Made by a program: the position numbers and the translations under genes. A stretch of DNA of 64,000 nt, taken from positions 479,501 to 543,500 of the forward strand of contig NZ_CP156060.1 of assembly GCF_039778605.1 (NCBI RefSeq), in the 5' to 3' direction. This document shows, piece after piece, positions 1-64,000 of this stretch. The notes below the pieces were generated by a model, which saw only the letters and a list, made by a program, of their open reading frames with translations, was not told where the DNA came from and made no database searches. Position 1 is the first letter of the stretch; each line of letters opens with the position of its first letter. Origin of the DNA: Flavobacterium sp. WV_118_3. Its GTDB lineage: Bacteria; Bacteroidota; Bacteroidia; Flavobacteriales; Flavobacteriaceae.

Positions 1-1
1 A

Positions 2-1324
2 AATAGTTATGGACATGATGAAACGGAAGATCTGGTATTTCCACCTCAGGTGGTGGTAAAACCGGCTTCGGCTGCTGAAATTTCGGCTATAGTTATTTTG
101 GCAAATGAATATACAATTCCGGTGGTTCCTATTGGTGGGCGTACAGGTTTAAGTGGTGGTGCTTTAAGTATCCATGGTGGCATTGCACTTTCAACCGAAC
201 GACTGAACCGGATTTTGGAAATTGATGAAAAAAATCTACAGGTAATCACCGAACCGGCTGTTATTACGCAGATTTTACAGGATACGGTACTGGAAAAAGG
301 TTTGTTTTATCCGGTCGATCCAAGTAGTCGCGGCAGTTGTTTTATCGGTGGAAATGTTGCCGAAAATGCCGGTGGCGCCCGTGCTGTAAAATATGGAGTG
401 ACCCAAGATTATGTTCTGAATCTGGAAGTGGTGTTGCCTACCGGTGAGATTATCTGGACGGGAGCGAATACACTGAAAAATTCTACGGGATATAACCTGA
501 CACAATTGTTGGTTGGGAGCGAAGGCACGTTGGGAATCATTACCAAAATTGTATTGAAATTACTACCGAAAAACCATCATAATGTATTGATGTTGGTACC
601 GTTTTTTAAAGCGGGTGAAGCCTGCGAAGCGGTATCGGCAATTTTCCGCGCGGGAATTGTACCGAGTGCACTCGAATTTATGGAACGCGATGCAATCGAC
701 TGGACGTTACGATTTATCGATGGCATCAATGTCCCGGTAAAAGAAACGATCGAAGCGCATTTACTAATTGAAGTCGATGGAAATTATCCGGATATTTTGT
801 TTGCTGAAGCCGAAAAAATCATGCAGGTATTGGAATCGTTTGAAATTGATGAAATCCTTTTTGCCGATTCCGATGATCAGAAAAATGCATTGTGGAAAAT
901 GAGAAGGGGCGTAGCCGAAGCGGTAAAAGCGAATTCGGTTTACAAAGAAGAAGATACCGTTGTACCGCGTTATGAATTACCACGACTTTTGGAGGGAATC
1001 AAAATAATTGGAGCGAAATATGGTTTTCAGTCGGTTTGTTATGGTCATGCCGGTGATGGTAATTTACATGTGAATATCATCAAAGGCGCTATGACGGACG
1101 AAAACTGGAAAACGGAAGTGCCAAAAGGAATCCGTGAAATTTTTGAGCTAACAGTTGCTTTAAAAGGAACACTTTCCGGAGAACACGGCATTGGTTACGT
1201 ACAGAAAAACTATATGGATATTGCTTTTAGCGACAAACAGCTGCTGCTGATGAAAGGTATTAAAGCTCTATTTGATCCGAACAACATTCTTAATCCAGGG
1301 AAAATATTTCCGGACACACTATAA
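2..1324 (+). CDS. FAD-binding oxidase (GlcD/D-lactate dehydrogenase type), 5' partial
   Basis: This is a flavoprotein of the FAD_binding_4 plus FAD-oxidase_C family, which oxidises 2-hydroxy acids such as glycolate or D-lactate. The frame is open from base 2 with no stop before the GTG at 50, and the residues before that GTG (DETEDLVFPP) are typical of the family, so the gene begins upstream of the window. Visible motifs are the FAD/PCMH loop GGRTGLSGGA, then GHAGDGNLHVN and SGEHGIGYVQK near the C-terminus, which are the usual metal- and substrate-binding region of this family. The substrate cannot be told from sequence alone. The stop overlaps the start of a strong terminator hairpin. Confidence 0.93.
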   Translation, partial: NSYGHDETEDLVFPPQVVVKPASAAEISAIVILANEYTIPVVPIGGRTGLSGGALSIHGGIALSTERLNRILEIDEKNLQVITEPAVITQILQDTVLEKGLFYPVDPSSRGSCFIGGNVAENAGGARAVKYGVTQDYVLNLEVVLPTGEIIWTGANTLKNSTGYNLTQLLVGSEGTLGIITKIVLKLLPKNHHNVLMLVPFFKAGEACEAVSAIFRAGIVPSALEFMERDAIDWTLRFIDGINVPVKETIEAHLLIEVDGNYPDILFAEAEKIMQVLESFEIDEILFADSDDQKNALWKMRRGVAEAVKANSVYKEEDTVVPRYELPRLLEGIKIIGAKYGFQSVCYGHAGDGNLHVNIIKGAMTDENWKTEVPKGIREIFELTVALKGTLSGEHGIGYVQKNYMDIAFSDKQLLLMKGIKALFDPNNILNPGKIFPDTL

Positions 1325-1363
1325 TAACAAAGCTGTCTTATTTAAGACAGCTTTGTTATTTTT
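1323..1363. terminator. Bidirectional intrinsic terminator
   Basis: A perfect 18-bp inverted repeat (arms 1323-1340 and 1343-1360) is followed by a T run. It ends the oxidase transcript and could also act on leftward transcription from the T9SS gene. Confidence 0.85.
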
Positions 1364-1369
1364 ATGGAT

Positions 1370-1404
1370 CACACCTGACAAACTTTAAAAACCTGTCAGG
1401 TGTG
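1370..1404. repeat. Intergenic palindromic repeat (CACACCTGACA type), copy 1
   Basis: An 11-bp inverted repeat has arms CACACCTGACA (1370-1380) and TGTCAGGTGTG (1394-1404) around an A/T-rich centre. Variants recur at 2227-2262 and 59389-59466, so it looks like a dispersed intergenic element rather than a single terminator. Confidence 0.6.
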
Positions 1405-1433
1405 AAAACGGATACTCTATAAAATCCCCTTTT

Positions 1434-2081
1434 TTATTTTTTAATGATTTTTCTTTTAATCTGTGTGCCATCCGTATTATAGATGCTGACATAATAAATA
1501 CCTCCGGGATAGTTTGTCAGATCGAATGTGGCTGAGGACGTTTTTAAGATAGATCGCCCATATTGATCCAGTATTTGAATTTCGGAAATAGAATCGTTAG
1601 GAGTGATGGTAAACACACCGTCGGAAGGATTCGGATAGAGGTTTATTGTTTTTTGATTTTGAAAGCCATCTTCTATGGATAATTGCTTTGTGACTGTAAA
1701 TGTACCTAGTGACCACCATTTATAATTTTCTGACTTTGAACCTTTTACTAATAGTATTTTGTAATTACCTTCTGTGTTAATAGAGTGTGTAAAAACACCT
1801 CCTTTATAAATATAGTTGGTTGATTTGATGCTATTTTTCTTATCCGAAAAATCAGAGTCAGTATAGGTTTCTTTGGATGGCATAATTATAAACCAAAAGT
1901 GAGCTTTTTTTGCCTGGGAAGGAAAACCTTTATAATATAAATTGATACTGGTGTCGGTTTGAATTGATTTTTCAACAGGCTCATAATTGATTTTACCATC
2001 CTCATAGTTGATATATATTTTTACTTGTGCTGTTGACGAATAGCCGATTAAAAGATAAAATAAGAATAAAAATTGTTTCAT
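1434..2081 (-). CDS. Secreted T9SS C-terminal sorting domain protein
   Basis: This is a 215-residue exported protein of unknown function. The N-terminus is a signal peptide (hydrophobic core FLFLFYLLIGYSSTAQ). The last 75 or so residues form a type A T9SS sorting domain: NLYPNPSDGVFTI, then ILDQYGR, then PGGIYYVSIY, ending in basic residues (KRKIIKK). Such domains target proteins through the gliding/T9SS outer-membrane pore for release or surface attachment. The 120-residue middle part matches nothing I recognise. It is monocistronic and lies between two copies of the same palindromic repeat. Confidence 0.8.
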   Translation of the reverse strand: MKQFLFLFYLLIGYSSTAQVKIYINYEDGKINYEPVEKSIQTDTSINLYYKGFPSQAKKAHFWFIIMPSKETYTDSDFSDKKNSIKSTNYIYKGGVFTHSINTEGNYKILLVKGSKSENYKWWSLGTFTVTKQLSIEDGFQNQKTINLYPNPSDGVFTITPNDSISEIQILDQYGRSILKTSSATFDLTNYPGGIYYVSIYNTDGTQIKRKIIKK

Positions 2082-2186
2082 ATGATTGAAATGAGAATTG
2101 TATTATAAATTTAATGTATAAGATCATACTGTGATTTTTAGATTCTTTTTTGTCTGTTTGTTTAGATGATTTGGCTTATCTTTATA

Positions 2187-2221
2187 AAAAAGGCTGCTTT
2201 GATCATCAAAGCAGCCTTTTT
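2187..2221. terminator. Bidirectional intrinsic terminator
   Basis: A 17-bp near-perfect hairpin (arms 2187-2203 and 2205-2221) has A and T tracts on opposite sides. It lies between the antiporter gene's 3' end and the upstream region of the T9SS gene. Confidence 0.75.
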
Positions 2222-2226
2222 AGTTT

Positions 2227-2262
2227 ACACATCAGACAGGTTTTTAACGTTTATCAGGTGTG
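2227..2262. repeat. Intergenic palindromic repeat, copy 2
   Basis: This is a degraded copy of the 1370-1404 element in the same orientation: ACAC at the left end, CAGACAGGTTTTTAA in the middle and ATCAGGTGTGAAAAG at the right. Confidence 0.5.
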
Positions 2263-2276
2263 AAAAGATTGGAAAT

Positions 2277-3521
2277 TTAAGCTTCTTTTGGCAATACCTT
2301 ATTGGCCAGTTTTCCGATGCTTAAACCTTGTACGACAATCGAAAATACCACCACAAAATAGGTAATCGCAAGTATCATTTGTTTGTGCGGCCCTTCTTCG
2401 ATTGATAAGGCTAAAGCAATTGAAACACCACCACGTAAACCGCCCCAAACGAGGATTTTAATCGTTCCGCGGTTGAATTTTTCTTTAAAAGGAATCACCA
2501 GTGTCGGAATCCAGATGGAAAGGAAACGGGAGAATAATACCAACAGTATACACATTAAACCGATTTGCCAGTAGCCCAAAATATCCGGAATCAAAAGCAA
2601 TTCAAATCCGATAAACAGGAACAGAATGGCGTTCATAATTTCATCGATCAGTTCCCAGAATTTGTTCAGATAATCTTTGGTAATGGGAGACATGGCGGTT
2701 TTTTTACCATAGTTTCCAATGATTAGACCGGCAGCCACCATCGTTAACGGACCGGAAATATGCATCGCATGAGCGATCAGATAACCACCCATAACAACGG
2801 ATAATGTAATTAAAACGGACACTTTATAATCATCGATTTTACGCATCGCTTTCGACGCGGTAATACCCAGTGCCATTCCTAACAGGAATCCGCCCAGCGC
2901 TTCTTTGATGATCAACCAGGAAATATGGCTAAAGGATAAATCGATGTTGCGACCTTGCGCCAATTGCAGGATTACGGCAAAAACCACTACTGCTACACCA
3001 TCGTTAAACAACGATTCACCGGCAACTTTGGTTTCTAGCGATTTGGGTACATTGGCATTTTTCAGGATTCCCAATACGGCAATCGGATCGGTTGGTGAGA
3101 TAAGTGCTCCGAATAGTAAACAGTAAATAAACGGAACTTGTAGTGATAATAAGGGTAAGATATTATAAAGTAATACACCGACGATCAGAGTGGATAAAAT
3201 AACGCTTAATGTCGAAAAGACGATAATGGGCCAGCGTTGTTCTTTCAGATCCAACATGTTAATATGGATCGCTCCGGCAAAAAGCAGGAAGTTTAACATG
3301 GCACCCATCAGGACTTCGGTAAAGTCAAATTCGGCGATGAGTTTGGAAAACCGGGTTAGGGTATCCGGAAAAATGTGCCCGAAAACAACCAGAATAATCG
3401 AAGTGATCATTGCGATGATCATTACTCCAATAGTCGAGGGAAGTTTTAAGAAACGAAGGTTTAAATAGGCGAAAAATGAGGCTAAAACGAGTAAAATAGA
3501 AAAAGAATAGTATAACTCCAT
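2277..3521 (-). CDS. Na+/H+ (cation:proton) antiporter, CPA1 family
   Basis: This is a 414-residue inner-membrane antiporter that exchanges Na+ or K+ for protons. About a dozen hydrophobic segments are visible. The CPA1 signatures are ALISPTDPIAVLGIL (about residue 140) and GESLFNDGVAVVVF (about residue 168), which carries the ion-binding Asp. Near the C-terminus is WGGLRGGVSIALAL, also typical of NhaP/NHE proteins. The length fits a transporter core without the long regulatory tail of eukaryotic NHEs. It has its own upstream region and no obvious operon partner. Ion preference cannot be read from the sequence. Confidence 0.93.
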   Translation of the reverse strand: MELYYSFSILLVLASFFAYLNLRFLKLPSTIGVMIIAMITSIILVVFGHIFPDTLTRFSKLIAEFDFTEVLMGAMLNFLLFAGAIHINMLDLKEQRWPIIVFSTLSVILSTLIVGVLLYNILPLLSLQVPFIYCLLFGALISPTDPIAVLGILKNANVPKSLETKVAGESLFNDGVAVVVFAVILQLAQGRNIDLSFSHISWLIIKEALGGFLLGMALGITASKAMRKIDDYKVSVLITLSVVMGGYLIAHAMHISGPLTMVAAGLIIGNYGKKTAMSPITKDYLNKFWELIDEIMNAILFLFIGFELLLIPDILGYWQIGLMCILLVLFSRFLSIWIPTLVIPFKEKFNRGTIKILVWGGLRGGVSIALALSIEEGPHKQMILAITYFVVVFSIVVQGLSIGKLANKVLPKEA

Positions 3522-3614
3522 ACTAATAATTTAAAGGATTAGAAATAATTTTTATATCGGAAAAAAAGATAAGAAAAAAATAGAAAAAAGATGTTAAGCC
3601 TATTATAAAAATAA

Positions 3615-3641
3615 AAATCCCCCTGTAAAACAGAGGGATTT
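3615..3641 (-). terminator. secA transcription terminator
   Basis: Read on the minus strand, a 12-bp stem (arms 3630-3641 and 3615-3626) with a short loop is followed by a T-rich tract. It lies just past the secA stop. Confidence 0.75.
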
Positions 3642-3663
3642 CTTAATATTTGTGAGGATTATG

Positions 3664-6600
3664 TTATTCGTTAACGATAACCCATTCGCCTGATGCTAAT
3701 AATGCTTCGGCTTTTTTAAATTTCATGGTTTCGGATTTACCGGACATTACGTGTTTGATCGTCACGTTGTCGTTACGGTTAATCTTCGGAGCATCGCGTA
3801 CGATTGTTTCCGTTACCGGTTGCTGTTGTGCTTGTTGTTGCATCGCAGCCTGGTGGTTACGCTCGGCAATTTCTTCCGAGTTTAGAACCTCTTCTTTTGA
3901 AATGGTGTATTCTTCCTGTTGTACCGGAACTTCTTCTGCTTCGTGAATGTTGTTCGGGTTTTGTGAGGGAAGATCTCCTTTAAATAAGAACGAAATCACT
4001 TCTTTATTTACGTTGTCCAACATGTTTTTAAACAGGTTGAAGGCTTCGAATTTATAGATAAGCAACGGATCTTTTTGTTCGTGTACGGCTAACTGAACGG
4101 ATTGTTTTAATTCGTCCATTTTACGTAAGTGTTTTTTCCAGGCTTCATCTACGATTGCCAGCGTAATGTTCTTTTCGAAATCAGCCAGTAAAGATTTTCC
4201 TTCTGTTTCGTAGGCTTTTTGTAAGTCGGTGAAAACATTTAACGATTTGATACCGTCTGTAAACGGAACCACGATACGTTCAAATTGTCCGTTGTTGTTT
4301 TCGAATACGTTTTTAATTACCGGGAAAGCTTCTTTGGCACTTCTTTCGGATTTTTCCGTGTAGTGTTGTAATACGGCTTTGTATAATTTTCCAACCAATT
4401 CGCGATCGGATAAACGAGCGAAATCACTTTCTGAAATCGCACCACTGATAGCGAAATAACGGATCAACTCAAATTCGAAGTTTTTAAAATCTCCGGATGG
4501 TTTGTTGTGTTCCACTACCAATTCGCAAACGTCGTACATCATATTGGCTAAATCCACTTTTAGACGTTCTCCGTGTAGTGCGTGTTTTCTACGTTTGTAA
4601 ACTACCTCACGTTGTGCGTTCATTACGTCGTCATATTCTAACAAACGTTTACGAACACCGAAGTTGTTTTCTTCTACTTTTTTCTGTGCTCTTTCGATCG
4701 ATTTGGTCATCATCGAGTGTTGGATCACTTCGCCTTCTTTTAGTCCCATACGGTCCATAATTTTGGCTACTCGTTCCGATCCGAACAAACGCATCAGGTT
4801 GTCTTCCAATGATACATAGAACTGGGAACTTCCCGGATCTCCCTGACGTCCGGCACGACCTCTTAACTGACGGTCAACACGACGGGAATCGTGACGCTCG
4901 GTACCGATGATCGCTAAACCTCCGGCAGCTTTTACTTCGTCTGTTAATTTAATGTCGGTTCCACGACCGGCCATGTTGGTTGCGATGGTTACCACGCCCG
5001 GTTTACCGGCTTCGGCAACGATTTGTGCTTCCTGTTTGTGTAATTTCGCATTCAATACGTTGTGATTTACACCACGCATTTTCAACATTCGGCTTAATAA
5101 TTCGGAGATTTCTACCGATGTTGTACCGATTAATACCGGTCTTCCGGATTCGGATAACTGAACAACATCTTCGATCACGGCGTTGAATTTCTCACGAACC
5201 GTTCTGTAGATTAAATCTTCTTTATCTTTTCGGGCAATTCCTCTGTTGGTTGGAATTTCCACTACGTCCAATTTGTAAATTTCCCAGAACTCACCGGCTT
5301 CAGTTACCGCTGTACCGGTCATACCCGATAATTTGCTGTACATTCTGAAGTAGTTTTGTAAGGTAATCGTAGCAAACGTTTGTGTAGCGGCTTCGATTTT
5401 TACGTTTTCTTTGGCTTCGATCGCCTGATGTAAACCGTCGGAATAACGACGTCCGTCCATGATACGACCGGTTTGCTCGTCGACGATAAGGATTTTGTTA
5501 TCCATGATAACGTACTCCGTATCTTTTTCGAATAACGTATAGGCTTTTAAAAGCTGTGTTAAGGTGTGAATACGCTCGCTTTTTACTCCGAAGTCCTGGA
5601 ATAGTCTTTCTTTGGCTTCAGCTTCGTCTTCTTTTGAAAGGTGTTGCTTTTCGATTGCAGCGATTTCCGTTCCGATATCCGGTAAGATAAAGAACGTATC
5701 ATCCGTATCTTTTGATAGGAATTTGATACCGTTATCGGTCAATTCCACCTGGTTGTTTTTTTCTTCGATTACAAAGTATAACGCTTCGTCCACTTTTGGC
5801 ATCTCACGGTTGTTGTCGGCCATATAGTGGTTTTCCGTTTTCTGAAGAATTTGTTTTACGCCTTCTTCACTCAGGAATTTGATTAATGCTTTGTTTTTAG
5901 GTAGGGCACGGTGTGCACGTAATAACTGGAATCCTCCGTCTTTGGTGTTTCCTTCTTTTAACAAACGTTTCGCTTCGGTCAGGAATCCGTTTGCCAATTG
6001 GCGCTGAAGATTGTATAGGTTTTCTACTTTTGGTTTTAATTCGTTGAATTCGTGACGGTCACCTTGTGGAACCGGACCGGAAATGATCAATGGCGTACGG
6101 GCGTCATCCACTAAAACGGAATCCACCTCATCGACAATCGCATAATTGTGTTTGCGTTGTACCAATTCTGCCGGCGAATGTGCCATGTTATCTCTCAGGT
6201 AGTCAAAACCGAATTCGTTATTCGTACCGTAGGTAATATCGGCTTCGTATGCCTTTCTACGGCCTTCTGTATTGGGCTGGTGATTGTCGATACAGTCAAC
6301 CGTTAATCCGTGGAATTCGAATAAAGGTGCTTTCCACGAGCTATCACGTTTGGCAAGGTAATCATTCACAGTTACCAGGTGTACCCCGTTTCCGGTTAAT
6401 GCATTTAAATAAATTGGTAAGGTTGCTACTAACGTTTTACCTTCACCCGTTTGCATTTCGGCAATTTTACCCTGGTGTAATACCACACCACCAATCAACT
6501 GTACGTCGTAGTGGATCATATCCCAGGTAATTTCTTTTCCGGCAGCATTCCAGGAATTGGCCCAAACGGAATTATCGCCTTCAATTACGATATACGGTTT

Positions 6601-7029
6601 GGTAGCCGATAACTCGCGGTCTTTTGGAGTAGCGGTTACCGTGATATGCGTGTTTTCTTTAAAACGACGGGCGGTTTCTTTTACAACAGCAAAGGCTTCC
6701 GGTAGAATGTCCAATAAGGCTTTCTCAGTAAGGTCGTAAGCTTCTTTTTCTATAGCATCAATCGAAGCGTATAGATCTTCTCTTTTATCAATATCTTCCG
6801 TTTGTTCAACTTCCTGTTTTAAAGCCTCAATTATCGCGTCTTTTTCAGCGCGGGCTTTTTTGATGATGTCTTTAAAATAGACTGTTTTCTCCCGTAACTC
6901 ATCATTTGATAATGCCGATAGTGGCCCTTCATATGACTTGATTTTATTGATAAGGGGTTGGATTGCTTTTACGTCTTTTTGAGACTTGTCTCCTACAAAA
7001 GCTTTTAATATGCTGTTTATGAAACTCAT
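3664..7029 (-). CDS. secA: Preprotein translocase ATPase SecA
   Basis: SecA drives Sec-dependent protein export through SecYEG. I chose the ATG at 7029 (MSFINSILKAFVG); the longer open frame to 7098 adds 23 poorly conserved residues that run through the A/T-rich upstream region. The product is about 1121 residues. Visible parts are the Walker A region MQTGEGKTLVATLP, DEVDSVLVDDART (NBD1), GTTSVEISE and TNMAGRGTDI (NBD2), and the Q-rich linker near the C-terminus. The extreme C-terminus ends LLASGEWVIVNE and lacks the Cys-rich zinc finger of proteobacterial SecA; length and tail are usual for Bacteroidota. Confidence 0.98.
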   Translation of the reverse strand: MSFINSILKAFVGDKSQKDVKAIQPLINKIKSYEGPLSALSNDELREKTVYFKDIIKKARAEKDAIIEALKQEVEQTEDIDKREDLYASIDAIEKEAYDLTEKALLDILPEAFAVVKETARRFKENTHITVTATPKDRELSATKPYIVIEGDNSVWANSWNAAGKEITWDMIHYDVQLIGGVVLHQGKIAEMQTGEGKTLVATLPIYLNALTGNGVHLVTVNDYLAKRDSSWKAPLFEFHGLTVDCIDNHQPNTEGRRKAYEADITYGTNNEFGFDYLRDNMAHSPAELVQRKHNYAIVDEVDSVLVDDARTPLIISGPVPQGDRHEFNELKPKVENLYNLQRQLANGFLTEAKRLLKEGNTKDGGFQLLRAHRALPKNKALIKFLSEEGVKQILQKTENHYMADNNREMPKVDEALYFVIEEKNNQVELTDNGIKFLSKDTDDTFFILPDIGTEIAAIEKQHLSKEDEAEAKERLFQDFGVKSERIHTLTQLLKAYTLFEKDTEYVIMDNKILIVDEQTGRIMDGRRYSDGLHQAIEAKENVKIEAATQTFATITLQNYFRMYSKLSGMTGTAVTEAGEFWEIYKLDVVEIPTNRGIARKDKEDLIYRTVREKFNAVIEDVVQLSESGRPVLIGTTSVEISELLSRMLKMRGVNHNVLNAKLHKQEAQIVAEAGKPGVVTIATNMAGRGTDIKLTDEVKAAGGLAIIGTERHDSRRVDRQLRGRAGRQGDPGSSQFYVSLEDNLMRLFGSERVAKIMDRMGLKEGEVIQHSMMTKSIERAQKKVEENNFGVRKRLLEYDDVMNAQREVVYKRRKHALHGERLKVDLANMMYDVCELVVEHNKPSGDFKNFEFELIRYFAISGAISESDFARLSDRELVGKLYKAVLQHYTEKSERSAKEAFPVIKNVFENNNGQFERIVVPFTDGIKSLNVFTDLQKAYETEGKSLLADFEKNITLAIVDEAWKKHLRKMDELKQSVQLAVHEQKDPLLIYKFEAFNLFKNMLDNVNKEVISFLFKGDLPSQNPNNIHEAEEVPVQQEEYTISKEEVLNSEEIAERNHQAAMQQQAQQQPVTETIVRDAPKINRNDNVTIKHVMSGKSETMKFKKAEALLASGEWVIVNE

Positions 7030-7070
7030 AATTTTTAGTTTTCTAATAAAAGTGTGCAAATTTAAGCAAA

Positions 7071-7096
7071 AAAAAAGCCTCATAAGGAGACTTTTC
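7071..7096 (-). terminator. Probable terminator after the DUF2795 gene
   Basis: On the minus strand a 7-bp stem with one mismatch (CTCC/GAGG core) is followed by nine T residues. It lies between the DUF2795 gene and secA. Confidence 0.5.
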
Positions 7097-7111
7097 ATTG
7101 CTTTTTATTTT

Positions 7112-7333
7112 TTAGTATTCATCCTCGTTCCAAAGATAATCTTCGTCGGTTGGATAATCGGGCCAAATCTCTTCCATGGATTCATAAATCTCTCCTTCGT
7201 CTTCTATCGATTGCAGGTTTTCAACCACTTCCAATGGCGCACCAGTTCTAATAGCGTAGTCGATAAGTTCGTCTTTTGTGGCTGGCCACGGCGCATCGCT
7301 CAAATAGGATGCTAATTCTAATGTCCAATACAT
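7112..7333 (-). CDS. DUF2795 domain small acidic protein
   Basis: This is a 73-residue cytoplasmic protein of the DUF2795 family. The pattern LASYLSDAPWPATKDELIDYA followed by GAPLEVVENLQS is characteristic, and the C-terminal third is very acidic (EDEGEIYESMEEIWPDY). Its molecular function is not established. Small acidic proteins of this family are widespread in Flavobacteriia and often sit next to secA, as here. A terminator-like hairpin separates it from secA, so the two may be transcribed separately. Confidence 0.85.
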   Translation of the reverse strand: MYWTLELASYLSDAPWPATKDELIDYAIRTGAPLEVVENLQSIEDEGEIYESMEEIWPDYPTDEDYLWNEDEY

Positions 7334-7502
7334 CTTGTTATCGATTTATAGTTTTATGCAAAAATAAATTTTCTACTGAAATAGTCAAGTAAAATTTTGT
7401 TTATTTTAAAAAAAATAAGAACGTATGTCTGAAATCCGGTCAAATAAGCTGTTTTTACCGGATTTCCGGAGCTATTCGCTGGTCCAATTCCAAACGACCA
7501 AT

Positions 7503-8075
7503 TTACGATTTCCGTGGAATCCACTTTACTTCATCGGCTTGCAGGTCAAATGACAACTTTCGTGCCAAGACAAAAAGGTAGTCAGAAAGTCGGTTTAAAT
7601 AGGTTAAAACCAATGGGTCGACAGGTTCCAGTTCATGTAAATGTGTCGCTAAACGCTCGGCACGACGACAAACACAGCGTGCAATATGACAATATGACAC
7701 GGTGGTATGACCTCCGGGCAATACGAAATGTGTCATTGGCGGTAAGCTTGTATCCATCTGGTCGATCTCATTTTCGAGATAGGAAATGTCTTCCGGCGAA
7801 ATACGATTGATGTTTAGTCGTTGCTGACCGTTTTTTAAAACTTCTTTCTCCGGGGGTGTGGCCAGGATAGCGCCCAATGTAAACAGCCGATCCTGCACTT
7901 CAATTAATACATTTTTATAGAGCGTATTCATTTCCTGATCGCGGATTAGTCCGATATGAGAATTTAATTCGTCTACGGTTCCGTAGCTTTCAATACGGAT
8001 ATGGTGTTTCGGGACGCGGGTTCCCCCAAAAAGGGCAGTGGTTCCTTTGTCGCCGGTTTTGGTATATACTTTCAT
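7503..8075 (-). CDS. Cob(I)yrinic acid a,c-diamide adenosyltransferase (PduO type)
   Basis: This 190-residue enzyme transfers the adenosyl group of ATP to cob(I)alamin, making coenzyme B12. It shows the PduO-family ATP-binding N-terminus MKVYTKTGDKGTTALFGG, then SYGTVDELNSHIGL, and near the end CRRAERLA and YLNRLSDYLFVLAR, the signature helices of the trimeric bundle. In a genome that imports cobalamin (see the btu genes near 60-64 kb) it would activate scavenged B12. It stands alone, with a 168-bp gap before the DUF2795 gene. Confidence 0.95.
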   Translation of the reverse strand: MKVYTKTGDKGTTALFGGTRVPKHHIRIESYGTVDELNSHIGLIRDQEMNTLYKNVLIEVQDRLFTLGAILATPPEKEVLKNGQQRLNINRISPEDISYLENEIDQMDTSLPPMTHFVLPGGHTTVSYCHIARCVCRRAERLATHLHELEPVDPLVLTYLNRLSDYLFVLARKLSFDLQADEVKWIPRKS

Positions 8076-8118
8076 AATACTGCAATTATTTGCTCACGGT
8101 TGTGAAACAGGGTTGGGG

Positions 8119-8808
8119 TTATTTGTTTTTATTGTCGCTTTCGATAACACCATCGCGCAAACGGATGATACGGTGGGCGTGTTCGGCGATATCTTCTTCG
8201 TGCGTTACCAGAATAACGGTATTTCCATTGGCATGGATCTCGTTAAAAAGATTCATAATTTCTATGGAAGTCTTACTGTCGAGGTTACCGGTTGGTTCAT
8301 CGGCAAGAATAATTGAAGGACGGTTAACCAGGGCGCGCGCTACGGCTACACGCTGGCGTTGCCCACCCGATAATTGGTTGGGTTTGTGATCCATACGATC
8401 ACCAAGACCTACCTGGTTGAGTACTTCGGTGGCCCGTTCGATACGGTCACTTTTGGAATAACCGGCATAGACCATTGGAAGGGCAACATTGTCTAATGCG
8501 GTGGTACGCGGTAACAAGTTAAACGTCTGGAAAACGAATCCGATTTCTTTATTTCGGATTCCGGCCAGTTCGTCGTCGTCCATTTTGCTAACGTCTTTTC
8601 CGTTTAGGATATATTCGCCGGCAGTAGGGGTGTCTAAACATCCTAAAATATTCATCAGGGTGGATTTTCCGGAACCGGATGGTCCCATTAAGGCTACATA
8701 TTCTCCTTTGTTGATCGTTAAATCGATTCCTTTTAATACATATACGGTTTCGTTACCCAAAGGAAAGTCTCTCGTAATTTCTTTAATTTCTATAATTGGT
8801 TTAGTCAT
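8119..8808 (-). CDS. ABC transporter ATP-binding protein (LolD/MacB type)
   Basis: This is a 229-residue ATPase. Walker A is [15 protein letters not shown], the signature motif [15 protein letters not shown] and Walker [13 protein letters not shown]. The phrase [15 protein letters not shown] is typical of the LolD/FtsE/MacB group, which works with MacB-like permeases in lipoprotein release or macrolide and peptide efflux. No permease gene is adjacent, so its partner must be encoded elsewhere. It is followed, after about 40 bp, by the adenosyltransferase gene on the same strand. Confidence 0.92.
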
Positions 8809-8909
8809 TGCCTTTATATCGATGGTTGATTTTCGCTTTTAAAAATACTAAAAAGGTTTTTTTAATACCCTATAAGTGCACTAAACTTTAGAAATGTTAC
8901 AGGAAATGA

Positions 8910-9686
8910 TCAAACGCGTATGATGAAATGTTCTTTTTCCTGTTCGCGTCGGAAAAAAACAAATCCCCATTGAAAGGTGTCGATCGTAACGGTTACCTGC
9001 GGATGTGCTTTGATTTTTTGCCAGGCTGCTTCCATATCGGCCGACCAATGGATGTCGTCGAAGATCCAAAGCGTGTCATTGCTTATCGTGGGAAGTAAGG
9101 TGTCGAAATATCGCAGTGTGGCTTCTTTTTGATGGTTGCCGTCAAAATAAATCAGATCGTAGGTTGTATTTGGAGTACTATCGAGATAGACTTGAAATTC
9201 CGAAACAACCGAAGTGATGTTGTTGTAACTGAATGTAGCCAAGTTTTCTCGGGCGATACGCGCCGTTTCCGGACAACCTTCAATTGTTGTAATCCTTGCT
9301 TTGGCGTTTCCTGAAGCCAGCGAAGCGGTGGCCAATCCGAGCGAGGTACCGATCTCTAATATGTTTTCCGGTTGAAAATAACGGACTAACCGGAACAACA
9401 AACGGGCTCTTTTTTTTGAAATCCCGGCATTTTTGGCAATACGGGCAACGGATCGGTTGTCGGATTTAAATACCCGCGATCCGGCTCCGAAATCGGTTAC
9501 CGAAATCGTGGTGGTATTGTGTAAAAGCGCTTTTCTGTAATTCCCTAATGTGGCGTATTCCGGTTTCTTTTTTTTATCGTAAAAACATTTGGTAACCAGA
9601 CGAAACACAAAAGGCGAATGTACACCATGCTGGTTTTTGGAATGCCAAAGGAATTTGAGGTAGGCGGTTATTGGATATGTGATCAT
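8910..9686 (-). CDS. Class I SAM-dependent methyltransferase (O-methyltransferase-like)
   Basis: This is a protein of about 258 residues with a Rossmann-type SAM-binding domain: ILEIGTSLGLATASLA (motif I), TTIEGCPETARIARENL (acidic residue for the ribose) and DLIYFDGNHQKEATLRYF. The N-terminus contains HGVHSPFVFRLVTKCFY, common in a Bacteroidota-specific group. I start at the ATG at 9686 rather than the upstream TTG at 9716, because the latter lies inside the ABC-F coding region and would add unrelated residues. The gene begins 10 bases after the ABC-F stop and is probably co-transcribed with it. The substrate is unknown. Confidence 0.85.
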   Translation of the reverse strand: MITYPITAYLKFLWHSKNQHGVHSPFVFRLVTKCFYDKKKKPEYATLGNYRKALLHNTTTISVTDFGAGSRVFKSDNRSVARIAKNAGISKKRARLLFRLVRYFQPENILEIGTSLGLATASLASGNAKARITTIEGCPETARIARENLATFSYNNITSVVSEFQVYLDSTPNTTYDLIYFDGNHQKEATLRYFDTLLPTISNDTLWIFDDIHWSADMEAAWQKIKAHPQVTVTIDTFQWGFVFFRREQEKEHFIIRV

Positions 9687-9696
9687 GGATTTCGGT

Positions 9697-11553
9697 TTAA
9701 GATTCCATTTTAGCACTCAGTTCAAACCAACGTTCTTCTTTTTCCTCCAATTGCGTGATGATGTGCTGTAATTCGTTGGCTTTGGCCGAAATATCATTGT
9801 CGCCGACTTTACCCTCGGAGAAAAGTTTTTCGATCTCAATTTTTTTAAATTCCAGATCTTTGATCTCGCGTTCAATTTTCTGAAATTCTTTTTGTTCGTT
9901 AAATGTAAGTCCTTGTTTTGCCTGAGCTTGTTTCCAGTTGACTTTCTCTTTCGCTTCTTCTTTTTCGGGTTCGGCACTATCTTCGTACGATCTGAAATCG
10001 GAATAATTTCCAGGGAAATCCTCGATTATACCTTGTCCGCGGAATACAAACAAGTGATCCACGATTTTGTCCATAAAGTAACGGTCGTGTGAAACCACCA
10101 GTAAACAGCCCGGATAATCCAATAGGAAGTTTTCGAGTACATTTAAGGTTACGATATCCAAATCGTTTGTAGGTTCATCCAGAATCAGGAAATTCGGATT
10201 CTGAATCAAAACGGTACATAGGTACAAACGTTTTAGTTCGCCACCACTTAGTTTTTCAACATAATCGTGTTGTTTTTTACGGTCAAAAAGGAAACGTTCC
10301 AACAATTGTCCGGCAGAAATGGTACGTCCTTTGGTCAATGGAATGTATTCGCCATATTCTTTAATAATGTCGATAACCTTTTGTTCCGGTTTCGGATTGA
10401 TACCGCTTTGGGTGTAATAGCCCACTTTTATCGTTTCGCCAATCACCACTTTTCCGCTGTCCGGTTGTATGGTTTGGGTTAAAATATTTAAAAAAGTTGA
10501 TTTACCGGTTCCGTTTTTTCCGATAATTCCAATGCGTTCACCGCGGTTAAATGTATAGTCGTAACCGTCCAGGATCACGCGATCGTTGAATTTTTTAGAA
10601 ACTTTGTGTAGTTCGATGATTTTACTTCCCATACGCTCCATATTGATTTCCAGTTCGACCTGGTTTTCCTTGCGGCGACTTTGGGCTTTTTCTTTGATAT
10701 CGTAAAAGTCATCAATTCTTGATTTCGATTTGGTGGTACGCGCTTTTGGCTGGCGACGCATCCAGTCGAGTTCTTTTACAAAAAGATTCTGTGCTTTGTC
10801 AATACTGGCATTTTCGGAGGCAATTCGTTCCTCTTTTTTACCTAAATAATAGGAATAATTACCTTTGTATTGGTATAGTTTTCCGTTGTCCAGTTCGATG
10901 ATTTCGTTACAAACGCGTTCCAGAAAGAAACGGTCGTGCGTTACCATAAACAGGGTGATGTTTTCTTTGGCAAAATAATTTTCAAGCCATTCGATCATTT
11001 CCAGATCCAAATGGTTGGTAGGCTCATCGAGAATCAATAAATCCGGTTTGTTGATCAGAATAATGGCCAGGGCCAAACGTTTTTTCTGTCCTCCGGAAAG
11101 GTTTTTGACTTTCAGTTTTAGGTCCTCCAGTTTTAGTTTAAACAGGATTTGTTTGTACTGGGTTTCAAAATCCCAGGCATTGTACAAGTCCATTCTGTCG
11201 AAAGCTTTTTGGTAGGCCTCCTCGTCTTCCGGGTTTTCAAGTGCCTTTTCGTACTGTTCGATTACCTTTAGTATCTCATTGTCGGATGCGAAAATACTTT
11301 CTTCAATCGTTAGTTCCTGTTGTAAACTCGGTTCCTGTGATAAGAAAGCCATCTTGATTTCTTTCCGCATTACGATCTGACCGCTGTCGGGCGTGTCTTC
11401 TCCGGTAATGATTTTTAATATTGAAGTCTTTCCGGTTCCGTTTTTGGCCACAAAAGCAATTTTCTGGTCTTTGTTGATCCCAAAGGAAAGGTTTTCAAAT
11501 AAAACGCGTTCTCCAAACGACTTGGAAATATTTTCTACAGATAGGTAATTCAC
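9697..11553 (-). CDS. ABC-F family ATPase (Uup-like)
   Basis: This is a soluble protein with two ABC domains (619 residues) that acts on the ribosome or in DNA/RNA metabolism rather than in transport. Walker A motifs AKNGTGKTSILK and GKNGTGKSTFLN, signatures LSGGQKKRLAL and LSGGELKRLYL, and both Walker B/D-loop pairs (ILDEPTNHLDL, ILDEPTNDLDI) are intact. The C-terminal 80 residues are a predicted coiled coil, as in Uup. I start at the GTG at 11553 (NYLSVENISKSFG): the upstream TTG at 11571 lies inside the -7 promoter box and could not be transcribed. Confidence 0.92.
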   Translation of the reverse strand: MNYLSVENISKSFGERVLFENLSFGINKDQKIAFVAKNGTGKTSILKIITGEDTPDSGQIVMRKEIKMAFLSQEPSLQQELTIEESIFASDNEILKVIEQYEKALENPEDEEAYQKAFDRMDLYNAWDFETQYKQILFKLKLEDLKLKVKNLSGGQKKRLALAIILINKPDLLILDEPTNHLDLEMIEWLENYFAKENITLFMVTHDRFFLERVCNEIIELDNGKLYQYKGNYSYYLGKKEERIASENASIDKAQNLFVKELDWMRRQPKARTTKSKSRIDDFYDIKEKAQSRRKENQVELEINMERMGSKIIELHKVSKKFNDRVILDGYDYTFNRGERIGIIGKNGTGKSTFLNILTQTIQPDSGKVVIGETIKVGYYTQSGINPKPEQKVIDIIKEYGEYIPLTKGRTISAGQLLERFLFDRKKQHDYVEKLSGGELKRLYLCTVLIQNPNFLILDEPTNDLDIVTLNVLENFLLDYPGCLLVVSHDRYFMDKIVDHLFVFRGQGIIEDFPGNYSDFRSYEDSAEPEKEEAKEKVNWKQAQAKQGLTFNEQKEFQKIEREIKDLEFKKIEIEKLFSEGKVGDNDISAKANELQHIITQLEEKEERWFELSAKMES

Positions 11554-11568
11554 GACGGTACTTTTTTG

Positions 11569-11576
11569 CAAAAGTA
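11569..11576 (-). promoter_or_regulatory. TAnnTTTG -7 box for the ABC-F gene
   Basis: On the minus strand the sequence TACTTTTG matches the Bacteroidota -7 consensus. It would start transcription about 10 bases before the GTG at 11553, which decides the start codon. Confidence 0.6.
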
Positions 11577-11636
11577 AGCTTTATTTATAATTTTCGATTT
11601 GTGAAATTTTTTAGAATGATAAAATAGGAAAAGAGC

Positions 11637-11644
11637 TACTTTTG
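11637..11644 (+). promoter_or_regulatory. TAnnTTTG -7 box for the 133-aa lipoprotein gene
   Basis: TACTTTTG lies 25 bases before the ATG at 11669. No clear -33 TTG element was found at the usual distance. Confidence 0.5.
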
Positions 11645-11668
11645 GGCTCGTTTTAAAGAAAGAGAATA

Positions 11669-12070
11669 ATGAAGTTACGATTGATGAAATTTTTTGTAAT
11701 CATAAACGGATCACTACTACTGCATTCGTGTAGTTATGGAACGTATGTAGGTGAGACATTTACGCCATTAACAGAGACAATTGAGGTCTGTACAACACCG
11801 CCGGAACAGGTGGATTTGTTTTTCGAAGGTGAAAAAATTGATTTTGATTATGTGAAAATCGGACTCATTCAGGTGGAAGGGGCTATGGATACGCCACAGA
11901 AAGAATTGATCACTAAATTAAAAAAAGGCGCGCAAAGTAAGTGCGCCGATGCGATTATCGGAATTAAAAAAGTATATCAAACCAGAGAAAAAGGGTTGTT
12001 GTTTACCGATGTAAAACCAGAGGTATATTCTTCGGAAGTTTTTTATGGAGTGGCCGTGCGCAAACGTTAA
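11669..12070 (+). CDS. Hypothetical lipoprotein-like protein
   Basis: This is a 133-residue protein I do not recognise. The N-terminus (KFFVIINGSLLLHSCSYG) looks like a lipoprotein signal with Cys at about position 21, so it is probably anchored in the envelope. The rest has PPEQVDLFFEGEKIDFDY and a stretch CADAIIGIKKVYQTRE, resembling small proteins with an alternating alpha/beta, heavy-metal-binding-like (YbjQ-like) fold, but that is only a guess. It has its own promoter-like box and is followed by the glycosyltransferase after 60 bp. Confidence 0.65.
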   Translation: MKLRLMKFFVIINGSLLLHSCSYGTYVGETFTPLTETIEVCTTPPEQVDLFFEGEKIDFDYVKIGLIQVEGAMDTPQKELITKLKKGAQSKCADAIIGIKKVYQTREKGLLFTDVKPEVYSSEVFYGVAVRKR

Positions 12071-12118
12071 AAAATATTCCCGGATAAACATACCGGATCA
12101 TTTTGAACTTTTACTGTT

Positions 12119-12126
12119 TATATTTG
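12119..12126 (+). promoter_or_regulatory. TAnnTTTG -7 box for the glycosyltransferase
   Basis: TATATTTG ends 4 bases before the ATG at 12131, which would give a nearly leaderless transcript. Confidence 0.45.
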
Positions 12127-12130
12127 TAGC

Positions 12131-13294
12131 ATGCAGTTATCGGTTATTATTCTGAATTACAACGTCCGCTATTTTTTGGAACAATGCGTTTTGAGTGTGC
12201 AAAAAGCATTGCAAAATATTGAGGCTGAAATTATTGTCGTGGATAATGCTTCCGCGGATGATAGTTGTGCCATGATGCGCGAACGTTTTCCGGAGGTTAT
12301 GCTTATTGCAAATCAGGATAATCTTGGGTTTCCCAAAGGGAACAATATAGGTGTTGCTCAGGCAAAAGGAGAGTATGTTTGTATCCTGAATCCGGATACG
12401 GTAGTGGCCGAAGATACGTTTGAAAAAGTGCTTGCTTTTGCACAAAAACAAACCGATTCGGGGATTATCGGTTGTAAATTAATCGATGGCACCGGAAATT
12501 TTTTGCCGGAATCCAAAAGAGGTGTGCCAACACCCTGGGTGGCTTTTACTAAAATTACAAGTCTGTATAAATTTTTTCCGAAAACAGGACTGTTCAATCA
12601 ATACTATGCACAGGATCTGAATGAAAATCAGACCGGAAAAGTGGCAATTCTTGTCGGCGCTTTTATGGTGCTAAAACGCGAACTGTACCTCGAAGTCGGT
12701 GGATTTGATGAGGATTGTTTTATGTATTCCGATGATATCGATTTATCGTATCTGGTACTGAAAACAGGAAAATCCAACTATTATTTTAACGAAACCACGG
12801 TGATTCATTATAAAGGTGAAAGCACGGTGAAAGATGGAACGTATATGAAGCGTTTCCGGGAGGCCATGCAGTTTTTTTACCGGAAACATTTTAAAGCCTC
12901 ACTTTTCTTTACCGTATTTATGGAAATCGGAACTTTTGCTTTTGCGTTGTTTAAGAAAAAGCAGACCGGTGTTAAAAAACCGATGGAAACGGAAGCCTAT
13001 TGCTTGTTTTCCAACGATGTGGCGTTAAAGGAAAAATTAGCGGAGCAGTTGCAAAAAAAGCTTTATTGGAATAAAGATATTAATGAAAATGCGTTATTTT
13101 CGCAATCGGATTTAAAAGGGAAACAAATTGAAGTCCTGTTGGATAATAACAGTTTTGGTTTCCGTGACATCATCGCTTTTTTAGAGCGTAATAAAGATGC
13201 GAAGTTTCGCTATAGAATCATCCCGGAAGGTAGTTCATTCTGGATCGGAAGTGATAGTAGTAACGATCGGGGTGAGGTGGTAAAAATTAAATAA
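12131..13294 (+). CDS. Glycosyltransferase family 2
   Basis: This is a 387-residue inverting GT-A glycosyltransferase. The first 240 residues carry LSVIILNYNVRYFLEQC (nucleotide-binding start), VVDNASADDS, LNPDTVV (DxD-like metal site) and GGFDEDCFMYSDDIDLSYL, typical of the WbbL/rhamnosyl-transferase branch. A basic or hydrophobic segment (ASLFFTVFMEIGTFAFALFKKK) follows, and the last 110 residues form an extra domain of unknown role. It probably adds sugars to a cell-surface polysaccharide or lipid, although no polysaccharide cluster surrounds it. Confidence 0.9.
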   Translation: MQLSVIILNYNVRYFLEQCVLSVQKALQNIEAEIIVVDNASADDSCAMMRERFPEVMLIANQDNLGFPKGNNIGVAQAKGEYVCILNPDTVVAEDTFEKVLAFAQKQTDSGIIGCKLIDGTGNFLPESKRGVPTPWVAFTKITSLYKFFPKTGLFNQYYAQDLNENQTGKVAILVGAFMVLKRELYLEVGGFDEDCFMYSDDIDLSYLVLKTGKSNYYFNETTVIHYKGESTVKDGTYMKRFREAMQFFYRKHFKASLFFTVFMEIGTFAFALFKKKQTGVKKPMETEAYCLFSNDVALKEKLAEQLQKKLYWNKDINENALFSQSDLKGKQIEVLLDNNSFGFRDIIAFLERNKDAKFRYRIIPEGSSFWIGSDSSNDRGEVVKIK

Positions 13295-13332
13295 TAATTG
13301 CATTTTGTGAAATAATAAATCGAAATAAATAT

Positions 13333-13340
13333 TAATTTTG
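13333..13340 (+). promoter_or_regulatory. TAnnTTTG -7 box for the E2 gene
   Basis: TAATTTTG lies 37 bases before the ATG, with a TTTTG at 13303-13307 as a possible -33 element (spacing slightly long). Confidence 0.55.
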
Positions 13341-13377
13341 CAAAGCAAATAAAGAAAAACAACTTTAGTTTAAAGAT

Positions 13378-14682
13378 ATGGCAAGGTTTGAATTAAAACT
13401 GCCCAAAATGGGAGAAAGTGTTGCTGAGGCAACGATAACCAACTGGTTGAAAAACGTAGGTGAGACTATCGAAGCAGATGAAGCGGTTTTGGAAATCGCT
13501 ACGGATAAGGTAGATAGTGAAGTGCCATCGGAGGTTTCCGGGACATTAACGGAAATCCTTTTTAATGTAGACGATGTGGTAAAAGTTGGTCAGACAATAG
13601 CCATTATCGAAACAGAAGGTGGTGCGGTAGCAGCTCCAAAAGCGGAAGCAACTCCTGCTGTTGTGGCAGAAGTAGCGAAAACCGTGGAAGTAGCGGCTGC
13701 AGTTTCGGCTCCTGCTGATTTTTCCGGATCGGATAAGTTTTTCTCACCATTAGTGAAAAATATCGCTAAAGAAGAAGGCGTATCGGTTGCTGAATTAGAA
13801 GCAATTAACGGTACCGGGAAAGACGGACGCGTTACGAAAAACGATATCCTGGAGTATGTTAAAAACAGAGGTAGCCAGCCAGTTGCGACGCCTGCAGCGG
13901 TGGAAGCACCTAAAGCAGCAGCTCCACAACCGACAGCAACAGCTACAAAAGCGGTTCCGGTTTCTGTAAACGGTGGAGACGAAATCGTGGAAATGGACAG
14001 AATGCGTAAACTGATCTCCGGTTATATGGTGCAGTCCAAACAAACTTCGGCTCACGTACAATCGTTTATCGAAGTGGATGTAACCAATATCGTAAAATGG
14101 AGAGATAAAGTTAAAAATGCTTTCGAAAAACGAGAAGGTGAAAAATTAACGTTTACGCCAATCTTTATGGAAGCAGTAGCAAAAGCATTACGCGACTTCC
14201 CGGGAATGAACATTTCAGTAGAAGGTGACTATATCATCAAAAAGAAAAATATTAACTTAGGTATGGCAGCAGCCTTACCAAATGGAAACCTTATTGTTCC
14301 GGTTATCAAAAATGCCGATCAGTTAAATCTGGTTGGAATGGCGAAAGCGGTAAACGATTTAGGAAACCGTGCAAAAGCAGGTAAATTGAAACCGGACGAT
14401 ACACAAGGCGGAACCTATACGGTAACGAATGTGGGAACTTTTGGAAGTGTTTTTGGTACACCAATCATCAACCAGCCGCAAGTGGGTATCTTAGCGTTGG
14501 GTGCGATCCGAAAAGTACCGGCGGTTATTGAAACTCCGGCAGGTGATTTTATCGGAATCCGTCAGAAAATGTTCTTGTCGCACAGTTATGACCACCGTGT
14601 GGTAGATGGTGCGCTAGGTGGAAGCTTCGTAAAACGCGTTGCGGATTACCTGGAAGCATGGGATATCAACAGAGATATTTAA
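13378..14682 (+). CDS. Dihydrolipoamide acyltransferase (E2) of a 2-oxo acid dehydrogenase
   Basis: This is a 434-residue E2 core enzyme that moves acyl groups from the E1 component to CoA. Domain order: lipoyl domain (residues 1-77) with the lipoylated Lys in EIATDKVDSEVPSE (K44); an Ala/Pro/Val-rich linker; an E3/E1-binding domain (about 121-157, LVKNIAKEEGVSVAELE); a second linker; and the catalytic domain with SYDHRVVDGALGG near the end (His/Asp active site). The single lipoyl domain and overall form suit branched-chain or pyruvate E2. E1 and E3 genes are not adjacent, so the specific complex is uncertain. Confidence 0.95.
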   Translation: MARFELKLPKMGESVAEATITNWLKNVGETIEADEAVLEIATDKVDSEVPSEVSGTLTEILFNVDDVVKVGQTIAIIETEGGAVAAPKAEATPAVVAEVAKTVEVAAAVSAPADFSGSDKFFSPLVKNIAKEEGVSVAELEAINGTGKDGRVTKNDILEYVKNRGSQPVATPAAVEAPKAAAPQPTATATKAVPVSVNGGDEIVEMDRMRKLISGYMVQSKQTSAHVQSFIEVDVTNIVKWRDKVKNAFEKREGEKLTFTPIFMEAVAKALRDFPGMNISVEGDYIIKKKNINLGMAAALPNGNLIVPVIKNADQLNLVGMAKAVNDLGNRAKAGKLKPDDTQGGTYTVTNVGTFGSVFGTPIINQPQVGILALGAIRKVPAVIETPAGDFIGIRQKMFLSHSYDHRVVDGALGGSFVKRVADYLEAWDINRDI

Positions 14683-14700
14683 TAAAATACGATTATACTA

Positions 14701-14731
14701 AAAGCCCCGAAATTTATTTTCGGGGCTTTTT
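14701..14731. terminator. Bidirectional terminator between E2 and WYL genes
   Basis: A 12-bp stem (arms 14701-14712 and 14718-14729) is followed by T6 on the plus strand and ends at the stop of the convergent WYL gene. Confidence 0.85.
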
Positions 14732-15744
14732 TATTGGTCATAGCGTTGATTAGCTTTTTCCAATCGGCGTTTGATGGTTCGTGCCAGTATTTTTGGCGCC
14801 AATACTTTTACATTTTCTCCAAAACCCAGTATTTCCCGTTCCAATTCAAAATTTAAAACAACATCTATACGAATGATCAGTCCTTTTTCATCTTCACTAA
14901 GGATTTGCTGTGAAGCATGTAACGGCTTGGTTTTTACATACGGACTATTATATGGGTCGAATTGTAAAATGACCCGATGTGCTCTGTCTTTCTGGGTTTT
15001 GGTTACGCCGATGGCGTCTTCAAAGTAGCGTTCGAAATCAATGCCTTCGTAAGGAATATACAATTCTTTGGATAAGGTATAAAAAGCCTCGATACGATCC
15101 AGTGCCAGCGTAACCAAAGTCGTTCCTTTTTTGGGTTTCGTAATTAAAAACCATCGGTTTCGGTATTCTTTTAAAAGATACGGATGGTAGATATCCTGTC
15201 GGGATTCTTTGGCTTTGAATGAACGGTATTCGATTAATAAGGGTGTCTGGTTTAGAATGGCCTGGTATATAGGTGTTAAATGTTCAATTCCTTTTAATTG
15301 AGCATTGCTCTCAAATTGGATGTAGTTTTTGGTTTTGTCAGACGATTTATAGAGATTGTTCTCCAAACGTGCAATCATTCCACTCATTTCATCAAAATAA
15401 TTAAACCCGTTAAACTGTTTTAAAAGCGCAACGATTTCTTTCATCTTTTCCATATCCGCATCATTAATCGGCGAGTTGGTAATACTGAATTGTTCGTCTT
15501 CGTACGAATAATATTTTCGATCGGTTACTATAATCGGTGCATTATAGCCCAAACGATCACTGCGCATCATCTGGATATCGCCCTGAATGGTTCTTTTGCT
15601 GATACCGGTACTGATACCTTCATATTCATATAAGGCATCGGCTACTTTTTCGATCAGATCGTCCAACGTCCACTTCCGGAATCGGTTGCGTAAGCAATTA
15701 TCGATGGTTTTATAGCGAATTAAAGCGAGTTTGTTTGTAGCCAT
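14731..15744 (-). CDS. WYL-domain transcriptional regulator of the RNA repair locus
   Basis: This is a 337-residue DNA-binding regulator. The N-terminal part (residues 1-60) has a winged-helix arrangement (LDDLIEKVADALYEYEG, ISKRTIQGDIQMMRSD). The centre is a WYL ligand-sensing domain (LLIEYRSFKAKES, YHPYLLKEYRNRWFLIT; here RWFL in place of WYL) followed by the C-terminal extension. WYL proteins are known to sense nucleic-acid fragments or nucleotides in several DNA-damage and defence systems. It is divergent from the Ro60/Rsr gene with a 287-bp shared regulatory region, so I infer that it controls the rsr-Y RNA-rlaP-rtcB operon. Confidence 0.9.
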   Translation of the reverse strand: MATNKLALIRYKTIDNCLRNRFRKWTLDDLIEKVADALYEYEGISTGISKRTIQGDIQMMRSDRLGYNAPIIVTDRKYYSYEDEQFSITNSPINDADMEKMKEIVALLKQFNGFNYFDEMSGMIARLENNLYKSSDKTKNYIQFESNAQLKGIEHLTPIYQAILNQTPLLIEYRSFKAKESRQDIYHPYLLKEYRNRWFLITKPKKGTTLVTLALDRIEAFYTLSKELYIPYEGIDFERYFEDAIGVTKTQKDRAHRVILQFDPYNSPYVKTKPLHASQQILSEDEKGLIIRIDVVLNFELEREILGFGENVKVLAPKILARTIKRRLEKANQRYDQ

Positions 15745-15803
15745 TTCAATAAGAAATTAGTGGTTTGGTTAAATAATGACCAAATTGGATTTTGATTTTA
15801 AAG

Positions 15804-15968
15804 CAAATATAGCTTTTATTGCGCAATGTATTTGCGTAGTTTTTTGTTTTTGATAGGGTTAACTGTTTTTTTTAGCATTTAATATTTTGATAATTAATGA
15901 ATTGAAAAATAATTTGTAAAAAATATTTCACTGCGTATTTATGTTGCGTACTTAGGTGGCCATCTTTG
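15804..15968. promoter_or_regulatory. Divergent promoter/operator region between WYL regulator and rsr
   Basis: This AT-rich shared region contains a minus-strand -7 box (TATATTTG complement at 15804-15811) for the WYL gene, a palindrome ATTGCGCAAT (15818-15827) next to it, and three copies of TGCGTA (15833-15838, 15932-15937, 15945-15950), the last two 13 bp apart. CATCTTTG (15961-15968) resembles the -7 box for rsr. The spaced TGCGTA copies just upstream of that box are candidate operators. The assignment is inference from position. Confidence 0.5.
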
Positions 15969-16031
15969 CAATGTCAGGATAACACAACAATCCTGTAACA
16001 AAAACGAAGTGTAACAACTAAAAGTAAAACG

Positions 16032-17549
16032 ATGAAATTCAATTTATTAAAAAGAGAAAGTAAAAGAATCATCAATAATGAAGGAGCTGTGGCTTACGTA
16101 ATGTCGCCAGAAGAAGAATTGTATACCGCAGTTGTTACAACCGGATTAAGTGATTCTTTTTATGAAAAGCAAGAGGAACGATTGCAGCGAATTAAAGAAT
16201 TAATGGCAAAATGCGATCCGGAATTTGTAGCGAAATTAGCTGCATATGCTCGAAATGAAATGAACTTGCGTTCTGTTCCGATGGTATTGACAGTGGAATT
16301 AGCAAAATTGGCTTCCGGAAATGCAACGGTAAGCAAAGCAGTTGCTAATGTGGTGAAAAGAGCAGATGAGATTTCGGAATTGTTAGCCTATTATCAGTTG
16401 GCCAACGAACGAAAAGAAACCAAAAAATTAAACCGACTTTCAAAGCAAATTCAGAAAGGTTTGGCAGTATCGTTCAATACGTTTGATGAATATCAGTTTG
16501 CAAAATACAACCGGAAAACGGAAGTGACTTTAAAAGATGCTTTGTTTTTGGTTCACCCGAAAGCAAAAGACCAAAACCAACAGGAGTTATTTAATAAAAT
16601 AGTAAACAATACGTTGGCAGTTCCCTATACATGGGAAACGGAACTTTCGGTTTTAGGAACGGTAAAATTTGAAAATATAAACGCTCGTACTATGGCTTTT
16701 GGCCTAAAATGGGAAGAATTGATCGAAAGCCGTAAAGTAGGTTATATGGCTTTGATGCGAAACCTTCGGAATATACTCGAAGCAAAAGTATCGGCAAAAC
16801 ATATCGCTATGGTTTGTGATTATTTGACGAATGAAAAAGCAGTTATTAATTCCAAACAATTGCCCTTTCGGTTTTTGGCAGCCTATCGGGAAGTGAAACA
16901 AATTAGTTCGCCGTTTACGTCCAGTATTTTGGAGGCTTTAGAAAAAGCGGTTACCATAAGTGCGCAAAATATTCGCGGATTTGGTTACGATACATCAGTA
17001 GTGATCGCTTGTGATGTTTCGGGATCCATGCAAAAACCGATCTCGGCACGAAGTAAAATATTGTTGTATGATATCGGTTTGGTATTGGGAATGTTAATGC
17101 AATCCCGTTGTAAAAATGTAATCAGCGGGATGTTTGGGGATAGCTGGAAAGTAATCAATATGTCAAAAAGTGCCATACTTGCCAATGTGGAAGAATATTA
17201 TAGGAGAGAGGGGGAAGTAGGTTATGCAACGAACGGACATTTGGTATTGGAAGATTTGATTCGTAAAAACCAGCAGGTGGACAAGGTGATGTTTTTTACC
17301 GATGTCCAGATGTGGGACAGTAAAATGACTTTTAATTCGTTTGCCGGTTCCTGGAAAAAGTACAAACGAATTGCGCCACAGGCAAAATTGTATTTGTTCG
17401 ATTTGGCGGGATACGGTCAGCAACCGATAGATGTACGAGAGAATGATGTGTATTTGATGGCCGGTTGGTCCGATAAAATATTTGATCTTTTAGATGCTTT
17501 GGAAAACAAAGAAACAGCCTTGGATAAAATCAATGCCATTGGGTTGTAG
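16032..17549 (+). CDS. rsr: Ro60/Rsr ring protein (TROVE + vWA domains)
   Basis: This is a 505-residue bacterial Ro60 orthologue. The family forms a HEAT-repeat ring that binds the ends of misfolded RNAs in its hole and Y RNAs on its outer face; in bacteria it works with exonucleases in RNA decay and recovery from stress. Residues 1 to about 320 are the TROVE domain (AKLAAYARNEMNLRSVPMVL is the typical early helix pair; LRNILEAKVSAKHI follows). From about 325 comes the vWA domain with the MIDAS motif ACDVSGSMQ. It is the first gene of the operon and is directly followed by five Y-RNA-like RNAs. Confidence 0.95.
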   Translation: MKFNLLKRESKRIINNEGAVAYVMSPEEELYTAVVTTGLSDSFYEKQEERLQRIKELMAKCDPEFVAKLAAYARNEMNLRSVPMVLTVELAKLASGNATVSKAVANVVKRADEISELLAYYQLANERKETKKLNRLSKQIQKGLAVSFNTFDEYQFAKYNRKTEVTLKDALFLVHPKAKDQNQQELFNKIVNNTLAVPYTWETELSVLGTVKFENINARTMAFGLKWEELIESRKVGYMALMRNLRNILEAKVSAKHIAMVCDYLTNEKAVINSKQLPFRFLAAYREVKQISSPFTSSILEALEKAVTISAQNIRGFGYDTSVVIACDVSGSMQKPISARSKILLYDIGLVLGMLMQSRCKNVISGMFGDSWKVINMSKSAILANVEEYYRREGEVGYATNGHLVLEDLIRKNQQVDKVMFFTDVQMWDSKMTFNSFAGSWKKYKRIAPQAKLYLFDLAGYGQQPIDVRENDVYLMAGWSDKIFDLLDALENKETALDKINAIGL

Positions 17550-17554
17550 GTGGT

Positions 17555-17583
17555 ACTCCCACGGTTAAGAACATCGTGGGAGT
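17555..17583 (+). other. Stem-loop after rsr, before the Y RNA array
   Basis: A perfect 9-bp stem (ACTCCCACG at 17555-17563 with CGTGGGAGT at 17575-17583) lies 6 bp after the rsr stop and has no T tract. It may stabilise the rsr mRNA end or mark processing between mRNA and the RNA array. Confidence 0.55.
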
Positions 17584-17599
17584 TATAAAAGAAATAAAA

Positions 17600-17731
17600 A
17601 AACAGGTGTCGTAAAAAAGAGTTACTTCGCATTTAGACTGCCCGGGTCGCGGGTTCGAATCCCGCCATCGCTAAGATGTAGCTCAGTTGGTAGAGCAGGA
17701 TTATATGCTCTTTTTGCTAGTTGCCCTGTTT
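17600..17731 (+). ncRNA. Y-RNA-like RNA 1 with circularly permuted tRNA-like domain
   Basis: The ends pair (AAACAGG 17600-17606 with CCTGTTT 17725-17731) and continue into an A/U-rich stem (AAAAAGAG near 17614-17621 with CTCTTTTT 17708-17715). The motif GTCGTAA lies in the 5' strand and TTACTTCG (17622-17629) just after it; both recur in the other RNAs. Inside is a T arm (GCGGG TTCGAAT CCCGC, 17649-17665), a short acceptor hairpin (CATC 17666-17669 with GATG 17675-17678, loop GCTAA), TA at positions equivalent to tRNA 8-9, and a D arm (GCTC AGTTGGTA GAGC, 17681-17696). The T arm comes before the D arm, so the tRNA is permuted, its acceptor closed and its anticodon arm replaced by the Ro-binding stem. 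Confidence 0.8.
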
Positions 17732-17737
17732 AAAAAT

Positions 17738-17874
17738 AAAACAGAATGTCGTAGAAAAAAGGTACTTCGTCACCACTTAGGGGAGGAATAGCGAAGTTGT
17801 AAAAGCAGCAAGGCTATCCGGTTCGATTCCGGCAATGACAGCCCCGGTACTTTTTTCGAATGTAGCTTCTGTTT
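17738..17874 (+). ncRNA. Y-RNA-like RNA 2 with tRNA-like domain in normal D-then-T order
   Basis: The ends pair (AAACAGAA 17738-17745 with TTCTGTTT 17867-17874), followed by GAAAAAA (17754-17760) with TTTTTTC (17851-17857) and GTAC with GTAC. The shared motifs appear as TGTCGTA and GTACTTCG. Inside, GGGG (17780-17783) pairs with CCCC (17842-17845) as an acceptor-like stem; TA then precedes a degenerate D arm (17791-17806, GAAGTTGTAAA loop); a few bases replace the anticodon arm; and the T arm is CCGG TTCGATT CCGG (17818-17832). Here the order is normal and the Ro stem extends the acceptor end, opposite to RNA 1. Confidence 0.7.
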
Positions 17875-17875
17875 C

Positions 17876-17961
17876 GTAGGTTGTCGTAAACAAATGTTAC
17901 TTCGTTGGTAGATTAAATTGGGTTCGAGTCCCGAAAGTCATTTGTTGCTTGTCACGCTTAC
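17876..17961 (+). ncRNA. Y-RNA-like RNA 3 with T arm and D-loop motif
   Basis: The outer pairing is GTAGG (17876-17880) with CTTAC (17957-17961); the inner stem is CAAATG (17891-17896) with CATTTG (17939-17944). TTGTCGTAAA and TTACTTCG (17897-17904) are present. The loop contains GTTGGTAGA (17904-17912), the D-loop consensus without a clear D stem, then a full T arm (TTGGG TTCGAGT CCCGA, 17918-17934). It starts 1 base after RNA 2 ends. At about 86 nt it is a reduced version. Confidence 0.65.
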
Positions 17962-17963
17962 AC

Positions 17964-18034
17964 AAAGAGTGCCGTACTAAAGTGTTACTTCGTACAATTA
18001 AAAGGACTGATCACTTTACCAATATTGCCTCTTT
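17964..18034 (+). ncRNA. Y-RNA-like RNA 4, minimal, without tRNA-like arms
   Basis: The outer stem is AAAGAG (17964-17969) with CTCTTT (18029-18034); the inner stem is TAAAGTG (17978-17984) with CACTTTA (18012-18018). GCCGTAC and TTACTTCG (17985-17992) match the conserved positions. The 19-base loop (17993-18011) has no D or T arm, so this may be only a Ro-binding module. Confidence 0.55.
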
Positions 18035-18051
18035 ACAATTAAAACAAAAAT

Positions 18052-18183
18052 ACCGGTGTCGTAAAAAAAAGAGTTACTTCGATTAGGGGTCGGGTAGAGT
18101 CGGTTCGATTCCGACACTGTACTTGTCAGTACAGATAGTATAATGGTAGCACACTCTAGTACTCTTTTTGCTTGTTACCCGGT
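18052..18183 (+). ncRNA. Y-RNA-like RNA 5 with complete permuted tRNA-like domain
   Basis: The ends pair (ACCGG 18052-18056 with CCGGT 18179-18183) and continue with an A-rich/U-rich stem (AAAAAGAG to 18073 with CTCTTTTT 18162-18169). TGTCGTAA and TTACTTCG (18074-18081) are as in RNA 1. The domain is a perfect T arm (GTCGG TTCGATT CCGAC, 18099-18115), then an acceptor hairpin (CTGTAC 18117-18122 with GTACAG 18129-18134, loop TTGTCA), one unpaired A on each side, TA as tRNA bases 8-9, and a D arm (GTATAATGGTAGCAC, 18138-18152). Counting from the T arm, every interval equals that of a standard tRNA, but with the chain cut in the anticodon arm and joined at the acceptor. Confidence 0.8.
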
Positions 18184-18201
18184 TTTATAAAAAGCTTAAA
18201 A

Positions 18202-19002
18202 ATGAAAACAATAATAGCAGAAAAATTAAAAGAAATAGAAAGGGCAAACGGTATAAAAATAGTGTTTGCCTACGAATCCGGAAGCCGCGCCTGGGGATTT
18301 CCTTCTCCGGATAGCGATTATGATGTACGATTCGTCTATATACGTAATGTAAATGATTATTTATCGGTTAAAGAGGTAGATGGACATTTATCATTTCCGA
18401 TAACGGACGAACTGGATGTGTATGGTTGGGATTTGAAAAAAGTATTGCAACTCATGAATAAATCCAACACAACAATATTCGAATGGTTGCAATCACCGGA
18501 AGTCTATTGCGAAGAAAAAGGATTTCGTGAAACGCTATGGCAGTTGTCGCAAGGTTTTTTTAGTGAAAGGAGTAATGCGTTTCATTATTTGGGAATCGCT
18601 AAAAGTGCACTGTTGACGATGGAGGAAGGTAATGAAATAAAAATCAAAAAGTTGTTTTACATCCTTCGCCCTTTATTGGCGGCCAAATGGTGTGTCGAAA
18701 AAGAAACGATAGCACCGATGACAATGGAAAAACTATTGACCGTATTGCCGGATGAGGCTAAAGTGAAAACAACAATATTGAAATTGATCAAACAAAAAGA
18801 AACTGCAAAAGAAGCCGATAAGGTTATGATAACCGAGGAACTAAGTGATTTTATAAAAACAACTTTTGAAAAAACAACAGAAGCCGTAAAATCGGTCGGA
18901 AAAGATATATTCGAAACCGAAAGTCTGGATGCCTTTTTTCAAACCATGCTAAAACGTTATGACAATACAGGAAATAAAAGAAAAAGGACTGCTGCTGTTT
19001 GA
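18202..19002 (+). CDS. RlaP-type nucleotidyltransferase 1 (RNA repair)
   Basis: This is a 266-residue predicted nucleotidyltransferase of the DNA polymerase beta superfamily (PF10127, RlaP). The active-site strand-turn is ESGSRAWGFPSPDSDYDVRF, with the two Asp of the hG(G/S)xDxD pattern. The helical C-terminal half contains NTTIFEWLQSP and LRPLLAAKWCVE, also typical. Members are found with RtcB and related repair genes and are thought to add nucleotides to RNA ends, but the activity is not proven here. I start at the ATG at 18202 (MKTIIAEKLKEIERA), because the longer frame to 18172 runs into the 3' strand of Y RNA 5. Confidence 0.88.
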   Translation: MKTIIAEKLKEIERANGIKIVFAYESGSRAWGFPSPDSDYDVRFVYIRNVNDYLSVKEVDGHLSFPITDELDVYGWDLKKVLQLMNKSNTTIFEWLQSPEVYCEEKGFRETLWQLSQGFFSERSNAFHYLGIAKSALLTMEEGNEIKIKKLFYILRPLLAAKWCVEKETIAPMTMEKLLTVLPDEAKVKTTILKLIKQKETAKEADKVMITEELSDFIKTTFEKTTEAVKSVGKDIFETESLDAFFQTMLKRYDNTGNKRKRTAAV

Positions 19003-20020
19003 ATGTGTCAGCGGTAGTAAAGCCTATGGTTTGGATATGCCGGAATCGGATACCGATCTGAAAGGTGTATTTTATCTTCCTAAAGAACAGTTCTTCGGAT
19101 TGCAACATGTAGCACAGGTTCAGAATGAAACCAATGATGAAGTGTATTATGAATTGGGTAGATTTGTAGAATTGCTTTTAAAAAACAACCCAAATATATT
19201 GGAATTATTGGCGACACCGGAAGATTGTGTGTTGTTTAAGCATCCGATTATGGAACGGCTTACAATCGAAATGTTTCTGTCGAAACAAACAAAAGATACT
19301 TTTTCCGGTTATGCGGTAACACAGATCCGTAAGGCGAAAGGATTGAAAAAGAAAATAGTAAATCCTTTTCCGAAGGAAAAAAAGGAAGTGCAGGATTTCT
19401 GTTTTGTTTTGCAAAATTACGATGCGGTTCCGTTTCGGGATTGGATTGCAGCACAGGGATATGAACAAGAACGCTGCGGATTGGTAAAACTACCGCATGC
19501 AAAGGGAATGTATGCTTTGTTTTATGATCAAACCGGAATAAAAAGTTATAAAGGAGTACAGAAAAATAAGCATTCCAACGAGGTGAGTTTGTCATCGGTG
19601 GATGAAGGTGAAGTAGTACAAGTATATTTGTGTTTTAATACAGAAAGTTATTCGTCCTATTGTAAGGATTATAATGCCTATTGGGAATGGGTTGAAAAGC
19701 GTAATCAGGAGCGTTATGCCGTAAATGAAAAACATCAGGGCGGATACGATTCCAAAAATATGATGCATACCATACGATTGTTGGAAGTAGCTGATGAACT
19801 CATGGAAACCGGAAAACTCAATATCAGACGCAAAAACCGGGAAGCTTTGCTGGCTATTAAAGCAGGAGAAAAAAGTTATGAAGAACTGCTGCTACTAGCT
19901 GAAAATATACTGGAGCGTATTGAAAGTAAGTATAACGAAAGTGATTTAAATGATTTTCCCGATATCGAAAAAGCGGAAATGCTTTTGATGGAAATGCGGG
20001 AAGAATTATACAATAGATAA
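18959..20020 (+). CDS. RlaP-type nucleotidyltransferase 2 (RNA repair)
   Basis: This is a 353-residue second member of the same superfamily, only distantly similar to its neighbour. The active-site region is VSGSKAYGLDMPESDTDLKG, and ENPNILELLATP-like sequence (NNPNILELLATPEDCV) follows. It starts 44 bases inside the preceding gene in another frame, so translation is probably coupled, and its stop overlaps the RtcB start by one base (TAATG). Two different RlaP proteins in tandem suggest two RNA-end substrates or a hetero-oligomer. Confidence 0.88.
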   Translation: MTIQEIKEKGLLLFECVSGSKAYGLDMPESDTDLKGVFYLPKEQFFGLQHVAQVQNETNDEVYYELGRFVELLLKNNPNILELLATPEDCVLFKHPIMERLTIEMFLSKQTKDTFSGYAVTQIRKAKGLKKKIVNPFPKEKKEVQDFCFVLQNYDAVPFRDWIAAQGYEQERCGLVKLPHAKGMYALFYDQTGIKSYKGVQKNKHSNEVSLSSVDEGEVVQVYLCFNTESYSSYCKDYNAYWEWVEKRNQERYAVNEKHQGGYDSKNMMHTIRLLEVADELMETGKLNIRRKNREALLAIKAGEKSYEELLLLAENILERIESKYNESDLNDFPDIEKAEMLLMEMREELYNR

Positions 20021-21441
20021 TGGAAACAAAAATTACAGGAACCGATTTAATAGCGGTTGGATATAGCGAAAATGCCATTTTAGGATTGGCATTAAAAATA
20101 GCAGCAAAACAGTTCGGTCAGGATAAGATTGCGATGTTAGCGTTGTTGAAAAATATAAAAGAGCATCCGGAACGATACCTGGACGATGCAACATGGGAGG
20201 AATTGGCTATAAAGTTAATAGAGTTGGCCAATGCTCCGGTTGATGAAACAATACCGTTGTTGGAAACCGGAAAAGAATACCGGGTATTCGGAGCAGAGCA
20301 TATTGAAGAAGGCGCTCAAAATCAGATGCGAGTAGCGATGCGGTTACCGGTTACGGTTGCTGGTGCTTTAATGCCCGATGCACATCAGGGGTACGGATTA
20401 CCGATTGGTGGTGTTCTGGCAACAAAAAATGCGATTATTCCGTATGGTGTCGGAGTGGATATCGGTTGTCGTATGGCGTTGTCGATCTATGATATTCCGG
20501 AAACGCATTTTTATGAGAATCTGGCGAAATACAAAAGAGAGTTAATTGCCAATACAAAATTTGGCGCCGGACATGGGTATCACGGGCAACATAAAACGCA
20601 ACATGATATTCTCGACCGAGACGAGTTTAACCTGACACCGTTTATTAAAAAGTTGCAGGATAAAGCCTGGTCGCAATTGGGAACATCCGGTGGAGGAAAT
20701 CACTTTGTGGAATTCGGAATCATTGAATTCGAACAACGTGATGAGGTGTTGAATATTGATAAAGGAAGATATGTGGCTTTGTTAACGCATTCCGGATCAA
20801 GAGGGATGGGGGCCACGATAGCCGGACATTATACGCAGCTGGCCAAAAAAATATGTAAGTTGCCGCAGGAAGCAGCCAATCTGGCGTATCTGAATATGGA
20901 TTCGCAGGAAGGAATGGAATATTGGTTGGCGATGAATTTGGCTGGCGATTATGCTTCGGCTTGTCATCAGGTGATTCACGAAAAGATGCAAAAAGCACTT
21001 GGAGGGACACTTTTAGCAAAGGTGGAAAACCATCATAATTTTGCATGGAAAGAAATTTGGAATGGCGAAGAGGTTATTGTTCACCGAAAAGGTGCCACGC
21101 CAGCCGGAAAAGGAGTGATGGGAATCATTCCGGGTTCGATGACAGCTCCCGGTTTTTTGGTGCGCGGAAAAGGAGAATCGGAAGCGATTCATTCGGCTTC
21201 ACATGGTGCTGGAAGACAGATGAGCCGTACGCAGGCGGTGAAAACTATTACCAAAGCCGATATGCGTGAGGTGTTAAAAGAACACGGGGTAACGCTTGTC
21301 GGTGCCGGAAGAGACGAGGCGCCAATGGCCTATAAAGATATCACTGTGGTGATGGAAGCACAACAAGAACTGATTGATGTGGTGGCGAAGTTTACACCAA
21401 AGTTGGTCCGAATGGCCGATGACGGTAGTCACGAAGATTAA
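20020..21441 (+). CDS. rtcB: RNA-splicing ligase RtcB (copy 1)
   Basis: This 473-residue ligase joins RNA 2',3'-cyclic phosphate or 3'-phosphate ends to 5'-OH ends using GTP and Mn2+. Visible motifs are GALMPDAHQGYGLPIGGV (about 115-132), GVGVDIGC with metal-binding Asp and Cys (C150), GTSGGGNHFVEFG (221-233), LLTHSGSRGMG, VENHHNFAW, VHRKGATPA, and SASHGAGRQMSR with the His expected to carry GMP. All metal-binding and catalytic positions look intact. An N-terminal extension of about 80 residues precedes the core. It is the last gene of the operon and is followed by a terminator. Confidence 0.97.
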   Translation: METKITGTDLIAVGYSENAILGLALKIAAKQFGQDKIAMLALLKNIKEHPERYLDDATWEELAIKLIELANAPVDETIPLLETGKEYRVFGAEHIEEGAQNQMRVAMRLPVTVAGALMPDAHQGYGLPIGGVLATKNAIIPYGVGVDIGCRMALSIYDIPETHFYENLAKYKRELIANTKFGAGHGYHGQHKTQHDILDRDEFNLTPFIKKLQDKAWSQLGTSGGGNHFVEFGIIEFEQRDEVLNIDKGRYVALLTHSGSRGMGATIAGHYTQLAKKICKLPQEAANLAYLNMDSQEGMEYWLAMNLAGDYASACHQVIHEKMQKALGGTLLAKVENHHNFAWKEIWNGEEVIVHRKGATPAGKGVMGIIPGSMTAPGFLVRGKGESEAIHSASHGAGRQMSRTQAVKTITKADMREVLKEHGVTLVGAGRDEAPMAYKDITVVMEAQQELIDVVAKFTPKLVRMADDGSHED

Positions 21442-21480
21442 AACAAAAGCCTCGAAGTTTATTTTTCGGGGCTTTTGTTT
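21441..21480 (+). terminator. Terminator of the rsr-rtcB operon
   Basis: A 16-bp stem with one G-T pair (arms 21441-21456 and 21465-21480) continues into a T-rich tract. Confidence 0.8.
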
Positions 21481-21604
21481 ATTGTTTTTTGCTCGGATTT
21501 AGGGAATTGAGAACTATTCGGATGGCAAAAAAGAGGGGTGTAAAACAGGAGTCGGTTTTTGTGTGAATTGGATAAAAAAAATGATATTAGAATGGTTTTA
21601 AAAT

Positions 21605-21612
21605 TATATTTG
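21605..21612 (+). promoter_or_regulatory. TAnnTTTG -7 box for WG-repeat gene 1
   Basis: TATATTTG lies 45 bases before the ATG. The paralogous gene 2 has the same leader (GTCAGATATTTCAG) but its equivalent position reads CAGATTGG, so its promoter seems lost. Confidence 0.55.
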
Positions 21613-21656
21613 TGTCAGATATTTCAGTGATTTTATCGACCTAATAACTATTATTT

Positions 21657-22817
21657 ATGAAAGCATTTTGTTTCCTTTTTTTATTAAGTGTTACGATGGT
21701 TTTTTCCCAGAACACTAAAAAGAACCAATTGTTGTTGCCGTATCGTGATGGCAATCTTTGGGGGCTTTGCGATACTTTAGGTAAGGTAAAAGTAAAACCT
21801 TTTACAACCGGTATGAAGAATTTTCAAACCACGCCACCAAACTTTAAAGGGAAATATGTGATTCGGAAAAACGGAAAAATTTCAATTATCGATCAGCATA
21901 AAAGAACCTTGTTGGCGCAAATGGATTTGGATTCGGTAGAAATGTTTCTTTTTTCAAAGGATATTTTTGCCTATAAAAATAATAAGATGGGTGTGATCCG
22001 GAATTTTAAAATGTTTATTCCGGTTCAATATGACGACATAACGTTTGCGGCCAATGAAAGTTATAGAGTGGAAAAGGGAGGTAAAAAAGGATTGATCAAC
22101 TCAAAAGGGAAACGGGTTATTCCAACTGCATATACTGAGGTATATGACTCCTGGGATAAGAATCAAGATGAAAATAACGACAAATTTTACTGGGTAGCCA
22201 GAAATGAAAAAAGTAATGGAGAGAAAAACGAAGTTGATTTTGCCGACAGTATCGTTTTGGGAGAGGAAACGCCGGAGTGGTACAGTGTATCTTCTTCGGG
22301 TTTGGTTAAAAGAATGGTAACGGAGGAAGAAGAAAATGATCGTAAAAGAGTAGAAGAAAAATATGGTAAAATACTTGCTTCTTCAAACAATATGTATCTT
22401 GTGAAAATAAGTGAGGGCTATGGTGTGTTTGATGTGAATCAGGATAAATTCATTGTTAAAAGTGATGATAAGATCGAAATGTTCCAATCGAATCATGGGT
22501 ATGCTACGTTTCTGATGAAAAAGAATGGTAAAATGGGGTTGATTGATGAAACGGGTAAGATGTTGTTGGATTATGAATATGATGCTATTGAGGATAAATT
22601 TTGGGATGGGGTTTGTATACTTAAAAAGGATCATAAAAAAGGTCTGTTTGTATTAAATTCGATCTACAAACCGGTTCAACCAAAATATAAGGAAATAAAA
22701 ATTTTAGAAGCGGTTCCGGTAAGTGAGAGTTGGAAGTTTGGTCTGTTTGAAGTGACAACGACAACCGGTAAAAAAGGATTGTTGGGTGAAAACGGCGTAG
22801 AATATTTTAAAAATTAA
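21657..22817 (+). CDS. Secreted WG-repeat protein, paralogue 1
   Basis: This is a 386-residue exported protein with a signal peptide (FCFLFLLSVTMVFSQ) and WG repeats, a beta-rich repeat of unknown function: RDGNLWGLCDTLGKVKVKPF, NNKMGVIRNFKMFIPVQYD, GKKGLINSKGKRVIPTAYTE, GKMGLIDETGKMLLDYEYD and KKGLFVLNSIYKPVQPKYKE. The end, KKGLLGENGVEYFKN, is shared with the next gene. A charged, less repetitive insert lies at about 160-240. No T9SS sorting domain is seen, so it is probably periplasmic. Confidence 0.82.
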   Translation: MKAFCFLFLLSVTMVFSQNTKKNQLLLPYRDGNLWGLCDTLGKVKVKPFTTGMKNFQTTPPNFKGKYVIRKNGKISIIDQHKRTLLAQMDLDSVEMFLFSKDIFAYKNNKMGVIRNFKMFIPVQYDDITFAANESYRVEKGGKKGLINSKGKRVIPTAYTEVYDSWDKNQDENNDKFYWVARNEKSNGEKNEVDFADSIVLGEETPEWYSVSSSGLVKRMVTEEEENDRKRVEEKYGKILASSNNMYLVKISEGYGVFDVNQDKFIVKSDDKIEMFQSNHGYATFLMKKNGKMGLIDETGKMLLDYEYDAIEDKFWDGVCILKKDHKKGLFVLNSIYKPVQPKYKEIKILEAVPVSESWKFGLFEVTTTTGKKGLLGENGVEYFKN

Positions 22818-22867
22818 GATAAACGGCGTGGCGATAACCATTAAGCAGTGATAAAATGTAAAATAAG

Positions 22868-22898
22868 AGCCCTGAAATTGATTTTTCGGGGCTTTTTT
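22868..22898 (+). terminator. Terminator after WG-repeat gene 1
   Basis: A 10-bp stem (22868-22877 with 22884-22893, one G-T pair) is followed by T7. Confidence 0.75.
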
Positions 22899-23059
22899 TA
22901 TGATTTCCTCCCGGGTTTTGATAACTGAAAAGAGCCGGATAAGAAAGAACGTGGCGTGAAATACGATTTGGCTCTGGGAGTAACGAAAAAGGGGGATTAT
23001 TTTAAAATCAGATTGGTGTCAGATATTTCAGTAGTTTTACCGACTTATTAGAACTATTT

Positions 23060-24223
23060 ATGAAAGCATTTTATGTACTTTTTTTAGTAAGTGTTACGAC
23101 GGTCTTTTCGCAGCATACTAAAAAGAACGAATTGTTGTTGCCGTATCGGGATGGTAATCTTTGGGGGCTTTGTGATACTTTGGGAGCTGTAAAGGTAAAA
23201 CCCTTTACAGCCGGTATGGTGGATTTTGTGATAACGCCACCGGATTTTAAAGGAAAATATGTGATTAAAAAAAATGGCAAAATTTCAATTATTGATCAAT
23301 ATAGGAAAAAGCTACTCGCGGAAATGAATTTGGATTCGGTAAGGATGTCTCTTTTTTCAAATGATATTTTTGCGTATAAGAATAATAAGATGGGAGTTAT
23401 CAGGGATTTTAACGTTTTTATACCTGTTGAATATGATGAGGTGTCGTCTGTTTCCAATGAAAGTTATCAGGTGAGAAAAGGGACTAAAAAAGGGTTGATC
23501 AACTCAAAAGGAAAATGGATTATACCAATTGAATATAGCGCTATAGATTGGCCTTGGGAACAAAATAAAGATGAAAATAACGACAAATTTTACTGGATAG
23601 CCAAAGATGAAAAAAGTTATTGGGAGGGTAAAGGCGTCGATTTTACCGATGACAGGGTTGTTGCGAAGGAACTGCCGGAATGGTATAACGCACCTGTTAT
23701 TCGTTCGATTCATACAACTGAAAGTGAGCGGGAGGCTAAGCAAAATAATTATAAAAGAATAGAAAATACTTACGGTGAAATAGTGAGTGTTTCAGGCAAT
23801 ATGATCATTATAAAAATGAAGGAAGGATATGGGGTGTATGCTATGGATAAAGATAAAATCATTTTTAAAAGTGACGATAAAATCGAAATGGTTCGATCGA
23901 ATCAGGGGTATGCTACGTTCCTGATGAAAAAGAACGGTAAAATGGGATTAATAGACGAAACCGGCAAAGTGCTGTTGGCGTATGAATATGATGCTATTAA
24001 AGAACGATGGGATGGCATTTGTATTCTTGAAAAGGATACTAAAAAAGGACTATTTGTTTTAAATTCAATTTATAAGCCCGTTAAGCCAAAATATAAGAAA
24101 ATCAAAATCTTAAATGCTATTCCGGTAAATAAGCATTGGCAGTTTGGTTTGTTTGAAGTGACTACCGAAGCCGGTAAAAAAGGATTGCTGGGTGAAAATG
24201 GAGTGGAGTATTTCAAAAATTAA
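23060..24223 (+). CDS. Secreted WG-repeat protein, paralogue 2
   Basis: This is a 387-residue tandem paralogue of the preceding gene. It has the same signal peptide type (FYVLFLVSVTTVFSQ), the same WG repeats in the same order and the same end, with most divergence in the insert at about 165-245. The duplication includes about 35 bases of leader before the ATG. Because gene 1 is followed by a terminator and the -7 box of gene 2 is degraded, expression of this copy is questionable. Confidence 0.82.
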   Translation: MKAFYVLFLVSVTTVFSQHTKKNELLLPYRDGNLWGLCDTLGAVKVKPFTAGMVDFVITPPDFKGKYVIKKNGKISIIDQYRKKLLAEMNLDSVRMSLFSNDIFAYKNNKMGVIRDFNVFIPVEYDEVSSVSNESYQVRKGTKKGLINSKGKWIIPIEYSAIDWPWEQNKDENNDKFYWIAKDEKSYWEGKGVDFTDDRVVAKELPEWYNAPVIRSIHTTESEREAKQNNYKRIENTYGEIVSVSGNMIIIKMKEGYGVYAMDKDKIIFKSDDKIEMVRSNQGYATFLMKKNGKMGLIDETGKVLLAYEYDAIKERWDGICILEKDTKKGLFVLNSIYKPVKPKYKKIKILNAIPVNKHWQFGLFEVTTEAGKKGLLGENGVEYFKN

Positions 24224-24289
24224 TAAAGAAATAAGGCGATACAATTTATATCAAAACGGCCAACTTACGTAGGCGCGAAGCGTAAAATA

Positions 24290-24326
24290 AAAGACCGGCA
24301 AAATTTATTTGGAGCCGGTCTTTTTT
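24290..24326 (+). terminator. Terminator after WG-repeat gene 2
   Basis: A 10-bp perfect stem (24290-24299 with 24314-24323) is followed by a T tract. Confidence 0.75.
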
Positions 24327-24336
24327 GTTATAATAC

Positions 24337-24367
24337 TTTTGGTGTCTTTCCAAAACCGTTATATTTG
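24337..24367 (+). promoter_or_regulatory. Promoter of the exonuclease gene
   Basis: TTTTG (24337-24341) as -33 and TATATTTG (24360-24367) as -7, spaced 18 bases, match the Flavobacteriia consensus well; the ATG follows 20 bases later. Confidence 0.7.
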
Positions 24368-24387
24368 TAGCTATTCAAATCAATAAA

Positions 24388-25164
24388 ATGGAACTTAAAT
24401 TAAACAGACCTATTTGCTTTTTTGACCTTGAAACGACTGGAATTGATGTGGCAAAAGACCGAATAGTGGAAATATCGATATTTAAAGTATATCCGAACGG
24501 AAATAAAGAAAGTAAGACCTGGCTGGTAAATCCGGAAATGCCTATTCCACCGCATTCGACTGCGATTCACGGGATTTCGGATGAAAAAGTGGCTAATGAG
24601 CCAACGTTTAAACAGTTGTCGACACAGATTCACAATATGATCAAGGATTCTGATCTGGCCGGTTTTAATTCCGATCGTTTTGATATTCCGTTATTGGCAG
24701 AGGAATTGCTTCGCGCCGAAGTGGATTTTGATATGAAAAACAGAGTGTCGGTCGACGTACAAACGATTTTTCATAAAATGGAAGAACGGACGTTAAGCGC
24801 AGCCTATAAATTCTATTGCGGTCAGACGTTGGACAATGCGCATAGTGCAGAAGCCGATACGATGGCAACATACGAAATATTAAAAGCACAGTTGGATCGT
24901 TATCCGGAATTGGAAAACGATATGAAAACACTTTCGGAATTTACAACCCGTAAAAAATCAGTTGATTTTGCCGGTTTTATCGCATTAAATGCAGAAGGAC
25001 AGGAAATTTTTACTTTTGGAAAACACAAAGGGGTGTTGGTCGATGAGGTATTTGATAAAGAACCGGGTTATTTTGGCTGGATTCAAAATGCCGATTTCCC
25101 GTTGTATACCAAAAAAGTACTGACCGGGATTAAGTTGAGAAAACTCAATAATAAATTAAGTTAA
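24388..25164 (+). CDS. DnaQ-like 3'-5' exonuclease (DEDDh)
   Basis: This is a 258-residue exonuclease. Exo I motif FFDLETTGID (first Asp and Glu), exo II AGFNSDRFDIPLL and exo III HSAEADTMATYEIL (His and Asp) are all present, as in PolIII epsilon, RNase T and ExoX. After the catalytic domain (residues 1-175) comes a C-terminal module FTFGKHKGVLVDEV, then YFGWIQNADFP, which resembles the DNA-binding tail of ExoX-type proteins. It is probably a repair or proofreading exonuclease. It has its own strong promoter and is followed closely by the FAH-family gene. Confidence 0.92.
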   Translation: MELKLNRPICFFDLETTGIDVAKDRIVEISIFKVYPNGNKESKTWLVNPEMPIPPHSTAIHGISDEKVANEPTFKQLSTQIHNMIKDSDLAGFNSDRFDIPLLAEELLRAEVDFDMKNRVSVDVQTIFHKMEERTLSAAYKFYCGQTLDNAHSAEADTMATYEILKAQLDRYPELENDMKTLSEFTTRKKSVDFAGFIALNAEGQEIFTFGKHKGVLVDEVFDKEPGYFGWIQNADFPLYTKKVLTGIKLRKLNNKLS

Positions 25165-25182
25165 ACCTACGCAGCGCTACTT

Positions 25183-25794
25183 ATGAAGATTATCTGTATT
25201 GGTAGAAATTATACCGAGCATATCGCAGAATTGCAAAATGAACGCCCGGACGAACCGGTGATTTTTCTAAAACCGGATTCTGCTATTTTGATAAAACAAG
25301 CCCCGTTTGTAATCCCTGAGTTTTCAAATGACGTACATCACGAAGTGGAGATTCTTGTGAAAATCAATAAAGTAGGGAAGTATATCGAACCGAAATTCGC
25401 ACATAAATATTATGACGAAATCGGACTGGGAATCGATTTTACGGCTCGTGATCTGCAATCCCGGTTAAAAGAAAAAGGCCTTCCGTGGGAAAAAGCTAAG
25501 GCCTTCGATGGTTCGGCGGTTATCGGTGATTTTTTGCCAAAAAATGAATTTAATTCATTGGAAAATATTACATTTGAATTAACCAGTAACGGTCAGACAG
25601 TGCAAAAGGGAAATACAAGTCATATGCTATGGAAAATCGATGAATTGATTGCGTATGTGTCCCAATATTTTACACTTAAAACCGGTGATGTTATTTTTAC
25701 AGGTACACCGGCCGGCGTGGCTAAGGTGAATCCGAATGACGTACTGGAAGGATTTATAGAAGGAAAACAATTGTTTAGAATACAGGTAAAATAA
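25183..25794 (+). CDS. Fumarylacetoacetate hydrolase family protein
   Basis: This is a 203-residue FAH-fold enzyme (2-keto-diol hydrolase, acylpyruvase or oxaloacetate-decarboxylase type). It has IGRNYTEHIAEL at the start, HHEVEILVKINKVGK with the metal-binding Glu pair, DFTARDLQSRLKEKGLPW, KAFDGSAVIGDF and GDVIFTGTPAGVAKV. The substrate cannot be assigned. Its stop overlaps the start of the Hpt gene by one base, so the two are probably co-translated. Confidence 0.9.
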   Translation: MKIICIGRNYTEHIAELQNERPDEPVIFLKPDSAILIKQAPFVIPEFSNDVHHEVEILVKINKVGKYIEPKFAHKYYDEIGLGIDFTARDLQSRLKEKGLPWEKAKAFDGSAVIGDFLPKNEFNSLENITFELTSNGQTVQKGNTSHMLWKIDELIAYVSQYFTLKTGDVIFTGTPAGVAKVNPNDVLEGFIEGKQLFRIQVK

Positions 25795-26138
25795 TGGCAA
25801 TACATTATAACTTATCTAAAGTTTACGAGATTTCGGATAATGATGCCGAGTTTGCGCAACAAATTATCCAACTGTTTGTGTCGGAAATTCCTAATGAAAT
25901 CCGAATCATAAAAGAAGGAATCGAAGAAAAAGACTTTGACAAAACCTACAGTGCTTCCCATAAGATCAAGCCAACGCTGGATCTGATGGGAATGGATCTG
26001 GCTTATGACGAAAACCTTCATATCATGGAGTGGACCAAATCGCAAGGGAAAAAGAAAGAAATAAAAGAAGTATTCAAAAGTTTAAAAGAACATGTTGAGA
26101 ATACTTTAAAAGAAATTAAAAAAGACTATAATCTATAG
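25794..26138 (+). CDS. Hpt (histidine phosphotransfer) domain protein
   Basis: This is a 114-residue helical protein, essentially one Hpt domain. SASHKIKPTLDLMGM holds the phospho-accepting His and the usual following Lys and Gly-side helix. Such proteins relay phosphate between receiver domains in multistep phosphorelays. No kinase or response regulator is adjacent, so the partner is unknown. Confidence 0.85.
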   Translation: MAIHYNLSKVYEISDNDAEFAQQIIQLFVSEIPNEIRIIKEGIEEKDFDKTYSASHKIKPTLDLMGMDLAYDENLHIMEWTKSQGKKKEIKEVFKSLKEHVENTLKEIKKDYNL

Positions 26139-26151
26139 GCATCGTCCGGAA

Positions 26152-26183
26152 AAAGGCAAACCAGAACGAAATGGTTTGCCTTT
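26152..26183 (+). terminator. Terminator after the Hpt gene
   Basis: A perfect 12-bp stem (26152-26163 with 26172-26183) lies before cinA and has a T-rich end. Confidence 0.8.
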
Positions 26184-26204
26184 GTTCTTTTACAGTTAAA
26201 AAAA

Positions 26205-27452
26205 ATGAAAGCCAGCATTATTACCATCGGAGACGAAATCCTTATCGGTCAGATTGTGGATACCAATTCGTCCTTTATTGCCAAAACACTCGAAAAAATC
26301 GGAATTAAAGTACATGAAATGCAATCCGTTTCCGACGATCGACAGCATATTCTGGATACGCTTTCGGAACAGGAAAGTAAAGTCGATGTGGTGATCATTA
26401 CCGGTGGTTTAGGACCAACCAAGGACGATATTACCAAAAAGACACTTTGTGACTATTTCGGCGACGAATTGGTGGTCAATGAAGCAGTGTTGGCTCATGT
26501 AGTGGAAATAATCGAAAAAGCATTTAACCGACCGGCTTCACAGATCAATAAAGATCAGGCATTGGTACCGTCCAAAAGTACTGTGCTTTTTAATAAAGTC
26601 GGAACCGCACCCGGAATGTGGATGGAACGTAACGGAACCGTTTTTATATCGTTACCGGGCGTTCCGTACGAAATGAAATACCTGATGGAAAACGAAGTGA
26701 TTCCAAGGTTGATTAACCGTTTCGACAGACCGTATATCGTTCATAAAACAATTCTTACCTACGGCGTTGGGGAGAGTCTTCTGGCGGAGCGAATCGAAAG
26801 CTGGGAAAATGCACTTCCGGAATTTATTAAACTGGCCTATCTGCCAAGTCCGGGACGGGTTCGCCTGCGTCTTTCGGCTATGGGGATCGATGAGTTTGTA
26901 TTGCATCGGGAAATTAAAATTCAGGTAGAAAAACTCGAATTGATCATCAAAAACGATATTGTCGGTTATGACGACGAGGAAACGTTGGAGGTTGTATTGG
27001 GACAATTACTTACGGAAAAAGGACTAACTATCGGGACAGCCGAAAGTTGTACCGGGGGAAGTGTAGCGGCAACGATTACATCGGTTCCGGGTTCGTCGGC
27101 CTATTTTAAAGGCAGTATTGTAAGCTATGCCACCGAAACTAAAATAAACCTGCTGGGAATTCCGTCGGAGATTATCGAAAAGCACTCGGTTGTAAGTACC
27201 GAAGTGGCCGAAGAAATGGCATCACGTGTGCAAAAAATACTCGGTGTGGATTATGCCATTGCAACTACAGGAAATGCCGGTCCGGCCAAAGGAGATTCTG
27301 ATGCCGGTGTCGGTACGGTTTTTATCGCGATTGCTACTCCTGAAGGGATTTATAGTGAAGAATTTAACTTTGGTCAACCCCGCGAAAAGGTTATAGACAG
27401 GGCGGTAAACAAAGCTCTGGAAAAAATTTATAAAGAAATTTTAAAAAACTAA
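26205..27452 (+). CDS. cinA: CinA family nicotinamide-nucleotide amidohydrolase
   Basis: This is a 415-residue two-domain protein. The N-terminal part (1-250) is the MoaB/COG1058 pyrophosphatase-like domain ([44 protein letters not shown]). The C-terminal part (about 260-415) is the NMN deamidase domain ([40 protein letters not shown]). It salvages NAD breakdown products by converting NMN to NaMN. The length is that of full CinA. Its start follows closely a terminator of the preceding operon. Confidence 0.96.
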
Positions 27453-27461
27453 TCAAAATAG

Positions 27462-27493
27462 TTTGTGAAATAGGTTTCTTTTTTGTTACTTTG
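27462..27493 (+). promoter_or_regulatory. Promoter of the rpmB-rpmG operon
   Basis: TTTG (27462-27465) and TTACTTTG (27486-27493) are separated by 20 bases. The -7 box differs at one position from TAnnTTTG. Confidence 0.6.
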
Positions 27494-27531
27494 CACCCTG
27501 ATTTTGAATAACGAATATAAAGATAAGTATA

Positions 27532-27768
27532 ATGTCAAGAGTTTGTGAACTTACAGGTAAGAGAGCGATGGTAGGAAACAATGTTTCTCACGCTATGAAT
27601 AAAACCAAAAGAAAATTTAGCGTTAACTTAGTTAAGAAACGTTTCTACATTCCTGAAGAAGACAGATGGGTTACTTTACGAGTATCTACTGCTGCTTTAA
27701 AAACAATTAATAAAAATGGTATTGCTGCGGTTTTGAAACAAGCCAAAGCTAATGGATTTGTAAAATAA
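27532..27768 (+). CDS. rpmB: 50S ribosomal protein L28
   Basis: This is the 78-residue L28, beginning [20 protein letters not shown], with [19 protein letters not shown] typical of the Bacteroidota form. First gene of a three-gene ribosomal operon with L33 and DUF4295. Confidence 0.98.
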
Positions 27769-27793
27769 TCCCACCTAAATAATATAGATCAAG

Positions 27794-27976
27794 ATGGCAA
27801 AGAAAGGTAATAGAATTCAGGTAATTTTAGAATGTACTGAGCATAAGACTTCTGGTGTTCCAGGAACTTCAAGATACATTACTACTAAAAACAAAAAAAA
27901 TACTCCAGACAGATTAGAGATTAAAAAGTTCAATCCAATTTTGAAGAGAGTAACTGTTCATAAAGAAATTAAATAA
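27794..27976 (+). CDS. rpmG: 50S ribosomal protein L33
   Basis: This is the 60-residue L33 with the CTEH region ([18 protein letters not shown]), [17 protein letters not shown] and a C-terminal VTVHKEIK. It lacks the four-Cys zinc ribbon of the C+ form. It follows rpmB by 25 bases. Confidence 0.97.
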
Positions 27977-27985
27977 TCGTAAGTC

Positions 27986-28138
27986 ATGGCAAAGAAAACC
28001 GTAGCAACTTTACAAACAGCTTCAAAAAGATTAACTAAGGCTATCAAGATGGTAAAATCACCTAAATCAGGTGCTTATACTTTCGTTGAGTCTGTAATGT
28101 CTCCTGAAGAAGTGGATGAATTCTTAAAAAAGAAATAA
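27986..28138 (+). CDS. DUF4295 family small basic protein
   Basis: This is a 50-residue protein (begins MAKKTVATLQTASKRLTKAI, ends DEFLKKK). It follows L33 by 9 bases, with AAG-rich ribosomal codon use. This family is conserved in Bacteroidota next to rpmB-rpmG and is likely a ribosome-associated protein, though its role is not established. Confidence 0.93.
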   Translation: MAKKTVATLQTASKRLTKAIKMVKSPKSGAYTFVESVMSPEEVDEFLKKK

Positions 28139-28158
28139 TTCCAGTATACAATTTATAG

Positions 28159-28190
28159 AAAAGCTACTTTCGTATGGAAGTAGCTTTTTT
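28159..28190 (+). terminator. Terminator of the L28-L33 operon
   Basis: An 11-bp stem (28159-28169 with 28178-28188) is followed by T residues. Confidence 0.8.
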
Positions 28191-28195
28191 ATTTT

Positions 28196-28243
28196 TATAT
28201 TTGTCGTAAGAATTGTAAGAAGGATCGTTTTTTCGGAACGATC
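28196..28243 (+). promoter_or_regulatory. ftsY promoter and 5'-UTR stem-loop
   Basis: TATATTTG (28196-28203) is a -7 box. A 7-bp hairpin (GATCGTT 28223-28229 with AACGATC 28237-28243) lies in the long leader of about 80 nt before the ATG at 28287. Confidence 0.5.
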
Positions 28244-28286
28244 AGATTTACGTTTCTAAATCGTAATTTAATTGTAAAATAACCGA

Positions 28287-29240
28287 ATGAATTTCTTTAA
28301 AAAAATATTTTCATCAGAGAAAAAAGAAACCCTGGATAAAGGATTGGAAAAAACGAAAACATCGTTCTTTTCAAAGCTGACCAAAGCCGTAGCCGGAAAA
28401 TCAAAAGTAGATGATGAGGTTTTGGATAACCTGGAAGAAATCCTGGTTTCGTCTGATGTTGGGGTGAATACAACCCTGAAAATTATCGAAAGAATCGAAG
28501 CCCGTGTATCACGGGACAAATATCTTGGCACGGATGAATTAAATGGTATTCTACGCGAAGAAATCGCTGGACTATTATCGGAAACCAATTCCGGTGAAGC
28601 CAGTGAATTTGAAATCCCGGCCAACAAAAAGCCGTATGTAATCATGGTGGTGGGGGTGAATGGTGTTGGAAAAACAACAACCATCGGTAAATTGGCCTAT
28701 CAGTTTAAAAAAGCCGGACATAAAGTGGTCTTAGGTGCAGCGGATACGTTCCGTGCAGCAGCTATTGATCAGCTTCAAATCTGGGCCGACCGTGTTGGGG
28801 TGCCTATCGTAAGACAACAAATGGGAAGCGATCCGGCATCGGTAGCTTTTGATACCTTACAATCGGCGGTTTCTCAAGGTGCTGACGTAGTGATCATCGA
28901 TACAGCGGGCCGTTTGCACAATAAAGTTGGTTTAATGAATGAGCTGACAAAAGTAAAACGCGTAATGCAAAAAGTACAGGATGATGCACCACACGATGTA
29001 TTATTGGTGTTGGATGGTTCGACCGGACAAAATGCATTCGAGCAAGCCAAACAATTTACAGCAGCTACAGAAGTTTCCTGTCTGGCGGTGACCAAACTTG
29101 ACGGTACGGCTAAAGGTGGTGTGGTGATTGGAATTTCCGATCAGTTCCAGATACCGGTAAAATATATCGGAGTAGGTGAAGGCATCGAAGATCTTCAGGT
29201 CTTCAATAAATTTGAATTTGTAGATTCCTTTTTCAAATAA
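28287..29240 (+). CDS. ftsY: Signal recognition particle receptor FtsY
   Basis: This is a 317-residue GTPase that docks the SRP-ribosome complex at the membrane. Seen are the short N domain (residues 1-100), then the G domain with GVNGVGKTTTIGKLAY (P loop), DTFRAAA, DTAGRLHN, TKLDGTAKGG and GVGEGIEDLQVF. The long acidic A domain of E. coli FtsY is absent, as usual in this phylum. A small membrane-protein gene follows after 6 bases. Confidence 0.97.
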   Translation: MNFFKKIFSSEKKETLDKGLEKTKTSFFSKLTKAVAGKSKVDDEVLDNLEEILVSSDVGVNTTLKIIERIEARVSRDKYLGTDELNGILREEIAGLLSETNSGEASEFEIPANKKPYVIMVVGVNGVGKTTTIGKLAYQFKKAGHKVVLGAADTFRAAAIDQLQIWADRVGVPIVRQQMGSDPASVAFDTLQSAVSQGADVVIIDTAGRLHNKVGLMNELTKVKRVMQKVQDDAPHDVLLVLDGSTGQNAFEQAKQFTAATEVSCLAVTKLDGTAKGGVVIGISDQFQIPVKYIGVGEGIEDLQVFNKFEFVDSFFK

Positions 29241-29246
29241 AAGCTA

Positions 29247-29429
29247 ATGAACAACGTAATCGCTTTTTTTAAAAACCTGTCACCGCTTAAAATGGTGATC
29301 ATAAGTGTTGTTTTGGGAATTCTGGCTATCTTTTTAGAAAAACCGTTTCCCGGTATTTTTCTGGCATTGCGATTAACAAGTTTTGTATTGCTGATTGTAG
29401 CAATTATCAGATACTTCAATAAAAAATAA
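29247..29429 (+). CDS. Small membrane protein of unknown function
   Basis: This is a 60-residue protein with two hydrophobic segments (MVIISVVLGILAIFL and IFLALRLTSFVLLIVAII) separated by a short Pro/Gly turn. It lies 6 bases after ftsY in the same transcript. I do not recognise a family beyond a small two-helix membrane protein. Confidence 0.7.
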   Translation: MNNVIAFFKNLSPLKMVIISVVLGILAIFLEKPFPGIFLALRLTSFVLLIVAIIRYFNKK

Positions 29430-29432
29430 AAA

Positions 29433-29466
29433 TAAAGGCGTTATTCATATAACGCCTTTATTTTTT
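29433..29466. terminator. Bidirectional terminator
   Basis: A perfect 12-bp stem (29433-29444 with 29449-29460) has A-rich and T-rich sides. It ends both the ftsY operon and the convergent serine hydrolase gene, whose stop lies inside it. Confidence 0.85.
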
Positions 29467-30532
29467 GCCAGAGTACTTCGTCAAAATCCGATAAGGCCAT
29501 ATTGCTGCCATCGGCCGCATCTCCCATACGGATGATCACCATTTTCTTACTTGGTATAATATAGATTTTCTGATCATTCTTACCCAATGCCATATACATA
29601 TCCGATGGTGCTGAAGGGATAATACTGCCCGAAAACTGATATTGACTTTGTGGTAAATGATAACTCGACTTTCCGTTGAGCCACCATAAATAACCATACG
29701 CTAGGTTGATGTTTTGAGAAGTGTTTGTCGCTTCGTTCCAGTAGTTTTCGTTTAGAATCTGCTGGTTGTCCCATTTCCCTTTGTTTAGGATCAACAAGCC
29801 AAAACGCGCCATACTTCTGGAATTACTGGAATAGACACTTAGGCCATCGGATGTATTCGTCCAAATACCGTTCATTCCGATTTTATCCCGTAGTCGACTA
29901 TTAAAATAATTGGAGAATGATGTTTGTGCTACAGTAGCGACTACATCCTGAAGTTTAACATACACATTATCGTACGCCCAACGTGTGCCAGCATCTGACA
30001 AATAGGTCAAACAGGCCGGTGTGACGCAATCGCCGTTACTGGCATCATCCAGTCCGGAAGTCATTGTCAATAGGTTTTTACACTTGATCAAATTTTCTTT
30101 CGCTAAAGGAGCACTTGTCCATCCGTTACCGAGATAATCGGAAACTTTGTTGTTGATATTGAGTAGGCCTTCCTGTTGCGCAATCCCGGTCATTGTCGAG
30201 GTTAAGGTTTTTCCGGCACTGGCCCAATACCAATAACTATTGGCGGTATGGCCGTTAAAATAATTTTCCATAACAATCCTCCCGTTTACCAAAACAATAA
30301 AGGACTTGCTGTGCTTTTGTTCCAGATAATCCAATAAGGGTTGTACGGCATTGGTATGCCATCCTAAATCTGAAATACTGCGCGTTTCCCAGGTGGTACT
30401 CCCGGAGCCGATCGGTGGAAAATACATACTTTCCGTAGGTGTTACCGGAGTGGAACCGCTGGACGTTTCGTTTTCGGAACTGCAACTGGCTATTGTTAAA
30501 AGGGTTATTGCCGAGAGGAATATTCGTTTCAT
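29441..30532 (-). CDS. Serine hydrolase (beta-lactamase class C-like) lipoprotein
   Basis: This is a 363-residue lipoprotein (signal LSAITLLTIASCSSENE, lipobox Cys). The beta-lactamase/penicillin-binding fold is shown by WYWASAGKTLTST (SxxK nucleophile Ser and Lys), then TSGLDDASN and YDNVYVKL (YxN motif). Such enzymes may hydrolyse D-peptides, esters or 6-aminohexanoate dimers; the sequence does not decide. It is monocistronic and faces the ftsY operon. Confidence 0.85.
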   Translation of the reverse strand: MKRIFLSAITLLTIASCSSENETSSGSTPVTPTESMYFPPIGSGSTTWETRSISDLGWHTNAVQPLLDYLEQKHSKSFIVLVNGRIVMENYFNGHTANSYWYWASAGKTLTSTMTGIAQQEGLLNINNKVSDYLGNGWTSAPLAKENLIKCKNLLTMTSGLDDASNGDCVTPACLTYLSDAGTRWAYDNVYVKLQDVVATVAQTSFSNYFNSRLRDKIGMNGIWTNTSDGLSVYSSNSRSMARFGLLILNKGKWDNQQILNENYWNEATNTSQNINLAYGYLWWLNGKSSYHLPQSQYQFSGSIIPSAPSDMYMALGKNDQKIYIIPSKKMVIIRMGDAADGSNMALSDFDEVLWQKIKALYE

Positions 30533-30652
30533 ATGGGATCGTATTTCTATTTGGACTATACGTTTGTTAAATGGTTTAAAGCTACTGGTTTTTTTGTTCT
30601 AAAGTTTCGTTTGTCCCGTTTTAAAAGGTAAATTTGTAAAAATGTTTGTGCC

Positions 30653-31072
30653 ATGAAAAAAATAATTGCGGTAGTACTGTTTAGCCTTACTTTTACGGCT
30701 TGTCATAAAAAAATCGATGATGCGGCGCTAGCCAAAATCAACGGATATTGGGAAATTGAAAAAGCCATTATGCCCGACGGAAGCAGTAAGGAGTATTCGA
30801 TCAATCCGACTATCGATTATTTTGAAATCAAAGACAATAAAGGATTCCGTAAAAAGGTAATGCCACAATTGGACGGAACGTATCTGGTGAGTGAACTGGA
30901 CGAAAAAGTTGCCGTGATCAAACAAGACGACCATGTTTACCTAAAGTATACTACGGCCTACGCCAAATGGAAGGAAGAATTGATCAAGATAACCGATGAA
31001 GAACTGGTGCTTAAAAACGAGCACGATATGGAATACCACTACAAAAAAGCGACTTCATTTTCTATAAAATAA
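30653..31072 (+). CDS. Hypothetical lipoprotein (lipocalin-like)
   Basis: This is a 139-residue protein with a lipoprotein signal (IIAVVLFSLTFTACHKK). The body begins NGYWEIEKAIMPDGS, followed by beta-strand-rich sequence and KITDEELVLKNEHDMEYHYK, a layout often seen in Bacteroidota lipocalin-like lipoproteins. Function unknown. It precedes the DUF721 gene by 4 bases and is probably in one operon with it. Confidence 0.75.
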   Translation: MKKIIAVVLFSLTFTACHKKIDDAALAKINGYWEIEKAIMPDGSSKEYSINPTIDYFEIKDNKGFRKKVMPQLDGTYLVSELDEKVAVIKQDDHVYLKYTTAYAKWKEELIKITDEELVLKNEHDMEYHYKKATSFSIK

Positions 31073-31076
31073 CAGC

Positions 31077-31373
31077 ATGGCAAAACGATTTAATGAAGAA
31101 TCTCCGATATCTGACGTACTAAAACAGTTTATTCAGGATCATAAATTACAGGCCGGAATGGACAAGATCGACGTTCGCGATGCCTGGAAAAACCTGATGG
31201 GTAACGGGGTGAATAATTATACTACGGAAATCATGCTAAAAGGAACTACGCTCTATGTGGCCTTGTCTTCTGCGGTATTACGCGAAGAATTAAGCTACGG
31301 TAAAGAAAAGATCGTTAAGATGATCAACGAAGAGTTGCGCCGGGATTTGGTGAAGGATATTGTGTTGCGGTAA
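31077..31373 (+). CDS. DUF721/DciA-like protein
   Basis: This is a 98-residue protein of the DUF721 (DciA) family: SDVLKQFIQDHKLQAGMDKI, DAWKNLMGN, and LYVALSSAVLREELSYGKEK. DciA proteins load or regulate the DnaB helicase in bacteria without DnaC. The rather short length is usual in Bacteroidota. The role here follows from the family only. Confidence 0.88.
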   Translation: MAKRFNEESPISDVLKQFIQDHKLQAGMDKIDVRDAWKNLMGNGVNNYTTEIMLKGTTLYVALSSAVLREELSYGKEKIVKMINEELRRDLVKDIVLR

Positions 31374-31510
31374 TGGTTAAATAATTTATTCTGTTTCTTA
31401 TAGACTTTTAAGTGAATTTTTTTTAATATTCATCTTGTTTTTTAAGGTTTAAATTGCGATTTTGAACTGTTTATTTTGGTTATATTTGCGATATTTTTAA
31501 ATATGGGGAT

Positions 31511-32197
31511 ATGCTTAAAGAACTAATACCATCTTTCAAAAAAAGTATTGATGAACGTCTTTCAAATCCAATAATAGGAACATTTACAGTAGCATGGTTA
31601 GTTTGTAATTGGAAAATAATATTTATTATATTATTTAGCGATAAAAAAATTGAAGAAAAGATAAAGTACATAGAATTGAATTATTCTAATTCAGATTCAC
31701 TTATATTATTCCCATTACTTTTTAGTTTTGTATACTTATTAATTTTTCCATGGTTGCTGCTTGGTATTCAAATATTGCAATATCGTGCTAATGGTGAAAG
31801 AAAATCAAATCAACTAAAGACGGATACCGAATATACTACTAAAAAAATAGCTCTCATTGATGCTGAATTGCGTGTTGAAAGTCTTAAGTTGAAATATTCC
31901 CTTGATAATGATATGCAAAAGAAGAGTAAAGAAATGGAATTAGAAAGAGATAAATCAATGTATGAGTTTGATATTGAGAGGGATAGACGTCGATTGGAAT
32001 TCGATTATGAAGAAAAAAAGGCTGAGTATGAAGAACAAAGAAAGAGACGTGAATTAGAAATGACATACGAGTCAAAAATGAAAGAGTTAAATTATGATGA
32101 ACGAAAAACGCGTAATCAATTAGAGCTAGAACGTTTAAAAATAGGAAATGAGAAGCTTAAAGAAAATATAGATTATCGTTTTCCATCAGATTTGTAA
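31511..32197 (+). CDS. Membrane-anchored coiled-coil protein of unknown function
   Basis: This is a 228-residue protein. Two hydrophobic segments (FTVAWLVCNWKIIFIILF and ILFPLLFSFVYLLIFPWLLLGI) are followed by a highly charged, helical, coiled-coil tail rich in repeats of E, R and K (such as DIERDRRRLEFDYEEKKAEYE). Its codon use is strongly A/T-biased (TAT, AAT, ATA common), more than its neighbours. It follows a terminator-free gap of 137 bp and ends with its own terminator. I do not recognise a characterised family. Confidence 0.65.
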   Translation: MLKELIPSFKKSIDERLSNPIIGTFTVAWLVCNWKIIFIILFSDKKIEEKIKYIELNYSNSDSLILFPLLFSFVYLLIFPWLLLGIQILQYRANGERKSNQLKTDTEYTTKKIALIDAELRVESLKLKYSLDNDMQKKSKEMELERDKSMYEFDIERDRRRLEFDYEEKKAEYEEQRKRRELEMTYESKMKELNYDERKTRNQLELERLKIGNEKLKENIDYRFPSDL

Positions 32198-32213
32198 ATA
32201 TTATAAAAACAAA

Positions 32214-32239
32214 AAAAGCAGGACAATCGTCCTGCTTTT
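32214..32239. terminator. Terminator (bidirectional)
   Basis: A perfect 11-bp stem (32214-32224 with 32229-32239) lies between the coiled-coil gene and the convergent amidohydrolase. Confidence 0.8.
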
Positions 32240-32255
32240 CCACTTTTTAAAAATG

Positions 32256-34178
32256 TTATACCGTTTCGGGAACGACAATATCGGTGTTATGATACACTTT
32301 TACGCCGCCTTTCCAGGTTTCCAAAACCGGAACTTTACGCAGTTCTTTATAATACGTTTTCATTGTTAACGGATCCTGTTCCAGAATCACGAAATCGGCG
32401 AAATAGCCATCCTGTAGCGAACCGGTCCACTGTTCGGCATGACATTGCCACGCTGCATCATAGGTTACCGAAAGCAACGCCTGTTCCGGAGTAAGACATT
32501 CTTTTTCGTTTAATACTTTGTTCGGATAATCGTCCGGTGCGGCTTCCATCATACGGGTAATCGCTTGCTCCATCATTCGTAAGGGCCCGATTGGACTTAC
32601 GGAATAATCGGTATGTAGCGAAATACGTAATCCGGCGTCAAGCGACGAACGACACAAATCCAGTTTTTCTGCTTTATCTTCAAAAATGGCTTCTTTAAAC
32701 GGATAACCGTAATAACCTACATGCCCGATCAGGAAACTCGGTACAATACCAAGATCTTTCATTTGCTGGATCTGTGATGGTTCCAAAATAGAACAGTGTT
32801 CAATACGGTGACGACGGTCGGCTACTTTTTTGGCTTTAAAGGCGGCATCGTATACTTCGATCGCGAATTTTACAGCCATGTCTCCATTGGCATGGATCAT
32901 TAACGGCCATTCTTTTTCTGCTACAACCGTTTTTACAATGTCAAGATAGGTTTGTGTCGGCTCGTCCGGATGCGGATGCTCTTTATCTTCCGGGAAATTA
33001 AACACGCCAAGATTATCGGCTGGATAACAACAATAGGGCTCCGATTGGTATCCGGTTAAGCCCTGATTCGAACCGTCGGAAATGATTTTAACACTACCCG
33101 AATACAGATCTTTGTACTCTTTTATCGGCGTAAAAGGCGGTAGTTTTTTAGCATCATCCAACGTTAAACAGGTTTGTGCCACACCAATACGGACTTTCTT
33201 TTGATGGAAATCCAGATATAATTTTAAGATAAGCTCTTGTACCGATGTCATTCCGGCATCATACATAAACGTAACGCCACGTTGAACAGCAGTATCAAAC
33301 AATTCTTCTAAATGTTTAAATGAACCGAGAGCAAATTCAGCTACCTGGCGGATCGGCATACATTTTAAAGCCGGACCGATTTCTTCGGTTTCCTGTAATT
33401 GTCCGTTTGTGGTTTGCTGGTAATTCTCGAATGTTTTGTATTGATCACGTATGCTTTTGTTTAGATCGAAAATAATACGGAGTGTCAACGAGTTTACATA
33501 GGCCGTATGCATCGAGGCACTCATGATAAATACCGGATAATCCGGTACGATGTTATCCAGAAATTGATAATCGAACGTAACCAGTTTGTTTAAAGTTCCC
33601 GGCGTATGACTTTTCTCAAACGGCATAAAGGCCGGATCAAGATTACAACCCAAAATCCAATAATTATTTTTGTTAAGATTTTCTTTGTTTTTAGGATCGT
33701 TTTGGTAGTCGTCCAGCTGTTTTTGTAACCATTGAGTGTTGTAGCCGTCCTTTAGAAATTGGCCGTTATAAGGACTTAAATCCAGCCAGCTACCCAATAT
33801 GGCCGAAGGAACTAAGTGAACGTGTGGTTCGATCAGTCCCGGAAGTAAGGTGTGACCCTTGTCTAGTTTTCGGGTTTGAAAAAGATGTCCTGTTTTGATC
33901 ATGGCTTCTGTTACGTGTAACATCGAACCGGAAGCAACGACTTTCCCTTTGTGAAATCCGATGGCTTCTACCGTATCCATTTTTCCGTCTACCAAAGGAC
34001 GAATGGTACCGCCGTGAAACAATACGGATTCTTCCGTATGATCGGTAAATGGGGTTTTGTGCTCCGATAATTTTGTGATAATCTCCGAAGAGGAAAGTTC
34101 TTTTTCCAGAATCTTTAAAACCGGATTGTTACAACCGCAATGGGTACAACCGTGGTGAATGTGATCGTGATCGTGCAT
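32256..34178 (-). CDS. Amidohydrolase family protein with His/Cys-rich N-terminus
   Basis: This is a 640-residue metal-dependent hydrolase of the YtcJ-like amidohydrolase-3 group. Seen are GHTLLPGLIEPHVHLVP (metal-binding HxH), SDGSNQGLTGYQS, MIHANGDMAVKFA (metal His), RRHRIEHCSILEP and LHTDYSVSPIGPL (Asp). The extreme N-terminus HDHDHIHHGCTHCGC, with six His and three Cys in 15 residues, is unusual for the family and could bind an extra metal ion. It follows the CxxCH lipoprotein gene on the same strand after 30 bases. Confidence 0.9.
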   Translation of the reverse strand: MHDHDHIHHGCTHCGCNNPVLKILEKELSSSEIITKLSEHKTPFTDHTEESVLFHGGTIRPLVDGKMDTVEAIGFHKGKVVASGSMLHVTEAMIKTGHLFQTRKLDKGHTLLPGLIEPHVHLVPSAILGSWLDLSPYNGQFLKDGYNTQWLQKQLDDYQNDPKNKENLNKNNYWILGCNLDPAFMPFEKSHTPGTLNKLVTFDYQFLDNIVPDYPVFIMSASMHTAYVNSLTLRIIFDLNKSIRDQYKTFENYQQTTNGQLQETEEIGPALKCMPIRQVAEFALGSFKHLEELFDTAVQRGVTFMYDAGMTSVQELILKLYLDFHQKKVRIGVAQTCLTLDDAKKLPPFTPIKEYKDLYSGSVKIISDGSNQGLTGYQSEPYCCYPADNLGVFNFPEDKEHPHPDEPTQTYLDIVKTVVAEKEWPLMIHANGDMAVKFAIEVYDAAFKAKKVADRRHRIEHCSILEPSQIQQMKDLGIVPSFLIGHVGYYGYPFKEAIFEDKAEKLDLCRSSLDAGLRISLHTDYSVSPIGPLRMMEQAITRMMEAAPDDYPNKVLNEKECLTPEQALLSVTYDAAWQCHAEQWTGSLQDGYFADFVILEQDPLTMKTYYKELRKVPVLETWKGGVKVYHNTDIVVPETV

Positions 34179-34207
34179 ACTATTGAGATTTAGGGATTAT
34201 CGTGATG

Positions 34208-35641
34208 TTATTTGTCGGTATTGATGTTACTCTGAATCGACCAGGCAAAGTCTAATAATGTTTGATTACGGAAACGACTCATGTCCTTCATATCGATATA
34301 TTGATCAGCAGTATAAACAGCTCCGGTAACCGATGCCAGGGCGTGACAGCTCATACAGTTGGTTTGTACACCATATTGGTAATTTGGATTTAACTGGTTG
34401 TTGCTGCCGGTAAATACGTTTGGACCAAAAGAGCCTTCCAGATACGGGTTGAACGAAATGATGCTTCGTACGCCTTTGTTGGTTCCGCCGGTAATGGGCT
34501 GGTTGGGCCATACCATGGCATAGGAGGTCGACACGGCATAGTTGGCCGCCGCTCCTTTGATGATACTTGGACGTAGTTTTGCATTGAAAGCCGAACTTGG
34601 GAAAAACGGATTGTCACGATTATAGCTCCAGAAATAGGTTTGCCAGGTCCAGTTGCTGATTTCTTTGGTTCCAACGTGCATCGCTACCAATAGGATATAA
34701 TCGCCGGCTTTGTATTTGCGTTTGTTGTTTTTCTGGTTGGCGTTCAGATAGGCGGCCATTCTCGCATCGGCCTGATCGTTAATAAATTCGTTTAGGTTAC
34801 AACTGGCTGCTGCAATTTGAGCAGGTGTCGGATTGGAACCGGTAACGGGTACGATGGTTTTGTTTTTATCCTGTTTGTTGTTGGTGTCAACATAAACGTA
34901 GGTTTGCCAGTCTTGATATCCAAATGCTTTAGCTGGTTTTGGATCGCCTGGCCATACCGGTACGCGGATAAAACCGTTTGCATCAGCACCACCGGCAAAA
35001 TAAGTAGGTTTGGTGGTGATACCAGCCGATGGAAATGGTGGAATGTTACCGATACCGTCTTTAACCTGGTATTTGTTTAGTGTTGATTGGTTGAAAATTA
35101 AATTTTGTGTCGAATAACAAGCTGCTGCCGGGTTGTAGGAAACCGTTTCGAAAACATTGGAAACCGTATCGAGCACGGCATTTCGTTTACCAAATAATTG
35201 CCCGTGGATTAACTGTTTGGGTACTTCCAGAGCACTACGCTCTTTTTTAATCTGAAAGCATCCGCCTTCTTTGTTACCGTCGGCGGCCATTTGTGCCAAT
35301 TCTTTTACGCTCATCCAGGTTTCAAATACCAATAGCGAATCACCGTTAAAAACCTGTCCGGATTTGGAGGTTAAACCAGCCCAGATACCCCAGGCATGTT
35401 GGGCGATACTGGCCGAATCCTGTTTGTTAAGCCAACCGTAAATTGTGGTAGAGTCCTGTGGAAATTTAAAACCCGGCAAGTTTAAGTCGTCCGGGAATTC
35501 CTGCGGTTTAATGATGGGAGCGGCACCTAATAATCCGGCATCCGGAGTGGTGTTCTTTTTGCAGGAAATGGCCAGACTGGTAGCTGTCAGAGCAACCAGA
35601 ATACCAAATGAAATGGTTTTAAGGGGTAGTAGTCGTTTCAT
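34208..35641 (-). CDS. Lipoprotein with a single c-type haem motif
   Basis: This is a 477-residue lipoprotein (signal [19 protein letters not shown]). The C-terminal region holds [11 protein letters not shown], a CxxCH haem c attachment site, preceded by [19 protein letters not shown]. The rest, with [15 protein letters not shown] and [15 protein letters not shown], is not a domain I can name; similar large proteins with one CxxCH occur in several bacterial groups. It is probably a periplasmic or surface redox protein. It precedes the amidohydrolase. Confidence 0.8.
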
Positions 35642-35873
35642 GTTTGTTGTAGATTTGGTTCGTATTTATATGCTGTTTTTGTTGAATTACCTTATGTTAA
35701 ATTAGAATCAAATTGCAATTTTTTTCTGATGTTAAATTTGCAACTTGTGTTGATTTGGATTTAGGTATAAGGCGTTTTGTAAATTTAGGGGCTTGGTAAA
35801 ATCTATAATAGCGTATAATTACGCGTTTTTAAAACCGGACAGAATTACGGAAAAGGAAAGATGCGGACACAAA

Positions 35874-35901
35874 AAAAGCCGTTCCAAACGGAACGGCTTT
35901 T
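35874..35901. terminator. ndk terminator
   Basis: A perfect 12-bp stem (35874-35885 with 35890-35901) lies just beyond the ndk stop. Confidence 0.8.
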
Positions 35902-35921
35902 CGAAAATAATATGTATATTA

Positions 35922-36341
35922 TTAGAATTCTTCTCTTCCTGCAAAGTGGAAAGCACTTTCGATAGCAGCATTCTCATCACTGTCAGATCCGTGTACTGCA
36001 TTCTCCCCGATAGAAGTTGCATATTTTTTACGGATAGTACCTTCTGCAGCATCAGCAGGGTTTGTAGCTCCGATTAAAGTACGGAAAGCTTCTACTGCGT
36101 TGTCTTTTTCAAGGATTGCAGCTACGATAGGACCTCTTGACATGAATTCTACCAATTCTCCATAGAATGGTCTTTCACTGTGAACAGCGTAGAATTTTTG
36201 AGCATCCGCTACTGTTAATTGTGTTAATTTCATCGATACGATTCTGAAACCAGCTTCAGTAATCATGTTAATAATTCCTCCGATGTGTCCTTTTTCAACA
36301 GCATCAGGCTTAATCATAGTGAATGTTCTATTCGTTGCCAT
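35922..36341 (-). CDS. ndk: Nucleoside diphosphate kinase
   Basis: This is the 139-residue enzyme that balances NTP pools by transferring phosphate through an active-site His ([12 protein letters not shown]). [32 protein letters not shown] and [12 protein letters not shown] are all intact. It is followed by a terminator and preceded by a -7 box (complement of CAAAAATA at 36364-36371). Confidence 0.98.
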
Positions 36342-36363
36342 TTTGTTTTGTTTAAATTTTTCG

Positions 36364-36371
36364 CAAAAATA
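36364..36371 (-). promoter_or_regulatory. TAnnTTTG -7 box for ndk
   Basis: TATTTTTG on the minus strand lies 23 bases before the ndk start. Confidence 0.55.
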
Positions 36372-36431
36372 GTATTTTTAAGCCGAATAATACGTTATCT
36401 TTTTTATTTGTATCGAAGAATTGTTGTTCTT

Positions 36432-38021
36432 TTATAAAATCAATACCGGGAAATCCTGCTGCAATGGTTTTAATTCGCGGTATAATTCGGTTAATAAATG
36501 GTAACCGTTCTCCAGATAAAATTCCGAAAAATTGGCCGTCCGTTCCTGTAAACTCAGGTTCGGGAACAATTCATTTTGTAGTGCTGTAATACGGCTTAAT
36601 TGCTCCTGATGGTTGCGTTTTTCGGCTTTTAACAATCGTTTTTCAAGGTTGTCCAATCCTTTTAGCTGTTTCTTTTCCTGAGCGGCTACCGCGCCCATAA
36701 ATGAAGCATCGGTTTGGGCAGCTATTTCACGTAATTTGGAAAATTGCTGTTCCAGATGTGCTTTCTGTTCCGAAAAGTCCAGCGTAAAGGCTGAAAGGGC
36801 TTTGGTTTTAGCATCGATCAGCTCGTGTTGCTTTTGAAACAAATCGGCCCAGGTTAGTCCTAATTGGTCTGCTTTGTGTGCCTGTTTTGGTGTTGCAAGC
36901 ACTGCAGAGTTTCGTAATACCAACATCGGAAAAGGAACTTTCGAAGCTTCAAAAAAGGATTTTAATTCCAACCAGTAGGCCAATTCACCACCACCACCAA
37001 TATAGGCCAGATTGGGTAAAATCACTTCCTGATATAACGGACGCATGATCACATTGGGACTGAATTTTTCGGGATAACGTTCCAGTTCATCCAGAATTTC
37101 TTCGGTAGTAAACCGACGGGAAGTTCCGTTTACGATGTAGCCACCGTTTTCGAAAACGATGCGTTCCCGCAATCCGTCCTCAATATAAAAAAGGTTGATT
37201 TCTCTTGGATTAACCTGTATGTTGTAGGTTTTTAATAAAGCAGCCGTTTCGGTTACTTTCTCGAAAGCGATTTGTTCGAGCAATTCCCGTTTTACATACG
37301 GAATAAATTCTCGTTTTAGCGCTTCGGAATCACCGTCGATGATCACTAATCCTTGCTCTTGGAACAATTCGTTGGCCAGGTAACGCGTCGCATCAGCCAG
37401 ATTCGAATGTTTCAGATAGGCATTTTTAAACAGCTGACGTAAAAATTCAGCGTTATTGCCAATCCCAAGTTCTTTCGAAAAAACATCAAAAACACTATCC
37501 AATCCTTCGGTCGAAAGCCGACCAACCGGACCGGAACTGTTGCGGTTCCATTTTATTTTTTTATTTCTGAAATTAAAATAATTGATCTCTTCAAAATCAT
37601 GATCTTCTGTCGCCATCCAATATACCGGCACAAAATGATGATTCGGATAAGCGGCTTTTAATTCTTTAGCCAGATTGATGGCTGATACAATTTTATATAA
37701 GAAATATAAAGGTCCTGTAAAAAGATTCAACTGGTGTCCGGTGGTTACGGTAAAAGTGTTCCCGTTTTTTAACAGGGCGATATTTTGAAGTGTCGCTTCC
37801 GAAGCAGCTGTCGAGGTATACTGTTTTTCCAAAACGGTTACCAGTGTATTTCTGTGAGTCGTACTAAAATGTGCCGCTTTTTCGTCAATTTGACTTCCGA
37901 AATTTTCCAGGGTGGGAAAACGATGGTATAAGGACTGTGTTTCTGTTTTTTTATCTAAATAATCGACAATTAACCGGGAAAAATAATTGGATTCTTGATA
38001 GCTGATACAGTCAGTTGGCAT
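36432..38021 (-). CDS. bshC: Bacillithiol biosynthesis cysteine-adding enzyme BshC
   Basis: This is a 529-residue protein that adds cysteine to glucosamine-malate in the last step of bacillithiol synthesis. Seen are FTVTTGHQLNLFTGPLYFLY, VYWMATEDHDFEEINYF, and AYIGGGGELAYWLELKSFF. A C-terminal coiled coil (about 400-480) is normal. Bacillithiol replaces glutathione in many Bacteroidota and Firmicutes. It is followed by ndk after a 90-bp gap. Confidence 0.97.
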   Translation of the reverse strand: MPTDCISYQESNYFSRLIVDYLDKKTETQSLYHRFPTLENFGSQIDEKAAHFSTTHRNTLVTVLEKQYTSTAASEATLQNIALLKNGNTFTVTTGHQLNLFTGPLYFLYKIVSAINLAKELKAAYPNHHFVPVYWMATEDHDFEEINYFNFRNKKIKWNRNSSGPVGRLSTEGLDSVFDVFSKELGIGNNAEFLRQLFKNAYLKHSNLADATRYLANELFQEQGLVIIDGDSEALKREFIPYVKRELLEQIAFEKVTETAALLKTYNIQVNPREINLFYIEDGLRERIVFENGGYIVNGTSRRFTTEEILDELERYPEKFSPNVIMRPLYQEVILPNLAYIGGGGELAYWLELKSFFEASKVPFPMLVLRNSAVLATPKQAHKADQLGLTWADLFQKQHELIDAKTKALSAFTLDFSEQKAHLEQQFSKLREIAAQTDASFMGAVAAQEKKQLKGLDNLEKRLLKAEKRNHQEQLSRITALQNELFPNLSLQERTANFSEFYLENGYHLLTELYRELKPLQQDFPVLIL

Positions 38022-38157
38022 AATAGGATATAATTATATAGGTATGTTTTTTTTGAAAAATAAAGGTAGATATAATCGCTTTCGAATCTCCCAAGTTATT
38101 GTTAATTTTTTAAAGCATCGATTGTCGGGCGCTTTGATGACGGTTTATCGCGCGTGA

Positions 38158-38188
38158 TTTGTATCAGAAAAAACAAATTATAATTTTG
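38158..38188 (+). promoter_or_regulatory. Promoter of the short transcript before rtcB2
   Basis: TTTG (38158-38161) and TAATTTTG (38181-38188) with exactly 19 bases between them form a textbook Flavobacteriia promoter. Transcription would start near 38193. Confidence 0.65.
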
Positions 38189-38305
38189 AAAATGAGTGAT
38201 TTAGTGATCAAAATTAAAAAAGGGTTTAAAATATTAGGAAATGTCGAAAACATTTTACAAACTTTGCATTGTGAAAAATTAATAACCTTTAAAAAACGAA
38301 GAAAA

Positions 38306-38386
38306 ATGTTTGTATTGCAATCATCTACTATCAGTGTGACACCAAATTGTGGTGTAGCTGTTCTTCGTGGTTTTGTTTTATCCTAG
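38306..38386 (+). CDS. Possible 26-aa small protein
   Basis: This is a short frame (MFVLQSSTISVTPNCG, then VAVLRGFVLS) inside the promoter-terminator transcript upstream of rtcB2. It begins with ATG, preceded by an A-rich segment (GAAGAAAA). Hydrophobic with one Cys. I cannot support it beyond its position and start codon. Confidence 0.3.
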   Translation: MFVLQSSTISVTPNCGVAVLRGFVLS

Positions 38387-38409
38387 AAAAATTACTTTCC
38401 AAGATAACA

Positions 38410-38443
38410 AAGCCCGAAGACAACAAGTTTCGGGCTTTTTTGT
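38410..38443 (+). terminator. Terminator of the short transcript
   Basis: A 9-bp GC-rich stem (AAGCCCGAA 38410-38418 with TTCGGGCTT 38429-38437) is followed by a T run. It lies 140 bp before rtcB2. Confidence 0.75.
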
Positions 38444-38581
38444 ATACTTTACTTTAAAGCTCCCGGTTTAGCCCTTTATTTATCCGAATACGGATAAAAT
38501 GTTTTGCAAAATAAATCAGTGACCCATTTGGATTACTGAGCACGTTGTTTTGCGTTCCAAAAAAAATCAAAGAATCAAACA

Positions 38582-39973
38582 ATGGGAAATAAATTATCCG
38601 GGAAGGACCTGATCAAATTAGGCTTTCCTAAAAATAATAGCATCAATATTGCCTTGGGGCAAATTAACAGATATAGAAAAAGAGAGAAAAAAGAAGGTAT
38701 TCTAACGGAGGCAAAAGAAGTATTGCTGTTTCCGGAAAAATTCAAAAATCACGGTACGTGGGGAAAGGTAGCCGAAGGGTTGATCAACCCGGTACAGGTG
38801 CGGATGCAACAACTCAATACGACTCGTGCACCGTTTTCAATTTTTGGCGAAAATGAAATTGATCAACAGGCAAAGTTCCAGTTGTACGATGCGCTAAAGT
38901 TGCCCATTTCCGTAGCAGGCGCTTTGATGCCGGATGCGCATTCCGGTTATGGCTTGCCGATCGGTGGTGTACTGGCCACCGAAAATGCAGTGATTCCCTA
39001 TGGTGTGGGTGTTGATATTGGTTGTCGGATGAGTTTATCTATTTTCGATTTACCGGCGTCTTTTCTAAAAGGAAGGACCCAACAATTGGAAGCCATTTTG
39101 GCCGAGCATACCAAATTCGGAATGTATGAAACGCATCAGATTAAAGCCGATCATGAGATTTTTTACCGACCGGAATTTAAGGATATTCCATTTGTAAAAG
39201 GCTTGTTGGATAAAGCCTATAAACAATTGGGAACTTCCGGTGGCGGAAACCATTTTGTGGAATTCGGAATCGTAAAGATTGAAACGTCGTTACCGGAATG
39301 GAAGCTTCTACCCGGCGAATATGTGGCCATTTTATCGCATAGTGGTTCCCGTGGATTGGGTGCGAATATTGCCAAACAATATACCTATCTGGCGACAAAA
39401 CAATGTCCGTTGCCTAAAAATGTGCAACAGTTGGCGTGGCTGGATCTGAATACGCATGATGGTCAGGAATACTGGATGGCGATGAATCTGGCTGGCGATT
39501 ATGCGAAGGCTTGTCATGAGGATATTCACCGGCGTATAGCGAAGATATTGGGGAAAAGAGTGGCCGTGACCATTGAGAACCATCACAATTTTGCGTGGAA
39601 AGAAATACACAACGGAAAGGAATGTATTGTACACCGCAAAGGGGCTACTCCGGCAGCCGAAGGGCAATTAGGGATTATTCCCGGTTCGATGACCGCTCCG
39701 GGTTATATCGTGATGGGAAAAGGAAATCCGGAAAGTCTTAATTCGGCGTCACATGGTGCCGGAAGAGTGTTTTCAAGAGCCAAATGTAAAACGATGTTTA
39801 CGCAGAGTGATATCAAAAAAGAACTTAAAAAGCACGAAGTAAACCTGATTGGCGGTAATATCGATGAAGCGCCAATGGCCTATAAGGATATCACTAAAGT
39901 GATGGCGAATCAACAGGAACTGGTTACCGTTTTAGGGACGTTTACGCCTAAAATCGTGCGAATGGATAAATAA
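38582..39973 (+). CDS. rtcB: RNA ligase RtcB (copy 2, PrfH-associated)
   Basis: This is a 463-residue second RtcB, about half identical by eye to copy 1. All motifs are present: ALMPDAHSGYGLPIGGVLA, GVGVDIGCRMSLSIF, GTSGGGNHFVEFG, LSHSGSRGLG, ENHHNFAW, VHRKGATPA and SASHGAGRVFSR (guanylylated His). The N-terminus, about 95 residues before the core, differs from copy 1. The operon with prfH places it in the RtcB2/PrfH ribosome-repair type, which religates 16S rRNA cut in the decoding centre. Confidence 0.96.
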   Translation: MGNKLSGKDLIKLGFPKNNSINIALGQINRYRKREKKEGILTEAKEVLLFPEKFKNHGTWGKVAEGLINPVQVRMQQLNTTRAPFSIFGENEIDQQAKFQLYDALKLPISVAGALMPDAHSGYGLPIGGVLATENAVIPYGVGVDIGCRMSLSIFDLPASFLKGRTQQLEAILAEHTKFGMYETHQIKADHEIFYRPEFKDIPFVKGLLDKAYKQLGTSGGGNHFVEFGIVKIETSLPEWKLLPGEYVAILSHSGSRGLGANIAKQYTYLATKQCPLPKNVQQLAWLDLNTHDGQEYWMAMNLAGDYAKACHEDIHRRIAKILGKRVAVTIENHHNFAWKEIHNGKECIVHRKGATPAAEGQLGIIPGSMTAPGYIVMGKGNPESLNSASHGAGRVFSRAKCKTMFTQSDIKKELKKHEVNLIGGNIDEAPMAYKDITKVMANQQELVTVLGTFTPKIVRMDK

Positions 39974-39981
39974 GAATAACG

Positions 39982-40605
39982 ATGAAACGATTTCAGGACG
40001 AAAATAAAAGAAGTCACCATTTTGCCAATGAATTTCAGGTAAAATGTCCGCAATGCGGGGCAAAAGCGACTGTTAAAAGAGTGTTTTCCGAAAAGGATCA
40101 ATACGAGCGTTATCCGATTGGGATTTTAAAATGCCCGGGTTGTTATCTCTATCTCGAAGAAAGTGCGATGATCAAATATAAAGCAACCGTAAATCAGTAT
40201 TGTTGTAACAATGTTGAAAAAGTAAAATACGAGTCGCAGCTTTTGAATGAGAAACCGCAAAAAATAAAAGTAAAGTGCACGAGTTGTAACCAGATAAAAG
40301 AATTTGTACCGAGAATTACCGAAGTACAGTTGTATTTTAAAACAGATGAGAATAATGCCAGAGAATGGTGTTTTAATACCGAATTATGGTATCAGAAAAC
40401 CGTAAGGGGGAATGTGTTCTGGGCATATAATGAAGCACATATTGCTTATTTGGAAGCGTATATCGCTGCAGGTTTGCGGGAGCGAAACAGTCAGTATAAC
40501 GGTGGAAAAACACTGGTGGCGAGTCTTCCGAAGTTTGTAAAAGATGCCCGCAACCGGGATAAACTATTAAAAGTGATTAAAGAATGGAAAAAATCATACA
40601 AATAA
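39982..40605 (+). CDS. Zinc-ribbon protein between rtcB2 and prfH
   Basis: This is a 207-residue protein I do not recognise. Cysteine pairs at 22/25 (CPQC), 51/54 (CPGC) and 99/102 (CTSC), with C74/C75 between, could bind two zinc ions as treble or ribbon modules. The C-terminal half contains YNEAHIAYLEAYIAAGLRER and a basic tail (KDARNRDKLLKVIKEWKKSYK). It begins 8 bases after rtcB2 and overlaps prfH by 22 bases, so it is certainly translated with both. I infer a role in the ribosome-repair pathway, such as recognition of damaged rRNA, but this is not established. Confidence 0.75.
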   Translation: MKRFQDENKRSHHFANEFQVKCPQCGAKATVKRVFSEKDQYERYPIGILKCPGCYLYLEESAMIKYKATVNQYCCNNVEKVKYESQLLNEKPQKIKVKCTSCNQIKEFVPRITEVQLYFKTDENNAREWCFNTELWYQKTVRGNVFWAYNEAHIAYLEAYIAAGLRERNSQYNGGKTLVASLPKFVKDARNRDKLLKVIKEWKKSYK

Positions 40606-41273
40606 CATCCGGAAGAGGTCCGGAAGAATGCACCTGGGTTGTGGCTCAGGTGCTTAAAAGAATAATGGAAGAGGCGCGATCGGAAGGACTGGAAGTGCAG
40701 ATACTACATAGGGAACCGGGACAGGAAAACGGAACGGTGGCTACAGCAACGCTTATTGTTAAAGGAAAGGATAGCGCAGTTTTTGTCGATTCCTGGATCG
40801 GAACGATACAATGGATTGGGACCAGTCAGTTTCGAAAAATGCACAAACGGAAAAACTGGTTTATCGGAATTTTCGAAATAGTACAATCTGCCGTACCGAA
40901 AATTTCGTATGTAGATATAAAGTATCAGGCGATGCGAAGTTCCGGAGCCGGCGGACAAAATGTGAATAAAGTCAGCTCGGCCGTTCGGGCTACGCATATT
41001 CCAACGGGAATCAGCGTAGTGGCGATGGATAGCCGTTCGCAACATCAGAATAAAAAAACAGCAACCGAACGCCTTGTTCAGAAACTGGAAGAAGCAACAT
41101 TAGCATTACTAAAAAAGGAGGTCGATAAGAAATGGGAAAACCAACTCAATATTGTTAGAGGGAATCCCAAACGCGTGTTCAGTGGAACCGATTTTAAAAA
41201 ACAAAACGTGGCGAAAAATTATAGTGCCACACGACAACAACTAAAGAATAACTTGAAAAACTACATCGAATGA
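40584..41273 (+). CDS. prfH: Peptide chain release factor H (PrfH)
   Basis: This is a 229-residue class I release factor relative. SSGAGGQNVNKVSSAVRATH holds the GGQ (123-125) that triggers peptide hydrolysis, with SRSQHQNKKTAT following. It lacks the full codon-recognition domain of RF1/RF2, as PrfH does, and starts with MEKIIQITSGRGPEECTW. PrfH is known to recognise ribosomes cleaved in the decoding centre and release the stalled chain before RtcB repairs the rRNA. It overlaps the TPR gene by 4 bases (ATGA). Confidence 0.95.
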   Translation: MEKIIQITSGRGPEECTWVVAQVLKRIMEEARSEGLEVQILHREPGQENGTVATATLIVKGKDSAVFVDSWIGTIQWIGTSQFRKMHKRKNWFIGIFEIVQSAVPKISYVDIKYQAMRSSGAGGQNVNKVSSAVRATHIPTGISVVAMDSRSQHQNKKTATERLVQKLEEATLALLKKEVDKKWENQLNIVRGNPKRVFSGTDFKKQNVAKNYSATRQQLKNNLKNYIE

Positions 41274-41803
41274 AAACAGATAAATTAGATAAGTTTTTGT
41301 TTCAGGCTATGGATGCCTATCCGTCTTATCTGGAAGAAACCGTGGAATCATTGGGATACGCTTTGTCGTATGACGCCCAAAATACCATGGCACTCTGCCT
41401 TTTAGGCAGGCTTCATGCCGAACAACTTTACGATTACGAAGGGGCGAAAACCTATTTTGAACAGGCATTGGCCGAAAACCTGTATGCTTTGGAAGTGTAT
41501 CCGTATTTTATCGATACGCTGTTGCAAAACGAAGATTTTGATCAGGCCGGGAAATTAATCGATTTCGCACTAACCATTAAAGGTTGTAATAAAGCTGAAA
41601 TTCTTTTGAAAAAAGTGAGCCTGTTGGAACGAAAAAGAGCTTTTAAAGATGCGAAAGAAGTACTGAAAGAAGTAAAGTTAAACGCCTATAATTCGGATTT
41701 ACATTATTATATTTCGGATACGGAAAAACGATTAAAAGAAAAAACCGAATTGTCAGAAGGTAAAAAAGAAAAGAAAGCGAAAGCGAAAAAGAAGAAAAAG
41801 TAA
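41270..41803 (+). CDS. TPR-repeat protein at the end of the prfH operon
   Basis: This is a 177-residue helical protein. Helix pairs such as NTMALCLLGRLHAEQLYDYE, AKTYFEQALAENLYAL and YPYFIDTLLQNEDFDQA have the TPR spacing. The C-terminus is a strongly basic tail (KKEKKAKAKKKKK). It overlaps prfH by four bases, so it is coupled to the repair operon and may be an adaptor binding RNA or ribosome. Confidence 0.78.
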   Translation: MKTDKLDKFLFQAMDAYPSYLEETVESLGYALSYDAQNTMALCLLGRLHAEQLYDYEGAKTYFEQALAENLYALEVYPYFIDTLLQNEDFDQAGKLIDFALTIKGCNKAEILLKKVSLLERKRAFKDAKEVLKEVKLNAYNSDLHYYISDTEKRLKEKTELSEGKKEKKAKAKKKKK

Positions 41804-41807
41804 TTGT

Positions 41808-41837
41808 AAAAAAGCTCCCTTTATGGGAGCTTTTTTT
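41808..41837. terminator. Terminator of the rtcB2-prfH operon
   Basis: A perfect 12-bp stem (41808-41819 with 41825-41836) has A-rich and T-rich sides. Confidence 0.85.
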
Positions 41838-41855
41838 ATGATTTTCGTCGGAAAT

Positions 41856-42401
41856 TTATTTTAGCGTGCAGTCAAAGCTGACGGCTACGTTTTTAGAAAC
41901 TTTTTTACTGACTACACTCGGAATGGCAATAGCAAAATCGTCTACTGTAACATTAAAATCAGCGTGAATGGCAATGTCGTCACCCACTTTTTTGATTTTA
42001 GCCGGAATAACAACATCTTTTGTTTTGCCATGTACTTCGAGTTTACCGCGTATGGAATAATCTTTGGCCGCATCTGTTAGGGAGTTCATTTTAAAATCAT
42101 CTATTTTTCCTTTGAAGGTTGCTTTCGGATAACGATCACTCTCAATATAATTTTCATTGAAATGCTCTTCCATTAAGGCAATTTTAAAACGAAAACTTTT
42201 AACCAGTACCAAACTGGCGATTTCACCCGTATCGGTGTTGAGTACAAATGTGGCATTACGGCTTTTGGCCTTTACTTCTTCAAAAGCGGGAACCGATGCT
42301 TCAAAGCTGATTTCTCCGGTTTTGGTGACCTTTTTATTTTGTGCCTGTAGCCCTGTAAAAGTACAGAGCAGGGCGGCGAGAAGGTATAGGATACGTTTCA
42401 T
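41856..42401 (-). CDS. YceI family protein
   Basis: This is a 181-residue secreted lipid-binding beta-barrel protein with a signal peptide (ILYLLAALLCTFTGLQAQ). The YceI domain includes SEVKAKSR-like strands, MEEHFNENYIESDRYPKATF (the family motif F..DxxxYP.a.F) and GKLEVHGKTKDVVIPAKI. YceI proteins bind isoprenoid lipids. It is downstream of the cytochrome lipoprotein gene on the same strand after 14 bases, so the two are likely co-transcribed. Confidence 0.93.
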   Translation of the reverse strand: MKRILYLLAALLCTFTGLQAQNKKVTKTGEISFEASVPAFEEVKAKSRNATFVLNTDTGEIASLVLVKSFRFKIALMEEHFNENYIESDRYPKATFKGKIDDFKMNSLTDAAKDYSIRGKLEVHGKTKDVVIPAKIKKVGDDIAIHADFNVTVDDFAIAIPSVVSKKVSKNVAVSFDCTLK

Positions 42402-42415
42402 GATTCAGGGGTTTA

Positions 42416-42781
42416 TTATTCGATAAGACCGTTAGTGTTCCATTCGATTATTTTGTTGATTGTACTTTGCGGTAAACGCGTGCCGCCCAAGGGCATCATA
42501 CCGTCTGCTCCCTGAGACCGGGATATTCTATCGATCAGCCCTCGGTTTAAAACGGCGTTTTTTACATCGGCATAGGAGGTTAACGACATTGGGGCCCCGT
42601 TCGATGGTATGGTTCCGTGGCACGAGATACAATTGTTGGTGATAATGCTTTTCACCGTGTTAGTATAGGTAACCGGTTCGGTATTGTTACTGGTGTCGAT
42701 AAGGTCGGAATCGGTATCGTTCGTACAACCGGTCAGTACTAATAAACTGAGTGAAAGGGGGAATAGGTAGCTTTTTTTCAT
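42416..42781 (-). CDS. Small c-type cytochrome lipoprotein
   Basis: This is a 121-residue lipoprotein (FPLSLSLLVLTGCTNDTD). NNCISCHGTIPS is a CxxCH haem c site, and MMPLGGTRLPQ supplies the axial Met region, as in single-haem cytochromes c. It is probably an electron carrier in the periplasm. It is upstream of YceI in the same operon. Confidence 0.88.
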   Translation of the reverse strand: MKKSYLFPLSLSLLVLTGCTNDTDSDLIDTSNNTEPVTYTNTVKSIITNNCISCHGTIPSNGAPMSLTSYADVKNAVLNRGLIDRISRSQGADGMMPLGGTRLPQSTINKIIEWNTNGLIE

Positions 42782-42870
42782 TTTACTTTATTATATGGTT
42801 AAAGTTATGATTAAAATTTAATTTATAAAATGAATTATCGTTAATTTTACATTTATTAAATTAAAAATTT

Positions 42871-43266
42871 ATGAAAAGAAAACGAATAGTGTTAATTTTG
42901 ATTGTACTGGTATTGCTGGGCTTTGCCGGTTACTCCTATCTGTACAAAGGGCATCGCGATATTGCCTCGGAAAAAGAGAGTTATCTCGTAACGGCCAATT
43001 CTATTTTTGATGAATTTAAAGTCGATGAGGCCAAAGCCAATCAGAAATATCTTGATAAAACAATAGAAGTCTATGGTAAAATCAGTAGTGTTGATCTGGA
43101 AGCCAATTCGGTTATCATCGATGAAAAACTATTTGCTGTGTTAAAAGATAAAGTCAAAAACGGAGAGTTGATGGTTTTGTCCAACATCAAAGTGAAAGGC
43201 CGGTTTATTGGTTATGACGATTTACTGGGCGAACTTAAAATGGACCAATGTACCATAGTGGAATAA
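42871..43266 (+). CDS. OB-fold (tRNA_anti-like) membrane-anchored protein
   Basis: This is a 131-residue protein with an N-terminal membrane anchor (VLILIVLVLLGFAGYSYLY). The rest fits the tRNA_anti-like OB-fold seen in Bacteroidota: TANSIFDEFKVDEAKANQKY, then DKTIEVYGKISSVD and KVKGRFIGYDDLLGELKMDQ. It is oriented away from the cytochrome gene and precedes the DUF5777 gene by 60 bases. Related genes often appear beside DUF5777 and YceI in this phylum. Confidence 0.82.
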   Translation: MKRKRIVLILIVLVLLGFAGYSYLYKGHRDIASEKESYLVTANSIFDEFKVDEAKANQKYLDKTIEVYGKISSVDLEANSVIIDEKLFAVLKDKVKNGELMVLSNIKVKGRFIGYDDLLGELKMDQCTIVE

Positions 43267-43326
43267 GGGTAACCGATTTCCAATGACGATATTTAATTAA
43301 ATAACGAATCCAATTAAACACCTTAT

Positions 43327-44205
43327 ATGAAAAAAAGTTTACTTTCTTTACTCTTGCTCCCTTTTTGCGCGTCGGCTCAAAATGACCTGTTGTCGGAAAT
43401 CGACACGGTAAAAACAGATAACCGGGTGGAATCGGTATTTAAGTCCTTAAAAATCGTGAACCTTGAATCGACAAAACTTGCCGCGAAAGGCGATTTCTAT
43501 TTTATAGTGGCACACCGTTTTGGATATGTCAAACATGGGTTTGAAGATTTTTTCGGAATGGATGATGCCAATACGCAAATCAAGTTTTCTTACGGGGTGA
43601 CCAATTGGCTTACAGCTCATGTTTCCCGTAGTGGTTTTCAGAAAACCTACGAAATGGCGCTGAAATATCGGTTAATGGCACAGGAAAAAGAAGGATTTCC
43701 GGTAACCTTGGTCGGATTTAACAGTTTGGCAATCAATACTGAAATGAAAAAAGAAGATTTTCCAAACCTGAAATTTGATAACCGATTGAGTTATGTGACG
43801 CAATTATTGATTTCCAGAAAGTTTACCGAACGGCTTTCGCTGGAATTAGCACCAACCTATTTCCATGAAAATACGATCCGGGATATATTGGATGGAAATA
43901 ATAATGTGATCACACCTAATCCGCAATCGAACGATCAGTTTGCTTTGGGGATGGGTGGGCGTTATAAGCTAACCAAACGCTGGTCGGTTAATATGGATTA
44001 TGCCGCACATCTTAACCGGGCTAAAAATTCCGTGTTTACGAATCCGCTATCCGTTGGTGTGGATCTGGAAACGGGAGGACACGTTTTTCAAATGCATTTT
44101 ACCAATTCCAGAGCGATGAATGAAGCAGGCTTTCTCGGGCAGACTACAGGCGACTGGGGAAAAGGCGAGATATCTTTTGGATTTAACCTGGTTCGGGTAT
44201 TTTAA
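43327..44205 (+). CDS. DUF5777 family outer-membrane beta-barrel protein
   Basis: This is a 292-residue exported protein (signal SLLSLLLLPFCASAQN) with many alternating aromatic strands. The family phrase HRFGYVKHGFEDFFGMDDA is clear, followed by SYGVTNWLTAHVSR and a run of paired strands to the end with the C-terminal FNLVRVF typical of barrel proteins. Function unknown; it may be tied to the nearby cytochrome/YceI genes. Confidence 0.85.
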   Translation: MKKSLLSLLLLPFCASAQNDLLSEIDTVKTDNRVESVFKSLKIVNLESTKLAAKGDFYFIVAHRFGYVKHGFEDFFGMDDANTQIKFSYGVTNWLTAHVSRSGFQKTYEMALKYRLMAQEKEGFPVTLVGFNSLAINTEMKKEDFPNLKFDNRLSYVTQLLISRKFTERLSLELAPTYFHENTIRDILDGNNNVITPNPQSNDQFALGMGGRYKLTKRWSVNMDYAAHLNRAKNSVFTNPLSVGVDLETGGHVFQMHFTNSRAMNEAGFLGQTTGDWGKGEISFGFNLVRVF

Positions 44206-44251
44206 AAATAAAAACCTGCCGGTTATAATTTCCGACAGGTTTCCAATACAG

Positions 44252-44280
44252 AAAAGGGCTGTTGTTGAACAGCCCTTATT
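44252..44280. terminator. Bidirectional terminator
   Basis: A 10-bp stem (44254-44263 with 44268-44277) lies between the convergent DUF5777 and FG-GAP genes. A weaker hairpin (AAACCTGCCGG with CCGACAGGTTT, upstream) resembles the dispersed palindromic repeat. Confidence 0.7.
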
Positions 44281-44282
44281 TT

Positions 44283-46295
44283 TTAATTCTTGATGAATTT
44301 TGTACTGTGTTTTTCTCCGGTATTGCTTTCAATAGATAGGATATAGGTTCCTTTTGCTAAAGTACGAACATCAATCTGATTGGATTCGATAGCCGTTGTT
44401 AGAGCAATACGTCCTGTGATATCATAGAAAATCGCTTTGTCGGCAGTAGCACCTGTTGCATCCAGCTGTATTTTGATAAAATCATGGGATGGGTTCGGAT
44501 AAATTACAAAAGAGTCTTTGCTGTGGTCTCCGGTGCTAAGCAGTGTGTTTCCTTCTATAACTACAAGATGTTGATTAGGATTGACATTGTTATAAGTGTC
44601 TACAATTCCTGAAGGCCATTTGATCACCACCTGAGTAATTTGTGTAGCCGTTCCCAGTCCGAAATGTACATTTAAAGAACTCATGTTTCTAAAACCGTCA
44701 CCGCTTCGAACATCGCGAATCTGTTTACCCCATGGTCCGCTGATTTCGACTCTGGCTCCGATTCCGTTTGCATTACTTTGGATTCCTTTTAAGGAAAGTT
44801 TTAACCACTTGTTGGAGTTGGCATTATTTAGGAAAACATTGTCTCCGTTTTGGATGTCAAGGAAACCGTCGTTGTTTAAATCTCCGATAGGTCCGTTGGT
44901 GATACCTCCTAACGGCTGACGCGTAAAGGTCATGTTGCCGTTGTTAAACAGGATTGTGTTTCCGGGACCGAAAATATCAATATAGCCATCGTTATTAAAA
45001 TCGTGCGCTACATTTTCCTGTCCTAAATTGGTTAGCAACGGGATTCCGGAACCAGCCGTAACATCGGTAAAAGTTCCGTCACCGTTGTTACGCATCAGTT
45101 TGTGCATACCGTTTGTATTGGAACTGGCACCTACAAAAACGTCCATATCGCCGTCATTGTCGAAATCGCCCCAGGCCGAAGACCAGGTTTGAATTGGGTC
45201 GGATAAGCCGGCTTGTACACTTACATTGGTAAACACACCATTTCCATCGTTACGGTGTAATTCGTTAAGACTGGCAGAAATATTTCCGCCACGGCATTTA
45301 GCAATAAATAAATCCTGATCACCATCATTATCATAATCAATCCAGATGGAACCGTAGTTTCCACCTTGTGGATGATCACCCATTCCGCCTTGATGATAGG
45401 TAAGGTTGCTGTTACCATCGTTCATAAAATATACGTTTGGATTAACGTCATGGCAAACAAAAATATCCAGATTTCCGTCGTTGTTGATGTCTACAAAATT
45501 GGTTCGCTGACAGAATATATATTGTGAAAAAGACTGAGCGGTATAAGCAGTACCATTGGTATTGGCCTTAATAAACGAAGCACCGCTTCCGCCTCCGAAA
45601 ATCAGGTCGTTATACCCGTTTTTATCAAGGTCACCGGCTGCGATACTCCACGACGGTTGATTGTTTGCTCCGGTTAACGGGAAAGTGGTACCGGTAAAAC
45701 TTCCGTTTGAGGACTGATACAAAATCCGCATTTGGTTATTACCCACGCCAACAATATCGTCAAGGTAATCACCGTTCATATCGACTACACAATTTTTATA
45801 GGTAAAACCGGTAAGCGGTTGGGGCATTTGTGAAAAACTAATTAAATTGGTTCCTGGTGTTGCTTGTGATAAGAGGAAATCAAAACCGATACTGTCCCAT
45901 CTGTTATCAAAAACAATGAAATAAGTGTTGCCTTGTACAGCTTCGAAAACAACGGTTGAGGTATTCGCGCTACCGCTATCATCATCACTGGTTACACAAA
46001 TCATCGAATTACAGGTACCTTTATAAACGTTAATACGGGTGTCACGACCTACGCTGCCCGGTAAATCGGTGGTTACCGTTACCGAATAATTAGCGGTAGG
46101 AGTATAGGAATACCATTCACAGGCTGTACCAAAAATCGGATTTCCCGGTAAACATTGTATAGAAGGGAGGTTGGTACCTGAAATAAACGGTACGGAATAT
46201 TGCCCGGGACCGATTGTCTGGGCATTATTACAAGTGGTTTGGGCATGTAGGTTTACATATCCCAACAATAAAAGCAATAAGGTAATTTTTTTCAT
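44283..46295 (-). CDS. FG-GAP/VCBS repeat T9SS-secreted protein with ASPIC/UnbV domain
   Basis: This is a 670-residue surface protein with a signal peptide (LLLLLGYVNLHAQ). FG-GAP-like repeats carry Ca-binding DxDxDG segments (VDMNGDYLDDI, WIDYDNDGDQDLF, WGDFDNDGDMDVF, DFNNDGYIDIF). An ASPIC/UnbV domain (GARVEISGPWGKQIRD, HFGLGTATQITQVVIKWPSG) follows, then a T9SS type A sorting domain (VIYPNPSHDFIKI to KFIKN). It probably forms a beta-propeller in the extracellular space. Confidence 0.9.
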   Translation of the reverse strand: MKKITLLLLLLGYVNLHAQTTCNNAQTIGPGQYSVPFISGTNLPSIQCLPGNPIFGTACEWYSYTPTANYSVTVTTDLPGSVGRDTRINVYKGTCNSMICVTSDDDSGSANTSTVVFEAVQGNTYFIVFDNRWDSIGFDFLLSQATPGTNLISFSQMPQPLTGFTYKNCVVDMNGDYLDDIVGVGNNQMRILYQSSNGSFTGTTFPLTGANNQPSWSIAAGDLDKNGYNDLIFGGGSGASFIKANTNGTAYTAQSFSQYIFCQRTNFVDINNDGNLDIFVCHDVNPNVYFMNDGNSNLTYHQGGMGDHPQGGNYGSIWIDYDNDGDQDLFIAKCRGGNISASLNELHRNDGNGVFTNVSVQAGLSDPIQTWSSAWGDFDNDGDMDVFVGASSNTNGMHKLMRNNGDGTFTDVTAGSGIPLLTNLGQENVAHDFNNDGYIDIFGPGNTILFNNGNMTFTRQPLGGITNGPIGDLNNDGFLDIQNGDNVFLNNANSNKWLKLSLKGIQSNANGIGARVEISGPWGKQIRDVRSGDGFRNMSSLNVHFGLGTATQITQVVIKWPSGIVDTYNNVNPNQHLVVIEGNTLLSTGDHSKDSFVIYPNPSHDFIKIQLDATGATADKAIFYDITGRIALTTAIESNQIDVRTLAKGTYILSIESNTGEKHSTKFIKN

Positions 46296-46334
46296 GTCGT
46301 TTTGGTTTTTTGGTTATTATATTAGATTTAGAGG

Positions 46335-47462
46335 TTAAGGGCAGGTTGGATTGAGCGAACTAATCCATTGTTCGATCATCTGTACGGCTTCTTCGTGTGC
46401 CATGGTACGGCCTAGTAACGGCATACGATTGGCCTCGTCGGTCGATTGTAATCGGAAGTGTAGCATTGAACGCTGAAACTTACCGCGGCTTACAATATGT
46501 GTCAGATCATTGTCGATAAATTCCTGTGGCTCGACACAAATCCCCAGATTGACCGGATTCGAGGTTTCACTAAAGGCAAAACGCATCGGACGGTAATCGC
46601 AATGACTGTTTTCAGAATGACAGTGTGCACAATTGATATCGAGATAGGAACGTACACGTAGTTCCAGTGGTTTCGAAGTGTCTTGCCAGTTGATGGTACT
46701 GGTAATGTTGGCCGGATAACCGGATTGAAGCATCCCGCGTTCCATCCATTTTGTTAACTGATTTTTAGCACCATCGGTATAGTTGTAAACAATGTTGAGG
46801 TTTTGCGGTTTAGGTCCTATCGGAATCGCTTTTTCATCTTTTTTATGACAGGTAAGGCATTCTACTGATGAAGGAATTCGGTAATTTGTTGACTTGGTCT
46901 GTCCATTTTCTATCCAGCTTAGTGAACGGTAACTGCCGTTCATGTCAAGTACGGCATCGGTTTGAGAGTCGTTCCAGATATAATTGGCAAAGATCCACTG
47001 ATCGACACCTTCACTGTCGACACCTTTCTTGATCATTAATCGGGTTTCAATGATCTGTGTTTTATTTTCCGGTTGAACATTATCGTAATAAAAAGTTTTG
47101 ATCAAAACTGTCCCAATCGGGAAGGTTACTACTTTTCCATCGCCGTTATATACTGCTTTGGTATTTTCCGGCATCCATACAAAGCGTTTTTTATGTGCGT
47201 AATCGGTAAAAAGTCCACTGGCAATTTCATAAGGTAATACGCGATCATTTGGGGTGTTGTTTTTTAGCGCTCCGGTAAAAAAATGATAGTCTGAAAGTTT
47301 GGGATAAGGAACTTGTGACAAGTCGGCCGAAACGGGTGTGCCTGTCGGAGTAGTAGGTGTTGGGGTAATTTCTGTGTATTCATCGTTGTCGGATTGACAG
47401 GAAAATAATACAAAAAGCCCCATTAATAGTAGTAGTGTAGGGGAAAAGTAATTTTTTTTCAT
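46335..47462 (-). CDS. Diheme c-type cytochrome-like lipoprotein
   Basis: This is a 375-residue lipoprotein; I start at the ATG at 47462 (MKKNYFSPTLLLLMGLFVLF then SCQSD lipobox). Two CxxCH sites are present, ECLTCHKKDEKAI and NCAHCHSENSHC, so two haems c. The C-terminus MPLLGRTMAHEEAVQMIEQWI resembles small cytochrome tails. It is similar in style to SO_2930-like diheme proteins. It may hand electrons to or from a T9SS partner. Upstream of the FG-GAP gene on the same strand with a 40-bp gap. Confidence 0.85.
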   Translation of the reverse strand: MKKNYFSPTLLLLMGLFVLFSCQSDNDEYTEITPTPTTPTGTPVSADLSQVPYPKLSDYHFFTGALKNNTPNDRVLPYEIASGLFTDYAHKKRFVWMPENTKAVYNGDGKVVTFPIGTVLIKTFYYDNVQPENKTQIIETRLMIKKGVDSEGVDQWIFANYIWNDSQTDAVLDMNGSYRSLSWIENGQTKSTNYRIPSSVECLTCHKKDEKAIPIGPKPQNLNIVYNYTDGAKNQLTKWMERGMLQSGYPANITSTINWQDTSKPLELRVRSYLDINCAHCHSENSHCDYRPMRFAFSETSNPVNLGICVEPQEFIDNDLTHIVSRGKFQRSMLHFRLQSTDEANRMPLLGRTMAHEEAVQMIEQWISSLNPTCP

Positions 47463-47477
47463 ATAATTGTTAATCAA

Positions 47478-47813
47478 ATGTTTATGTTTTGTCTAACAAA
47501 TATAGTAGAATTGGCTAATTAATCTTTAATTAACAATAATTTTAAAAAATATTAATTTTTTTGTTAAAAATATTTGTTATTAAGTTATTGTCATGATTTG
47601 TTTATAGGATGTTTCTTTTTTGTCCGGTTAGCTCAGATTGGCTCCAATAGTGTTATGGAATAATAATATGACTTAAAGAGGTATTCGCTTTTTGTCCACT
47701 ATTTTGAGCAATGATAAAATAGAGTTATTTGTCTGTTTTGCATGTTGAATTGTCTTCGCCGTTGCTACTAAGTTTGTGTAATTTAGTTGAATAACGATTT
47801 CAATATTTTGGAT
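47478..47813. other. AT-rich intergenic region with promoter
   Basis: This 336-bp region holds no gene. A possible promoter for the rightward T9SS operon is TTG (47745-47747) with TAAGTTTG (47769-47776) 21 bases later. The rest is T-rich and without visible structure. Confidence 0.45.
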
Positions 47814-48695
47814 ATGAGAAGAGTAATGAGAATGAAAGGATATTTAGTACTGCTGTGTTGTTGTTTGCAGGTTATTTTTGGTTATGGACAGGAAGTATTG
47901 TTTTCAACAATGGACGAGGTTAGGAAGCCAGTGCCACGTGAGCCAAACGTATCATCAGTTACGAATACAAGGGAGTTGATTATAATGGATGATTTTAAAT
48001 TGTCAAAAAAGAGTCAGATCACTCAATTTAATTTTGTTGGGCAACTCGGAAAAGCAACGCCCGAAAACATAGCATTAATTAAAGGAGTACGGTTGTATAT
48101 TCTTAGAGCGTTTACTACTGGTCAGCCATTATCTGAAGCAAGCAGTTTGAATTATTTTGAGCTGATACGGGAGTATGCTCCGGGATTGAAAATAATACAG
48201 CAAGGAGATCAGGTTATAATTAGTATCGATATAAAATCGCTCGGATTTGATATGATACTTGAGGCGGGAACATATGGAATTGCCTTTGCGCCGATAATTG
48301 CTACAGAGGAGATGTCACCCGATAAAGTATGGAGCTGGTTTCCGGGAACCGATTTCGGCAACGAAGCAGTAGTCTGGGACAATGGCGGTTGGTCATCAAC
48401 AGGTTCTGGATCCGTAGCTTTTAGTATTGAAGGTAAAAAAGTAACGTTGGGAATTTCAAAATCGGATATACAAACCGTTACTGCAAAGGTGTATCCTAAT
48501 CCTTCGTATGATGTTTTTAAAATTAGTACACCAAAAGAGATAGTTTCTGTTGTGGTGTATAATGGAAACGGACAATTGGTGTTGCAGAGCCGGTCGGAAA
48601 CTGTTGATTTGTCGGCTTCTCCTAAAGGAATTTATTTTTTGACTATGACTTGTAATGATGGTACACAGGTTCGTGAAAAATTAATTAAAATCTAA
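47814..48695 (+). CDS. T9SS-secreted protein, tandem paralogue 1
   Basis: This is a secreted protein of about 293 residues. I use the ATG at 47814; ATGs at 47826 and 47832 are also possible, and the TTG at 47787 is unlikely. A signal peptide (GYLVLLCCCLQVIFGYGQE) is followed by a 200-residue domain with FNFVGQLGKATPENIALIKG and GTYGIAFAPIIATEEM, shared with the next two genes. The T9SS sorting domain (VYPNPSYDVFKISTPKEI to KLIKI) ends it. No known domain is recognised in the body. First of three genes spaced by 6 bases. Confidence 0.8.
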   Translation: MRRVMRMKGYLVLLCCCLQVIFGYGQEVLFSTMDEVRKPVPREPNVSSVTNTRELIIMDDFKLSKKSQITQFNFVGQLGKATPENIALIKGVRLYILRAFTTGQPLSEASSLNYFELIREYAPGLKIIQQGDQVIISIDIKSLGFDMILEAGTYGIAFAPIIATEEMSPDKVWSWFPGTDFGNEAVVWDNGGWSSTGSGSVAFSIEGKKVTLGISKSDIQTVTAKVYPNPSYDVFKISTPKEIVSVVVYNGNGQLVLQSRSETVDLSASPKGIYFLTMTCNDGTQVREKLIKI

Positions 48696-48701
48696 AATAA
48701 A

Positions 48702-49613
48702 ATGAAAATAAAAAAAGTGAAAAATTGGGTAGCACTTTGTTGTAGTTTGTTTGTGGTGAATTTATTAAATGCTCAGGAAAAGGTAATATTTTCAACTTTA
48801 GATGATGTGAAAAAATTAGATGATTTTGCCGCCAGTATCTCAACAGTTAGTAATACTCAAAAAAGAGTACTGACGGATAATTGTTTTCTGAGGAAAAGGA
48901 GTAAGATTAGCCGGTTTAATTTTGTGGGACATATTGGCTTAATTGCTCCAGGGGATATGTCGCAGATTAAAGGGGTACATATATTTATTTTTAAGAATAT
49001 ATTTGAGGAGATCGATGGGAAACATGAAGAAATTCCGTTTTCAGGAACTTCTTTGGCCCATTTTTATTTGGATAATGCCAACGCAGGTTTATTAAAAAAA
49101 GTTGAGAAAGAGAAAGTTCTTGTTTCGGTTGATTTGGATCTGGCTGGAAAAGAACTGATTTTGGAATCAGGTTCTTATTGGATAGCGTTTGCTCCTGTTA
49201 TGGCTACCGATGGTTTGCCGGCTGATAGCGTCTGGTATTGGTATGAAGGAGGTGGTGCTAGTTATTATGTTAGAAAATGGAATAATGGTGATACAAAATG
49301 GAGTCCTATTAGAAGTGGTAGCCCGAGGACGATGGCTTTTAGTATCGAAGGTAAAGAAGTGGTATTAGGAATTTCTGAATTAGATATGCAAACAGCTGTA
49401 CTAACGGTATATCCCAATCCGTCTTGCGATATCTTTAAAATTAGTACACCAAAAGAGATTGTTTCTGTTGCGGTGTATAATGGAAACGGGCAATTGGTGT
49501 TGCAGAACCGGTCGGAAACTGTTGATTTGTCGGCTTCTCCTAAAGGAATTTATTTTTTGACTGTGACTTGTAATGATGGTACACAGGTTCGTGAAAAATT
49601 AATTAAAATCTAA
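48702..49613 (+). CDS. T9SS-secreted protein, tandem paralogue 2
   Basis: This is a 303-residue protein of the same family. Signal peptide (VALCCSLFVVNLLNAQE), shared core (RFNFVGHIGLIAPGDMSQIKG, SYWIAFAPVMATDGL) and a sorting domain. Its last ~185 bases are nearly identical in DNA to those of paralogue 1 (about five differences), unlike the rest of the gene, which suggests recent gene conversion. Confidence 0.8.
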   Translation: MKIKKVKNWVALCCSLFVVNLLNAQEKVIFSTLDDVKKLDDFAASISTVSNTQKRVLTDNCFLRKRSKISRFNFVGHIGLIAPGDMSQIKGVHIFIFKNIFEEIDGKHEEIPFSGTSLAHFYLDNANAGLLKKVEKEKVLVSVDLDLAGKELILESGSYWIAFAPVMATDGLPADSVWYWYEGGGASYYVRKWNNGDTKWSPIRSGSPRTMAFSIEGKEVVLGISELDMQTAVLTVYPNPSCDIFKISTPKEIVSVAVYNGNGQLVLQNRSETVDLSASPKGIYFLTVTCNDGTQVREKLIKI

Positions 49614-49619
49614 AATAAA

Positions 49620-50522
49620 ATGAAAAGAATAAGATGTCGATTGTTGTTGTTTTGCATGCTGCTTGCTATTACGCTATTGAAGGCACAAGAAGGGGAAGTG
49701 CTGGTTTCGACGTTTTTAAACTATCCTGATACTAAGCCGCATCGTTTTGTTGATAATATTTCAACAGTTACGAATACCCAAAAGAAAATCCTGGCGGATA
49801 ATTTTTATATTAAACATAACAGTAAAATCACCCGATTTAATTTTGTAGGACAAATGGGTAAAACGGCTCCCGGAGATATTTCCCTTATACAAGGAGTGCA
49901 TGTGTTTGTTTTTGATAAGGGCCTTTATGACGATAGGTTTAAAATTCCGTTTTCGGGTACTTCTTTAGCTCATTTTTATCTGGATGATACCAATCCTGGA
50001 TTGTTAAAAAGGATTGAGGATGAGAAAATTATTGTTTCAGTTGACTTGGTTCTGGCCGGTAAAGAATTAGTTCTGGAAGCAAACAATAATTATTATTGGC
50101 TGGCTTTTGCTCCGGTTGTGGCTACCGATGGTTTGCCGGAAGATAAAATTTGGTATTGGCACGATGGTGATGGTGGCGGATTTGATACACTGGTATGGCA
50201 AAGCGGTGATACGGAATGGGTTTATGGTTATGTAAATTCTACAGCGTATAGTATTGAAGGTGAGAAAGTAAAATTAGGGATACCGGAATTGGATGCTTAT
50301 ACTGTTGTCACAACGATTTTTCCAAATCCATCAAATGGTATTTTTCGAATAAAGACCCCGAAAGAGATTGCTGTTGTTTTGGTTTATAATTTAAGTGGAC
50401 AATTGGTGTTGAAGAGTGCGATGGATATAATCGATCTGTCTGTTTTTCCTGAGGGAGTTTATTTTGGAACTGTAATACATAACGATGGAACGCAAACCTA
50501 TGAGAAATTAATTAAAACATAG
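49620..50522 (+). CDS. T9SS-secreted protein, tandem paralogue 3
   Basis: This is a 300-residue protein of the same family. Signal peptide (LLLFCMLLAITLLKAQEG), core RFNFVGQMGKTAPGDISLIQG and WLAFAPVVATDGLPED, and a sorting domain (IFPNPSNGIFRIKTPKEI to KLIKT) that is more divergent than those of the other two. Last of the operon. Confidence 0.8.
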   Translation: MKRIRCRLLLFCMLLAITLLKAQEGEVLVSTFLNYPDTKPHRFVDNISTVTNTQKKILADNFYIKHNSKITRFNFVGQMGKTAPGDISLIQGVHVFVFDKGLYDDRFKIPFSGTSLAHFYLDDTNPGLLKRIEDEKIIVSVDLVLAGKELVLEANNNYYWLAFAPVVATDGLPEDKIWYWHDGDGGGFDTLVWQSGDTEWVYGYVNSTAYSIEGEKVKLGIPELDAYTVVTTIFPNPSNGIFRIKTPKEIAVVLVYNLSGQLVLKSAMDIIDLSVFPEGVYFGTVIHNDGTQTYEKLIKT

Positions 50523-50536
50523 AAATAAAAAAAGGA

Positions 50537-50550
50537 GCTGTCTCAAAAGT
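50537..50550 (+). repeat. 14-bp direct repeat GCTGTCTCAAAAGT, copy 1
   Basis: The same 14 bases recur at 50668-50681, 131 bp away, both within the intergenic region. They resemble sequence seen at ends of Bacteroidota insertion elements, but no transposase is present. Confidence 0.5.
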
Positions 50551-50661
50551 CAAAACGCTATTTTTTAGGATAAGAATAATGCGTTAAAATTTAAATATAA
50601 CTGACAATAAATTAGTAGGAAACAGGTTTTAAGGTATTTTGTTGTCAATCATTCAAAACAG

Positions 50662-50696
50662 AAAAGGGCTGTCTCAAAAGTGAGTCAGCCCCTTTT
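50662..50696. terminator. Bidirectional terminator containing repeat copy 2
   Basis: A stem with AAAAGGGCTG(t)CTCA on the left and TGAG(t)CAGCCCCTTTT on the right lies between convergent genes (T9SS operon and thioesterase). Copy 2 of the 14-bp repeat makes up its left arm and loop. Confidence 0.7.
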
Positions 50697-50697
50697 G

Positions 50698-51243
50698 TTA
50701 TAAGACCAATGTTACACCATAATCGGATAACTTGTCTAAAGCTTCCGGAGAAGTATAGTCAAAACGACTGATATGATCCTGATGTTCTTTCTTAGATTGA
50801 ATGCGCCGGATGGAATCGTAAAAACGCCGAACTTCATCAAGTGTGTTTAAAATAGGTTTCGGCACACTTACAGTATTTCCTTGATCATCTTTGGCTACCA
50901 TCGTAAAATAGGACGAATTACTGTGTTTTATTTTTCCGGTTTGAATGTTTTGCGATACAACCCGGATGCCAACCACCATAGAACTCCGGCCTACATAATT
51001 GACGCAAGCTTTTAAGGTAACCAATTCGCCTACTTCTATAGGATTTAAAAAATCAACGGTATCAACCGATGCGGTTACGCAATAGCGACCCGAATATTTC
51101 GAAGCACATGCGAAAGCAATCTGGTCCATTAAGGACAGAATATAGCCGCCGTGTATTTTTCCGCTAAAATTGGAATGCGATGGCAACATCAGTTCGGAAA
51201 TGCTGATTCGCGAAGAGCTGATTTTTTTAGGTTCGGTACTCAT
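50698..51243 (-). CDS. Acyl-CoA thioesterase (hotdog fold)
   Basis: This is a 181-residue hotdog-fold thioesterase of the YciA/ACOT type. Seen are MLPSHSNFSGKIHGGYILSL with the active-site region, MDQIAFACASKYSGRYCVTASVD split across two motifs (DQIAFACASKYSG and VTASVDTVDFLNPIEVGELV), and SSMVVGIRVVSQ. It hydrolyses acyl-CoA; the chain length preference is unknown. It follows rmuC by 2 bases on the same strand. Confidence 0.9.
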   Translation of the reverse strand: MSTEPKKISSSRISISELMLPSHSNFSGKIHGGYILSLMDQIAFACASKYSGRYCVTASVDTVDFLNPIEVGELVTLKACVNYVGRSSMVVGIRVVSQNIQTGKIKHSNSSYFTMVAKDDQGNTVSVPKPILNTLDEVRRFYDSIRRIQSKKEHQDHISRFDYTSPEALDKLSDYGVTLVL

Positions 51244-51245
51244 CT

Positions 51246-52610
51246 TTATTCGGTTAAGTCGTTGTTGTTAGCACGGTTTAAGATGCTTTCGGGTAATGCC
51301 TTTTTGGCTTTGGCTCCCATCTTTTTTAATTTTTCAACACTGGTGATCAAATTCCCTTTTCCGTCTACAAGCTTGTTCATCGCGCCCTGGTATTCCGTTT
51401 TGGCTTCGTCCATTTTTTTACCAATCTTGATCAGATCGTTTACAAAGCCCTCGAATTTGTCGTATAAAGCACCAGCCTGACGGGCAATTTCATAAGCGTT
51501 TTCCTGTTGCTTCTGATTGGTCCACATACTGTCGATGGTACGCAAAGTCGCTAATAAGGTCGATGGCGTTACGATGACAATATTTTTTTCAAAAGCCTTA
51601 TTGTATAAGGTGGCATCTTCATTTAAAGCGATCGCAAAAGCAGGTTCCATCGGGATAAATAGCAATACAAAATCCGGACTTTCCATCTGATACAGATCGT
51701 GATAGTTTTTACCACCCAGTTGCTCAACATGACGTTTTATCGAGTTAACATGCTCTTTCAGATATTGAATCTGGATTGTTTCATCGTCTTCGTTTACATA
51801 ACGTTCGTAAGCCGTAAGGGATACTTTGGAATCCACAATCATTTTTTTACCGTCCGGTAAGTTGATCACAACGTCTGGTTGTACGCGACTACCTTCTTCG
51901 GTTACAAAACTTTGCTGTACTTCATATTCGCGCCCTTTTTCCAATCCTGATTTTTCCAGTACTTTTTCCAAAATCAATTCGCCCCAGTTTCCTTGCATTT
52001 TGCTATCGCCTTTCAATGCTTTGGTCAGGTTTAGCGTTTCTTTACTCATCTGTTCGTTTGTTTCCCGCAGATTTAGAATTTGCTGGCGCAAAGCAGCGTG
52101 ATAGTCGATACTCTCTTTATGGGTGTCTTCAACTTTCTTTTCAAATAAATGAATACGCTCCTGTAATGGCGATAGTATGTTTTTTAAGTTTTCTTTGTTT
52201 TGTTCGGTAAACTTATTGGTTTTTTCTTCCAGGATTTTATTAGCCAGATTTTCGAATTCTTTGGTGAATTTTTCCTGTAACTGGTTTACTTCCTCTTTCT
52301 GTTCTTTGTTGCGTTCCCAAAGGTTTTCAAAGTCGACTTCTTTTTTGGAAAGCTGTATGGCCAGTGCTTCTTTTTCGTTACGGATGTTTTCCTTTTCGGT
52401 CTGAACTGATGCCAGTTGTCGCTCAAACTGACCGCGTTCCTGTAAAAACTGTTGTTTGAGTTGCTCCTGTTGTACTAACAGACCGTTAATGCGCTCTTCC
52501 AATCCCGATTTTTCCGATTGTGAACGCGCACTGAATAAGGCTTTTCCAAGATAGATTCCGATTGCCAATGCTAAGATAAATGCGGCGAGTAAAACTAGTG
52601 TCTGTAACAT
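51246..52610 (-). CDS. rmuC: DNA recombination protein RmuC
   Basis: This is a 454-residue protein with an N-terminal membrane anchor (VLLAAFILALAIGIYLG), a long coiled coil (about 30-180) and the RmuC nuclease-like domain (GNWGELILEKVLEKSGLEKG, VVINLPDGKKMIVDSKVSL, YERYVNEDDE). RmuC limits recombination between short inverted repeats and can act in phage defence. Co-transcribed with the thioesterase. Confidence 0.95.
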   Translation of the reverse strand: MLQTLVLLAAFILALAIGIYLGKALFSARSQSEKSGLEERINGLLVQQEQLKQQFLQERGQFERQLASVQTEKENIRNEKEALAIQLSKKEVDFENLWERNKEQKEEVNQLQEKFTKEFENLANKILEEKTNKFTEQNKENLKNILSPLQERIHLFEKKVEDTHKESIDYHAALRQQILNLRETNEQMSKETLNLTKALKGDSKMQGNWGELILEKVLEKSGLEKGREYEVQQSFVTEEGSRVQPDVVINLPDGKKMIVDSKVSLTAYERYVNEDDETIQIQYLKEHVNSIKRHVEQLGGKNYHDLYQMESPDFVLLFIPMEPAFAIALNEDATLYNKAFEKNIVIVTPSTLLATLRTIDSMWTNQKQQENAYEIARQAGALYDKFEGFVNDLIKIGKKMDEAKTEYQGAMNKLVDGKGNLITSVEKLKKMGAKAKKALPESILNRANNNDLTE

Positions 52611-52801
52611 CGTTTGTTTTTGTTATGTAATGGTTTTGTAAAAGTAGCTATTTGTTTTTTAGGAACACAAAAAAAAGAAGCTCCGCCGAAACGGGATAAA
52701 ATTGATCAAAATAAGATAAGATACCGGTATGGAAATCCGTATAAAAAAGGAAAGTGTTTTTAGGATATTGGGAGAGATCAATAAGAATCCCTAAAAAGCT
52801 A

Positions 52802-53179
52802 TTACGGTAATAATTTTTTGGATTCCAGTCCGTGTTTTAATAAAGCGATCAGTTCGTCTTTTTCTTGCAGGCGTTTTTCGTATTGTTCGATTAGCTTTTG
52901 GTACACTTCGTCCAGAGCGATTAGTGTATCCTGCAGTTGTAGCTTACTTTTTTGTTTTTTAATGGGAGAGCCTTCTTTTTGTTTGGATAAAAAACTTTTG
53001 GGCTTTACATCAAAGATCGTACTTAGTTGTTCAATATGTGAAGCCCACGACTGACTTTCTCCGTTTTCGATACGGGCATAAGCCGATTGGGAGATATTAA
53101 GTTTTTCGGCAACTTCTTCCTGTGAATAACCTCGTGTTTTTCTCAAATGGCGAATTTTTGCTCCTACAGTCCGATTCAT
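52802..53179 (-). CDS. XRE-family HTH regulator with coiled-coil tail
   Basis: This is a 125-residue regulator. The HTH_3 domain covers residues 5-62 (IRHLRKTRGYSQEEVAEKL, NISQSAYARIENGES). The C-terminal part is a Lys/Glu-rich coiled coil. It is divergent from the lanthipeptide precursor gene, with a GGGTAA/TTACCC inverted repeat at 53239-53252 between them, so it may control that cluster, itself, or both. Confidence 0.85.
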   Translation of the reverse strand: MNRTVGAKIRHLRKTRGYSQEEVAEKLNISQSAYARIENGESQSWASHIEQLSTIFDVKPKSFLSKQKEGSPIKKQKSKLQLQDTLIALDEVYQKLIEQYEKRLQEKDELIALLKHGLESKKLLP

Positions 53180-53238
53180 TTAATTACTCTTTTTTAGGTC
53201 TTAAAAATATAAAAAATAAATATTATCCTATAAAAAAC

Positions 53239-53252
53239 GGGTAAAATTACCC
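53239..53252. promoter_or_regulatory. Candidate operator, GGGTAA-N2-TTACCC
   Basis: A 6-bp inverted repeat with a 2-base spacer lies in the 271-bp region between the XRE regulator and the lanthipeptide precursor. The size fits an XRE dimer site. Function is inferred from position. Confidence 0.4.
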
Positions 53253-53450
53253 TTAAAACGAATAAGAACCTGTTTTTTAACTTCTTAAATTTGAAAAAAA
53301 CAAGATTCTGTATGATGTTAAATGCGAATCATTTATTTTTTTTATGGTTCAAAATGCGTTGTTTTTTTATGTTTTTGCTAAACGGAAAATAACGTTTTTA
53401 AAAAGGTAAATACCATTTCATATACCGCAACCAATCAAATTTATTATATA

Positions 53451-53681
53451 ATGAAACGATTAAATTTAAAAAAGAAAGTAGTTTCCGTTTTAACGGATAA
53501 GGAAAAAGCAAACATCCAGGGTGGTGGAACAAACGAAACATGTGCAAGTTTTGCAACGGAAGTGAAATGGACCGATCCGGAGCCTTGTGGTGTTAAGTTA
53601 ACAAGAAGAGAATGTGTAAGTATACAAATCGAATGTGTTACACATCACTATTGCCCAACCTATACTTGGGAGGAGATGTAA
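53451..53681 (+). CDS. Class I lanthipeptide precursor
   Basis: This 76-residue precursor has a Bacteroidota class I leader (MKRLNLKKKVVSVLTDKEKA, NIQGGG) ending at a Gly-Gly site near residue 25, then a core of about 50 residues. The core has five Cys (31, 46, 55, 62, 68) and each is preceded by a Ser/Thr at 4-5 residues (T27, T41, T51, S57, T64). These would give five consecutive (methyl)lanthionine rings. The gene is directly followed by lanC and lanB. Peptide activity cannot be predicted. Confidence 0.85.
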   Translation: MKRLNLKKKVVSVLTDKEKANIQGGGTNETCASFATEVKWTDPEPCGVKLTRRECVSIQIECVTHHYCPTYTWEEM

Positions 53682-53718
53682 AAAGAGCATCGTAGCATAA
53701 ATAGCGATTGCACACCAT

Positions 53719-53812
53719 CGCATTTATAATCGTATAAATGCATTGTAATATGCAATAGTGTAAAATTGTGCTATTTAAACCGTTGGAGAATACCGGTTCT
53801 TCAACGGTTTTG
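53719..53812. other. Stem-loops between precursor and LanC genes
   Basis: GCATTTATA (53719-53727) pairs with TATAAATGC (53732-53740). A second stem (AAACCGTTG 53777-53785 with CAACGGTTT 53802-53810), followed by a short T run, could partly end the precursor transcript, giving more precursor than enzyme mRNA. Confidence 0.45.
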
Positions 53813-53842
53813 CATTTAATAATGACCTTGAACCTACTTTTG
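53808..53842 (+). promoter_or_regulatory. Possible internal promoter for lanC
   Basis: TTTTG (53808-53812) and TACTTTTG (53835-53842), spaced 22 bases, match the consensus. The predicted start would fall at the ATG at 53846, giving a leaderless mRNA. Confidence 0.45.
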
Positions 53843-53845
53843 TTT

Positions 53846-55060
53846 ATGAATTTTGATAGTTATAAGGAACTGAATACAATAGCGGCGTATCTGCAAAACG
53901 AAACACTGCTTTTTCGTGATAATAAAGTCGCCCAAATCGCATTACATACCGGCCTACCCGGAATCATTCTCACACTGACAGCTATACGGAAACAATTTCC
54001 GGAACTTGTAGATCCTGTCATTCTCAGAAAATATATTGATAAAGTATATATCCTACTTTCGGAAAGTGAAGCTTTTTATCCGTCTTTTAGTGGCGGTCTG
54101 GCGGGATATGGGTTTCTCTTGTACCAATTGGCAGAAGAAAAGCATATCGATATAGCTGATTATAAAGATATCATCGAAGAAATTGACGAAATTATCGCAG
54201 AGCATCTGAATGACAATCTGGAAATGGATCATGTGGATATCCTGCATGGCGCGATGGGAATGGCGCTTTATTTTTTAGAAAAAGGAGCGTCGACATATGC
54301 CGAAAAAGTCATCGACCGTCTGAATGTCACCGCCAAAAGAGAAGAAAATAGCTGTTATTGGAGTACGTTCGATTTTTTTAAAACAAAAGCCTATAAGATT
54401 GATTTTGGTCTGGCACACGGAAATGCCGGAATCCAATACTTTTTAGGCAAATGTCTCAAACATAATATCCAAACGGATACCTGTAAAGAATTGTTGAAAG
54501 AAAGTCTGAATTTTTACCGCCACAATACACAGGAATTAGGAGCGATAAAATCATATTATCCGACGATGTTGTTAGAAGATGATTATCGAAACGGGACGAC
54601 AAAACCGGAAACATCAAGAGTAGCCTGGTGTTATGGGGATCTTGGGATTTTGCACACGCATTTATTGCTGGCAGATGTCTTACAGGATGGTGCTTTACAA
54701 GAAGAGACGATAACAAAATTAAAACAGGTTGCCAGCCGGAGGTTGATCGCTGAAACAATGCACCACGACGCCGGATTGTGTCACGGAACAGCCGGATTGG
54801 CATTGTTGTTTAAAAACAGTTATGACCGTACCGGCGAAATAGCGTTCCGGGAAACTGCAGAGTATTGGTTGCAAAAAACCTACGATTATAAAACAGGTGC
54901 CGATTCCGAAATAGGATATTGCCTTTATGATGGAGGCGAACGAAAGGAAAACGATAGTTCGTTGCTCGAAGGTCTTTCGGGAGTTGCAGCGGCCTATCTG
55001 GCAACGATTTCTCCAATGGGAGCGCCTTTGGTAGACAAAGCAGTATTCCTTAGTTTGTAA
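53846..55060 (+). CDS. Lanthionine synthetase LanC-like cyclase
   Basis: This is a protein of about 404 residues that forms lanthionine rings by adding Cys thiols to dehydro-amino acids. Zinc ligands are in WCYGDLGILHTHL (Cys) and GLCHGTAGLALLF (Cys and His); other repeats are SFSGGLAGYGFLLY, LHGAMGMALYFLEKG and AHGNAGIQYFLG. I start at the ATG at 53846 (MNFDSYKELNTIAAYL); earlier starts at 53822 or 53768 would cover a promoter-like box and the stem-loop. Confidence 0.92.
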   Translation: MNFDSYKELNTIAAYLQNETLLFRDNKVAQIALHTGLPGIILTLTAIRKQFPELVDPVILRKYIDKVYILLSESEAFYPSFSGGLAGYGFLLYQLAEEKHIDIADYKDIIEEIDEIIAEHLNDNLEMDHVDILHGAMGMALYFLEKGASTYAEKVIDRLNVTAKREENSCYWSTFDFFKTKAYKIDFGLAHGNAGIQYFLGKCLKHNIQTDTCKELLKESLNFYRHNTQELGAIKSYYPTMLLEDDYRNGTTKPETSRVAWCYGDLGILHTHLLLADVLQDGALQEETITKLKQVASRRLIAETMHHDAGLCHGTAGLALLFKNSYDRTGEIAFRETAEYWLQKTYDYKTGADSEIGYCLYDGGERKENDSSLLEGLSGVAAAYLATISPMGAPLVDKAVFLSL

Positions 55061-55077
55061 CGATTCAACACCATGAC

Positions 55078-57297
55078 ATGGAACAGAAATTGCCCTATAT
55101 AAACTTTGACAATTACGTCTTACGAACGCCGTTATTGCCGGTCGATCATTTTTTGAAATTGACTTCCGGAAAAGAGGTACCGGACGAAAGTATAAAAAAA
55201 CAATTTGAAAATCCGGTTGTAAAAGAAGCCGTTTTTCTGGCTTCGCCGGTTTTATATCGCGAAATAGAAAAATGGGTATCCGGAAACAGTAAGGACCCAA
55301 AAGAAATACAGAAAATCCGTCTCTCTTTTCTGAAATATTTAACCCGAATGGCTTCCCGATCGACTCCTTTTGGGCTTTTTGCCGGTTGTGGATTAGGAAC
55401 TTTTGCAGAAGAAAGTGCCATCCGGAATACCGATTATACACAAAATAAACGGCATACCCGTTTGGATATGAATTTTGTGGGAGCGTTAAATCAATCGTTT
55501 ACAACCAACCCGTTGATCCGGGAACAACTGCGGTATTATCCGAATTCCAGTTTGTATTTTATAGGCGATCATATCCGTTATGTGGAATGTCTGTATAAAA
55601 ACGGAAATCGCATCCATCATCTGATCGAGATTGAAGGTTCGGATTATATTCGGGATTGTCTCAAACAGGCACAAACGGGTGCTTTTAAAGCGACTTTGGT
55701 TAAAGCGTTAGTTTCGGATGAAATTACCGAAACGGAAGCTACGGAATTTATCGACGAACTAGTCGATAATCAGATATTGGTTAGTGAAATGGAGCTTTCC
55801 GTTTCCGGAACGGAATTTATCGGACAAACGCTTAACCTACTTAAAAACATAAAAGGAGCGGAAGCACAGGTGACGTTATTGGCAGAAGTTGCTGCAAAAA
55901 TAGACGCACTTGATCATACTTTAGGAAATGATCCGGAACGCTATCATGATCTGATCGAAACACTACGCCGGTTCGAAATCCCTTTTGATGAAAAGTTTAT
56001 TTTTCAAACGGATATGTTCCTGAACGCCAGTCGGAATGTACTGGCGCAGGTAGTAACAGTTCCGCTACAAAAGGCGATAACCGTATTAAATCGGATAACG
56101 CCCAAAAACGAAAATCCGCAGTTACAACAATTCATGGAAAAGTTCCGTCAACGTTACGAAGACCGGGAGGTTCCGTTATCGCTGGTATTGGATAATGAAT
56201 TGGGTATTGGTTATCCGGTCAATAATTACAAAGGAGGAATCAACACGCTGTTGCATAATATCCGTGTGCCGAATGTTGGAACGCAAAAACGAAAAGAAGT
56301 GCGTTGGACGGCACTTGATAGTATTTTATACCGAAAAATACAGGAAGCACGGGAAAATAAAAGTGCAGTGATCCGGATTGATGAAGCCGATTTAAAAGGA
56401 ACCGAAGCAGGTTGGGATGACCTTCCGGATACATTTTCGGTAGTAGCAGAGGTTGTAAAAGGCGAAAAAGAGGAGCAGTTGGTGATCCGCTCTGTAGGAG
56501 GATCGGGCGCTGCCAATCTGATGGGGCGTTTTTGTTTGGGTGATCCACAAATGGACAAACATGCGCGCACTATTATTCGGGCGGAAGAAGAACTAAATCC
56601 GGATAAATTGGTATCGGAAATTATTCATTTACCCGAAAATAGAGTAGGGAATGTACTAATGCGACCGGATTTCAGACAATTCGAGATCCCGTATCTGGCG
56701 ACTTCGGGTAAACCCACGGAAAATCAGATCCCGATAACCGATTTATACGTTTCGATAAAAAGCGGCCGAATCGTTTTACGTTCCCGTAAGCACAATAAAG
56801 AGGTTTTGCCCCGACTCACCAATGCACATAATTACAGTTACAATTCCTTGCCGGTCTATCATTTTTTATGCGATTTACAAGCACAGGGTAAAAGAGGTGG
56901 TTTGTATTTTAACTGGGGTGTTCAACGTGACGAATCGAATTTTCTGCCACGAGTGGAATATGATACCATTATTCTGTCCAAAGCCAAATGGAAAGTAGTA
57001 GGAAAAGAATTTGAAAAACTAAAGGCTATCGATACGATCTCCGGTTTGGCGGAAGTTACTCAATGGCGACACGAACGAAAGATACCGCAATATGTTGTTT
57101 TGGTTGAAGGGGATAATAAGTTGTTGTTAAATCTGGAAAACCTGACCTCCTTTCAGATGTTGGTTTCGGCTGTTGCGAAAAAAAGTGTGTTCGAGCTGGA
57201 AGAATTTCTGGGAACCGATGCAACGCTGGTAGGTGGAAACGAAACGGAGTATTTCGCCAATGAGTTTATTTTTTCTTTTTTTAAAACCCGATCTTAA
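55078..57297 (+). CDS. Lantibiotic dehydratase LanB, glutamylation part
   Basis: This is a 739-residue protein matching the N-terminal lantibiotic dehydratase domain (PF04738). It uses glutamyl-tRNA to glutamylate Ser/Thr in the core peptide. Family signatures include TRMASRSTPFGLFAGCGLG (about residue 95) and RLDMNFVGALN. The elimination domain that is normally fused at the C-terminus is separate in the next gene, as in other Bacteroidota clusters such as pinensin, from memory. Confidence 0.93.
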   Translation: MEQKLPYINFDNYVLRTPLLPVDHFLKLTSGKEVPDESIKKQFENPVVKEAVFLASPVLYREIEKWVSGNSKDPKEIQKIRLSFLKYLTRMASRSTPFGLFAGCGLGTFAEESAIRNTDYTQNKRHTRLDMNFVGALNQSFTTNPLIREQLRYYPNSSLYFIGDHIRYVECLYKNGNRIHHLIEIEGSDYIRDCLKQAQTGAFKATLVKALVSDEITETEATEFIDELVDNQILVSEMELSVSGTEFIGQTLNLLKNIKGAEAQVTLLAEVAAKIDALDHTLGNDPERYHDLIETLRRFEIPFDEKFIFQTDMFLNASRNVLAQVVTVPLQKAITVLNRITPKNENPQLQQFMEKFRQRYEDREVPLSLVLDNELGIGYPVNNYKGGINTLLHNIRVPNVGTQKRKEVRWTALDSILYRKIQEARENKSAVIRIDEADLKGTEAGWDDLPDTFSVVAEVVKGEKEEQLVIRSVGGSGAANLMGRFCLGDPQMDKHARTIIRAEEELNPDKLVSEIIHLPENRVGNVLMRPDFRQFEIPYLATSGKPTENQIPITDLYVSIKSGRIVLRSRKHNKEVLPRLTNAHNYSYNSLPVYHFLCDLQAQGKRGGLYFNWGVQRDESNFLPRVEYDTIILSKAKWKVVGKEFEKLKAIDTISGLAEVTQWRHERKIPQYVVLVEGDNKLLLNLENLTSFQMLVSAVAKKSVFELEEFLGTDATLVGGNETEYFANEFIFSFFKTRS

Positions 57298-57308
57298 AAA
57301 GGAACCAA

Positions 57309-58193
57309 ATGGAAAACAATGTCAAAGCAACTTTTCTTATAGGGGAAGAATGGCTGTATTATAAGATTTATACCGGTTTTGCAACAACCGATTCGGTTTT
57401 GTACAATCATTTATACACGGTGGTAACCGGTTTGTTACGCGACGGAGTAATCGATAAATGGTTTTTTATCCGCTATGCCGACCCGGAACATCACTTGCGA
57501 CTGCGATTGCATCTGACGGAACCGGAACATATCGGATTGGTGATTCTCGCTTTTCGGGATACGTTTCGCCGTTTGTCGGATCAGCATACAATCTGGAAAA
57601 TCCAAACCGAAACCTACGAACGGGAATTGAGTCGTTACGGAGAAATGGTAATGGAAGAAACCGAAACGCTCTTTTTTTACGATAGCGAATGTATGGTCAA
57701 ACTACTTACCGTATTAGAGCTTACCGATAATGATAATGAAAGATGGATGGTCGGAATGGCGGCAATCGATTCGTTTTTGAGTGTTTTTGAGTATGATATG
57801 ATGGCCCGAAAAAAGCTGACGGAGCATCTTAGAACCGGATTTTTTAAAGAGTTTCAGGTAAATGCTATGACCAAAAAAGACCTGAGTACAAAATACCGGA
57901 ATCATAAAAATGAAATCGATCGTTTTATGAAAAGCAATCCCGATTCAAACGACCTAAAAGCATTGCTTCTGGAAAGAAATAAGATTATTCTGACAGCGGC
58001 AAATAGAATACGGGAAGCGTTGGAACCGGAACGTTTGGACGATGTGTTGGGGAGTCATATTCATATGATGATGAATCGTTTGTTTGATTCCAACAATCGT
58101 CAGTGTGAAATGATATTATACGACCTGTTGTGCAGTTATTACACCTCGGTGTTGGCGCGCGAAAAGAAAGCGCAGTTAACGATTTCCGGTTAA
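57309..58193 (+). CDS. Thiopeptide-type bacteriocin biosynthesis (LanB elimination) protein
   Basis: This is a 294-residue protein of the SpaB_C family (PF14028): EWLYYKIYTGFATTDSVLY at the start, WFFIRYADPEHHLRLRLHL with the substrate-binding strand, then a helical second half ending ANRIREALEPE and HIHMMMNRLFDSNNRQ. It removes glutamate to make dehydro-amino acids. It begins 11 bases after LanB. No transporter or leader peptidase gene follows. Confidence 0.93.
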   Translation: MENNVKATFLIGEEWLYYKIYTGFATTDSVLYNHLYTVVTGLLRDGVIDKWFFIRYADPEHHLRLRLHLTEPEHIGLVILAFRDTFRRLSDQHTIWKIQTETYERELSRYGEMVMEETETLFFYDSECMVKLLTVLELTDNDNERWMVGMAAIDSFLSVFEYDMMARKKLTEHLRTGFFKEFQVNAMTKKDLSTKYRNHKNEIDRFMKSNPDSNDLKALLLERNKIILTAANRIREALEPERLDDVLGSHIHMMMNRLFDSNNRQCEMILYDLLCSYYTSVLAREKKAQLTISG

Positions 58194-58238
58194 TCGTTAC
58201 GATTAAAAAAGTGTATTTTTGCTGCAAATACCACTGTT

Positions 58239-58820
58239 ATGCCACACCATCATTTCCTGATCCACAAACCGCACGGTTATCTGAGTCAGTTTATTTATGA
58301 AAAAAAACGACATAAAAAACTACTGGGTGAACTCTATGCTTTTCCGGAGGGAACGATGGCTATCGGCCGATTGGATGAAGATTCGGAGGGATTGTTGTTA
58401 CTTACGACCGATGGAATGATGAGTGAAAAAGTGCGTAGCAAAACCGTAGCCAAAGAGTACTATGCTCAGGTAGACGGAATCATTACGCCCGAAGCCGTTA
58501 AAGCCTTACAAAACGGTGTCGAAATCGGAGTAAAAGGAACGCGCTATACGACAAAAAACTGCGAAGCCAGGCTTATAACCGAATTACCGGATTATATAGG
58601 TGTTGGGCGGAGAATCCGCGACGAACGACACGGGCCAACCAGTTGGGTTTCGATAACGTTAACCGAAGGGAAATTTCGTCAGGTACGAAAAATGACAGCG
58701 GCTGTAGGCTTTCCAACGTTACGTCTCGTTCGCGTGCGAATTGGTAATCTGACGTTAGAAAATCTGGAAGCCGGAGCGGTGCGCGAAGTGCAACATTTTG
58801 AACTGCCCGAAACAGTATAA
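58239..58820 (+). CDS. Pseudouridine synthase (RluE/RsuA family)
   Basis: This is a 193-residue rRNA pseudouridine synthase. The catalytic Asp lies in AIGRLDEDSEGLLLLTTDG. Other motifs are FLIHKPHGYLSQF, KEYYAQVDG and EGKFRQVRKMTAAVGFPTLRL. The lack of an S4 domain and the short length suit RluE (23S rRNA position near 2457). It begins 45 bases after the lanthipeptide cluster but is not part of it. Confidence 0.92.
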   Translation: MPHHHFLIHKPHGYLSQFIYEKKRHKKLLGELYAFPEGTMAIGRLDEDSEGLLLLTTDGMMSEKVRSKTVAKEYYAQVDGIITPEAVKALQNGVEIGVKGTRYTTKNCEARLITELPDYIGVGRRIRDERHGPTSWVSITLTEGKFRQVRKMTAAVGFPTLRLVRVRIGNLTLENLEAGAVREVQHFELPETV

Positions 58821-58946
58821 CAACGTATTTTTTTAGTGAAAGATACCGGATGATCATCCTAAAAAATAACGAACGGTTTAGGTGTCGGATTCGAATATTG
58901 GCTACATTTGAGATTCCAAACAAAACAAACAAAAAACAACAAAATT

Positions 58947-59378
58947 ATGGCAAATGTAAATCCTTATTTAACATTCAACGGTACCTGTGAGGCGGCGTTT
59001 GATTTTTACCAATCGGTATTTGGTGGTGAATTCCAGTACAAAGGAAAGTTTAAAGATATGCCTTCCGAGCAGCCCATGCCGGAATCGGAACAAGAAAAAA
59101 TCATGCACGTAAGTCTTCCAATTGGTGGAACAATTTTAATGGGAAGTGATTCTGCAGAAGGTTGCGGCGGACATAGGGTTACGGCCGGGGATAATATTTC
59201 GATCTCCATCAATGCTGATTCGGAAGCGGATGCAAAACGTATTTTCGAAGGACTTTCAGCCGGAGGAAAAGTAACCATGCCTTTGGAAAAAACATTCTGG
59301 GGGGCTTTATTCGGAATGTTTACCGATAAATTCGGAATCCACTGGATGGTAAACTACGATTACGAACAAAAAGGATAA
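58947..59378 (+). CDS. VOC family (PhnB-like) protein
   Basis: This is a 143-residue vicinal-oxygen-chelate-fold protein. ANVNPYLTFNGTCEAAFDFY and KVTMPLEKTFWGALFGMFTDK are the PhnB/YjdN signature. I start at the ATG at 58947, because earlier codons are A-rich leader. These proteins are of varied or unknown function. Confidence 0.9.
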   Translation: MANVNPYLTFNGTCEAAFDFYQSVFGGEFQYKGKFKDMPSEQPMPESEQEKIMHVSLPIGGTILMGSDSAEGCGGHRVTAGDNISISINADSEADAKRIFEGLSAGGKVTMPLEKTFWGALFGMFTDKFGIHWMVNYDYEQKG

Positions 59379-59388
59379 TAAAATAAAG

Positions 59389-59466
59389 ACCTGTCCGGTT
59401 TTCAAAACCTGACAGGTCCATAAAACTTGATCATACAACCTGTTAGGTTCCAGAAACCGGACAGTT
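59389..59466. repeat. Paired intergenic palindromic repeats, copies 3 and 4
   Basis: CCTGTCCGGTTTTC and AAAACCTGACAGG form one inverted repeat; ACCTGTTAGGTTCC with GAAACCGGACAG forms another. They are related to the elements at 1370 and 2227 and lie between convergent genes. Confidence 0.5.
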
Positions 59467-59477
59467 TTTTTTATACT

Positions 59478-60251
59478 TTATTTAAAAATCTCATCAAAAA
59501 AGTCAAGCATGGCTTTCCAGGAACGTTTGGCTGCTTTTTCGTTATAAGCTACACCTTTACTGTTGTCGCTTCCGGCATCTTTATGCGTAAAACCGTGAAC
59601 GGAATTGGCATAATACACCATCTGCCAGTCGGCTTTCGCATCGCGCATTTCCTGTTGGAAGTTTTTAATATCGCTTTCCGGTACATACGGATCGTCGGCA
59701 CCGTGAAGGATCAGTACTTTTGGTTGAATAAGCCCGGTTTTTTCGTTCGGTTCTTTTGCTAATCCACCGTGAAAAGAGACAATACCTTTTACCGGGAAAT
59801 TGGCCCGTGCGGCTTCAATGGCACCGGTTCCGCCAAAGCAATAACCTATTACGGCCAGTTCTTTCGGATTGGCACCTTGTTTTACCAATTCGTCAAGTGC
59901 CAGTCGGATACGTTTTTGATATTCCAACGGATTCTTTTTATAAAAACCGGCACGTTCTCCAGCTTGTTTTGTATTTTCCGGTTTGTTGCCCACGCCATAA
60001 ATATCGGCTACAAAAGCATAGTAGCCCAGTTTTTCCAATTCCTGAGCGCTTTCTTTTGCATTGGCGTCAATTCCCATCCAGGCGGGTAAAATCAGTACGC
60101 CCGGCTTATTGGCTTTTGATTTTTTAGGAGTAGCCATCAAACCCTGAAGGGCTTGCTTACCATCGGAATAATCGACTGTTTTGAGTTGTGCCTGAGCAAT
60201 ACTGCTGGTTAGCATTAATATCAGAGCAGTGGTTGGGGTTTTCCAGTTCAT
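59478..60251 (-). CDS. Dienelactone hydrolase family protein, secreted
   Basis: This is a 257-residue alpha/beta hydrolase with a signal peptide (ALILMLTSSIAQAQ). The nucleophile is the Cys in VIGYCFGGTGAIEA; the Asp in HGADDPYVPES and the His in NSVHGFTHKDAG complete the triad. PKVLILHGADDPYVP is typical of DLH. The natural substrate is unknown. Confidence 0.92.
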   Translation of the reverse strand: MNWKTPTTALILMLTSSIAQAQLKTVDYSDGKQALQGLMATPKKSKANKPGVLILPAWMGIDANAKESAQELEKLGYYAFVADIYGVGNKPENTKQAGERAGFYKKNPLEYQKRIRLALDELVKQGANPKELAVIGYCFGGTGAIEAARANFPVKGIVSFHGGLAKEPNEKTGLIQPKVLILHGADDPYVPESDIKNFQQEMRDAKADWQMVYYANSVHGFTHKDAGSDNSKGVAYNEKAAKRSWKAMLDFFDEIFK

Positions 60252-60296
60252 GATAATTATTTTTTGTTCGGTTAAAATTACAAAACCGAATTGGAT

Positions 60297-61085
60297 TTAG
60301 CGAATGATAAACTTCCCTTTTTCGCTGTCGAATACAATGTTTTCATCTTTAAAAAGCTGATCAAATATCTGATTCGCAATCAGGTTACAAGGTGTATCCT
60401 GTAAAACGGTTCCCGGTAACATCACAATCATTTCATCGCTAAGTTGTATAGCCAGGTCGATATCATGAGTGGAAAATAAAATACATTTTCCGGTTTCGTG
60501 TGCCAGTCGTTTTAAAAGTTGAAACAAGGTCACTTTATGTAAAAGATCCAGATGTGTAGTCGGTTCATCCAGAATAATAAGTGGCGTATCCTGCGCCAAC
60601 GCGCGGGCTACGAGTACTTTTTGTAATTGTCCGTCGCTAATCTCATAATGTCTTTTATCGGACAGATGTGTGATCTGAGTCAGTTCCAGGGCTTTTTTAA
60701 TCTGAGCGATGTCTTCGTCCGAAAGTGTCCCAAGCCAGTTGGTATAGGGTTGCCGACCAAGGGCTACCAGTTCGAAAACACTAAGGTTACTCGGCGGTAG
60801 TTTTTCGGTGAGTACCAGGCTTAAATGTTGCGCCAGTTCAAGTGGTTCGTAGGCACTAATATTTTTATCGTTAAGTAAAACGGTTCCTTCCAACGGTTTC
60901 TGAATCCCGGTAAGGGTACGTAATAAGGTCGATTTTCCAATACCATTACTGCCGATTAGCGTGATGAGCTTACCCAAAGGTAATTCCAATTGCAGTTGTT
61001 CGGCGATGATGGTGGTCGCTTTTTTGGTTTTGTAACCAATGGTCAAACCCGAAGTTGTCAATATGTTGTGCTGTGTTGTCGCCAT
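60297..61085 (-). CDS. ABC transporter ATP-binding protein, BtuD/FecE type
   Basis: This is a 262-residue ATPase. Walker A is GSNGIGKSTLL, the signature is ISDGQLQKVLVARAL (SDGQ variant), and Walker B LIILDEPTTHLD. It powers uptake of the cobalamin or siderophore ligand brought by the neighbouring permease and binding protein. It overlaps the permease gene by one base. Confidence 0.93.
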   Translation of the reverse strand: MATTQHNILTTSGLTIGYKTKKATTIIAEQLQLELPLGKLITLIGSNGIGKSTLLRTLTGIQKPLEGTVLLNDKNISAYEPLELAQHLSLVLTEKLPPSNLSVFELVALGRQPYTNWLGTLSDEDIAQIKKALELTQITHLSDKRHYEISDGQLQKVLVARALAQDTPLIILDEPTTHLDLLHKVTLFQLLKRLAHETGKCILFSTHDIDLAIQLSDEMIVMLPGTVLQDTPCNLIANQIFDQLFKDENIVFDSEKGKFIIR

Positions 61086-62116
61086 TAATTGATCATTTTG
61101 CGTTTTCGGAGTAATAACCAGATTACCACCGGAGCACCGATCAGTGAAGTGATGGCGTTAATCGGTAAGGTCATTTCACTTCCTGGTAGTTGCGAAAGCG
61201 TATCGCATAAAAGCATAATCGCTGCGCCCAATACTAAAGTCGCCCAGAATAATATCGCATGATTACTGGTTTGAAACAACAATTTGGCCATATGCGGCAC
61301 GGCTAATCCGACAAAGGCTATCGGTCCGGCAAAAGCAGTGATGCTTCCGGCCAGTAAACTCGTAGCGATGATAATGATAAAACGGATTCTTCGAAAGTTG
61401 ATCCCTAGGCTACGAGCATAATTTTCGCCTAAAAGTAAAGCATTTAAGGGTTTGATGCTGATCAAACTTAACAGCATACCGATAAACACGGTGATAAACA
61501 GTATTGTGATTGATGTCCACGACAGGTTACCGAGGCTTCCCAACGACCAGAATGTGAATTTTTGTAATTGTTCGGCGGTGCTGAAATAGGTTAATACGCC
61601 TACAATGGCTGAGGCAAAGTTTCCAAACATCAAACCGACGATCAGTATTGCCATCGTGTCCCGTAATTGACGCGATACAAACAGAACGGCCATTAAAACC
61701 AAAAAGCTACCCAATGTGGAAGCAATTACGATTCCGTAGGACGAAACCAGTAGCTCGCGTAAAAATACCGGTAAGATTCCCGCACCCAAAATTACAAAAG
61801 CAACACCCAGACTCGCTCCGGAACTTAATCCGAGAACATACGGTCCCGCCAGCGGATTGCGGAATAAGGTCTGCATTAACAAACCGCTGATCGATAAGCC
61901 CATTCCGGCCAATATAGCGGTAAAGGCTTTTGGCAATCGGTAATTCAGGATAATGTATTCCCACGATTTTTTGCTGACTTCATTACCGGTCAGGCTGTTT
62001 AGGATTTCCTTTAAAGGTACGGAAACAGAACCCGTTCCGATATTGATCAGAAAAAGTGCGATCAGGGTAATTCCCAGTAATCCGAATAGTAGTTTATGGC
62101 GGTTGGTCGCGGTCAA
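61085..62116 (-). CDS. FecCD-family permease, BtuC type
   Basis: This is a 343-residue inner-membrane permease of the FecCD family with about ten helices. GLSISGLLMQTLFRNPLAGPYVLGL (split: LSISGLLMQTLFRNPLA and GPYVLGLSSGASLG) and LLAGSITAFAGPIAFVGLAVPH are the family motifs. It follows the binding-protein gene by one base. Context with the B12 riboswitch favours cobalamin, but iron-chelate transport is not excluded. Confidence 0.93.
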   Translation of the reverse strand: MTATNRHKLLFGLLGITLIALFLINIGTGSVSVPLKEILNSLTGNEVSKKSWEYIILNYRLPKAFTAILAGMGLSISGLLMQTLFRNPLAGPYVLGLSSGASLGVAFVILGAGILPVFLRELLVSSYGIVIASTLGSFLVLMAVLFVSRQLRDTMAILIVGLMFGNFASAIVGVLTYFSTAEQLQKFTFWSLGSLGNLSWTSITILFITVFIGMLLSLISIKPLNALLLGENYARSLGINFRRIRFIIIIATSLLAGSITAFAGPIAFVGLAVPHMAKLLFQTSNHAILFWATLVLGAAIMLLCDTLSQLPGSEMTLPINAITSLIGAPVVIWLLLRKRKMIN

Positions 62117-62117
62117 A

Positions 62118-63260
62118 TTAGTTTAATTTTTGGAAAAAATACAGTTGGTAATCCGGTAGTAATTCCGGATGTACAATACGGATCATGTCTTTTAAAACCA
62201 GATCCGGACGGGTTGGTGCCAGTTCAAAGTACATAAAACCTCCTTTCGGACCTCTTTTTAAAGCAAAGGAATAAACTTGTTTGTTTTTTAATGCTTTGAA
62301 TTGTGCATAATGCGGATTGGCATCCAATAATTCTTTAATCGATGAATAATCGCCCGGCGCAATCCAGAAATCGGCATTCTGTGCCTTGTCAAAAACGGCT
62401 TCAAACGAAACGGAAGCACTTCCGGTTCCTTTGGAATCTTTCCATAAATAATTGGCATTGGCATCTTTTAGGAAAACGGCCGCCCAACTGTCGCCTTGCG
62501 GTAAATACCAGGTATCCTGATACATTGCACCGCTAAATACGGTGGGTTGTTTGGTGGCGTTTTTGGCAATGGCCTGTGCTTCGGTATAGTCTTTTTTGAT
62601 GTTGTTAAACAGGGTTTCGGCTTCTTTGTTTTTTCCGAATAAAGCACCGATTAGCTTGATCCATTCGGCTTTTCCTAATGGAGTTTGTTCGGTCCAGTCG
62701 CCGTTATACACGACTTTTAAACCGGCTTTCTCCAATGCGGAATAGGTTTTGTTATTACTGTCGATACTAAATCCAACGACAACACCCGGATCGAGGTCGA
62801 TCATCACTTCGGTATTGAGGCTTTCGTTTTTACCGACTTCTTTTACTTTTTTTGTATCGATACGCGCCCGGGTTTTTTCGGAAGAAATATAATCCGTATT
62901 CGGGAAACCAACCAGTTTGTCTTCCACGCCTAATAATTCCAATGCCGGAATATGAGTGGTTGAGGTTACCACAACCGATTGTACCGGTACTGATATAGTG
63001 GTGTATTTTAGAAGACTGTCCGGAATAATTCCGCCTTTTTCCTGTAAAATATAGGTAAAGCCTTCTTTTGCATCCGGCCACGGATTAGTCACTTTTACCA
63101 CGCTGTATCCATCGTAATGTTGAAGAGAAAGTCCTTTGGCATATTGAATGCTATTGGTTCCGGTAACAACCGCTTTTTCGGAAGTTTGTGTGTCTTTTTT
63201 ACAACTGGTAGCGGTTAGTAATCCCAGAGAAAGCAAAGCTAAAAGCGCTGTTTTTTTCAT
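62118..63260 (-). CDS. ABC substrate-binding lipoprotein, BtuF type
   Basis: This is a 380-residue periplasmic binding lipoprotein (signal ALLALLSLGLLTATSCKKD). The domain has VPVQSVVVTSTTHIPALELLG, NTEVMIDLDPGVVVGFS and LPQGDSWAAVFLKDANANYLW, typical of class III binding proteins. I start at the ATG at 63260; the 66-nt extension upstream contains the -7 box at 63284-63291. First gene of the BtuFCD operon. Confidence 0.9.
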   Translation of the reverse strand: MKKTALLALLSLGLLTATSCKKDTQTSEKAVVTGTNSIQYAKGLSLQHYDGYSVVKVTNPWPDAKEGFTYILQEKGGIIPDSLLKYTTISVPVQSVVVTSTTHIPALELLGVEDKLVGFPNTDYISSEKTRARIDTKKVKEVGKNESLNTEVMIDLDPGVVVGFSIDSNNKTYSALEKAGLKVVYNGDWTEQTPLGKAEWIKLIGALFGKNKEAETLFNNIKKDYTEAQAIAKNATKQPTVFSGAMYQDTWYLPQGDSWAAVFLKDANANYLWKDSKGTGSASVSFEAVFDKAQNADFWIAPGDYSSIKELLDANPHYAQFKALKNKQVYSFALKRGPKGGFMYFELAPTRPDLVLKDMIRIVHPELLPDYQLYFFQKLN

Positions 63261-63283
63261 AATGATGACGGTTGCGGTTTCTG

Positions 63284-63291
63284 CAAAAATA
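63284..63291 (-). promoter_or_regulatory. -7 box for the btuF-like operon
   Basis: TATTTTTG on the minus strand lies 23 bases before the chosen ATG, which rules out the longer frame. Confidence 0.55.
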
Positions 63292-63365
63292 AATTTATTT
63301 TCGATGTATTTTTGTGAGATGTGCAAAAAAAAGGTTTAAGGATTAGATAATTTCAATCTTACGAC

Positions 63366-63373
63366 TATCTTTG
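63366..63373 (+). promoter_or_regulatory. TAnnTTTG -7 box for the riboswitch/btuB transcript
   Basis: TATCTTTG lies just upstream of the riboswitch, with transcription expected near 63380. Confidence 0.6.
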
Positions 63374-63394
63374 CAATGTATTATGGTTATACTT

Positions 63395-63590
63395 AAGCCT
63401 TTCGCTGAGTATATTAAAAGGGAATCAAGTGCCGTCCGATATAATGGATACAATCTTGAGCTGTACCCGCAACTGTGAGCTTTGTTCTTCCGAAAAAACG
63501 GAGAATGCCTGTTGTTATGCTTCGACCACTGTAACGTATCGTTATGGGAAGGTGAACCACAGGACGCAAGCCAGGAGACCTGCCATAGTA
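63395..63590 (+). ncRNA. Cobalamin riboswitch
   Basis: The conserved core GCTGTACCCGCAACTGT lies at about 63460-63476 and the B12 box AGCCAGGAGACCTGCC at 63569-63584, with GGGAATCAAGTGCC upstream. It lies 44 nt before the BtuB-like ATG. A short AAGC/GCTT hairpin near 63603-63624 could be the expression platform. Confidence 0.92.
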
Positions 63591-63633
63591 AATAATAATT
63601 AAAAGCTTTCGGGAAAAAAGGCTTGTTAAGACT

Positions 63634-64000
63634 ATGAGATTAAAACTACTTTTCGTATTGCTGTTTTTGAGCCAGTTGCTATTGGCTCAGAACGATACTA
63701 TTAACCTGAACGAAGTGATCGTGTCGGACGTTCAGCTACGCGATAATACCGTGTCGCAAACGGTTTTAAAACTAAACGATTCGATTATACAGCAAAATCA
63801 ACCGGCTTTAACGTCTCTTTTAAATTATAATTCCGTGATCTATTTTAAGGAAAACGGATACGGAATGGTGTCGTCGGCTTCTTTTAGAGGGACTACAGCG
63901 CAACAAACGGCCGTGTTGTGGAATGGGATCAATATCAATTCCCAGCTATTGGGTCAAACGGATTTTAATACGGTTACTACGCGCGATTTTAATTCCATTT
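63634..64000 (+). CDS. TonB-dependent outer-membrane receptor, BtuB-like (3' partial)
   Basis: This is the first 122 residues of an outer-membrane receptor cut by the window end. A signal peptide (LLFVLLFLSQLLLAQND) is followed by a TonB-box-like LNEVIVSDVQLRD and the start of a plug domain (SLLNYNSVIYFKENGYG, ASFRGTTAQQTAVLWNGI). It would import cobalamin under control of the preceding riboswitch. The barrel is not in the window. Confidence 0.88.
   Translation, partial: MRLKLLFVLLFLSQLLLAQNDTINLNEVIVSDVQLRDNTVSQTVLKLNDSIIQQNQPALTSLLNYNSVIYFKENGYGMVSSASFRGTTAQQTAVLWNGININSQLLGQTDFNTVTTRDFNSI

Follow-up and report, generated by a model that had tools for sequence, protein, structure and literature searches.

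The genome of Flavobacterium sp. WV_118_3 carries, within the 64-kb stretch of DNA that we analyzed (hereafter the window), five tandem small RNAs between rsr, the gene for the Ro60/TROVE ring protein, and a group of RNA-repair genes. We consider it probable, on balance, that the locus is a Ro60 RNA-repair operon with a cassette of five Y RNAs, which would share a predicted Rsr-binding stem and serve as ring adaptors through their different heads. This reading draws on the sequences themselves, their covarying structure, their conservation as separate classes, the operon context, and an operator, all of which were directly observed. The five tandem RNAs had been proposed in a first-pass annotation, and their presence was confirmed as sequence and structure by a motif search, a unit finder, and a covariance model.

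The gene order is rsr, the five small RNAs, and rlaP-rlaP-rtcB. The rsr gene (16032–17549, + strand) encodes a 505-aa protein that matches Pfam TROVE (7e-30) and has the PDB relatives 9l5y (1.8e-26), 9kop (1.9e-26), and 1yvp (Ro60, 1.1e-4). On the other side of the RNAs lie rlaP1 (18202–19002, +; Pfam RlaP, 4.7e-76), coding for an RNA-repair nucleotidyltransferase, the second RlaP paralogue rlaP2 (18959–20020, +; Pfam RlaP, 2e-23), and the RNA ligase gene rtcB (20020–21441, +; Pfam RtcB, 1.8e-83). These matches bear out the proposed setting beside Ro60 and RNA-repair genes, and all five units are encoded next to rsr, as is characteristic of bacterial Y RNAs. RtcA was absent from the 11 window proteins scanned, including the next four + strand ORFs after rtcB. 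The interval originally assigned to the array (17555–18201) holds the five units but starts with a stable hairpin behind the rsr stop codon (17555–17583, +; −17.0 kcal/mol), which is not a Y RNA and may be an end or stability element. In 34 of 45 loci, the 110 nt preceding the first unit had a folding z-score below −2, often through the operator palindrome.

The units occupy positions 17600–17731, 17739–17874, 17876–17961, 17964–18034, and 18049–18186 of the + strand, each with an outer and an inner stem. The close spacing claimed earlier holds, with gaps of 7, 1, 2, and 14 nt rather than 1–17 nt and lengths of 71–138 nt rather than 70–135 nt. Their common module consists of an outer helix, one bulged U, G-C and Y-R pairs, a small asymmetric loop, and an inner helix of 7–8 bp followed by NUACUUCG. 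The ends are paired in this conserved stem with its bulge and internal loop, the putative Ro site, for which energy folding gave mixed results. The pattern GYCGTAN{4,12}DKTACTTCG matched five times in the whole 3.85-Mb genome, always at window positions 17608–18081, and its reversed control matched once; a looser pattern, GYCGTAN{6,10}NTACTTCG, gave seven genomic matches, five of them within the array. The motif pattern alone matched in at least 99 of 249 same-genus genomes. A chance repeat was rejected by reverse-complement/reversed and shuffled/swapped-downstream controls.

Arrays of this kind recur in relatives. Over 46 stretches, comprising 251,190 bases downstream of rsr, the unit finder called 194 units, 2–7 per array in 45 of the stretches, as compared with one unit on the reverse complement and one on the reversed form of the same sequence. 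These counts are rough because the finder misses degenerate units (L106 had none by the script and several by the covariance model R1, described below) and apparently miscalled at least four of the 194 (L035 at 2872, L093 at 819, L094 at 773, and L097 at 1852). A cluster of five RNAs had been regarded as unusual, but a multi-RNA array is not, because 41 of the 46 stretches hold three or more script-called units. An RtcB homologue lies 3' of the array in 27 of the 45 other stretches (six of these at only 27–34% identity) and was not found in 18. Each of the 105 exact 5' motifs could be matched to a 3' partner (score ≥24) within the sequence that follows it, versus 12 of 105 with shuffled downstream sequence and 151 of 525 with that of other loci, which holds sister RNAs. 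Where the Y of GYCGTA faces the R of the 3' RC, a pair that was not a selection criterion, the 194 units had C-G (82), U-A (78), U-G (14), or C-A (2), and the remaining 18 were without RC at the 3' position.

The first-pass annotation had recognized variable insert domains and missed that the inserts sort into classes that recur, most of them tRNA mimics that differ in circular order. Covariation of the stems in related genomes, which it had named as one test of its proposal, was found in classes A and B. In the class A alignment (34 of 57 units, RNA1 included and RNA5 not), 27 of 33 pairs had changes on both sides, and covariation was 0.632 versus 0.217 when shuffled; the T-arm helix covaries, all 7 pairs of the acceptor helix show changes on both sides, and the D-arm helix has no covariation of its own because it is nearly invariant. 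Class B was assigned by rule in 32 of the 46 stretches (wrongly, by eye, in L086), and 25 of the 35 pairs in an alignment of 27 of these 32 were changed on both sides; its GGGG/CCCC helix hardly varies, and support for its D-like helix is weak (82% paired, with both sides changed in 2 of 5 pairs). Class C, by a rule that admits any short head with a T arm, occurs in 20 of the 46 stretches (12 similar RNAs aligned), and class D in 31 (18 aligned). Compensatory changes in the outer and inner Ro stems span genomes of several families. The unit counts, the covarying stems, and the Y-R pair sustain the earlier proposal of a conserved Ro-type module with variable inserts.

We built the covariance model R1 from 34 related RNAs, including RNA1. 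A search of this type had been suggested, and at E ≤ 1 it recovered exactly the five units in the window, with ends agreeing within 1 nt. Genome-wide, at E ≤ 0.01, R1 matched 16 further places, 13 of which span two tRNA matches and three of which overlap one. R1 was rejected as a tool for finding Y RNAs across whole genomes, since pairs of tandem tRNA genes match it too, with scores of up to 57 bits in this genome. A score above 61 bits, a threshold chosen after the fact, was reached in 22 of 22 rsr-positive same-genus genomes, six of which contributed no sequence to R1, and in 0 of 227 others; at E ≤ 1e-6, 181 of the 249 same-genus genomes had a match, the best rsr-negative genome reaching 60.3 bits. 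R1 found an RNA at 96 bits beside a TROVE gene on a Deinococcus gobiensis plasmid, where Rfam YrlA scored 49.6; the stretches that surround the Ro genes in Pseudomonas sp. Leaf58 (L143) and in an uncultured phage (L145) yielded no R1 match at E ≤ 0.1.

RNA1 (17600–17731, +; class A) joins the Ro module to a circularly permuted tRNA mimic in the YrlA layout, and its R1 score of 116.6 bits is a training-set score. The head comprises a T arm, GCGGG-TTCGAAT-CCCGC (17649–17665, +), whose helix covaries in class A, a closed 'acceptor' hairpin, CATC..GATG (17666–17678, +), taken from the R1 alignment, and a D arm, TAGCTCAGTTGGTAGAGCA (17679–17697, +), taken from the YrlA match and the R1 alignment. 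RNA5 (18049–18186, +), which scored 75.7 bits from outside the training alignment, carries a second permuted mimic, with its T arm at 18099–18115, acceptor hairpin at 18117–18134, and D arm at about 18136–18153 (+). According to the R1 alignments, RNA1 and RNA5 have the permuted order of T arm, closed acceptor, and D arm, which is not found in RNA2 (normal order), RNA3 (T arm only), or RNA4 (no tRNA part). RNA2 (17739–17874, +; class B; 38.8 bits) bears tRNA-like arms arranged as GGGG, D-like hairpin, T arm, and CCCC, and RNA3 (17876–17961, +; class C; 38.7 bits) bears a bare elbow of a D-loop-like TTGGTAGA and a T arm, the D-like parts of both having been read by eye. RNA4 (17964–18034, +; class D; 42.0 bits) consists of the Ro module with a 19-nt loop. 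No anticodon arm was seen in any window RNA. RNA1 and RNA5 could be plain duplicates because, at 74% identity, they are most similar to one another within the array; RNA2, RNA3, and RNA4 had a relative closer than any sibling in 28, 33, and 32 of 44 other loci, respectively.

Folding energy alone is weak evidence for the units, the z-scores of RNA1–RNA5 against base shuffles being −1.6, −1.8, −0.4, −2.3, and −1.8. When folded alone, RNA2–RNA5 form most of both stems, the inner stem of RNA1 reaches only about 0.1, and the G-C/Y-R pairs reach only 0.03–0.4 in RNA1–RNA3. The whole array (611 nt), folded by energy alone, cross-pairs at −155.8 kcal/mol, with module pair probabilities of about 0 in RNA1, RNA2, and RNA5, about 0.4 in RNA4, and about 0.2 in RNA3, whose G-C/Y-R pairs stand at 0.01. 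This predicted fold, which omits most of the modules, is a point against the reading as a Y RNA cassette.

A WYL-WCX transcription regulator is encoded divergently from rsr (14731–15744, −; Pfam WYL, 2.8e-11, and WCX, 3e-12), and a homologue next to rsr was found in 27 of the 54 loci searched, a count that includes the window; the protein is likely the regulator of the rsr operon. Only four operator-like motif pairs occur in the whole genome, and two of them are site 1 (TGCGCA-N7-TGCGTA, 15820–15838) and site 2 (TGCGTA-N7-TGCGTA followed by ATCTTTG, 15932–15950, just upstream of rsr), neither being assigned a strand. Such a pair precedes rsr in 36 of 41 regions (the window counted) and had 0 occurrences in 55,500 bases of rsr coding sequence. 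The operator on the WYL side probably controls the operon, and we infer a promoter role for site 2. Between rsr and rlaP, the window contains no operator pair and, on the + strand, no sigma-70-like match, a promoter type that may not apply here; one operon transcript is for this reason the simplest reading. The earlier claim that internal promoters are lacking holds for the window in both respects, but in 16 of 45 arrays, the window's not among them, an operator lies no more than 160 nt ahead. A promoter or terminator belonging to each unit was rejected by a scan of 15750–21550 against shuffles (promoter-like sites, 10 versus a mean of 15.6; terminator-like sites, 6 versus 4.9), and the sole terminator-like match within RNA1 (17692–17711) overlaps its D arm.

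In the mechanism we favor, RNA-damage stress would be the signal sensed through the WYL regulator, and transcription of rsr-rlaP-rlaP-rtcB would be followed by processing, in which the five RNAs are most likely cut out at the short joints. Rsr binding to the outer stem would protect the excised RNAs, and one ring could carry any of the five heads: two YrlA-type permuted tRNA mimics, one tRNA-like head attached through its acceptor end, a bare elbow, and a plain cap. A division of labor may exist among them, the tRNA-like heads docking the ring on partners that handle tRNA (PNPase, as with YrlA, and possibly RlaP/RtcB) and the plain RNA only gating it. A broader reading, which we find possible but doubtful, is that the Ro60 of Bacteroidota is a modular platform in which one ring and an invariant RNA plug are combined with a genomic cassette of exchangeable heads that graft tRNA at different cut points. 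The cut would fall at the anticodon position in RNA1 and RNA5 and at the acceptor end in RNA2, and RNA3 would be reduced to a bare elbow; relatives would add a D-loop cut with a tRNA-Leu-like long arm and, in two of them, a 23S rRNA piece. If so, the heads would direct the ring to different targets, each to its own damaged RNA or repair enzyme. The permuted head may be derived from the point at which two tandem tRNA genes meet. When the 194 units were compared by BLAST with one 23S locus and 30 tRNA loci of this genome (from 67 tRNA matches), the matches were short, and none involved the window's RNAs at E ≤ 0.001; no parent tRNA is therefore named.

The heads might alternatively be decoys, whose tRNA mimicry draws tRNA-cutting nucleases, tRNA-modifying enzymes, or tRNA-fragment sensors while Rsr only stabilizes them. 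The T and D arms of RNA1 and RNA5, the T arm and D-like hairpin of RNA2, and the T arm with a D-loop-like strand in RNA3 (D-like parts of RNA2 and RNA3 by eye) fit this idea, as do the adjoining RNA-repair genes. However, no window head has a visible anticodon arm, the usual target of tRNA-cutting anticodon nucleases, and class D units without a tRNA part occur in 31 of the 46 stretches. We hold the decoy function to be unlikely, with one report in its favor, where the tRNA-like domain of YrlA is proposed as a possible competitive inhibitor of anticodon nuclease (PMC7790460). That the units are redundant and merely supply more Y RNA for each Rsr would agree with the Ro module common to all and with the 74% identity of RNA1 and RNA5, but seems quite unlikely given that RNA2, RNA3, and RNA4 each belong to a class of their own that recurs from genome to genome, with heads built differently.

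Very unlikely, in our estimate, is a structured intercistronic array that acts in cis, governing the stability of rsr and rlaP/rtcB or the ratio of their expression, and has no role in trans. The array does lie between coding genes with no operator inside it in the window, and its whole-array fold is compact (−155.8 kcal/mol), but the Ro module covaries unit by unit, an operator stands in front of 16 of 45 arrays, and in two loci (L007 and L008) neither an rtcB nor an rlaP homologue was found within 5 kb after rsr. The resemblance of the permuted heads to the junction of two tandem tRNA genes, together with the R1 matches to such pairs in this genome, would suit functionless remnants of tandem tRNA genes or pseudogenes. 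This origin without function is highly improbable and, judged from the sequences, appears already close to refuted by covariation: the outer and inner stems of the Ro module, which tRNA lacks, show compensatory changes across several families, and RNA4 has no tRNA part.

To our knowledge, the roles of bacterial Y RNAs beyond the Deinococcus PNPase tether are an open question. Under the favored reading of a Y RNA cassette, a single operon would provide one Rsr with five heads, among them a minimal tRNA mimic and a head that lacks any tRNA part, and a head-by-head comparison could reveal which part of the mimicry matters and who the partners are. The covariation also defines the bacterial Ro site sharply, which may help in finding Y RNAs missed by the Rfam model. 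Chen reportedly described in 2014, for more than 250 species, probable Y RNAs in the vicinity of Ro60, with at least one per species carrying a tRNA-like domain. Among the matches listed, no publication dealt with arrays of Y RNAs in Bacteroidota, and such arrays may nonetheless already be in print.

A T arm, a D arm, and acceptor-like helices, as in tRNA, occur among the window RNAs; unlike in tRNA, the order is permuted in RNA1 and RNA5, and neither an anticodon arm nor a full cloverleaf containing one was found. Rfam tRNA matched RNA1 at 30.9 bits (cut-off 29), a partial match because the T arm is real and the rest of the alignment folds the Ro module into a D arm; ordinary tRNA genes were rejected, with 0 genes called by ARAGORN in the window. 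RNA1 matched Rfam YrlA RF02553 along model positions 1–114 of 114 (43.3 bits, E 4.1e-8) and is termed YrlA-like rather than filed as RF02553 because it falls below the gathering score of 69; RNA2–RNA5 had no YrlA match at E ≤ 5. Like the window RNAs, YrlA adjoins rsr and has a basal stem with a permuted T arm, closed acceptor hairpin, and D arm, whereas only RNA1 and RNA5 of the window carry such a head. YrlA is described in Salmonella and Mycobacterium smegmatis (PMC4726728), its basal stem holding Rsr and its tRNA-like head PNPase (PMC8394870), and the Deinococcus radiodurans Rsr-Y RNA-PNPase complex (RYPER) is a model of how one Y RNA tethers the Ro ring to a nuclease (PMC4726728, PMC8394870). 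PNPase tethering by the window's RNAs would be analogous. Two Y RNAs, yrlB and yrlA, are reported for Salmonella (PMC7790460), as against five here, in an operon that groups rsr, Y RNAs, and rtcB with a divergent regulator gene (PMC9879122). The succession of rsr, Y RNAs, and rtcB beside a divergent regulator gene is shared by rsr-yrlBA-rtcBA and the window, but RtcR and sigma-54 are replaced in the window by a WYL regulator and a TRCGYA palindrome, and the window has two RlaP genes, five RNAs, and no RtcA among the 11 proteins scanned. Bacterial Y RNAs are already known, and the multi-headed array appears to be a new form of them.

Five conserved modules, the predicted small RNAs RNA1–RNA5, are tandemly aligned within the rsr repair operon of Flavobacterium sp. 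WV_118_3, on the + strand between rsr and the first rlaP gene (17600–18186). As assigned by Pfam, rsr (16032–17549) and, beyond the RNAs, two rlaP genes (18202–19002 and 18959–20020) and rtcB (20020–21441) lie on the + strand, and a WYL regulator gene (14731–15744, − strand) is divergent from rsr. We take rtcB as the last recognisable repair gene because the next four + strand ORFs encode two WG-repeat proteins, an exonuclease, and an FAA hydrolase. The Rsr protein is closest to Flavobacterium proteins (top named match F. cerinum, 80%), and it is related in the PDB to two entries with a TROVE domain and to Ro60 (1yvp). Among 45 other stretches downstream of rsr, RtcB homologues lie 3′ of the array in 27, six of them at 27–34% identity; RlaP, present here as two paralogues (18202–20020), was found in one (L087). 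A cobalamin riboswitch is located elsewhere in the window (63367–63601, 97.6 bits).

RNA1 (17600–17731), RNA2 (17739–17874), RNA3 (17876–17961), RNA4 (17964–18034), and RNA5 (18049–18186), all on the + strand and all with outer and inner stems, are separated by 7, 1, 2, and 14 nt, respectively. From the 5′ end, each consists of the outer stem, a U, GYCGUA, an inner stem of 7–8 bp, NUACUUCG, and an insert or head, which is followed by the inner stem, 9–10 nt ending in RC, and the outer stem. A strict motif pattern matched the 3.85-Mb genome five times, always within the array; a looser pattern gave seven matches, five of which were in the array.

The rsr gene is patchily distributed: counting the genome studied here, it occurs in 3 of 397 genomes of an even family draw, 22 of 249 of the genus, and 28 of 395 of the phylum. 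We counted units in 46 oriented stretches downstream of rsr (the window, three named loci, and 42 others; 251,190 bases) with a motif- and stem-scoring unit finder. It called 194 units, at least four of which look wrong (L035 at 2872, L093 at 819, L094 at 773, and L097 at 1852), in 45 stretches, and one unit each in the reverse complement and the reversed sequence of the same bases. Four or five units were most frequent (15 and 14 stretches, respectively); six stretches had three, four had two, four had six, and two had seven. The sole miss, L106, sits at a contig edge, yet contains matches to R1, a covariance model of 34 class A RNAs (classes are described below). Six further stretches outside this count, five of them more distant Ro loci and the other a fragment (L072, L100–L103, and L105), gave three finder units in total and several R1 matches. 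R1 matches adjoin far more distant Bacteroidota Ro genes (24–36% identity); going by coordinates, they precede the gene in L101 and L072 and follow it in L102 and L103.

Positions in the outer and inner stems were paired in 87–99% of 158 distinct stem sets, against shuffled-partner means of 41–86%; these percentages are partly circular because the finder selects for stems, and two less circular tests therefore weigh more. One concerns the Y of GYCGUA and the R of the 3′ RC, whose pairing was no selection criterion (the scoring rewarded UUGC, UUAC, or UAGC and ignored Y). Among the 194 units, C occurred with GC in 82 and U with AC in 78, as against U with GC in 14 and C with AC in 2; 18 had other endings. 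This points to a bulge of one U followed by two pairs, G-C and Y-R. The other test used structure-free MAFFT alignments of units picked by class; classes C and D were also aligned, and pair-by-pair covariation covered classes A and B. The class A alignment (34 of 57 RNAs) gave 33 RNAalifold pairs, 27 of them changed on both sides, with a covariation of 0.632 (0.217 shuffled, 0.110–0.161 slid). For class B (27 of 32 RNAs), 25 of 35 analyst-named pairs changed on both sides (0.421 versus 0.160), including only one of four in the GGGG/CCCC helix and two of five in the D-like helix; RNAalifold drew neither of these helices, nor the hairpin between them. The first-pass annotation had called for covariation of the stems in related genomes, and it was found in both classes.

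That annotation had also proposed a covariance-model search. R1, whose training set includes RNA1 and excludes RNA2–RNA5, matched the window five times at E ≤ 1, with scores of 116.6, 75.7, 42.0, 38.8, and 38.7 bits, in line with five RNAs. Elsewhere in the genome it gave 16 matches at E ≤ 0.01 (maximum 57.1 bits), 13 covering two tRNA matches and three overlapping one. Because R1 also matches tRNA loci, RNA2–RNA4 are supported by motif, module, and conservation rather than by genome-wide R1 score. Matches of this permuted-tRNA model at tandem tRNA gene junctions (e.g., G000:C1:588106–588259 of the same genome) hint that YrlA-type heads may derive from such junctions. A real tRNA-Val gene is followed by a 131-bp tandem array (G000:C1:1523509–1524237) of degenerate tRNA-like copies, which TRF puts at 6.6.

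R1 matched 181 of the 249 same-genus genomes at E ≤ 1e-6, and a cut of 61 bits, chosen after the scores were seen, singled out exactly the 22 rsr-positive ones (lowest best score 63.1 bits; top rsr-negative genome 60.3), six of which contributed no sequence to R1. A 96-bit match lies beside a TROVE gene on a Deinococcus gobiensis plasmid. Upstream of the Ro gene of phage csAssE-Sib is an unannotated YrlA-like RNA (L141:2454–2587, R1 80 bits). A Haloplanus plasmid carries, upstream of an archaeal TROVE gene, five consecutive Rfam tRNA matches (L144:1309–2331), possibly an archaeal Y RNA array; R1 also has weak matches there. R1 had no match at E ≤ 0.1 in the stretches from Pseudomonas sp. Leaf58 (L143) and an uncultured phage (L145).

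Heads of the 194 units were classed by rule, the D-arm rule also firing on 12 of 194 shuffled inserts. Class A (permuted tRNA mimics) comprised 57 units in 42 stretches; class B (T arm with GGG/CCC-closed normal order), 32 in 32, with L086 misassigned as judged by eye; class C (all short heads that have a T arm), 20 in 20; class D (short loop without a T arm), 44 in 31; class t (T arm, D arm not caught by the rule), 19 in 18; others, 18 in 15; and classes E (23S-like) and F (Ro stem set into the D loop), two each. RNA1 to RNA5 belong to A, B, C, D, and t, in this order; RNA5, class t by rule, fits R1 with a T arm, an acceptor hairpin, and a D arm. RNA2, RNA3, and RNA4 are conserved kinds, since they have closer relatives than any sibling in 28, 33, and 32 of 44 other loci, respectively. 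The corresponding counts for RNA1 and RNA5 were 7 and 0, and these two, 74% identical, may be a duplicate pair.

In two Y-like units, a 23S rRNA stretch opens the insert: bases 30–62 of one (L099:3222–3451, 230 nt) are identical at 32 of 33 positions to 23S positions 1914–1946 of the WV_118_3 genome, and the other (L041:1629–1856, 228 nt) matches at 86% over 29 nt. To our knowledge, no rRNA-mimicking Ro RNA has been known. The Ro stem is apparently inserted in a tRNA D loop in the third units of L090, L091, and L093–L095 and in the fifth unit of L087 and the fourth of L088. As judged by eye, such heads begin like GCAGACGC or GTTAGAGC and finish in the 5′ D half, and in several the variable arm is long, as in tRNA-Leu.

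The palindrome TRCGYA-N7-TRCGYA, a putative WYL binding site by its position, occurs four times in the genome: twice in the WYL–rsr spacer and twice inside ORFs of at least 570 and at least 165 aa. Of 41 regions, 36 have it upstream of rsr; it is absent from 55,500 bases of rsr coding sequence and precedes the array by no more than 160 nt in 16 of 45 stretches. It fell between script-called units in three, of which L035 is due only to a wrongly called far unit; 17549–18202 of the window contains none. After several of the listed operator-like examples stands ATCTTTG or a similar word, which we take to resemble the Bacteroidota −7 element. WYL homologues adjoin rsr in 27 of 54 loci, the window included, and some may be missed because 51 loci had only about 1.5 kb of flank.

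Ro-type stems bind Rsr. We propose that the array would be cut at the joints between units, that Rsr would protect the resulting pieces, and that different heads would bring in different partners. Less probably, the heads could be tRNA-mimic decoys, the units redundant copies that matter by dosage, or the whole a cis-element for operon expression. Energy folding counts against the proposed reading. The whole array was predicted to cross-pair, with module pairs formed at a probability of about 0 in RNA1, RNA2, and RNA5, 0.2 in RNA3, and 0.4 in RNA4. Folded singly, RNA2–RNA5 formed most of both stems, and the inner stem of RNA1 reached about 0.1; the G-C and Y-R pairs reached 0.7–1.0 in RNA4 and RNA5 and only 0.03–0.4 in RNA1–RNA3, and z-scores were −0.4 to −2.3. 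Since tandem units have similar stems, correct folding would depend on the co-transcriptional order of events, on cutting, or on Rsr.

Among the literature matches listed, none describes such arrays, key Y RNA papers being outside the search coverage. Neither Y RNAs nor the YrlA head is new. RNA1 scored 43.3 bits (E 4.1e-8) over the full Rfam YrlA model (RF02553; 1–114 of 114), under the gathering score of 69, and RNA2–RNA5 had no match to it at E ≤ 5; sub-cut-off YrlA matches occurred in 10 of 11 relatives of one set and three of three of another. In the excerpts of PMC8394870, the basal stem of YrlA holds Rsr, and its tRNA-like head is modified by DusA and TruB and binds PNPase. The Salmonella operon, as excerpted in PMC7790460 and PMC9879122, is rsr-yrlBA-rtcBA, with two Y RNAs.
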